Shown: positions 1-26,957 of the stretch, piece after piece
Position numbering within the stretch: the stretch's first letter is position 1
Layout of the letters: every line of letters starts with the position of its first letter
Virus record (IMG/VR): IMGVR_UViG_3300037493_004708
Location: 1 to 26,957 of that record
Length of the DNA stretch: 26,957 bases
DNA from: a virus
Direction: 5' to 3' (one strand)
Made by a program: the position numbers and the translations under genes
The notes under the pieces: generated by a model
Told to the model about the DNA's origin: nothing
The model's database searches: none
What the model saw: the letters and a program-made list of their open reading frames with translations, nothing else

Positions 1-377
1 TTATAATCGTATGATTTGGAATTGTCTAACAAAAATTCATCATATTGTGTTTTATGGTATGAGCAATTTGTTGAATTGTTATGATAGGAGAATGTTATAC
101 TTTCTGATGGTTTTAACTTTGAATCGTATTCAATCAAATCTATTGTATGGGATAATTTTAAATCTCCCAATAGTTCTTCAAATTTTGTAATGAATTCGTC
201 CTTTATCTTAGAAATGTCTAAAGGTTCTTTGTATGTGGTTTTACCTTTGATTACATAAAAGTTTAAACAGTCGGCGACTTGGATAATACTTTCCTCGTCT
301 TTTGGAATTTGATTTAATATGAAATCTGCAAATAAATTAACTATTGATAGTTTGCTTGTTGGTGATTTTAATATCAT
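1..377 (-). CDS. Hypothetical protein, C-terminus cut by window edge
   Basis: Reading leftwards from an ATG at 377 the frame stays open for 125 codons to the left edge, so the protein is partial. It begins MILKSPTSKLSIVNLFADFI and looks soluble, with mixed charged and hydrophobic residues and no signal peptide or membrane segment. An in-frame stop lies a few codons upstream of the ATG, which fixes this start. I recognise no family. It is the leftmost visible member of the minus-strand block and is separated by about 60 bases from the next gene. Confidence 0.7.
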   Translation of the reverse strand, partial: MILKSPTSKLSIVNLFADFILNQIPKDEESIIQVADCLNFYVIKGKTTYKEPLDISKIKDEFITKFEELLGDLKLSHTIDLIEYDSKLKPSESITFSYHNNSTNCSYHKTQYDEFLLDNSKSYDY

Positions 378-439
378 TGGTATTTCTTTTGGAATTTATT
401 ATTGTTTAAGTATAAACAATTTAATTCGTAAAAAGAATA

Positions 440-1426
440 TTAAATGTAATCGTTAAAGTACAAGTTGATATTTTTATCTACTTTTCTTGAGTCAGGATAA
501 TCAGGGGGTCTTATAGATAAACAATCATCTTGGTTTTTTATAACACCCAAGTAATCACCCCAATATTCAAGTGTCCCGGAATAATAACCTTTATTATCTC
601 TTAAATAATCAACAATGTTACTTTCAAAGTTGTGTATTGGTGCCTTATATCTTTGTACTTCAGTATTTGTTCTGTAGGTATGAGGTCTTGTTACCCATTC
701 ACCATCACCAAAATATTTTGAAAGTTCTCCCATAATATCTTCGAATAATTCTTCTTCATATGCTGAGTTATATGAAGAATTATGAATAATATATAATTCA
801 CTTTTAAGGTCTCCTAATTTGTCTTCCATTAATTTATCCATTGTTTCCTCATCGTCAACTATTTCGTCAATGTTAGATTCATTTACAGTAACATATTCAG
901 TATTTTCTCTTTGAGCGATAGACTCAAGTACATCAGTATTAGTGGGTAATTGTTGACCGTCCAAAGTTTGAATGATATACTCTTTTAATCTCTTTAGATT
1001 TTCTTTGGTAAGTTCTTGAATGACATCTCTATAAACATCATCAGTTGAATCGTAATAAAAATCGTTCTCATGCTCACCTGATAATATGCCTTCAACAGTA
1101 CCTTGAGATATATCATATCTGTTTCCATCACAGAATAATGTTGCTAGTTCTCCTCTACTATCAAGAATAAGATATGGAACTCCATCAATTAATTCAACAT
1201 CATTCAAATACTTCAAAACATATTCCCAAAACTTTTGTTTATCGTTTTCATAATAAAATAATAGTAATTCGTTTTGATAATGTTCGGAAAGTTTTCCTTC
1301 AGGGTCCAACTCATTAATCAATCCTCTTTTGTTAACAACCTTAAGAAAAGTGTCAATATCGCTGAAGTACTGAATAAACTCAGTATCTCCATCGTTAAAC
1401 TTTTCTATTAATTCATTAATGTCCAT
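440..1426 (-). CDS. Acidic hypothetical protein
   Basis: A 328-residue, strongly acidic protein of unknown function. I place the start at the ATG at 1426 (MDINELIEKF) rather than at an ATG 27 bases upstream, because the upstream one lies inside a terminator hairpin and a TATTTATA motif ends 4 bases before 1426. The middle (about residues 140-250) is rich in Asp and Glu and predicted mostly helical; the C-terminal third has many aromatic residues (YWGDYLGVI). There is no signal peptide, membrane segment or recognisable catalytic motif. Its style (acidic, Asp/Glu/Tyr-rich) resembles the C-terminal half of the protein at 2348-4105, but I see no clear alignment. Confidence 0.8.
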   Translation of the reverse strand: MDINELIEKFNDGDTEFIQYFSDIDTFLKVVNKRGLINELDPEGKLSEHYQNELLLFYYENDKQKFWEYVLKYLNDVELIDGVPYLILDSRGELATLFCDGNRYDISQGTVEGILSGEHENDFYYDSTDDVYRDVIQELTKENLKRLKEYIIQTLDGQQLPTNTDVLESIAQRENTEYVTVNESNIDEIVDDEETMDKLMEDKLGDLKSELYIIHNSSYNSAYEEELFEDIMGELSKYFGDGEWVTRPHTYRTNTEVQRYKAPIHNFESNIVDYLRDNKGYYSGTLEYWGDYLGVIKNQDDCLSIRPPDYPDSRKVDKNINLYFNDYI

Positions 1427-1430
1427 ATAA

Positions 1431-1438
1431 TATAAATA
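1431..1438 (-). promoter_or_regulatory. TATTTATA start-proximal motif
   Basis: On the minus strand TATTTATA ends 4 bases before the ATG at 1426. It is one of about ten copies placed just upstream of starts in this window and is proposed here as a phage-specific -7/-10 element giving a leaderless or nearly leaderless mRNA. Confidence 0.4.
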
Positions 1439-1440
1439 CG

Positions 1441-1469
1441 AAAAAAGGGACAATTCTCATTGTCCCCTT
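1441..1469 (-). terminator. Intrinsic terminator
   Basis: An 8-bp perfect stem GGGACAAT / ATTGTCCC with a 4-base loop is followed, in the minus-strand direction, by six T residues. It ends transcription of the small gene at 1493-1657 and sits immediately before the next minus-strand gene. Confidence 0.85.
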
Positions 1470-1492
1470 CTTAATTTTCTCAAATGTTTAAA

Positions 1493-1657
1493 TTACTTAC
1501 TAGTTTTGTTTACGTTGTAGTACTTTTCAACCGTTTTCTTGATGGCCGATTTAACACTTTCGTTAGTTTGTTGTCTTTGAGCCGCAGCCTGTTGAACCTG
1601 TTGAGGTGAAGGCTGTTGTGATTGGTTTCCGTTATTTTTGCATCCGCATCCTGACAT
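1493..1657 (-). CDS. Small Cys/Gln-rich protein
   Basis: A 54-residue protein beginning MSGCGCKNNGNQSQQ and ending in NVNKTSK. The start is an ATG at 1657 and the stop is TAA at 1493-1495; an intrinsic terminator follows directly, which supports it as a real transcription unit. The N-terminus has a CGC motif and a Gln/Pro-rich stretch, followed by a basic amphipathic helix (SVKSAIKKTVEKYY). The function is unknown. It sits between the GIY-YIG gene upstream and the acidic protein downstream. Confidence 0.7.
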   Translation of the reverse strand: MSGCGCKNNGNQSQQPSPQQVQQAAAQRQQTNESVKSAIKKTVEKYYNVNKTSK

Positions 1658-1675
1658 AATTTTTATTTTTTAATT

Positions 1676-2263
1676 TTAGTTTATTATTCTAAATTCATGT
1701 TTATAACAAGTTTTTCTTATGGAACCCTTGTAACCATTATTTACTAATTTACCTCTTAAAGAACTTGATATTTTCATTCTAACGTTTCTTGGACTACCAT
1801 TCGCAAATCCATTTTCAATTAAGTAATTAGCACCATCAACTAGATTATCAAAAGTTAATGTTTCTTTTGTTTCAATATTTGACAATGAATATTTATTAAT
1901 GTTTCCGTTTTTATTTAAATTATGTTTAGATAATTTAACTTTAACTTCATCATTGTAAGTGTTTCGTCTAAAATCATTAACTAATGCTAAATTATAACCT
2001 TTGTCAAGGTTATTGGAATCATGTAATGTGATAAATATATTTTCTTTTTCAATTAATTTGTTTGGTTCACAATACTCGACAATTTCAAATATAAATGCAT
2101 CCTCACCATATTTTTTATATGATTTTTGTAAGTATTCGTTATCGTGAATACCTTTATTCAACATCCAAAAATGTTTATATTCACGACTTGAAATATTAAC
2201 ACTACTACCAATATAAACTTTATTATTTGTGGTGTTGGTTATTTTATAGATACCTGAATTCAT
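1676..2263 (-). CDS. GIY-YIG homing endonuclease
   Basis: A 195-residue protein with an N-terminal GIY-YIG nuclease domain. The GIY half is at residues 4-6 (SGIYKITN) and the YIG half at 17-19 (KVYIGSS), followed by SSREYKH with the conserved Arg region and a Glu-rich helix (LIEKENIFI) that would supply the metal-binding Glu. The remaining C-terminal part resembles the DNA-binding tail of phage segment-type (Seg-like) endonucleases. No intron is visible around it, so it is a free-standing element that probably spreads by cutting related phage genomes. It is divergent from the gene at 2348, and that gene's promoter begins only about 12 bases from its start codon. Confidence 0.9.
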   Translation of the reverse strand: MNSGIYKITNTTNNKVYIGSSVNISSREYKHFWMLNKGIHDNEYLQKSYKKYGEDAFIFEIVEYCEPNKLIEKENIFITLHDSNNLDKGYNLALVNDFRRNTYNDEVKVKLSKHNLNKNGNINKYSLSNIETKETLTFDNLVDGANYLIENGFANGSPRNVRMKISSSLRGKLVNNGYKGSIRKTCYKHEFRIIN

Positions 2264-2275
2264 AAAATTGTTTAT

Positions 2276-2304
2276 TTGTTTCCTGATAATAAATACTATC
2301 TTTG
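2276..2304 (+). promoter_or_regulatory. Bacteroidota-type promoter
   Basis: TTG (2276-2278), an 18-base spacer and TATCTTTG (2297-2304) match the Bacteroidota -33/-7 consensus. It would drive the gene starting at 2348 with a leader of about 40 bases. This argues against an ATG-less upstream start at 2276, which would overlap the promoter. Confidence 0.7.
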
Positions 2305-2347
2305 TGGAAATATAAGAGTAAAAGAATATTTATCAATTAAAGATACA

Positions 2348-4105
2348 ATGGATTTTTTAAAATTAATACAAGAAGGTAGAGTTGAAGATTTCAAGACCAA
2401 GTATTCTCAAAAGTTTGGTGGGGAGAATATAAATAAAATTCTTAAGGCGGTGCCCCAAAAATATTTGGATTGGGTTGGTAAAAACCTTGATACTGTTAAC
2501 TTCGAGGAGAACCTTGTAAAAGTTGGGGAGGCTTTAAAAAAGTTTGTAAAAATATCAACCAACCTTCCAATCACCGACTTATTCCAATATAAGAGTGCGG
2601 GACAACTATTGTCTGCCTTGGCGGAATATGAGACCAGACAAAGACGAGTGGTTAAAGAAGTTGAGGGTGGTAATGTTGTTTATGATGATGGTAGATTCTT
2701 TGTGGTTAATCCATTAACACATGATTCATCTTGTTATTATGGTAAGGGTACCAAATGGTGTACAACTACGGACTCAGACTATCAGTTCAATAGATATAAC
2801 CAAGACGGTAAGTTGTTTTACATCTTGGACCGACAAGCACCATCTGACAATAAGTTTTATAAAGTTGCCTTACTCCAAAAATTTGATGGTGACAAAACAT
2901 ATTATGATGCGTTGGATGAAACTGTAAAAGGTGGATGGATTTTGGGTACAAACAAGTTGAATGAAATCTTAAGTTCTGTTGACGATTATCTTAAATCACA
3001 ATATGCAGAACAAGTTAAGATTTATAGTGATAGAGAATTGGCTCGAAAGGAAAAAGAAAGATTGGAAAAAATGAGATTGGCTCAAATATTAAGAGAGAGG
3101 GAGAGCCAAGCTCAACAAAGACGTGAAGAGAATGAGTGGGAGTTGGGACCTGATTGTCCTGAAGAAGGTTTGAAAGCTCATGCATTATTAAGATTTCTTG
3201 ATGATGAGGGTGATGTTGAAGTAATGAACAATCAAGACCGAGGTGAGATTGCTCGAATTCAAAATGAAATTGACCGACTTCAAGCTGAATATGATAATGA
3301 TGAAGAAGTAAGAGGTGATTTATTGGATGAAATAAGTGGGTTGGAAGATGAGTTGGAAGAATTGGGACAAAAGATTGATGTATACAATATAATTCCAACT
3401 GGAAGATTTTATGATACAACAGAATTTGAAGTTATTGGCGCTCCTGATGTAGAAGACCGTAGATATGCTGTGGGTGATGAAACTGAAATGCAATCAAGTG
3501 CTGAAGATTATGTTGAAGGATTGATTGATGATATAGGTTTTGAGGGATTCAATAGTAATTTTGCAAAACAATATATTGATGATGATGCGGTTATAGCGTA
3601 TGCTGAAGATTTGTTTAATCAAGATGTTTATGAAAGTCCTGAATCATACTTAGATGATGACCAACGAAATTTATCCACAAAACAGGAGGAAAGAGTCGAT
3701 ATTTTAACTGACAAAATAGAAAAATTTAGAAGTTTAATCTCAAGATTTGAAGATGATATGGATGGTGAAAATGATGATGAACTTCAAGAAAGAATTGATG
3801 AGTTAATTGAGGAAATTACTGATATGGATACAGAAATTGAGGACATCAAGGAAGACCCTGAAGGTGATTTTCCTAATGAATTAATTGATGAAATTATTAC
3901 CGATAGAGTTAATCAGGCAAGATATGATATTGAAGGGTTTATGAATGAGTGGGGATTAGAATTGAATGAGTATATAGACAAAGATGAGTTTATTAGGGCT
4001 GTTATTGACGAAGATGGATATGGTACCACACTAAATGGTTATGATGGAAATGCTGAGGAGATAACAATACAGAATGAGTTATTTTATGTTATGAGAATTG
4101 ATTAA
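2348..4105 (+). CDS. Large WCT-motif protein with acidic coiled-coil C-terminus
   Basis: A 585-residue protein beginning MDFLKLIQEGRVEDF. The N-terminal ~210 residues share a domain with the protein at 13703-14575: both have a 'P-x-TH-x2-S-x2-YG-x2-T-x-WCT' block with the Trp at residue 137 in each, followed by F-x-RY-x2-(D/N)G-x-L-x-Y. After this domain comes a basic/acidic coiled coil (about residues 226-262, ELARKEKERLEKMRLAQ). A very acidic, Asp/Glu/Tyr-rich region then runs to the C-terminus with a second coiled-coil segment (about 450-505). The function is unknown. Similar WCT blocks recur in phage and mobile-element proteins as far as I recall, but I cannot name a confirmed activity. 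The start is chosen from the upstream promoter and a TATTTATC at 2327. Confidence 0.85.
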   Translation: MDFLKLIQEGRVEDFKTKYSQKFGGENINKILKAVPQKYLDWVGKNLDTVNFEENLVKVGEALKKFVKISTNLPITDLFQYKSAGQLLSALAEYETRQRRVVKEVEGGNVVYDDGRFFVVNPLTHDSSCYYGKGTKWCTTTDSDYQFNRYNQDGKLFYILDRQAPSDNKFYKVALLQKFDGDKTYYDALDETVKGGWILGTNKLNEILSSVDDYLKSQYAEQVKIYSDRELARKEKERLEKMRLAQILRERESQAQQRREENEWELGPDCPEEGLKAHALLRFLDDEGDVEVMNNQDRGEIARIQNEIDRLQAEYDNDEEVRGDLLDEISGLEDELEELGQKIDVYNIIPTGRFYDTTEFEVIGAPDVEDRRYAVGDETEMQSSAEDYVEGLIDDIGFEGFNSNFAKQYIDDDAVIAYAEDLFNQDVYESPESYLDDDQRNLSTKQEERVDILTDKIEKFRSLISRFEDDMDGENDDELQERIDELIEEITDMDTEIEDIKEDPEGDFPNELIDEIITDRVNQARYDIEGFMNEWGLELNEYIDKDEFIRAVIDEDGYGTTLNGYDGNAEEITIQNELFYVMRID

Positions 4106-4127
4106 GATTTTTATTTAGTTATAATTG
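4098..4127 (+). promoter_or_regulatory. Bacteroidota-type promoter, near-leaderless
   Basis: TTG (4098-4100), a 19-base spacer and TATAATTG (4120-4127). The last base is 4 bases before the ATG at 4132, so transcription should start at or beside the start codon. The -7 box differs from TAnnTTTG by one base. Confidence 0.5.
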
Positions 4128-4131
4128 TTAT

Positions 4132-4911
4132 ATGGGGAGAAGAAAGAAAATACCATTTAAGTTAAATCCTGAATGGATGTTGAAAGAACCGTTGGACTTT
4201 GAATATAACAAATATACATTATTGGATTACATACAAAAATGCGAACAAAGATTGGATAAGTTTGAAATTTATCCTGACTTTGTTGAGTTGTCGTTACACT
4301 TGGCCAACATGCAATCTTTATCAAAAGAAAATACTCTCCTACTTACAGATAAGAAATTTAACTCCTGTGATGATGAAATCATGTTAAAGGATTTATACCC
4401 AAAGAAACCGAGAGAAATGTCCGAAGAGGAAAAAAACGAGTTGGGTAGGACAATCAGATATTCAAACAACAAATTATTTGATACATTCAATGTGGCAAAA
4501 TCCATTTGGAATATTGTATTTGATAGTGTTGATATCTCAATCAAAAAGAATAAAGAAAACTTGGCGTCAGGTTCAGGTTATGTTTTTTATTATAGAAAGT
4601 TGGATAATAAAATATATGTTTGGGAATACGAAATCAAAAAGAAACGAGGTGAAAAAAATGTAAGTCAGACTCATGTAACTAAGATATATGAGAACAATCC
4701 TGATAAGACAACATTACTTTCAATTATTGAAAATCACTCCAAGTTTAATAAAAGTAAGTATTATAAAGATTTCCCAGTATTTGAAATGTCCTGTGGTCAA
4801 AACTTTCCAATGGAACAATCCATTATACCAATCATGAAAAGAAAAATAACCGCATATATTTTTCAAATAGTTAACATGGTTAAGGTAAAAAACTTTGACT
4901 CTGAAATATAA
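4132..4911 (+). CDS. Conserved-looking phage hypothetical protein
   Basis: A 259-residue protein beginning MGRRKKIPFKLNPEW. It is soluble, with a basic N-terminus and a hydrophobic C-terminal stretch (TAYIFQIVNMVKV). There is no signal peptide or known catalytic motif. It follows the large WCT-motif gene by 26 bases and has its own near-leaderless promoter. Function unknown; the regular composition and the promoter make it a confident gene. Confidence 0.85.
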   Translation: MGRRKKIPFKLNPEWMLKEPLDFEYNKYTLLDYIQKCEQRLDKFEIYPDFVELSLHLANMQSLSKENTLLLTDKKFNSCDDEIMLKDLYPKKPREMSEEEKNELGRTIRYSNNKLFDTFNVAKSIWNIVFDSVDISIKKNKENLASGSGYVFYYRKLDNKIYVWEYEIKKKRGEKNVSQTHVTKIYENNPDKTTLLSIIENHSKFNKSKYYKDFPVFEMSCGQNFPMEQSIIPIMKRKITAYIFQIVNMVKVKNFDSEI

Positions 4912-4925
4912 TATGATTATATTTG
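4895..4925 (+). promoter_or_regulatory. Bacteroidota-type promoter, near-leaderless
   Basis: TTG (4895-4897), a 20-base spacer and TATATTTG (4918-4925). The -7 box ends 4 bases before the GTG at 4930. The promoter overlaps the end of the upstream coding region. Confidence 0.65.
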
Positions 4926-4929
4926 TGTC

Positions 4930-5115
4930 GTGGGATTTAATAAACGATATATCAATATTGAAAAAAGTTTAAATGCACTTCATGAAAATAAATTGAAAGA
5001 GTATTACGGTAATAGTGATGCTCTTTTTTTTAGTGATGAAAAAAGTCATACAGTTTATAAATTACACAATGAAGGTAAAAGTGATAAAGAAATATTAAAA
5101 ATAATAACTAAATAG
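4930..5115 (+). CDS. Small hypothetical protein, GTG start
   Basis: A 61-residue basic/acidic protein (starts MGFNKRYINIEKSLN) with a GTG start placed just after a promoter -7 box, so the mRNA is probably leaderless. The C-terminal half (THTV-like helix then EGKSDKEILKIITK) could be a small helical DNA-binding fold, but that is a guess. Its stop codon is immediately followed by the ATG of the next gene, so the two are likely co-transcribed. Confidence 0.7.
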   Translation: MGFNKRYINIEKSLNALHENKLKEYYGNSDALFFSDEKSHTVYKLHNEGKSDKEILKIITK

Positions 5116-5304
5116 ATGGATACTAAATCAACTAAAACCTTGATGTCTAAATTGAGACAACCCATTCACATCGATTATATTGCAAAATATATTTTGAAAG
5201 TTTCAGAAGACGATGCAAGAATTGAGTTAAATAAACTTATTGAAGAAAATGTAATCGAAGAATCTAAGTATGCAAAAGATTATTATGTGATTAAAAATGT
5301 ATAA
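5116..5304 (+). CDS. Small winged-helix-like protein
   Basis: A 62-residue protein (MDTKSTKTLMSKLRQPIHID). The pattern of two short helices (IDYIAKYILKVS, DDARIELNKLIEENVIEE) followed by a short strand pair (SKYAKDYYVIKNV) is what a minimal winged helix-turn-helix looks like, so a transcription regulator is possible. This is inference from pattern only. It abuts the preceding stop codon with no gap and is followed 3 bases later by the next gene. Confidence 0.7.
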   Translation: MDTKSTKTLMSKLRQPIHIDYIAKYILKVSEDDARIELNKLIEENVIEESKYAKDYYVIKNV

Positions 5305-5307
5305 ATT

Positions 5308-5499
5308 ATGGTTAATATGAAAAGTACAATGATAGAATTAATACTTGTAGGTTGTGTAGGAATGTGGTTAGGTGCAATAATGATGTATCTAATGGTCATT
5401 AAACCAATTAATAGAGAAAATGAAGAGTTGAAAGAAATTATCCATCAACAACCAAAAATTGGATTTTACGAAGAATTAAAACAAGAAGAATATGAGTGA
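5308..5499 (+). CDS. Small single-pass membrane protein
   Basis: A 63-residue protein with one membrane segment (about residues 9-30, ELILVGCVGMWLGAIMMYLM) and a charged, helical C-terminal tail (NRENEELKEIIHQQ). Phages often carry such proteins as spanin-like, holin-accessory or superinfection-exclusion factors, but nothing here chooses between these. An alternative start at the ATG four codons in is possible. It overlaps the DUF3310 gene by 8 bases. Confidence 0.7.
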   Translation: MVNMKSTMIELILVGCVGMWLGAIMMYLMVIKPINRENEELKEIIHQQPKIGFYEELKQEEYE

Positions 5500-5713
5500 A
5501 CAAGTTAATCACCCCCAACATTACGGAGGACAAGATAATCCATATGAGGCGATTAAAGTAATTGAGGCTTGGGACTTGGATTTTCATCTTGGGAATACCG
5601 TTAAGTATATCTCAAGGGCGGGAAAGAAAGGTACCGATAAAGAACTCCAAGACCTTAACAAGGCTCTATGGTATCTTCAAAGAAGAATAGAAAATTTAAA
5701 AAATAAAGTATGA
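5492..5713 (+). CDS. DUF3310 (SaV-like) phage protein
   Basis: A 73-residue protein with the full DUF3310 signature: NHPQHY near the N-terminus, YEAIKVIEAW, FHLGNTVKYISRAGKKG and DLNKALWYLQRRI. The family is common in tailed phages and is thought to act in nucleotide or nucleic-acid metabolism, often as a domain attached to other enzymes; the exact reaction is not established. The protein has typical length for a stand-alone member. It overlaps both neighbours, which marks a small operon leading to the methyltransferase. Confidence 0.93.
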   Translation: MSEQVNHPQHYGGQDNPYEAIKVIEAWDLDFHLGNTVKYISRAGKKGTDKELQDLNKALWYLQRRIENLKNKV

Positions 5714-5799
5714 CAAAAATATATTGGTTTTTTTGGTGGTTATGGAATTATCCTGAAATAGTTTGGATGAAAATTAAATCAAAATTTGAAAACAAATAA
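5710..5799 (+). CDS. Trp-rich micropeptide
   Basis: A 29-residue frame starting at an ATG that overlaps the DUF3310 stop (ATGA). It is MTKIYWFFWWLWNYPEIVWM followed by a basic tail: six Trp in the first 19 residues, which would bind a membrane surface. The ATGA overlap and the 4-base gap to the methyltransferase start suggest translational coupling. It is short enough to be chance, so the call is tentative. Confidence 0.45.
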   Translation: MTKIYWFFWWLWNYPEIVWMKIKSKFENK

Positions 5800-5803
5800 G
5801 AAG

Positions 5804-6655
5804 ATGATAGAAACAGGAAAAATATTAAATGGAGATTGTATCGAGGTGATGAAAACATTACCTGAGGGTTGTGTTGATTTGGTTGTAACATCTCCACCAT
5901 ACAACGTAGGGATTGACTATGATAGTCATGATGACCGTATGAGTATGGAAGATTATTGGGAGTTCACCCGACAGTGGTTAACCGAAGCGTACAATCGATT
6001 GAAAGACGATGGTCGTATTGCTGTTAACATTCCATACGAAGTAAACGTACAGGACAGAGGTGGACGAGTATTGTTCATGTCAGAGTTTTGGACCATCATG
6101 AAACAAGTTGGATTTAAGTTCTATGGACTTGTTGACCTTGATGAGAATTCGCCACATAGAAGTAAGACCACGGCTTGGGGTTCATGGATGAGTCCGTCAA
6201 GTCCTTACATCTACAACCCAAAGGAATGTGTTATCTTGGCTTACAAGAAAGACCGTATCAAGAAAATTAAGGGTGAACCTCAATGGAAAGCCGACATGGT
6301 TGACATGGAACAAGAAGACGGTACAGTAAAAACCAAAGCAGTTTATCAAGACGATGACAAAAAAGAATTCATGTCTTTGGTATACGGTCAGTGGGAATAT
6401 TTTGCAGACACAAGACAACAAACTAAGGCAACTTTCTCAATGGATATCCCAATGAAAGCAATCAAGATTCTTACCTATAAGAATGATGTGGTCCTTGACC
6501 CATTTGTTGGAAGTGGTACTAGTTTATGTGCCGCTGAGATTAGTGGAAGAAGATGGATTGGAATAGAGTTGAGTGAGAACTATAGTAAAGTTGCACAAGA
6601 AAGAGTTCAACATTTTTTGGACCGAAATAAACAAATTGAAATGGAATTTAAATAA
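5804..6655 (+). CDS. Beta-class DNA (N4-cytosine or N6-adenine) methyltransferase
   Basis: A 283-residue type II-like modification enzyme. The catalytic motif IV TSPPYN is at residues 29-34 and the AdoMet-binding motif I DPFVGSGT is at 232-239, followed by the GRRWIGIEL helix-strand. This motif order (IV before I) defines the beta class. SPPY rather than DPPY favours N4-cytosine methylation, but both occur in related enzymes, so the base is not certain. No restriction endonuclease lies nearby, so it is an orphan enzyme that probably protects phage DNA from host restriction. I choose the ATG at 5804 over a TTG six codons upstream. Confidence 0.93.
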   Translation: MIETGKILNGDCIEVMKTLPEGCVDLVVTSPPYNVGIDYDSHDDRMSMEDYWEFTRQWLTEAYNRLKDDGRIAVNIPYEVNVQDRGGRVLFMSEFWTIMKQVGFKFYGLVDLDENSPHRSKTTAWGSWMSPSSPYIYNPKECVILAYKKDRIKKIKGEPQWKADMVDMEQEDGTVKTKAVYQDDDKKEFMSLVYGQWEYFADTRQQTKATFSMDIPMKAIKILTYKNDVVLDPFVGSGTSLCAAEISGRRWIGIELSENYSKVAQERVQHFLDRNKQIEMEFK

Positions 6656-6679
6656 AAGGGTTTAAAAACCCTTTTTTTT
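6654..6679 (+). terminator. Intrinsic terminator
   Basis: AAAAGGGTT and AACCCTTTT arms with a short A-rich loop end in a run of eight T residues, directly after the methyltransferase stop. The T-run leads into a segment nearly identical to 11650-11673. Confidence 0.85.
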
Positions 6680-6689
6680 GTTTTATGGA

Positions 6690-6697
6690 TATTTATT
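6690..6697 (+). promoter_or_regulatory. TATTTATT start-proximal motif
   Basis: TATTTATT lies 15 bases before the ATG at 6713 and directly downstream of a terminator. The stretch TTTTTTGTTTTATGGATATT just around it recurs at 11650-11673 with a one-base insertion, again between a terminator and a tagged gene. Confidence 0.4.
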
Positions 6698-6712
6698 AAT
6701 AAAATAACTTAA

Positions 6713-7774
6713 ATGGCGAACATATTAATAACTGAACGACAACTCGCTTTGATTACTAAAGACCAATCATTAAAAAATGATTTATCTCTTAATGAGTCTG
6801 AGTGGTATAATACTCTTGGTGATATTGTAGGCATTATTGACCCAACAGGAATTGTCGACCTTGTTAATGGAGTTAGTTATTGGAATCAAGATGATAAGTT
6901 ATTTGCGATATTATCTTGGATTTCAGTTGTCCCATATGTTGGAGATGTTTTAGCCAAACCTGTTGTTGGAGCACTAAAAGTTGGTGGTAAAGCTACAAAT
7001 GCGTTTAGAGGAGCGGTAGCTGCTGGTGATGCATTTAAAATTGCGGAAACTGCTAAAATCGCGGGAGGACCAATAGCCAAAATGGTTGAGAGTGCACCTA
7101 CTTGGGGTGGTAAATTATTACAAGTGTTAAAAACTGCCATTGGTAAAGTACCAGGAATTGGTGGACCGTTAATCAGAGCCGTTGAAGAATTTGTGGGTAT
7201 TTTTATTAAAGCAAGTAAGGAAATTAAATTACCAACAAATATTAGTAGAGGAGGTAAAATAATTAACGTTGAAAAAGGATTATCTTCCTTAGAAAAACAA
7301 ACATTAATGAAATCTCTTGAGAAAGAACAGGGTAAATTATTTAGGGGAAATAAAGATGTAAGAAATTCATGGTTAAAATATATGAAATCTGATGCATCTT
7401 TAGGTCAAAAAATATGGGCAGGTGTCCCAAGAGTATTTGGTGGTAATCCAGCAACTAGGTCATTAATGAAAAGAACAAAAACTTATTTAGGGTTTTTAGA
7501 TTGGTTAGGTTTTGGTAATTTTGTAGGACCTGATGAGTTATTAGGAAAAATGCCAAACGCCGAACAAAAATGGGATGAATATTCCAAAACACCCGAAGCT
7601 CAAAAAACGTGGAATCAAGAAATGGGTGAAAATATTCCCAATCAGAGTATGGGACAATCATCAGGACAATCATCAGGACCTTCATCGTCAAGTGGTGAAT
7701 CAGACCCAATTCAGGGATTTATGTCAGATATTTTTGGTGGAAAATTAACAAATGCAGCCTTAACGGCAATTTAA
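6713..7774 (+). CDS. Tagged putative virion/internal protein, pretoxin-like region
   Basis: A 353-residue protein. The N-terminus MANILITERQLALITK carries the tag shared with other proteins here, with hydrophobic-x-Glu sites at residues 6-8 (ITE) and 26-28 (LNE). Residues about 36-90 (DPTGIVDLVNGVSYW, then SWISVVPYVGDVLAKP) are hydrophobic and resemble the spacer region found before toxin domains in polymorphic toxins, as well as membrane-active phage proteins. Glycine-rich and amphipathic segments follow, then a Gln/Ser/Gly-rich linker (about 310-330) and a C-terminal helix. The function is unknown. A head- or tail-associated protein injected into the host is my inference from the tag and composition. 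Confidence 0.8.
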   Translation: MANILITERQLALITKDQSLKNDLSLNESEWYNTLGDIVGIIDPTGIVDLVNGVSYWNQDDKLFAILSWISVVPYVGDVLAKPVVGALKVGGKATNAFRGAVAAGDAFKIAETAKIAGGPIAKMVESAPTWGGKLLQVLKTAIGKVPGIGGPLIRAVEEFVGIFIKASKEIKLPTNISRGGKIINVEKGLSSLEKQTLMKSLEKEQGKLFRGNKDVRNSWLKYMKSDASLGQKIWAGVPRVFGGNPATRSLMKRTKTYLGFLDWLGFGNFVGPDELLGKMPNAEQKWDEYSKTPEAQKTWNQEMGENIPNQSMGQSSGQSSGPSSSSGESDPIQGFMSDIFGGKLTNAALTAI

Positions 7775-7784
7775 TATATAGTAT

Positions 7785-8156
7785 ATGAAAGAAGAATTAA
7801 TTTTAAAATTAGTCCAAATACAAAATCAATTTAGATTTTTACATTGGCAAACATTTGGTGACGCTAAACACAGAGCTTATGGTGGAATCTATGACTCATT
7901 AGGTGAACTCATTGATAAATTTACTGAGTGTATGATGGGTAAATATGGTAGACCTGAGTTTGAAGCTGAGTTCTCATTAATGTTTCAAGATATTAAATCA
8001 TTAAGTGTACAAGATTTTATGGACGGAATTACTGAATTTTTAGTTTCAATGACGGACCAATTAGACCCAAGATATGATACGGACCTACTTAATCTTAGAG
8101 ATGAGATGTTAGGTGATATTAATCAATTAAAATACTTACTAACTTTAAAATTCTAA
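7785..8156 (+). CDS. Ferritin/Dps-like phage protein
   Basis: A 123-residue helical protein. Residues 18-21 FLHW, His29, Asp44 and Glu48 follow the order of Dps ferroxidase-centre ligands, with Dps-like spacing for the last three (15 and 4 residues); the first two His are three residues closer than in Escherichia coli Dps. Small T4-type phage proteins of this sort (I believe DUF5856) share the HW and YD-x-L-x2-(M/L)-x-D pattern. It could bind iron or another metal, or be a structural descendant without that activity. It lies 10 bases after the tagged protein and 1 base before the peptidoglycan-binding protein, so all three are probably one transcript. Confidence 0.75.
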   Translation: MKEELILKLVQIQNQFRFLHWQTFGDAKHRAYGGIYDSLGELIDKFTECMMGKYGRPEFEAEFSLMFQDIKSLSVQDFMDGITEFLVSMTDQLDPRYDTDLLNLRDEMLGDINQLKYLLTLKF

Positions 8157-8157
8157 T

Positions 8158-8523
8158 ATGACAAAAAAAATTATAAAATTAACAGAATCAGATTTAACAA
8201 GAATTGTTAAACGTGTAATAAAAGAACAAAGCGAAGAGTATAATTACAATAAGGCAATCCAATGTTTCTTAAATAAAAAAAGTATTAAAGATGATACAGG
8301 AAAACCATTAGTAATTGATGGAAGTATTGGTAATTATCCAAAATCTAAAAGTGCTCAAGCGATTGCAAAATATCAAAGTAAAATTGGTGTAGAAGCTGAC
8401 GGTGTTTGGGGTTATGATACAAATCAAAAAATGCCAAGTGCTGATAAGGTAATATTCAAACAATGTGTTTCAGACCATGGTGATATCCTTGATAAAGGAG
8501 CTCACTTTTTTGGGTTAGACTAA
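8158..8523 (+). CDS. Tagged peptidoglycan-binding-like protein
   Basis: A 121-residue protein. The N-terminal tag MTKKIIKLTESDLTRIVKRV is followed by IKE; the two hydrophobic-x-Glu sites are residues 8-10 and 21-23. The C-terminal half carries a peptidoglycan-binding type 1 signature: SAQAIAKYQSKIGVEADGVW then GYDT. This domain usually tethers cell-wall enzymes to murein, but no catalytic domain is present here. Together with the tag this suggests a virion component that meets the cell wall at infection (inference). Its stop overlaps the start of the DHH gene by one base (TAATG). Confidence 0.8.
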   Translation: MTKKIIKLTESDLTRIVKRVIKEQSEEYNYNKAIQCFLNKKSIKDDTGKPLVIDGSIGNYPKSKSAQAIAKYQSKIGVEADGVWGYDTNQKMPSADKVIFKQCVSDHGDILDKGAHFFGLD

Positions 8524-9920
8524 TGAAAAAAATACTCAAAGAGACAGGAATTAGAAATATTTCAGCCTTAAGAAAAAGATATCCTAAGGCTGAAATTTAT
8601 TTTCACCAAGATTTAGATGGTGTAACAACCGCTATCGCTATGAAAAGATACCTTGAAGACAATGGTATTGAAGTAGTTGGTTGTCACATAATTCAATATG
8701 GTGACAAAGAATTCTCTGTTAAAAAGAACGATGCTACTGGTGACACAATGCCAGTTCTTGTTGATTTTGCTCATGGTAAACCAATGTTTGTTATTCATAC
8801 AGACCACCATGATAGACAAGTGGGTGTTGAAAAGGGAACGTCAAAACAATTCAGAGGGGCTCGTTCAAATGTAGAAACAATTTCTCAAATTGTTTCACCA
8901 AAAGATTTATTTCCATCGTCAGACATATTATTAATCAATACTGTTGACTCAGCCGATTTTGCAAAACACGATATATCACCTGAAGAAGTTGTTAACTATC
9001 TATTCAGAGTTGATAATGACAAAACATTACAAAAGAATAAAATGTTATTGGGTTTTGTTATTAACAAATTACTTTTAGCGTTTAAAAACAAACCAGGATT
9101 TCTTGAAGAATTAGTTATGAATTCAGAACCATCTTTGATGTCAATTCTAACTAACATCAAATCATGGATGAAGAGAACTAACGCAGCCAAACCTGAAGAG
9201 TTACAAAAGAATGCTGAGAATTACAAACAATCAATGAAAAATTACCCAACTGTTAGTGATAACATTATTTTTCAATATGGTGGTGGTAACATGTTCAAAC
9301 CAGGTTCATACGATAGGTATACACCATTCAGAAATAATCCTGAAGCCGATTTCTTAATCATGGCTTGGCCAATGGGATTAGTTCAAGCATCTTGTAATCC
9401 TTTCAAAAAAGAAAGAGAATTAAAAGGTGTTAACTTGGGTGAAATTGCTCAAGAAGTTATAGGTAAATGGGAGGACCAACTAAAACAAAGAACAATTCCT
9501 TTATCGACTATTAAGTGGGTTAGTGAAACAGCCGTTGGACCTGAAAGTATCGGGTTCACATTCAAAGACTTTGAAGCATTATATAAAGATAAGTTTACCA
9601 CTATAGAAGGTGGTGAAAAAGTATTAGAACATATTCACGACATGATGGAAACACCATTCAAAGATTTAACTGAAGAACATAGAAATATGTTAGACAAAAT
9701 TGGAATTAATGCGTGGGATTTAATTCAATCAAATTCAGGTGGACACAAATGTATTACAAACATTTCTGGTTTAAATTATTTGGGTAGAAGTAAAAGACCA
9801 CCGTTAGCTCAAAATAGATATGACTCTGAAAGAGATGATTCACCTTCAGTTAAGTTTACAAAGATGATTGCAAATGAGTTTGAAAGAAAACTTAAAGAAA
9901 AAATCTCAGAATCAAAATAA
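8523..9920 (+). CDS. DHH-family phosphoesterase
   Basis: A 465-residue protein of the DHH superfamily. Visible motifs: HQDLDG at residues 28-33 (motif I), the Asp at 81 in VDFAHG (motif II), and TDHHD at 93-97 (the DHH motif III), plus NTVDSADFA (motif IV region). Near the C-terminus SGGHKCITNISG (about 405-416) resembles the GGH motif of the DHHA1 domain. These enzymes use two metal ions to cleave phosphodiesters; members include RecJ exonuclease, nanoRNases, pAp phosphatases and cyclic-dinucleotide phosphodiesterases. A role in recycling nucleotides, clearing short RNA, or destroying a host signalling nucleotide is possible. The sequence alone does not tell which. The protein is longer than a standard nanoRNase because of a central helical insert. 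Confidence 0.85.
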   Translation: MKKILKETGIRNISALRKRYPKAEIYFHQDLDGVTTAIAMKRYLEDNGIEVVGCHIIQYGDKEFSVKKNDATGDTMPVLVDFAHGKPMFVIHTDHHDRQVGVEKGTSKQFRGARSNVETISQIVSPKDLFPSSDILLINTVDSADFAKHDISPEEVVNYLFRVDNDKTLQKNKMLLGFVINKLLLAFKNKPGFLEELVMNSEPSLMSILTNIKSWMKRTNAAKPEELQKNAENYKQSMKNYPTVSDNIIFQYGGGNMFKPGSYDRYTPFRNNPEADFLIMAWPMGLVQASCNPFKKERELKGVNLGEIAQEVIGKWEDQLKQRTIPLSTIKWVSETAVGPESIGFTFKDFEALYKDKFTTIEGGEKVLEHIHDMMETPFKDLTEEHRNMLDKIGINAWDLIQSNSGGHKCITNISGLNYLGRSKRPPLAQNRYDSERDDSPSVKFTKMIANEFERKLKEKISESK

Positions 9921-10259
9921 GTATTCAACCGTATCACCTGGTTCAATCTCCAAGTATTCACAACTTCCACCTTCAATTTCCAATACAATATTTCCATTTC
10001 CACCGTAACTTGGACATTTATTACCATTACAAGGTGGACAGTTATAATGTATGTTTACAATAACATTATTTCTAATGATGAGAATATCTAATGGTATGAT
10101 ACAATCCTTCATCCAAAAAGATTGTTTGTCTCCACCCATTAAAAATAATAGACCCTCGAACGTAGCTCCAAATGTTTTATTCATCATCCCAATAGATTGA
10201 GATTCTTTATCTATTAAAGTTCTAACATTAAAAATATTGTCGTTGATTCTAACTTTCAT
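9912..10259 (-). CDS. DUF192 family protein
   Basis: A 115-residue protein with the DUF192 core: SIGMMNK, GLLFLM, SFWMKDCIIPLDIL (47-60) and VLEIEGG ending in GDTVEYLF. Cellular members are usually exported and have a signal peptide; this one has none. It also carries an unusual Cys cluster, CPPCNGNKC at 74-82, that could bind a metal. The molecular function of DUF192 is not established. The gene converges on the DHH gene and the two coding regions overlap by 9 bases. A TATTTATA motif ends 3 bases before the ATG. Confidence 0.9.
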   Translation of the reverse strand: MKVRINDNIFNVRTLIDKESQSIGMMNKTFGATFEGLLFLMGGDKQSFWMKDCIIPLDILIIRNNVIVNIHYNCPPCNGNKCPSYGGNGNIVLEIEGGSCEYLEIEPGDTVEYLF

Positions 10260-10262
10260 ACC

Positions 10263-10270
10263 TATAAATA
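10263..10270 (-). promoter_or_regulatory. TATTTATA start-proximal motif
   Basis: On the minus strand TATTTATA ends 3 bases before the DUF192 ATG. It has the same geometry as the copies at 1431, 11666, 17026 and 20768. Confidence 0.4.
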
Positions 10271-10319
10271 CAAATAATAGTGGAAGATGTGTTGATTTAA
10301 ACTTTTTTATAAAAAAAAT

Positions 10320-10350
10320 TTGACTTATCTATAAAAATATAGTACTTTTG
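10320..10350 (+). promoter_or_regulatory. Bacteroidota-type promoter 1 of 4 (RNA region)
   Basis: TTG (10320-10322), a 20-base spacer and TACTTTTG (10343-10350). No protein start follows within 300 bases, so it must serve the RNA genes or a short RNA of its own. Confidence 0.7.
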
Positions 10351-10422
10351 AAATTATTGGGCATATTTATTATTTCAGTCAGAAATGACGGACATCCCCA
10401 AAAAAAGTTTCATAATATATAT

Positions 10423-10453
10423 TTGACAAAATGAGAATTTTGTTTTAACTTTG
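10423..10453 (+). promoter_or_regulatory. Bacteroidota-type promoter 2 of 4 (RNA region)
   Basis: TTG (10423-10425), a 20-base spacer and TAACTTTG (10446-10453). The 50 bases downstream hold two small hairpins (10462-10479 and 10485-10503) and no reading frame. Confidence 0.7.
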
Positions 10454-10501
10454 TGAAACAATTGAGATGAGAGTCTCAAAAAAAAAATGTCCCACAGACA
10501 T

Positions 10502-10532
10502 TTGATTATTTCAAAAAATAGTTTTATCTTTG
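10502..10532 (+). promoter_or_regulatory. Bacteroidota-type promoter 3 of 4 (tRNA promoter)
   Basis: TTG (10502-10504), a 20-base spacer and TATCTTTG (10525-10532), 40 bases before the initiator tRNA. Its leader carries AGTTCTTTTAC (10550-10560), similar to the boxA-like site of the large RNA. Confidence 0.75.
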
Positions 10533-10571
10533 TGGGACATTACTTTGAAAGTTCTTTTACTTAAGATATAT

Positions 10572-10645
10572 CGCGAGTTGGTGTAATGGTAACATAATGG
10601 GCTCATAACCCATAGTTCTGAGTTCGAGTCTCGGGTTCGCAACCA
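10572..10645 (+). tRNA. Initiator tRNA-fMet (anticodon CAT), CCA encoded
   Basis: A complete 74-base cloverleaf: acceptor CGCGAGT / GTTCGCA, D arm GTGT-AATGGTA-ACAT, anticodon arm ATGGG-CTCATAA-CCCAT, T arm CTGAG-TTCGAGT-CTCGG, then A and an encoded CCA. Two initiator hallmarks are visible: position 1 and 72 are C and A and cannot pair, and the anticodon stem ends in three G-C pairs (GGG/CCC) next to the loop. The first protects formyl-Met-tRNA from peptidyl-tRNA hydrolase and elongation factor Tu, the second directs it to the ribosomal P site. The 11-24 pair is T-A rather than the usual purine-pyrimidine order of initiators. If read as an elongator with a one-base shift, the CCA would be misplaced, so the initiator reading is favoured. 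Confidence 0.92.
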
Positions 10646-10666
10646 AAAAAAAAGTTTACAAAAGAT

Positions 10667-10697
10667 TTGACAAATCAAAAAAATTGTTTTATCTTTG
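10667..10697 (+). promoter_or_regulatory. Bacteroidota-type promoter 4 of 4 (large RNA promoter)
   Basis: TTG (10667-10669), a 20-base spacer and TATCTTTG (10690-10697), between the tRNA and the large structured RNA. Expected transcription start is about 10702-10705. Confidence 0.75.
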
Positions 10698-10714
10698 TAG
10701 ACCAATTAATAAAA

Positions 10715-10725
10715 CGTTCTTTGAA
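10715..10725 (+). promoter_or_regulatory. boxA-like antitermination site
   Basis: CGTTCTTTGAA lies about 12 bases after the expected transcription start. It resembles the boxA element of rRNA operon leaders, where NusB/S10 binding prevents premature Rho termination of untranslated RNA. A related AGTTCTTTTAC precedes the tRNA. The resemblance to Bacteroidota rRNA leaders is from memory and needs comparison. Confidence 0.45.
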
Positions 10726-11621
10726 TTAAAGATATTTATCCGTTCAGTAGTTGATTATGAGACCTTTGGGTTGATTATGAGACATTTAACCTGATAAAGA
10801 TAATCGGCCGTATATGGTCGTTAAATAAACCACGAAAGTGGGATAAAGTGAACCTGTTGTGTTAACAGGATTGCGGCTTCGGAAACGGAGCTCGAGTATA
10901 CAAGCGAGATATCATTTTTGCTTTAGTAACCGAGGGTAACACTGTAGGTGAAGAGTTGAGATGACCAAGCGATGTGGGTCGTTTGGTTGAGGTGGGAACA
11001 CTAATAAGAATAACTCGTAGGAATCTTGTAAGAAGTGAGACCTCCAATCTTATCATTGCGAATTCCAATACGAAAGTGGGTTTAAAACCGAAAGGTAAGA
11101 GGTCGTACAGGTGGTGCTGGTGATTCCTTCTTAAAGTCTCTACCAAGGGATTTAAGATGAAACAAACTTGAAGTATGGAGATGGGGACATCTCAAGGAGT
11201 AGTATAGTATTTTGTCGTTCAAAAGATGACGGAGCTTACGGTGGACCACTACTTCTATCATCCACGACACACAAACTTATAATTTACAATGTTAATGTAA
11301 AAGTTATACTAAAAACTATAAGCAAAAGTGTCCATCAGGTTTTGATGAAAGTCGCCTACACAGTCATGGGTTGTCCATGGCACACCGAGACCGCAAGTCA
11401 GAGTGTATTTTTACCAAAAACCTCTAAGGGGTCGAACCCTGAGTCAGTTCGCAAGATTGAAGAGAGTAGAGTAGTAAAAGAGTAGTTAAAACCTTTAGGA
11501 GTGATTGGTCTAACCAATCGGCGATGAGAGTTACCATTCAAAAGATGGTGGAAACGAAGGGAACCACATAATCCTTCCAAAGATTCTCAAAAACAGGTAT
11601 ATTCTCAACCTTTTAGCCATC

Positions 11622-11654
11622 AAACCCTATCTGTTAATTCAGGTAGGGTTTTTT
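11622..11654 (+). terminator. Intrinsic terminator of the large RNA
   Basis: AAACCCTA and TAGGGTTT form an 8-bp outer stem with an inner CTG/CAG, followed by six T residues. It closes the large RNA transcript. Confidence 0.92.
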
Positions 11655-11665
11655 GTTTTATGGGA

Positions 11666-11673
11666 TATTTATT
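11666..11673 (+). promoter_or_regulatory. TATTTATT start-proximal motif
   Basis: TATTTATT ends 3 bases before the ATG at 11677, directly after the terminator. The 11650-11673 stretch copies 6674-6697 with one inserted base. Confidence 0.45.
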
Positions 11674-11676
11674 GAT

Positions 11677-12243
11677 ATGAAAATAGTGATAACCGAACAA
11701 CAATTTAATGCCATATTTGAGAGTGATTCAAAAGAACAACTAACTGAAAAATGTTGGGCTGGTTATAAAAAAGACGGTATGAAAACCATGTTTGGTAAAA
11801 AATATCCTAATTGTGTAAAAGAAGAATCTGAGGAAACAAATGAAGCTTCAAGTCCTGTGCAACAAGCTGCAATTGCCATCAATATGAAGAAGAAGGGTAT
11901 TAAACCCAAAAACAAAACTTTATATGAAGATGAATATGGTTCAGTTGAGGAGACCAATTTTATTATTGGTGATTTAATAACCGAAGCAGAATATCAAGGA
12001 AGAAAAGTTCAGTTGGGTAAAATAATGCAAGGTGACATTAAAAAGTTCAAAGTATATGTTAAGAATGATAAAGGTAAGGTTGTTAAGGTAAACTTTGGTT
12101 TTGGTGGAAAATCTGCACATGGTAAAATAATGAGGATTAAGAAGAATAATCCTGAAAGAAGAAAATCGTTTAGAGCAAGACACAATTGTGATACTCCTGG
12201 TCCAAGATGGAAACCAAGATATTGGGCATGTAGAACATGGTAA
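11677..12243 (+). CDS. Tagged conserved phage protein with C-terminal Cys/Trp motif
   Basis: A 188-residue protein. The N-terminal tag MKIVITEQQFNAIFE has hydrophobic-x-Glu sites at residues 5-7 (ITE) and 22-24 (LTE). It is followed by CWAGYKKDGMKTMFGKKYPN and CV, a Cys-containing block. The middle is variable and Lys/Ala-rich. The C-terminal ~75 residues are basic and look strongly conserved in kind (KKFKVYVKNDKGKVVKVNFG, then RARHNCDTPGPRWKPRYW). The C-terminal domain is, to my recollection, common in marine phage proteins of unknown role. Its Cys/His pairs (HNC, WAC) may bind a metal or nucleic acid. The start at 11677 is chosen because an upstream ATG would place the first residues inside the terminator. 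Confidence 0.85.
   Translation: MKIVITEQQFNAIFESDSKEQLTEKCWAGYKKDGMKTMFGKKYPNCVKEESEETNEASSPVQQAAIAINMKKKGIKPKNKTLYEDEYGSVEETNFIIGDLITEAEYQGRKVQLGKIMQGDIKKFKVYVKNDKGKVVKVNFGFGGKSAHGKIMRIKKNNPERRKSFRARHNCDTPGPRWKPRYWACRTW
12199..12224 (+). repeat. 26-bp direct repeat, copy 1
   Basis: GGTCCAAGATGGAAACCAAG followed by ATATTG; it recurs at 12378-12403 with two mismatches. Copy 1 encodes GPRWKPRY in the conserved C-terminus of the protein ending at 12243. Confidence 0.8.
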
Positions 12244-12244
12244 T

Positions 12245-12418
12245 ATGAAAAAAATAATTATTGTATTAATGTTATTGGTTATTTCAGGTTGTAACAGGAA
12301 ACATTATACTAAAAAACATCCTTGGCAACCAAAAAGAACACACCGTCTTGATTCAAGATACGAGAGATGTTATAATTGGTCCGAGACGGAAACCAAGATA
12401 TTGTATATTTATAAATAA
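12245..12418 (+). CDS. Small lipoprotein
   Basis: A 57-residue protein, MKKIIIVLMLLVISGCNRKH at its start: a short basic n-region, a hydrophobic core and a lipobox ISGC with the lipidated Cys at residue 16. The mature part is only about 40 residues, basic and aromatic (KKHPWQPKRTHRLD). It would sit in the inner or outer membrane. The last third is encoded by copy 2 of the 26-bp repeat but in another frame, so the C-terminus may be a product of that duplication. It begins one base after the upstream stop. Confidence 0.75.
   Translation: MKKIIIVLMLLVISGCNRKHYTKKHPWQPKRTHRLDSRYERCYNWSETETKILYIYK
12378..12403 (+). repeat. 26-bp direct repeat, copy 2
   Basis: GGTCCGAGACGGAAACCAAG followed by ATATTG, matching 12199-12224 in 24 of 26 bases. 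Here it is read in a different frame (WSETETKIL) at the end of the small lipoprotein gene. Confidence 0.8.
12406..12413 (+). promoter_or_regulatory. TATTTATA start-proximal motif
   Basis: TATTTATA ends 10 bases before the ATG at 12424; it overlaps the 3' end of the lipoprotein gene. Confidence 0.35.
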
Positions 12419-12423
12419 AAATT

Positions 12424-13203
12424 ATGAACAAAGAAAAATTTATTCTTCAAGAAGAAATTAATAGAATGAAAAAACTTGCAACTTATGACAAGTCAAAAAC
12501 CTTGAACGAACAAAGTATTACTGAAGTAACGGCAGGGGAAATGGAGGCAAGTGGGGCAAGATACAATGATAATGTTGCAAATAATGTAAAGAACATGGCT
12601 CTTGTCAAGGCTAAATCACCAAAGTTTCCATGTATTTATTACAAGAAAGATAATTTGAATACTGAAGGACGTTATACACAAGCAAACATGGACTTTGTTA
12701 GATTGTTTAACCCCAACTCAATTGTTGTTTATTGGGAAAATAATACAATTAAAGAATATGTTAGAAATGGAAATGCATCAGGTGCCGAAACAAAAAAAGG
12801 TACTTGGAAATGTAAATCGGATAATTCAGGAGTTGATGTTGTTTGGGCCAATAATACCCCCGAGCAACCTAAGACAGAACAAGCAAAAAAACCCCCATTA
12901 AAGGCAGCAGGACAATCAACACCAAATACAACAGGAAGTAGTATCGGTGTTATTTACCAATATGAATATCCAAAAGATACAAAATATCGTTATGGTGTAA
13001 AAGATAAAAAATGGTTTGGTAAGAACTTGGCCAATGGAAGAGAATTTGATTTATCAACTATTACAACAACTATTGCCAATTTGAACAGACAATTTCCAAA
13101 TGCGATGACACAGGTGGAAGAACCACCACTACCGGCAGAAAAACCTGCGGCCTCAAATCCCGAAACAGCAACACCAGGTGTTGTACAGGAACCGACAAAA
13201 TAA
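12424..13203 (+). CDS. Tagged putative virion protein
   Basis: A 259-residue protein starting MNKEKFILQEEINRMKKL. The 'LQEEI-x-RMK' block is the same kind of tag as in the proteins at 6713, 8158 and 11677, with hydrophobic-x-Glu sites at residues 8-10 (LQE) and 27-29 (LNE). A compact region with Cys at KFPCIYYKKD and TWKC (about 65-130) may form a small beta domain. A Pro/Gln/Lys linker follows, then a second small domain (about 175-225, YRYGVKDKKWFGKNL) and a Pro-rich tail. The function is unknown. A terminator follows directly. Confidence 0.8.
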   Translation: MNKEKFILQEEINRMKKLATYDKSKTLNEQSITEVTAGEMEASGARYNDNVANNVKNMALVKAKSPKFPCIYYKKDNLNTEGRYTQANMDFVRLFNPNSIVVYWENNTIKEYVRNGNASGAETKKGTWKCKSDNSGVDVVWANNTPEQPKTEQAKKPPLKAAGQSTPNTTGSSIGVIYQYEYPKDTKYRYGVKDKKWFGKNLANGREFDLSTITTTIANLNRQFPNAMTQVEEPPLPAEKPAASNPETATPGVVQEPTK

Positions 13204-13212
13204 TAAACTTGA

Positions 13213-13238
13213 CCCTCACAGAAATGTGGGGGTTTTTT
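13213..13238 (+). terminator. Intrinsic terminator
   Basis: CCCTCACA / TGTGGGGG stem (one G-T pair) with a GAAA loop and a run of six T residues. The last TTG of the T-run doubles as the -33 element of the next promoter. Confidence 0.9.
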
Positions 13239-13266
13239 GTTTATATCAAAATTTATATTATCTTTG
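13237..13266 (+). promoter_or_regulatory. Bacteroidota-type promoter of smpB, near-leaderless
   Basis: TTG (13237-13239), a 19-base spacer and TATCTTTG (13259-13266). The -7 box ends 5 bases before the smpB ATG, leaving no room for a ribosome binding site. Confidence 0.75.
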
Positions 13267-13271
13267 TTCCC

Positions 13272-13697
13272 ATGAAAGAGGGTGTCAACATAATAAACAG
13301 GAGAGCGAAGCATGAATACGAGTTCTTGGACACGTATCAAGCGGGTATGGTCTTGACTGGTGTTGAGGTTAAATTCATTCGTGATGGTAAGTTATCTTTT
13401 GTTGATTCTTATTGTATGTTCCAAGATGGAGAGTTGTTTATGAAGAACGTATCCATCTCAGGTATTGGTAATGATAATATTAAAAGAGACCGTAAGTTGT
13501 TACTTAGGAAACGTGAGTTGGTTAAACTTCAAAAGAGTTTGGATAAAGGTTTGAGTATCATCCCATACAAAATTTACCAAAAGAAAAACACCCTCAAGAT
13601 TGACATTGTTCTTGCTCGTGGTAAGAAATTACATGACAAGAGACAGACCTTAAAGGAGAAAGATATTCAAAAAGAAATAAACAGAACATTAAAATAA
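13272..13697 (+). CDS. smpB: SsrA-binding protein SmpB
   Basis: A 141-residue SmpB, slightly shorter than cellular versions (about 150-160). Conserved blocks are in order: INRRAKHEYEFLDTYQAGMV (8-27), TGVEVKFIRDGK (29-40), DSYC (45-48), GELFMKNVSIS (53-63), DRKLLLRKREL (73-83) and the C-terminal LARGKKLHDKRQTLKEKD (114-131). A loop around residues 63-72 is shortened. SmpB binds tmRNA and carries it to ribosomes stalled on broken mRNAs; the C-terminal tail, which probes the empty mRNA channel, is intact. No tmRNA is visible in this window, so it would act with host tmRNA or with one elsewhere in the phage genome. The start at 13272 fits the promoter; a longer frame would begin inside the terminator. 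Confidence 0.97.
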   Translation: MKEGVNIINRRAKHEYEFLDTYQAGMVLTGVEVKFIRDGKLSFVDSYCMFQDGELFMKNVSISGIGNDNIKRDRKLLLRKRELVKLQKSLDKGLSIIPYKIYQKKNTLKIDIVLARGKKLHDKRQTLKEKDIQKEINRTLK

Positions 13698-13702
13698 AGA
13701 TT

Positions 13703-14575
13703 ATGTCAAAAGTAGATGAATTAAGAGTAAGATTTCCTAAGGTGACTAATGCTACATTCACTAAGATGGTTGAATTTGATTTTACAGGTACTCACAAATA
13801 TTTGGAGTATATGTTAAAAGTTTGGGTCTCACGTAATGAATATGGTATGAATCATAGTATCGCTCAACTATTTAGTGAGGTTAAAAGATTTGATTTCTTA
13901 CTGCCGTATCAAACAAATAAAGACATTTATTCAAATGACTTTTCTAATTATCGTTTATTAGTTGAAATGAATGATAAGGCTCAAATTGTGAAAGAGGATA
14001 AAACATTTGTTAGGGAAGAACATGTTGATGTGGTTTATGAGGATGATGAAGTGATTATGGTATCACCTAAAACTCACAAGGGTTCTTTGAAGTATGGTGC
14101 TAATACCACATGGTGTACCGCATCTAAAAACAATCCTGACACTTTCAAGAGGTATTCTAAAAACGGCTGTTTGGTTTATTTGGTCGATAAGACTGAGTCG
14201 AAGAAAAAGAACTATCAGAAAATTGCCTTCTACAATAACTCAGGAAAAACTTTGGCTGGTGAAATTGATATCTATACTCAAAATGATAACCAGATTGGTG
14301 AAGTAAGTTTGATTAATAATGGATGGAAACCTGAAAAATTGGCGGAGTTGATGTTAAGGTTTCGTGCTTACCACGTGGATAGAGAAACTGTTAAAAGAGC
14401 TAAGGATAAAGTTGAATCTCTTATTGACGCAATGAAAAACATTGACCTTGACGAACTTTATTCAAATGTAAAATATCTTGAAAAACGAAGTGAGAATGAG
14501 TTCAAAGATATTAATGATTTGGTAAATACTTTTGTAAGTACCGTTGAAAAAAGTTTGGAGAAATTCAATAATTGA
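13703..14575 (+). CDS. WCT-motif protein, paralogue of the 2348 gene's N-terminal domain
   Basis: A 290-residue protein. The block SPKTHKGSLKYGANTTWCTA, followed by F-x-RYSKNGCLVYLVD, matches the first 200 residues of the protein at 2348-4105, and Trp137 has the same residue number in both. Unlike that protein it lacks the long acidic coiled-coil extension and instead ends in two helices (about 235-285). The function is unknown; the conserved Trp-Cys-Thr and the His/Ser/Tyr pattern before it could form an active site or ligand pocket. It follows smpB by 5 bases and is presumably co-transcribed with it. Confidence 0.85.
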   Translation: MSKVDELRVRFPKVTNATFTKMVEFDFTGTHKYLEYMLKVWVSRNEYGMNHSIAQLFSEVKRFDFLLPYQTNKDIYSNDFSNYRLLVEMNDKAQIVKEDKTFVREEHVDVVYEDDEVIMVSPKTHKGSLKYGANTTWCTASKNNPDTFKRYSKNGCLVYLVDKTESKKKNYQKIAFYNNSGKTLAGEIDIYTQNDNQIGEVSLINNGWKPEKLAELMLRFRAYHVDRETVKRAKDKVESLIDAMKNIDLDELYSNVKYLEKRSENEFKDINDLVNTFVSTVEKSLEKFNN

Positions 14576-14576
14576 T

Positions 14577-14606
14577 TTGGTAATTCGAAATAAACTAGTA
14601 TCTTTG
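14577..14606 (+). promoter_or_regulatory. Bacteroidota-type promoter
   Basis: TTG (14577-14579), a 19-base spacer and TATCTTTG (14599-14606). It drives the gene at 14625 with a leader of about 12-15 bases that contains AAAGGA. Confidence 0.75.
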
Positions 14607-14624
14607 TAATCTAAATCAAAGGAT

Positions 14625-14906
14625 ATGAACATGGCATCACATAACATCAAGATTCAACACGAGACTTTCGGAGTATTATTGAATGAGACATTTGTTAACA
14701 ATACTCAATTCAAGTTGTTTTTGAAAATGGTTCAGGGTTGTATTGAATTGAAGAATGATTTGACTTTCTTCAATGGTGTGGATTTCCTTGTTCATATCCC
14801 TCACAAACACTTGGTGAGTTCGATTATCACGACTAACGTGGACGCTTATACATTGGCAGAGCATTTGGTTGCCAAATCAAAAATGGAGGCATTAGAGACA
14901 AAATGA
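14625..14906 (+). CDS. Small hypothetical protein
   Basis: A 93-residue soluble protein (MNMASHNIKIQHETFGVLLN) of mixed alpha/beta pattern; a second ATG two codons in is an equally good start. No known motif. It has its own promoter, and its stop overlaps the next start by four bases (ATGA), so it is translationally coupled with the following gene. Function unknown. Confidence 0.75.
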   Translation: MNMASHNIKIQHETFGVLLNETFVNNTQFKLFLKMVQGCIELKNDLTFFNGVDFLVHIPHKHLVSSIITTNVDAYTLAEHLVAKSKMEALETK

Positions 14907-15217
14907 TAACTATTGACGATATAAAGAAATGGGCTAAACCACATCCCGCTACTGCATTCCGTAGCGGTAATGGTAAACAAACCCGATTTGGTAATAAAAA
15001 AGTTGAGTTTTCAATTGTTGGTGGAGATATTGGGTTATATGGTGATTTTAAAAATACCTTTGAGGTTGCAATCTTTGACATGGAGTCAAGAGACTTTATT
15101 ACTCGATTTTTTTATCCTGAAACTAGTGATGATGTAATTTCTTACATGAGTTCAGATGAGGTTGAAAACCTTGTAAACTCTGTGGTTAAACGAGAAGACC
15201 TGAGTATTGAGGTATAG
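14903..15217 (+). CDS. Small hypothetical protein
   Basis: A 104-residue protein (MITIDDIKKWAKPHPATAFR) with a beta-rich centre (VEFSIVGGDIGLYGDF, FEVAIFDME) and an acidic C-terminus. No family recognised. It overlaps the upstream stop by ATGA and is followed by a hairpin and a strong terminator, so it ends this transcript. Confidence 0.75.
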   Translation: MITIDDIKKWAKPHPATAFRSGNGKQTRFGNKKVEFSIVGGDIGLYGDFKNTFEVAIFDMESRDFITRFFYPETSDDVISYMSSDEVENLVNSVVKREDLSIEV

Positions 15218-15220
15218 TTT

Positions 15221-15240
15221 CCTTGTTTAGAAAAACAAGG
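15221..15240 (+). other. Perfect hairpin upstream of terminator
   Basis: CCTTGTTT / AAACAAGG, 8 bp with an AGAA loop, directly after the stop at 15217. A second small stem GACA/TGTC lies at 15253-15265. Together with the terminator they form a three-stem 3' element of about 80 bases that could be a 3'-UTR-derived small RNA or an mRNA stabiliser. Confidence 0.5.
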
Positions 15241-15275
15241 TGGTGGAAGTCTGACACATCCTGTCGGTCCCAGAA

Positions 15276-15301
15276 AGAGAGGCTTCGGTCTCTCTTTTTT
15301 T
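15276..15301 (+). terminator. Intrinsic terminator with UUCG loop, probably bidirectional
   Basis: AGAGAGGC / GTCTCTCT with a TTCG tetraloop and a seven-T run. The stop codon of the convergent minus-strand gene lies in the end of the T-run, and the AAA before the stem gives a short T-run on the other strand. Confidence 0.9.
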
Positions 15302-15806
15302 ATTCCTGAGCATCAAAGTGTATTATAAACCCTGTTCGTTTATATACTTCATCTGTTACATCATCTTGAATTGAATCCATTAATTCATCCCATTCACCAA
15401 TTTCACCTAAACCTATTTCGTCATACGCATCTTCAATAGTAAGTGGTGTATCATCATCACCCCAAACTATTCTACTATCGCCCCAACTATAATTTATCCA
15501 AACATTGAATGGGAGTTCGTCTTCCTCATGAGTTTCAATGACACTAATTGAATTGATTATCAGGTAAACATAATCACCATTATTATAGTTGAACATAACT
15601 TTAAATCCTGGTTTTGACATCATACCTAGTTTAGTAAAGGTTTTTTCAACGAAGTCGGTGGTACCAATTACTCCCAAGTTCTCCAACAAATCATTTTGAA
15701 ACTGATGAGGTCCGTAACTAATATAATGGGAAATACTTGACAGGTCCTCTGTTTGATTTGGGTAATCAATTGAGTTAAGAAGTTTCAGGTATCGTTTAAA
15801 GTCCAT
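15300..15806 (-). CDS. Acidic hypothetical protein
   Basis: A 168-residue acidic protein (MDFKRYLKLLNSIDYPNQTE). It has a beta-rich middle (FKVMFNYNNGDYVYLIINSI) and an Asp/Glu-rich C-terminal helix region ending in TGFIIHFDAQE. No motif recognised. It is the last gene of a three-gene minus-strand operon, 2 bases after the zinc-finger gene, and ends in the shared terminator. Confidence 0.8.
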   Translation of the reverse strand: MDFKRYLKLLNSIDYPNQTEDLSSISHYISYGPHQFQNDLLENLGVIGTTDFVEKTFTKLGMMSKPGFKVMFNYNNGDYVYLIINSISVIETHEEDELPFNVWINYSWGDSRIVWGDDDTPLTIEDAYDEIGLGEIGEWDELMDSIQDDVTDEVYKRTGFIIHFDAQE

Positions 15807-15808
15807 AA

Positions 15809-16597
15809 TTATGCTGTATAAGAATTAAAGTTTGCTGAATCGTTCCAGCGCATTTGTAGTAGATTATAAGATGCTAAATATAACTTTGGTTCATCCAAAT
15901 AAGAAACACAATAAAGTACATTTGTATCAACAAACCCTCTTAATTCGGCGGCCTCTTCAGTATATGCTAAAGTGATGTAATCATCACTTAAACGGTCAAA
16001 GTCATATTCGGACATTGCTGGTTCAGTTGTTCCTTCATTCAATTCACACATATTTTTTATTTCGTTGTTCCAAGTACAAATGTAACTGTATGTATACTCT
16101 AATTCATCGGTTTCAACTTCACCTACAGCATCACAATCACTACAGGTAATATTACCGTCACCACCACAGTTGTCACAATATACTTGACCTTGTCCATTAC
16201 ATTCACCACACTCGTCCTTGTCCGAATTAATACCATCACCACCACATTCTTCACAATCTATTAAACCATCATGAGAACAATAATCACAATTTACAGAACC
16301 ACTACCTTCGCAATTAGAACATTCAGTGTTGCGATAATTTCCACTGGTGTAAAATAAAGAGGCGAATGATAATTTATTTATCATATCATCACCCATTTTA
16401 AACTCACCTGTTTCTTTAAGTGAGTAAATGTATAAGACTATTTTTATTATTGAATCACCACCAATTGCTTCAAAATAACTTTTTTGGGATTCGTATATAC
16501 GTGCACCAAATGAGTCAAATACTTCTTGAGGGCTTTTTGGATTATCTGGTATTAATTCAGATATGTTTTTGGCTAATCTTTTTAATTTATCGTTCAT
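15809..16597 (-). CDS. DnaJ-type zinc-finger protein with six CxxC repeats
   Basis: A 262-residue protein. Residues 93-158 contain six CxxC repeats (Cys pairs at 93/96, 104/107, 115/118, 130/133, 141/144, 152/155), several with the CxxCxGxG form of the DnaJ central domain. DnaJ has four repeats that bind two zinc ions; six would suggest three sites. No J domain (HPD motif) is present, so it cannot activate DnaK in the usual way; the domain more likely binds unfolded protein or nucleic acid, as in other stand-alone DnaJ-zinc-finger proteins. The flanking N- and C-terminal parts are unknown. Its ATG overlaps the upstream stop (TAATG). Confidence 0.85.
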   Translation of the reverse strand: MNDKLKRLAKNISELIPDNPKSPQEVFDSFGARIYESQKSYFEAIGGDSIIKIVLYIYSLKETGEFKMGDDMINKLSFASLFYTSGNYRNTECSNCEGSGSVNCDYCSHDGLIDCEECGGDGINSDKDECGECNGQGQVYCDNCGGDGNITCSDCDAVGEVETDELEYTYSYICTWNNEIKNMCELNEGTTEPAMSEYDFDRLSDDYITLAYTEEAAELRGFVDTNVLYCVSYLDEPKLYLASYNLLQMRWNDSANFNSYTA

Positions 16598-17022
16598 TAT
16601 CTTAAAAATGTAATATACGTTGCTAATGTAAAATTGTGTGTGTCCTCATATTTGTAATCAACTCTGATTACCATTGGGTCTGAAACATAAGTTTCTGAAG
16701 TACCAGTAGTTGGAGAAGTACCACTAATAATTTTACCTTCTTGGGTTGGAGTATATTGTGAAATTGCGGAAGTAAACTTATCAAACATAATTTTTAAGTC
16801 ACGGGTAAAGTAATATACTTCATCACCATCGAGTGCTCCATCATATTCAAAATCTACTTGAATAACTACTCTTTCAAGAATCCACTCACCATCGTCAAGT
16901 TGGTCTTGTTCAAAATCAATGTCTATCGCACTAACAACAAACTTTTTTTGTTGCAGTTCCATCCTATATAGATATTTTAATTTATCTTCAAGACGTTTTA
17001 ATTTATCCTTATCTAATCCCAT
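16597..17022 (-). CDS. Hypothetical protein, first gene of the minus operon
   Basis: A 141-residue protein starting at the ATG at 17022 (MGLDKDKLKRLEDKLKYLYR), chosen because a TATTTATA motif ends 3 bases upstream; a longer frame would reach into the divergent promoter. The first 25 residues form a charged helix; the rest is beta-rich (FVVSAIDIDFE, VVIQVDFEYDG, MVIRVDYKYED) like a small structural or adaptor domain. Function unknown. Confidence 0.8.
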   Translation of the reverse strand: MGLDKDKLKRLEDKLKYLYRMELQQKKFVVSAIDIDFEQDQLDDGEWILERVVIQVDFEYDGALDGDEVYYFTRDLKIMFDKFTSAISQYTPTQEGKIISGTSPTTGTSETYVSDPMVIRVDYKYEDTHNFTLATYITFLR

Positions 17023-17025
17023 AAC

Positions 17026-17033
17026 TATAAATA
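17026..17033 (-). promoter_or_regulatory. TATTTATA start-proximal motif
   Basis: On the minus strand TATTTATA ends 3 bases before the ATG at 17022. It is back to back with another copy for the plus strand at 17061. Confidence 0.4.
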
Positions 17034-17060
17034 GGTTTATTTTATAAAAATGAACTATTA

Positions 17061-17068
17061 TATTTATA
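17061..17068 (+). promoter_or_regulatory. TATTTATA start-proximal motif
   Basis: TATTTATA 18 bases before the ATG at 17087; with the copy at 17026 it would make a divergent promoter pair. Confidence 0.35.
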
Positions 17069-17086
17069 ATGTAAAGAAATAACGAT

Positions 17087-17263
17087 ATGGGACAATACTT
17101 AATCATCACCGAAGAAGAAATTAAAAATCACCCAAATGATTTTGAATTGGGTAAACTTGTTAGAATGAAATACATCAAATCAAAGGAAATTAAAGAATGC
17201 CCGATATGTGGGGCAGATAAAAAATGCACTCCTGAAGAAGAAAATTATAAAAAAGATTTGTAA
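17087..17263 (+). CDS. Small Cys-containing protein
   Basis: A 58-residue protein, MGQYLIITEEEIKNHPNDFE at the start, with CPICGADKKC at 38-47, a possible zinc knuckle. The first residues (LIITEEE) resemble the tag of the putative virion proteins. A TATTTATA motif lies upstream, and the next promoter's -33 TTG overlaps its final Leu codon. Function unknown. Confidence 0.7.
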   Translation: MGQYLIITEEEIKNHPNDFELGKLVRMKYIKSKEIKECPICGADKKCTPEEENYKKDL

Positions 17264-17287
17264 TATTCAATTATAGTTGTATCTTTG
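17258..17287 (+). promoter_or_regulatory. Bacteroidota-type promoter with shared leader (copy 1)
   Basis: TTG (17258-17260), a 19-base spacer and TATCTTTG (17280-17287). The leader after it, including TGTATTCACAAAACGATA, is almost identical to that at 18741-18769. Confidence 0.8.
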
Positions 17288-17308
17288 TATTCACAAAACG
17301 ATAAAGAT

Positions 17309-17785
17309 ATGACAAACACAACCACCAACACCAGCACAATCATCAAAGTAACAGAAGGAACAATGTCAGGAGACGTATTCTACGGCTCTTTCGACACTCG
17401 AATCAAGGATAAAACTATCTCTGTGATGGTTTCTAACCACATCAAAGACCTTAATAAAGAATATGAATTCCGTATCGCAGGTAAATGTCAGGCGGGGTTC
17501 ATCAGTATTCACAATAGCAAAGGTACACCTCATTCAATCATTGCGGGATACAAGAAAAACACTTTGGTAAACATCCAAGTTAAGGTGTCTTACGACAACG
17601 GAGTTGAATACTGGCACAATGTTTTCACTACTAAGGGTAACAAGTGGCACGGAATCGATAAAGCTTTCTTGGATGTATTGACCGTTGGTGATATGAGAAG
17701 TTCATTTCCTGACATGTGTGACATGAACATCTGGGACCGAATGGGAGCGAAGACTTGGGCTGACAAAGCCTTCACCCAAAACTAA
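17309..17785 (+). CDS. Hypothetical protein
   Basis: A 158-residue protein starting MTNTTTNTSTIIKVTEGTMS at the ATG 21 bases after the -7 box; a longer frame upstream would begin inside the promoter. It is beta-rich (FYGSFDTRIKDKTISVMVSN, YEFRIAGKCQAGFISIH) with a C-terminal aromatic helix (MNIWDRMGAKTWADKAF). No family recognised. It is followed by a strong terminator, so it is a single-gene transcript. Codon use is richer in GC-ending codons (ATC, AAC, GAC) than in most neighbours, which may mark high expression. Confidence 0.8.
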   Translation: MTNTTTNTSTIIKVTEGTMSGDVFYGSFDTRIKDKTISVMVSNHIKDLNKEYEFRIAGKCQAGFISIHNSKGTPHSIIAGYKKNTLVNIQVKVSYDNGVEYWHNVFTTKGNKWHGIDKAFLDVLTVGDMRSSFPDMCDMNIWDRMGAKTWADKAFTQN

Positions 17786-17798
17786 AAAAACCATCGAT

Positions 17799-17826
17799 AC
17801 CCCTTGATAATCCAAGGGGTTTTTTG
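17799..17826 (+). terminator. Intrinsic terminator
   Basis: CCCCTTG / CAAGGGG stem with a flanking A-T pair and a six-T run, directly after the 17309 gene. Confidence 0.92.
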
Positions 17827-17848
17827 TACCCTTAAAAAAAAAACAATT

Positions 17849-18169
17849 ATGAAAAATATGGAAAATATTAAAGAAAAAGTAAAAGGACTGTTGAAACAAA
17901 TCTCGTTTTATACGGTTATTTCAATCAGTTTTGCAGGAGGTATCTCAATTGGATACTACTATGACTACATCAAAACAACATACAGTAAACAACCTCAAGT
18001 TGTCTCTGTTAGGAAATCACAAGTTAAACTGGCAATGGATGAGAACAACAACTTATTGATTATCCAAAAGAATGACGGGACTTATGTCTTGTATCAAGAT
18101 TCAATTGGTGTTCAAATCTTTAACATGTACGCAAAAAGTATCTATAAACCAGCAACTCCAACTAACTAA
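17849..18169 (+). CDS. Small single-pass membrane protein
   Basis: A 106-residue protein beginning MKNMENIKEKVKGLLKQ, with one membrane segment at about residues 20-36 (YTVISISFAGGISIGYYYD) and a C-terminal soluble part outside or inside the membrane (LLIIQKNDGTYVLYQDSIGV). It overlaps the lytic transglycosylase start by one base (TAATG), so it is probably its partner in the same operon, for example a lysis accessory. The start at 17849 is chosen over one inside the preceding terminator. Confidence 0.75.
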   Translation: MKNMENIKEKVKGLLKQISFYTVISISFAGGISIGYYYDYIKTTYSKQPQVVSVRKSQVKLAMDENNNLLIIQKNDGTYVLYQDSIGVQIFNMYAKSIYKPATPTN

Positions 18170-18711
18170 TGGTATTGAAAGGATTCAAATATTTCTATCT
18201 TATTTTGGTACTCTGTATCATCGGAGCGGGTGTTAGTCTGTTCAGTATGACAGCACCTGAGGAAGAATACAAATTGGAAGAAATGGGTGGGAAACAAAAC
18301 TCACCCTACAGTCTTCAAATGTATACCTCAATAGAGAAATATTCGAAGTTGTATAAGGTACCAAAACACGTTGCATACAACGTGGCTTATCGTGAGACAA
18401 GATATCAAGGACCATTTGATTGGAACTATAATGGTAAACTTATTTCATCATCAGGAGCTAAAGGACCAATGCAAATTATGCCAAGTACTGCAAACTACGT
18501 CAGTGGTAAAAAGATTAGTCAGAAAGACTTACTCTACAACATTGACCTCAACGTTCAAATCTCTATGAAGTTGTTAAGTAAACTTCATAAACAATACAAA
18601 GATTGGGCGGTGATATGTGGATACTACAATACAGGTCTACCAATTATTAACGATTACGCAAAGTTTTGTGCCTTAAACAAGGATTACAAAAAAAATTGGG
18701 TTAAATATTGA
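18169..18711 (+). CDS. Membrane-anchored lytic transglycosylase (SLT/GH23)
   Basis: A 180-residue murein-cleaving enzyme. An N-terminal hydrophobic segment (about residues 8-27) is a signal anchor. The catalytic Glu is E76 in AYRETRY, followed by the SLT motifs SSSGAKGPMQIMPSTA (about 92-107), the LNVQISMKLLSKLH helix and GYYNTG (about 151-156). The enzyme cleaves the MurNAc-GlcNAc bond to give 1,6-anhydro ends. In a phage it serves either as endolysin at the end of infection or as a wall-drilling enzyme at entry; the signal anchor and the membrane-protein partner favour lysis, with export by the host Sec system (inference). Confidence 0.92.
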   Translation: MVLKGFKYFYLILVLCIIGAGVSLFSMTAPEEEYKLEEMGGKQNSPYSLQMYTSIEKYSKLYKVPKHVAYNVAYRETRYQGPFDWNYNGKLISSSGAKGPMQIMPSTANYVSGKKISQKDLLYNIDLNVQISMKLLSKLHKQYKDWAVICGYYNTGLPIINDYAKFCALNKDYKKNWVKY

Positions 18712-18718
18712 AATTAGT

Positions 18719-18748
18719 TTGTTGATTCAAACTATTGTTGTATATTTG
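18719..18748 (+). promoter_or_regulatory. Bacteroidota-type promoter with shared leader (copy 2)
   Basis: TTG (18719-18721), a 19-base spacer and TATATTTG (18741-18748). The 35 bases from the -7 box through the ATG differ at only three positions from copy 1 at 17280. Confidence 0.8.
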
Positions 18749-18769
18749 TATTCACAAAACGATACAAAT

Positions 18770-19507
18770 ATGACAACTACATCTACAATCCAAAACGTTA
18801 AGAACTACAAAGGTCAAAACCAATTCATCATGAAAATGAAAGACGTAATCGCAAAATACGGTCAATTAACATCAGCCCAAAACGCGGCGGTTGAGAAAAT
18901 CTTTAACGCACCCGTTGAAGCGAAACAAGTTGAGTTGACCGAGGATATGAAGAAGATTCAATCCTATACAGGTGAGAACAACTTTGTTAAAGACATCCAA
19001 TCTAAATTGGAAAAGTATGGTAAGTTGACTGACAAACAAGTGTCAGCGGCAGTTGCTCAAATCGTAAAAGAGGAGAATAAAAACAAGACCATCAGTATGA
19101 ACTGGCCAACTGAAGGTGAATCAATCATCTTAGCTCGTAAAATTGGTCAACAATTGAAAGAGACATACGGTTTGGAGTTTAACCCTGTCTTGATTGACAT
19201 CACTCGTTTGTTGGGTGTTAGTCCAAAAGCGGTTAAGTTCGCAGGTAAAATGACCGTAAAACGTGGTAACATCTGTATGTGTTGCGGACGTGAGTTGACT
19301 GATGAGTTCTCAATGTTGACTAAAATGGGTAAGACATGTTCTAAACACATGAAGGTGGAGTACATCAAGAACAAGTCTGAGGCTGAACGTTTCCGTAACG
19401 ATTACTTGAAACGAGTTGAGGAAATTGGAGAGATGGAGTTTTGGGTTCCAAAATCTCAAATCAAAAAATGGAATGGTATGACCGAAATGATGGTCCAATC
19501 CATCTAA
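18770..19507 (+). CDS. Zinc-finger protein with internal repeat
   Basis: A 245-residue protein. Residues about 10-45 (NVKNYKGQNQFIMKMKDVIA) and 61-96 (KIQSYTGENNFVKDIQSKLE) are two copies of one helical repeat ending in KYG-x-LT. A Cys/His cluster at 169-193 (CMCCGRELTDEF, then TCSKH) looks like a zinc finger. The region between is alpha/beta (GLEFNPVLIDITRLLGVSPK). The function is unknown; DNA or RNA binding is plausible. The start at 18770 follows a 21-base leader nearly identical to that of the 17309 gene; a longer frame would begin in the promoter. Many GC-ending codons suggest strong expression. Confidence 0.85.
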   Translation: MTTTSTIQNVKNYKGQNQFIMKMKDVIAKYGQLTSAQNAAVEKIFNAPVEAKQVELTEDMKKIQSYTGENNFVKDIQSKLEKYGKLTDKQVSAAVAQIVKEENKNKTISMNWPTEGESIILARKIGQQLKETYGLEFNPVLIDITRLLGVSPKAVKFAGKMTVKRGNICMCCGRELTDEFSMLTKMGKTCSKHMKVEYIKNKSEAERFRNDYLKRVEEIGEMEFWVPKSQIKKWNGMTEMMVQSI

Positions 19508-19515
19508 AAAAAAAG

Positions 19516-19548
19516 AAATCCCTGACCTTGAAAGTTGGGGATTTTTTT
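19516..19548 (+). terminator. Intrinsic terminator
   Basis: An 11-bp stem (AAATCCCTGAC / GTTGGGGATTT, two G-T pairs) followed by a seven-T run that shares its first bases with the stem. Confidence 0.9.
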
Positions 19549-19562
19549 ATTATAATAGTGGT

Positions 19563-19766
19563 ATGAGTTACATTATTATAAAGATGGTCAAAGACGCCAC
19601 AAGAGAAAAAGAATTACCTGTTATTATTTTAGATAGTGCAGATGACGTATTAGAATTTGAAACAAAAGAAGAAGCTGAAGAGATGAGACTTCGATTTGAA
19701 ATCAACTCTGACTCAGGATACAAGTATAGAGTTAAAAAAATAGGTGAACACCATGATAACCATTAA
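19563..19766 (+). CDS. Small hypothetical protein
   Basis: A 67-residue acidic protein (MSYIIIKMVKDATREKELPV) with a beta-strand, a helix of EEAEEMRLRFE type and a C-terminal strand (YKYRVKKIG); the fold could be a small ferredoxin-like unit. It overlaps the next gene by 14 bases. Function unknown. Confidence 0.7.
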   Translation: MSYIIIKMVKDATREKELPVIILDSADDVLEFETKEEAEEMRLRFEINSDSGYKYRVKKIGEHHDNH

Positions 19767-20091
19767 CAAAAAAGAACAAGAATTAATTGATGAGGTAATT
19801 GAGAACTTCGATTTCTATAAGTGCCAACTAGTGATGGAATATATGGGTTGGATATGGATGACACATGACGGGTATAGAATACCAACGAAATACGATTTAA
19901 TTGAGTCGGCTAAAGATAGAATTCAATCGGCTATTGAAGGGATTAAAGAAGCGGGAAGAATGGGTTTAAATGAGTCCTACGGGTCATCAAGTGGTGGTTT
20001 GAAGGCGACAGTATACAAGAACCGTTACCATCAAATAACATTCATTAAATTGGAATTTATATTAACAGAATGGGATGCAGGGGATGATTAA
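19753..20091 (+). CDS. Hypothetical protein
   Basis: A 112-residue protein starting at the ATG at 19753 (MITINKKEQELIDEVIENFD) rather than the GTG three codons upstream. It is mostly helical (DLIESAKDRIQSAIEGIKEA) with a Gly/Ser loop (YGSSSGGLKATVYK) and a final strand. No family recognised. It overlaps the preceding gene and is followed by a promoter for the next. Confidence 0.75.
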   Translation: MITINKKEQELIDEVIENFDFYKCQLVMEYMGWIWMTHDGYRIPTKYDLIESAKDRIQSAIEGIKEAGRMGLNESYGSSSGGLKATVYKNRYHQITFIKLEFILTEWDAGDD

Positions 20092-20093
20092 AT

Positions 20094-20123
20094 TTGACTT
20101 TTGAAAAAAAACACTTATAATAT
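20094..20123 (+). promoter_or_regulatory. Promoter, degenerate -7 box
   Basis: TTG (20094-20096), a 19-base spacer and TATAATAT (20116-20123). The spacing fits the other promoters but the -7 box is TATAAT-like rather than TAnnTTTG. Confidence 0.45.
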
Positions 20124-20143
20124 ACAAACAACAAAACAAGATT

Positions 20144-20584
20144 ATGAAAGTAAAACAAGCATTAAAGTACAAGAAGAAATTAGCTTCAAAAATGAACCAA
20201 GAGTTCAGTAAAGTTCAAATGTATAATTCTGTTGAGGAAGGTTCAACACGAGTTTACGATGTTAAAGAATCAATGAAGAATTGGTTGACCATGAGTGAAG
20301 AATTGGTTGAGTTAAAAACCAAATTACACCTGGCAAATGGACCTGTATATGGTAAGATTTTCCGTATGTCTGAGTTGAAATCTCAATTGTCAAATCTAAA
20401 ATCATTGGATTGTGTTGAAGGTAAATATTCTGACCGTTATGGTAGAATGGGTGGAGATGCTCCAATCATCAAAAACGCACAAATCGGTATCTTGGAAAGA
20501 GACCAAATGGTTTCAATCATTGAAGAAGAAATCGAAAGAATCCAAGAAGAATTGGATGAGCATAACGCTACCACATCCATCTAA
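20144..20584 (+). CDS. Coiled-coil protein, DIP1984-like
   Basis: A 146-residue, mainly helical protein: MKVKQALKYKKKLASKMNQE, then SEELVELKTKLHLANGPVYG and a C-terminal helix IIEEEIERIQEELDE. The arrangement (start MKxxxAL-x2-(K/R)-x2-L, a central 'L-x3-I/L-x3-N' helix, a final acidic helix) recalls the DIP1984 family, whose function is unknown. The match is by pattern and is tentative. It is followed within 7 bases by a structured RNA element. Confidence 0.75.
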   Translation: MKVKQALKYKKKLASKMNQEFSKVQMYNSVEEGSTRVYDVKESMKNWLTMSEELVELKTKLHLANGPVYGKIFRMSELKSQLSNLKSLDCVEGKYSDRYGRMGGDAPIIKNAQIGILERDQMVSIIEEEIERIQEELDEHNATTSI

Positions 20585-20590
20585 GATATT

Positions 20591-20763
20591 GGGTTAAGTT
20601 GAGAGAGGGAAGGTAATACGTCACCTACTATACATCCGGAAACTTTGATACATGAACTGATAAGCATTCAAACCTCAGTACTCAAAGCGTCAAACTTGTT
20701 AAACCCTCAAATGTTAAAATTCTTTTAGACATTTTATCTAACTTTTTTCACTTAACCCTTTTT
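20591..20763 (+). ncRNA. Structured RNA element closed by a 9-bp stem
   Basis: A 173-base gene-free stretch begins with GGGTTAAGT (20591-20599) and ends with its exact complement ACTTAACCC (20750-20758) followed by five T residues, so the whole element is closed by a terminator-like stem. Inside, CTTTGA (20643-20648) pairs with TCAAAG (20682-20687), enclosing ACTGA (20656-20660) with TCAGT (20675-20679). AGGT/ACCT form a small hairpin near the 5' end. It could be a small RNA, a 3'-UTR element of the upstream gene, or part of a tmRNA-like molecule; no tRNA-like end or tag frame is visible. Confidence 0.55.
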
Positions 20764-20767
20764 ATTG

Positions 20768-20775
20768 TATTTATT
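20768..20775 (+). promoter_or_regulatory. TATTTATT start-proximal motif
   Basis: TATTTATT ends 4 bases before the ATG at 20780, directly after the T-run of the RNA element. Confidence 0.45.
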
Positions 20776-20779
20776 AATA

Positions 20780-21184
20780 ATGAAAGCATGTTTCAAAGAT
20801 ATTGATAAATTCACAACACCTGAACAAATTGAAGTTACAAAAGAGTTTGTAAAGTTCTTACAAACTGAATTACCACTTACAGATGATGTTTACATTACCT
20901 TCACAGGTAATAGAGATATAAAAATGACAACAGGTGTTAGAATGCCTGGTCATAAAATATTTGTTTTAGCCAACAAAAGATTATTAATTGATATTTTTAG
21001 AACCATTGCACACGAGTGGGTTCATGAATATCAGCACCAAAAGATGGGACTTAAAGATACTGATAAGATACAGAACATCGGTGGTCCTGAAGAAAACATG
21101 GCAAATACTTTATCGGGAATTTTTGTTAAGAAATTCGATAAGAAAAATCCCCAATACAGTAATGTAATTTACGAACAGGATTAA
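20780..21184 (+). CDS. Zincin-like metallopeptidase (HExxH)
   Basis: A 134-residue protein (MKACFKDIDKFTTPEQIEVT) with the zinc-binding motif HEWVH at residues 78-82 in the helix TIAHEWVHEYQHQK. A Glu in GGPEENMANTLSG about 25 residues later is well placed as third ligand. The protein has no signal peptide, so it would act in the cytoplasm or in the virion. A protease is the likely activity, but the substrate is unknown. The start is set by the TATTTATT motif; an upstream ATG would overlap that motif. Confidence 0.85.
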   Translation: MKACFKDIDKFTTPEQIEVTKEFVKFLQTELPLTDDVYITFTGNRDIKMTTGVRMPGHKIFVLANKRLLIDIFRTIAHEWVHEYQHQKMGLKDTDKIQNIGGPEENMANTLSGIFVKKFDKKNPQYSNVIYEQD

Positions 21185-21435
21185 AAGTTAGATTTACGTA
21201 TTGTAAATTCTACAGTATCACCAACTTCTTGATGAGTGATAACCTTTGTCCAAAAATCTTTTTCTTTTAAATGGATTCTCCAATAAGGAGTTGTCTGTAA
21301 TGAATGGTCCTGACCAATCCTGTGATATTCCACAGAATCTACGACAAGTTTTATTTTTGTTTCAAGGACATCAGGCTTCATGTTGCAAGATGAGATTAAA
21401 CCTAAAACCAATAATATATTAATACTCTTCTTCAT
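21181..21435 (-). CDS. Small lipoprotein
   Basis: An 84-residue lipoprotein, MKKSINILLVLGLISSCNMK, with lipobox ISSC (Cys at residue 17). The mature part is beta-rich (TKIKLVVDSVEYHRIG, YWRIHLKEKDFW) and ends VGDTVEFTIRKSNF, like a small oligosaccharide/oligonucleotide-binding-type barrel. I choose the ATG at 21435 rather than a longer frame because it gives a clean lipoprotein signal. The stop overlaps the convergent metallopeptidase stop by 4 bases. Function unknown. Confidence 0.8.
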   Translation of the reverse strand: MKKSINILLVLGLISSCNMKPDVLETKIKLVVDSVEYHRIGQDHSLQTTPYWRIHLKEKDFWTKVITHQEVGDTVEFTIRKSNF

Positions 21436-21625
21436 AACTTTCAATTTTATCTTTAACGTATTCACGTATTTTTTTCATACTATCTAAGAACTCCAATCTT
21501 AATTTATGGAATTCCTCATCTTCGATTTCCTTAAATGAACTGTAACGTTCAAAACAATAGTCAATTCCTTCTTCTCTCATTCGGTAATCGACCGCTTTCC
21601 AATTGTCAAATTCTTCTTCTGTCAT
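21419..21625 (-). CDS. Small acidic helical protein
   Basis: A 68-residue acidic protein (MTEEEFDNWKAVDYRMREEG), almost all helix (EFLDSMKKIREYVKDKIESY). It overlaps the start of the lipoprotein gene by 17 bases, and a host-type promoter ends 5 bases before its ATG. Function unknown. Confidence 0.75.
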   Translation of the reverse strand: MTEEEFDNWKAVDYRMREEGIDYCFERYSSFKEIEDEEFHKLRLEFLDSMKKIREYVKDKIESYEEEY

Positions 21626-21630
21626 AATAA

Positions 21631-21661
21631 CAAAGGTAATTAAAAAAATCTATTAATCCAA
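21631..21661 (-). promoter_or_regulatory. Bacteroidota-type promoter, near-leaderless
   Basis: On the minus strand: TTG (21661-21659), a 20-base spacer and TACCTTTG (21638-21631), ending 5 bases before the ATG at 21625. It drives the two-gene unit 21625-21181. Confidence 0.7.
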
Positions 21662-22108
21662 TTGAGAAAATAATCTTATCTTATCTTTTGCATTATCAAC
21701 TAGCCAAGGTTCAACATTTGGAACTTTGGTAAGAAAACTCAATTCGTATTTATAACACCTTAACTCTTCTTCATGAGGTGGAAGGGATATTTTATTTTTA
21801 AGATAATATAGGTGTTTGGATTCATGTATAATAATTGCCGCAATATTATTGATTGAACCATATAACATATCTTTTTGAGTTATTAGAATTGTGGATGAGT
21901 CCTCAATAGTTGAAAACCCACCATTCCAATAAGAGACATGGTCACAAACTTTTATTAATAATCCGTACTTATCCGAATCGGTATTTCTTATTAGTGCAAC
22001 CGCACTATCAACTCTTAATTTCCATCCATCTCCAACGTCATCAATTTTAACTTGTGAGTAGATTGGGGTAAATAATACTACGAATAATAACAGAAAAAAT
22101 AATCTCAT
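21653..22108 (-). CDS. Secreted HExxH protein
   Basis: A 151-residue protein with a signal peptide (MRLFFLLLFVVLFTPIYSQ, cleavage near residue 19) and a zinc-peptidase motif HESKH at residues 95-99 in AAIIIHESKHLYY. The helix PPHEEELRCYKYELSFL offers a downstream Glu as third ligand. It would work in the periplasm or outside the cell. It could cut an envelope protein or be a lysis or entry factor; the substrate is unknown. It is a second, unrelated-looking zincin within 1.5 kb of the cytoplasmic one at 20780. Confidence 0.8.
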   Translation of the reverse strand: MRLFFLLLFVVLFTPIYSQVKIDDVGDGWKLRVDSAVALIRNTDSDKYGLLIKVCDHVSYWNGGFSTIEDSSTILITQKDMLYGSINNIAAIIIHESKHLYYLKNKISLPPHEEELRCYKYELSFLTKVPNVEPWLVDNAKDKIRLFSQLD

Positions 22109-22116
22109 AATTTAAT

Positions 22117-22124
22117 TATAAATA
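22117..22124 (-). promoter_or_regulatory. TATTTATA start-proximal motif
   Basis: On the minus strand TATTTATA ends 8 bases before the ATG at 22108. It is divergent from another copy at 22156 on the plus strand. Confidence 0.35.
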
Positions 22125-22155
22125 GTAAAAATAGGGTCGAATTATAAACTAAGAA

Positions 22156-22163
22156 TATTTATA
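22156..22163 (+). promoter_or_regulatory. TATTTATA motif
   Basis: TATTTATA about 40 bases before the start of the T9SS cargo gene; the only copy here with a normal-length leader. It may drive the whole envelope cassette. Confidence 0.3.
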
Positions 22164-22203
22164 GTCAATACTAAATAAAAATAAACCAAACAAAAAAATG
22201 CTA

Positions 22204-24117
22204 ATGAAAAAAATTCTCCTTACCCTAACGTTCTCGTTATTAACCATTTTTGGTTTTGGGCAAACTACAACTTGTCCAACACCATCCGCTTCGGGTGTTT
22301 ACATTAACTTGGACACCTCGTATTTGGCAGGAACCGTTGTTCAAGGTTTTACTAATGTGGATTTATGTTTCTACAATAATACCTCGACAAAGATTACTGC
22401 ATTCCAATTTAGAGTTTTCTACGATAACTCAGCTTTCTCAGGTATTGATACCATAACATCTTTGAACACATCTTTTGCTCAAAATTTGAAGTATAATGTA
22501 AACCAATCTGCTGGTCATGCAACAATAACTATGACGTATACAGGTAGTTTGTCTACATTTGAAATATCTTCAGGTCCAATGATTAGATTGAAGTTACGTC
22601 ACGTCACAGGATTCGCATCACTTACATCAATTGCGAACATGACATTTGGAACAGTATCTACATATCCGGCAATTGCTGCAAAACAAGATGGTACAGACAA
22701 CACATTAACTCTACAAAACTATGGTGGTGTTATCGCTCCTCAAACTATGTCGTTCAAAGGTACTTTTACCAACGTGACTGGTACAGGTGCTAAAAACCTT
22801 ACAGTTGCTTTGGAGAAGAAACTTAAACCAAGTGGTTCATGGGTTCAAGTGACAAGTCAACTTACAAACACACAAGGTAAGTTTGCATTCAAAGACGTAT
22901 CAATTGATACTACAGGTTACTTTGTAAGAATTAAAGTACAAGGTGATACCATGAGTGTTGGTAATGTAATATCCACAGCGGATGCACAGAAAGTACAGGA
23001 CTATGTATTAGGTACACAAACACCAACAGGGTTTAACTACTATGCAGCTGATGTTAATGGTGATAATAGTTTAACCATCTCTGATGCTTGGGGAACATTT
23101 GGTAGAATCTCAGGTAGATTCTCTGTGTGGCCTAACAGCGTAAAAGATGTTAAGTTCTTTACTGTGGCTCAATACAATACAATTAATAACTCATCCACTA
23201 ACTATACATCAACAATTGCAGGAGAAACTAACTTCACTTTTGACATTGTTGCAGGACAACCTGACTCAGTTACTTACTATGTTTTAGTACCAGGTGACGC
23301 GAACGGAACAGGTTATAAAATGGCTCGTGTAACTCCAATAGAAGTGTTAATTGCACCTCAACCAGGTGTTGAACATCAAATCTATAACGTAATTGATAGT
23401 AGAGTTCAATATGATTTTCCAACAACAACTATCGAAGTTAACGTACCAAGATTAAAGGTACAAGAAGGTAACTTAGTTAATGTACCTGTTAAGGTTTTAA
23501 CTAACGGGGATAAACTAGGTTCATTACAGTTTGGGTTAAAATACAACGATACATTACTTGAATTTAAAGGAGTTGAAACAAAATCGGCAACTTCAAGTTG
23601 GGTATCATATTTGAACACAAACGACAATCAAATTGATTGGGGTGGGTTTGATGGGAACAACCACTCTAAACCACTTGTTGATGGTGATGAGGTTGTAACT
23701 TTACAATTTATCGCTAAAAAACCACAGGCAGAATGGACAGTTAGTCCCTTATGGACAACAAACAAATTCGCAGGAAACAATCAATGTAAAGATTTAGAAA
23801 TCATACCAACAAACGGAATCATCCAAGTATATAAAATGTCTATGGGTGGTGATTTAACAGGTAACGATGAAATAATGGTATCACCAAATCCAACTGATGA
23901 TGTGACTGCAATTACTTTTAAAGTTAAAGAATACGGTTCAGTTAAACTTTCAATTAAAGATTTAATGGGTAGAGAATATGAAGTTGTCTTAGATGGTTCA
24001 GTACCAAAAGGAGAATATTCATATATGGTTGATTTAGGTAGTTTGTCACCAGGAGTTTACGTGGCAATCCTACAAAGAATTGACAAAAACATTGCAACAA
24101 AAATAGTTGTACAATAA
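22204..24117 (+). CDS. Secreted cohesin/dockerin-like protein with T9SS C-terminal sorting domain
   Basis: A 637-residue surface or secreted protein. Signal peptide: MKKILLTLTFSLLTIFGFGQ. Residues about 25-170 form a cohesin-like beta domain (AFQFRVFYDNSAFSGID). After a second beta domain, residues about 255-305 resemble a dockerin (AADVNGDNSLTISDAWGTFG, with the Asp/Asn calcium-loop pattern). A second cohesin-like domain follows at about 407-545 (VPRLKVQEGNLVNVPVKVL, then GSLQFGLKYNDTLLEFKGVE). The last ~80 residues (VSPNPTDDVTAITF, VKLSIKDLMGREY, GEYSYMVDLGSLSPGVYVAI) match the type A sorting domain of Bacteroidota type IX secretion, which is removed as the protein crosses the outer membrane. 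The ATG at 22198 is an alternative start. It heads the envelope cassette. Confidence 0.9.
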   Translation: MKKILLTLTFSLLTIFGFGQTTTCPTPSASGVYINLDTSYLAGTVVQGFTNVDLCFYNNTSTKITAFQFRVFYDNSAFSGIDTITSLNTSFAQNLKYNVNQSAGHATITMTYTGSLSTFEISSGPMIRLKLRHVTGFASLTSIANMTFGTVSTYPAIAAKQDGTDNTLTLQNYGGVIAPQTMSFKGTFTNVTGTGAKNLTVALEKKLKPSGSWVQVTSQLTNTQGKFAFKDVSIDTTGYFVRIKVQGDTMSVGNVISTADAQKVQDYVLGTQTPTGFNYYAADVNGDNSLTISDAWGTFGRISGRFSVWPNSVKDVKFFTVAQYNTINNSSTNYTSTIAGETNFTFDIVAGQPDSVTYYVLVPGDANGTGYKMARVTPIEVLIAPQPGVEHQIYNVIDSRVQYDFPTTTIEVNVPRLKVQEGNLVNVPVKVLTNGDKLGSLQFGLKYNDTLLEFKGVETKSATSSWVSYLNTNDNQIDWGGFDGNNHSKPLVDGDEVVTLQFIAKKPQAEWTVSPLWTTNKFAGNNQCKDLEIIPTNGIIQVYKMSMGGDLTGNDEIMVSPNPTDDVTAITFKVKEYGSVKLSIKDLMGREYEVVLDGSVPKGEYSYMVDLGSLSPGVYVAILQRIDKNIATKIVVQ

Positions 24118-24124
24118 TTATAAT

Positions 24125-24144
24125 GAGGTCACTTCGGTGACCTC
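24125..24144 (+). terminator. UUCG hairpin, weak terminator or attenuator
   Basis: A perfect 8-bp stem GAGGTCAC / GTGACCTC with a TTCG tetraloop, 8 bases after the T9SS cargo stop. Only TT follows, so termination is probably partial, which would lower expression of the genes behind it relative to the first. Confidence 0.55.
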
Positions 24145-24188
24145 TTAGCCATAATAAATAAACAATAAACTAAAAAAAAACAAATATT

Positions 24189-24512
24189 ATGTCAGAAGAA
24201 ACAAGTGAAACAAACGATGGTAGTTGGTCAGGATTAAAGAAGACGATTATCGCAACATTAACTACAGTAATTGCTGGTGGAGGAGTATGGTTATCAACTA
24301 TGCTTTTTGGAGGTCATGAAGACTCGAAAGAAGAAACTAAAACAGAGCAAGTAGCACCTGCACCCGTGATTGTTAATGTACAACAAAATCAGGAAAATAA
24401 ACAAAAGGTTGAAAACGGTGGGGGAACTCATGTTATTGAACGAGTAGTTGAAAAACCTGCGGCGTCACAACCAGCGCAAGTACAACCTAAAAAGGAAGAA
24501 GAAAGTTGGTAA
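24189..24512 (+). CDS. Single-pass membrane protein with charged linker
   Basis: A 107-residue protein (MSEETSETNDGSWSGLKKTI). One membrane segment at about 19-41 (IIATLTTVIAGGGVWLSTML) is followed by a long, polar, Glu/Lys/Pro-rich tail (APAPVIVNVQQNQENKQ, PAASQPAQVQPKKEEE) that could span the periplasm. Its stop overlaps the CsgG-like gene start (TAATG), so the two are coupled. A role in lysis or as a linker to the outer-membrane protein is possible. Confidence 0.75.
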   Translation: MSEETSETNDGSWSGLKKTIIATLTTVIAGGGVWLSTMLFGGHEDSKEETKTEQVAPAPVIVNVQQNQENKQKVENGGGTHVIERVVEKPAASQPAQVQPKKEEESW

Positions 24513-25228
24513 TGAAAAAATTGATATTAATTACATTACCATTATTTTTGTTCTCTTGTAAAACAAGTGCACAAATCGGTACTGTAAAGACTGAAGAATA
24601 TCAAGCGGATTTCGAAAAAAGACAATCCATGGCTGTTGTATCGGATTACACGGATACAATTGTGATTCCAATTCAAGTTCTTAAAATTGGTATCAATCAG
24701 GAACTATATGATATGTACCCTGAGTTGAAAGATAAGAGAGTTGGATTAGGAGTTGCAAACATTGTGTTAGAATACTTGGAGTCAACAGATAGATTTAAAT
24801 TTACTGAAGACAGAGAGGAAATCAAACAAAAAATGATTGCACAGGACAAAGCATCTGATAAAGGTATTTCAAGTAATAAAATTGAAGTTAAAGGTAATAT
24901 TGTCTTGGCTAACTATTTTGTTTACATCGAAGTATATGACTTTTCAGTGTCTGAAGATGAGGTGGTTAAAGCGGTTGATGGGGCTAAAGCGACACAAACA
25001 ACTCGATTGGGTTTACAAGTTAGATTTGTAGATGCTGAGACAGGTGAAATAATCACAGGAAGTGGTTTGGGTGAGGCTTCAACAATTAAGACATCATCAA
25101 TCTTGTCTGATGTGGAAGATATTAAATTTAATCAATCAACAATAGGTATTTCGACCAAAAAAGCTCTCGAAACGGCATCGTCAAGAGTAGTGTCAAAATT
25201 AATAAAAAAGGGTGTCTTTAAATCTTAA
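24512..25228 (+). CDS. CsgG-like outer-membrane lipoprotein
   Basis: A 238-residue lipoprotein. MKKLILITLPLFLFSCKTSA has a lipobox (LFSC, Cys at residue 16). The mature part follows the CsgG/curli-assembly layout: VGLGVANIVLEYLESTDRFK with EDREEIKQKM (as in the 'L-x4-RF-x-V-x-ER' region), GNIVLANYFVYIEVYDFSVS, TRLGLQVRFVDAETGEII (the TGEI block) and a final Ala/Ser-rich helix. CsgG forms a nonameric ring in the outer membrane that passes curli subunits. The phage copy could form a channel for another phage or host protein, or remodel the outer membrane for release. No curli subunit gene is visible here. Confidence 0.8.
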   Translation: MKKLILITLPLFLFSCKTSAQIGTVKTEEYQADFEKRQSMAVVSDYTDTIVIPIQVLKIGINQELYDMYPELKDKRVGLGVANIVLEYLESTDRFKFTEDREEIKQKMIAQDKASDKGISSNKIEVKGNIVLANYFVYIEVYDFSVSEDEVVKAVDGAKATQTTRLGLQVRFVDAETGEIITGSGLGEASTIKTSSILSDVEDIKFNQSTIGISTKKALETASSRVVSKLIKKGVFKS

Positions 25229-25234
25229 AAACAA

Positions 25235-25582
25235 ATGAATTTAAAAAAATTATTAAGTAGTGAAACAAGTTACACAAAGGTAGAAGACAAAAATCGTTTT
25301 TACTACATGTTGCAACAAATGCAATCAAATCGTTGGAGAATTACCGCAATTGTGTTGGGGTTATTTTTCTTCATTATCTTAGGTATTAACTCAGCGGTGT
25401 TCTTTGGAATTGAAATCCAAGAAGATTGGAAAGAAATGTTATTAATTCTTTTAGGTGCTTTTGTTGGTAACCTAAACAAAGTTGTGGATTATTGGTTCAA
25501 CTCTGAAGACAGAGACAAGATGTTAATTCAAAAAGTAGACGAGGAAGACGGAGTGTCTTTATCTGATACAACAGAAATTTAA
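25235..25582 (+). CDS. Two-pass membrane protein, holin-like
   Basis: A 115-residue protein with membrane segments at about 34-57 (ITAIVLGLFFFIILGINSAV) and 66-85 (MLLILLGAFVGNLNKVVDYW), then a charged tail (DRDKMLIQKVDEEDGVSLSD). The 'LLGAFVGNLNKVVDYWF' block with a charged tail resembles phage holin-type proteins of the three-TM group, though only two segments are clear. It sits 6 bases after the CsgG-like gene and 1 base before the next gene, so all are one operon. A holin role is inferred. Confidence 0.7.
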   Translation: MNLKKLLSSETSYTKVEDKNRFYYMLQQMQSNRWRITAIVLGLFFFIILGINSAVFFGIEIQEDWKEMLLILLGAFVGNLNKVVDYWFNSEDRDKMLIQKVDEEDGVSLSDTTEI

Positions 25583-25583
25583 T

Positions 25584-26957
25584 ATGAACTTAAAGAAACT
25601 TTTTATAACAATAAGTTTTCTGTTCTCAACAATTATGGTTTTAGGACAGGGGTTTTCGTATACATTTACGGACCCCTGTACCTTTAAACAAAAACAGATT
25701 TATATAGACAATCCATCGGGAAGTGTCCTACTTACCTATAATGGTTCGATACAAAGTTTCACGGTTGCCGAGTTACAATCAGGAGCAATGGAACAATGGG
25801 TAAATCAAGTTAATTCTACAAACACCGATGGGCCATGTAGTGGTGTCGGTTTAGCCCAAAGCACAAATATGAATGTGTTAATCACTCAAAATAATATTGC
25901 AGTATTGACTAATGTTATGTCAGCATTAAACGACATAAGTTCAATTGGGGGAACAAGTGTCGGTGGAATTGTCGAGGCGAAAGAAAAATCGGCATCAGAG
26001 GACAACAAAAGAAAAAACAACTCATCAAATAATCCTACCACTAATGGTCAGGGTAGTCAAACTATTAACAATCAAAATCAAGTAAATGGGAAAAATAACG
26101 AGGGAAATAATGGAACTGTTGGAGCAACTCAGACAAATCAACCAAACCAAACAGGTGGAAGTACTAATCCAAATGGTGGAGGACAAACTCAAGGAAGTGG
26201 AGAAACATCACAAACATCAGGAGGAAACACAGGAAATACAAATACAACAACTCAGGGAGGAGGTCAACAGACTGGGTCGACTGTAGGAGGTAACGGTTCA
26301 AATCCTCAGGGGAATGGACAAAGTAATAATACACAAACTCCTGAGGAAACACAACAAAGTCAGGGTGCTGATAACGCAAGAAGTTCATCGAGTACTAAAG
26401 AAAAAGTTGCAAATGCAAAACAAGGAGGAATTGTATTGAACGGTGATATAGTGGCAATTAGTAGTGCAACTGCAGGAGAAAAACAACAATTTAGAATGAA
26501 CATGAGTGTTGTTAAAAGTAATACTAATAACACAGTTGTTAAAGGTGGTTTACTTAACTACACAACCAGTATTAATAACTCAAGTTTAACATTATTTATG
26601 GGTAAGAAACTTAAAAACTTTACAGGGATTGTTGCCAATTCATCCATGTTGAACTTTGAAAGGGATTTGTTTAACACAACTTCTTTAATGACTTCATACA
26701 AATATAAATCAATTACATCGACACTTGGGGTTAACTTCACTACAGGTAAGTTGGGTGACTCAAGATTCCAAAGTTTATCCGCTCTTGGTGGTGGAGTCGG
26801 AACATTCAAAGTAAGTAAGAAGATAACCAATACAACCATGATGGTTGTGGTGTATTCACCTTTTGTTTATTACTACGAAGGTTTATGGTACAAGTCAGGT
26901 TGGTTGTTGGTTCCGTTTACGGCATTTGATTATAGAATAACAAATGCCGTAAACGGA
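25584..26957 (+). CDS. Large secreted protein with Asn/Gln/Gly-rich linker and beta-rich C-terminus, runs off the window
   Basis: The frame is open from the ATG at 25584 to the right edge, 458 codons, and is partial. A signal peptide (MNLKKLFITISFLFSTIMVL, cleaved near GQ at 21-22) is followed by a Cys-containing domain (FSYTFTDPCTFKQKQ, then NTDGPCSGVGL, probably one disulfide). A helix of 'LITQNNIAVLTNVMSALNDI' type follows. Residues about 125-275 are a long low-complexity Asn/Gln/Gly/Ser/Thr linker. The visible C-terminal part has alternating beta-strand pattern (LGVNFTTGKLGDSRFQSL, FVYYYEGLWYKSGWLLVP) as in an outer-membrane barrel or surface fibre. It completes the envelope cassette and may be a partner of the CsgG-like channel. 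Confidence 0.8.
   Translation, partial: MNLKKLFITISFLFSTIMVLGQGFSYTFTDPCTFKQKQIYIDNPSGSVLLTYNGSIQSFTVAELQSGAMEQWVNQVNSTNTDGPCSGVGLAQSTNMNVLITQNNIAVLTNVMSALNDISSIGGTSVGGIVEAKEKSASEDNKRKNNSSNNPTTNGQGSQTINNQNQVNGKNNEGNNGTVGATQTNQPNQTGGSTNPNGGGQTQGSGETSQTSGGNTGNTNTTTQGGGQQTGSTVGGNGSNPQGNGQSNNTQTPEETQQSQGADNARSSSSTKEKVANAKQGGIVLNGDIVAISSATAGEKQQFRMNMSVVKSNTNNTVVKGGLLNYTTSINNSSLTLFMGKKLKNFTGIVANSSMLNFERDLFNTTSLMTSYKYKSITSTLGVNFTTGKLGDSRFQSLSALGGGVGTFKVSKKITNTTMMVVVYSPFVYYYEGLWYKSGWLLVPFTAFDYRITNAVNG

Follow-up and report, generated by a model that had tools for sequence, protein, structure and literature searches.

GOLLD RNAs are located in phages or prophages, often close to tRNA genes, and their expression rises during phage lysis. 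The structures of GOLLD and ROOL cages have been solved. According to the structural report, env-38 GOLLD, which lies downstream of a Met-tRNA, is a 14-mer RNA-only nanocage in which the 5' domains form the caps, the 3' domains form the rings, and a disordered linker is directed inward (Kretsch et al. 2025, PMC12286853). The same report describes bridge B8 as a symmetric kissing loop (L21a) with an internal CG/GC switch, places GOLLD near tRNA islands, and cites a ribosome pull-down with GOLLD. GOLLD is also found close to mycobacterial tRNA arrays (PMC6582537).

Here, we analyzed a DNA stretch of 26,957 bases (the window) that constitutes an IMG/VR virus record (IMGVR_UViG_3300037493_004708) and is probably a fragment. 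A preliminary description had proposed that a unit of this DNA encodes a giant noncoding RNA resembling GOLLD or ROOL, as either a divergent member or a new class. A cmscan search with Rfam 15 gave a plus-strand match to the GOLLD model RF02032 over its entire length (model positions 1–416 of 416) with 316.3 bits, ca. 2-fold the curated cut-off (gathering score, 150). ROOL identity was rejected because its covariance model gave no match even at permissive thresholds (E up to 1 in 10250–11700 and up to 2 across the window). The GOLLD idea held: the window RNA is a regular full-length member of the family and not an especially divergent one.

RF02032 spans only the 3' half of GOLLD. A GOLLD motif scan over viral contigs yielded 90 stretches, and the 5' part (10713–11194) was 68–90% identical to its counterpart in more than 60 of the fetched viral loci. 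The full-length relatives obtained by nhmmer with the whole unit (n = 38 after dereplication, including the window) contained LR745206 and LR756502 from phages of 634 and 642 kb; the homology among them starts at ca. 10711–10715 and ends at ca. 11616. A giant RNA of a new class unrelated to GOLLD might be considered, since the 5' half alone gives no Rfam match, Rfam covering the 3' half only. However, in addition to the full-model match at twice the cut-off, 37 of 37 related records tested scored above the RF02032 cut-off, and the 5' half accompanies an RF02032-type 3' domain in every full-length relative, making a new class extremely improbable. GOLLD RNAs exceed 800 nt and have a structured 5' domain, and the unit in the window (ca. 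0.9 kb) has both properties. The two halves differed in their nearest relatives among the collected loci (numbered with the prefix L): the 3' half (11195–11611) was closest to L044 (94.6%; L008, 87.6%), and the 5' half (10711–11194) was closest to L008 (89.8%; L044, 84.6%). This difference suggests that domains may have been exchanged.

Table 1 Features of the GOLLD locus in the window.
Feature	Position	Strand	Evidence
Promoter of tRNA	10501..10532	+	Pattern scan
tRNA-Met (CAT), upstream of GOLLD, own promoter	10572..10645	+	ARAGORN, Rfam
Bacteroidota-type promoter of GOLLD unit (TTTG-N-TATCTTTG)	10666..10697	+	Pattern scan
GOLLD RNA transcription unit	10705..11655	+	Ends placed from promoter and terminator
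5' domain of GOLLD (forms the cap in env-38), outside the Rfam model	10711..11194	+	Homologues 68–90% identical; covarying pairs
GOLLD 3' domain, full RF02032 match	11195..11611	+	316.3 bits, E 4e-90
7-bp helix over linker, 5' strand	11240..11246	+	100% paired, 6/7 pairs with double changes
Variable A/U-rich linker (disordered loop inside env-38 cage)	11271..11323	+	Alignment; PMC12286853
7-bp helix over linker, 3' strand (partner of 11240–11246)	11330..11336	+	Covariation
GUCGAA-loop hairpin, probably L21a of the self-kissing bridge B8	11429..11438	+	Putative correspondence, from PMC12286853
Intrinsic terminator	11622..11651	+	Hairpin of 12 pairs
Promoter directly before smpB	13236..13266	+	Pattern scan
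Phage smpB, encoding the trans-translation factor SmpB; 1.66 kb downstream of GOLLD	13272..13697	+	PF01668, E 1.4e-44

The Bacteroidota-type promoter pattern TTTG-N17–21-TAnnTTTG was found at 12 sites in the window versus 2.2 expected by chance. One of these sites precedes the RNA and an intrinsic terminator follows it (Table 1), in agreement with the preliminary description of a promoter-to-terminator unit beside a phage tRNA and without a protein frame. The longest frame inside the unit is 105 aa from TTG (11168–11485); the relatives differ from the window in this frame by frame-breaking indels, and their substitutions respect base pairs. A protein-coding reading was thus rejected for want of a conserved frame. 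A short protein gene begins at 11653, 3' of the noncoding unit. Upstream of the tRNA promoter, an extra promoter of the same type (10422–10453) is followed by the short inverted repeat GAGATGAGAGTCTC and an A run, and 10422–10500 may represent a possible small transcript.

The secondary structure was predicted using RNAalifold on the 38-sequence alignment. Covariation among the homologues was extensive: 146 of the 194 consensus pairs showed compensatory changes. In the 5' half, 103 pairs were formed with 96.9% of cells paired and 78 pairs with double change, and the corresponding values in the 3' half were 89 pairs, 98.1%, and 68 pairs. When the 3' partner was slid by 1–3 columns, 36–47% of cells were paired and 18–36 pairs had double change, and shuffling of the 3' letters left 80% paired in the 5' half; the consensus was derived from the same alignment on which it is scored, so that the comparison favors it, and the double changes are nevertheless far above the controls. 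Covariation thus supports GOLLD over its full length in the Bacteroidota-type phages, with the 5' half absent from Rfam also covered.

The short hairpins with GNRA loops that had been noticed earlier recurred in the consensus fold (GAAA at 10834, 10882, and 11090; GGAA at 10995; GGGA at 11184), together with CGCAA pentaloops. The direct repeat reported near the 5' end, GTTGATTATGAGAC, is present twice at ca. 10749–10785; because it lies within a variable hairpin and is clearly kept only in L069, it is not a defining feature. The suggested long-range closing helix had to be abandoned: each half folds independently, and the pairing between them amounts to 2 bp without covariation (10807–10808 with 11521–11522). 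Two covarying helices are located outside the nested structure, namely the 7-bp helix over the linker (Table 1) and 11351–11356 with 11520–11525. Additionally, a 7-nt complementarity between the 5'-domain loop 10973–10979 and 11260–11266 is retained across almost every row, a few of which carry compensated changes, and represents no more than a candidate contact between domains or subunits.

The loop at 11429–11438, which is GUCGAA in the window and GUCGAA or CGCAA in the relatives, probably corresponds to L21a of bridge B8, judging from its position. Since the window RNA has parts matching those of env-38 and an L21a-like loop, cage formation can be inferred with good confidence, and by homology with env-38 the RNA most likely assembles into a cage. 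We estimate the probability that the window element is a cage-forming GOLLD RNA at ca. 85%. On the model of env-38, many copies would assemble into a closed cage made solely of RNA and held together by A-minor contacts and kissing loops, with the 5' domains serving as caps, the 3' domains as rings, and the variable linker placed inside. A putative kissing interaction between L20 and J13/15 (bridge B7) was also considered at 11370–11374 with 11264–11268, where 5/5 positions were paired in the window and 3–4/5 in most relatives; the loop assignment was guessed, and the candidate is weak.

A phage protein encoded at 22198–24117 of the window has a cohesin domain and Por_Secre_tail. The latter, which serves as a sorting domain for type IX secretion and is known from Bacteroidota, likewise points to Bacteroidota. 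Together with the promoter type and the huge-phage relatives, it supports assignment of the window to a Bacteroidota-type phage related to the 634–642-kb phages, consistent with the group assumed in the preliminary description. LR745206 and LR756502 are putatively the Mahaphages of 634 and 642 kb that are predicted to replicate in Bacteroidetes in the report on huge phages (Al-Shayeb et al. 2020, PMC7162821). A search for the host through the conserved GOLLD motif in GTDB cellular genomes gave seven streptococcal matches only and identified no host. Two genes of one phage family (phrog_17056/phrog_28193, function unknown) at 2276–4105 and 13703–14575 flank GOLLD.

Downstream of GOLLD, the window carries smpB (Table 1). 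This gene was present in 12 of 37 GOLLD records, 10 of which had it on the strand of GOLLD and no more than 4.1 kb downstream. When the window SmpB alone was used as a query, 17 loci were obtained, and 14 had a near-full-length GOLLD just upstream. A wider scan gave 80 viral SmpB loci with GOLLD within 10 kb in 36, in 35 of which it was located directly upstream on the same strand with a gap of 69–1644 nt. GOLLD was not seen at the other 44 loci, many of which resemble gene-dense cellular DNA; an Rfam search for a substitute large RNA found only tRNAs and one tmRNA in 14 GOLLD-less loci, and most GOLLD-less loci have no long gap. Among 44 GOLLD clusters (grouped at 95% identity), smpB was the commonest neighbor (24 clusters); it invariably followed GOLLD in the same orientation, with a median gap of 79 nt. 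These counts are not independent, since 40 of the 44 clusters are linked in a single chained synteny group, and probabilities based on uniform placement are no measure of significance here. Large distances separate GOLLD from smpB in L106 (54 kb), L183 (ca. 98 kb), and the two largest phages of 634–642 kb (67 and 88 kb). A ClpA/ClpC-type ATPase look-alike, recognized by sequence, lies 2–5 kb from GOLLD in 14 clusters (loci L083, L045, L007, L018, L040, L090, L002, and L003).

The gap between GOLLD and smpB is just 69–99 nt in ca. 20 loci, which would suit a long 5' leader of the smpB mRNA acting in cis regulation. In contrast, GOLLD is followed by its own terminator and smpB is directly preceded by a separate promoter, on which grounds the leader was rejected; gaps of up to 4 kb and the many GOLLDs without smpB also make it very unlikely.

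A tmRNA (RF00023) scored above the cut-off in 26 of 45 GOLLD records. In 14 of the 16 tabulated records, it was located 137–2069 nt downstream and convergent with GOLLD, and it also occurred in smpB-less phages. The tmRNA was on the opposite side of GOLLD in L156, and the order was different in L186; in both loci, GOLLD, smpB, and tmRNA were all within 10 kb. No tmRNA above the RF00023 cut-off was found in the window or in its own clade, and this clade would thus need the host tmRNA. The linker was rejected as a tmRNA antisense because its complementarity to the tmRNA of the same phage was no better than that of shuffled linkers in 12 phages. The phage tmRNAs beside GOLLD appear to encode a conserved 21–22-aa tag, G[DN][VI][LI]xK[ML]xxxGL[LIV]R...VA, in frames chosen by eye (L010, L012, L007, L040, L052, L077, L063, and L039). 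This tag ends in -VA, unlike typical bacterial tmRNA tags, which end in -LAA.

Other tRNA-like elements were observed upstream of GOLLD. Up to two circularly permuted tRNA look-alikes per locus, in which the T-arm precedes the D-arm within a 9-bp stem, surround a tRNA (L040 5808–6106, L090 7455–7753, L006 2752–3052, L052 2758–2857, and L056 51–337) and score as Y RNA-like YrlA; the best of them reaches 41 bits (E 8e-6), short of the gathering score of 69. There are also odd tRNA-like genes of 91–93 nt (L006 2861–2953, L027 2686–2777, L040 5918–6009, L052 2855–2946, and L090 7565–7656), and those inspected by eye have an extra D-loop hairpin and atypical anticodon loops.

Judging from gene order, a role of GOLLD in ribosome rescue in this phage group can be proposed tentatively. 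The cage would act with the phage rescue or translation-takeover set (SmpB, tmRNA, and tRNAs), and in the simplest mode, it would hold or recruit ribosomes or tRNA-like cargo late in infection. A slightly less likely reading makes GOLLD a functional component of a ribosome-rescue module encoded by Bacteroidota phages, in which the cage would act with SmpB and/or the unusual-tag phage tmRNA, for example to trap stalled ribosomes or to store tmRNA-SmpB during infection. We give even odds to a cage RNA whose proximity to smpB and tmRNA reflects an inherited translation or RNA-gene island with no functional link. A shared island of this kind is consistent with the position of GOLLD near tRNA islands (PMC12286853) and mycobacterial tRNA arrays (PMC6582537), with the broad synteny among the phages, and with the streptococcal and lactobacillus-type GOLLD prophages, which have neither SmpB nor tmRNA. 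However, no gene lies closer to GOLLD or recurs beside it more often than smpB, while other genes vary, and the trio stays within 10 kb in L156 and L186 despite the shifts in tmRNA side and order. Moreover, 16 of 40 rows in the SmpB tree were GOLLD-adjacent and fell into three separate clades (at least 3 changes), which also argues against mere inheritance of an island. The recurrent placement of GOLLD beside smpB and/or tmRNA in many phages makes a role in ribosome rescue or in translation takeover a testable hypothesis and names the possible partners.

The window element adds a member to the known GOLLD family, and its new aspect is the placement beside rescue genes. We found no literature linking GOLLD to SmpB, tmRNA, or trans-translation in a search that had most subscription journals outside its range, and this link is provisionally regarded as apparently unreported. 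The tmRNA-SmpB genes of huge phages are comparable in that both SmpB and tmRNA are phage-encoded, and these phages include the 634- and 642-kb relatives, whereas an adjoining GOLLD is not mentioned in the available part of that report (PMC7162821). ROOL is likewise a large, cage-forming phage RNA near tRNAs and differs in that the window has no match to its covariance model. As for env-38 GOLLD, the sequence is different, the 5' domain of the window was likened to it by description and not by sequence, and the available part of PMC12286853 does not mention an smpB/tmRNA neighborhood. On the other hand, the window RNA resembles env-38 in its complete 3' domain match, its length of ca. 0.9 kb, the division into 5' and 3' domains, the presence of a variable linker, and a phage location with a Met-tRNA directly upstream, and probably also in the CG/GC loop variants.
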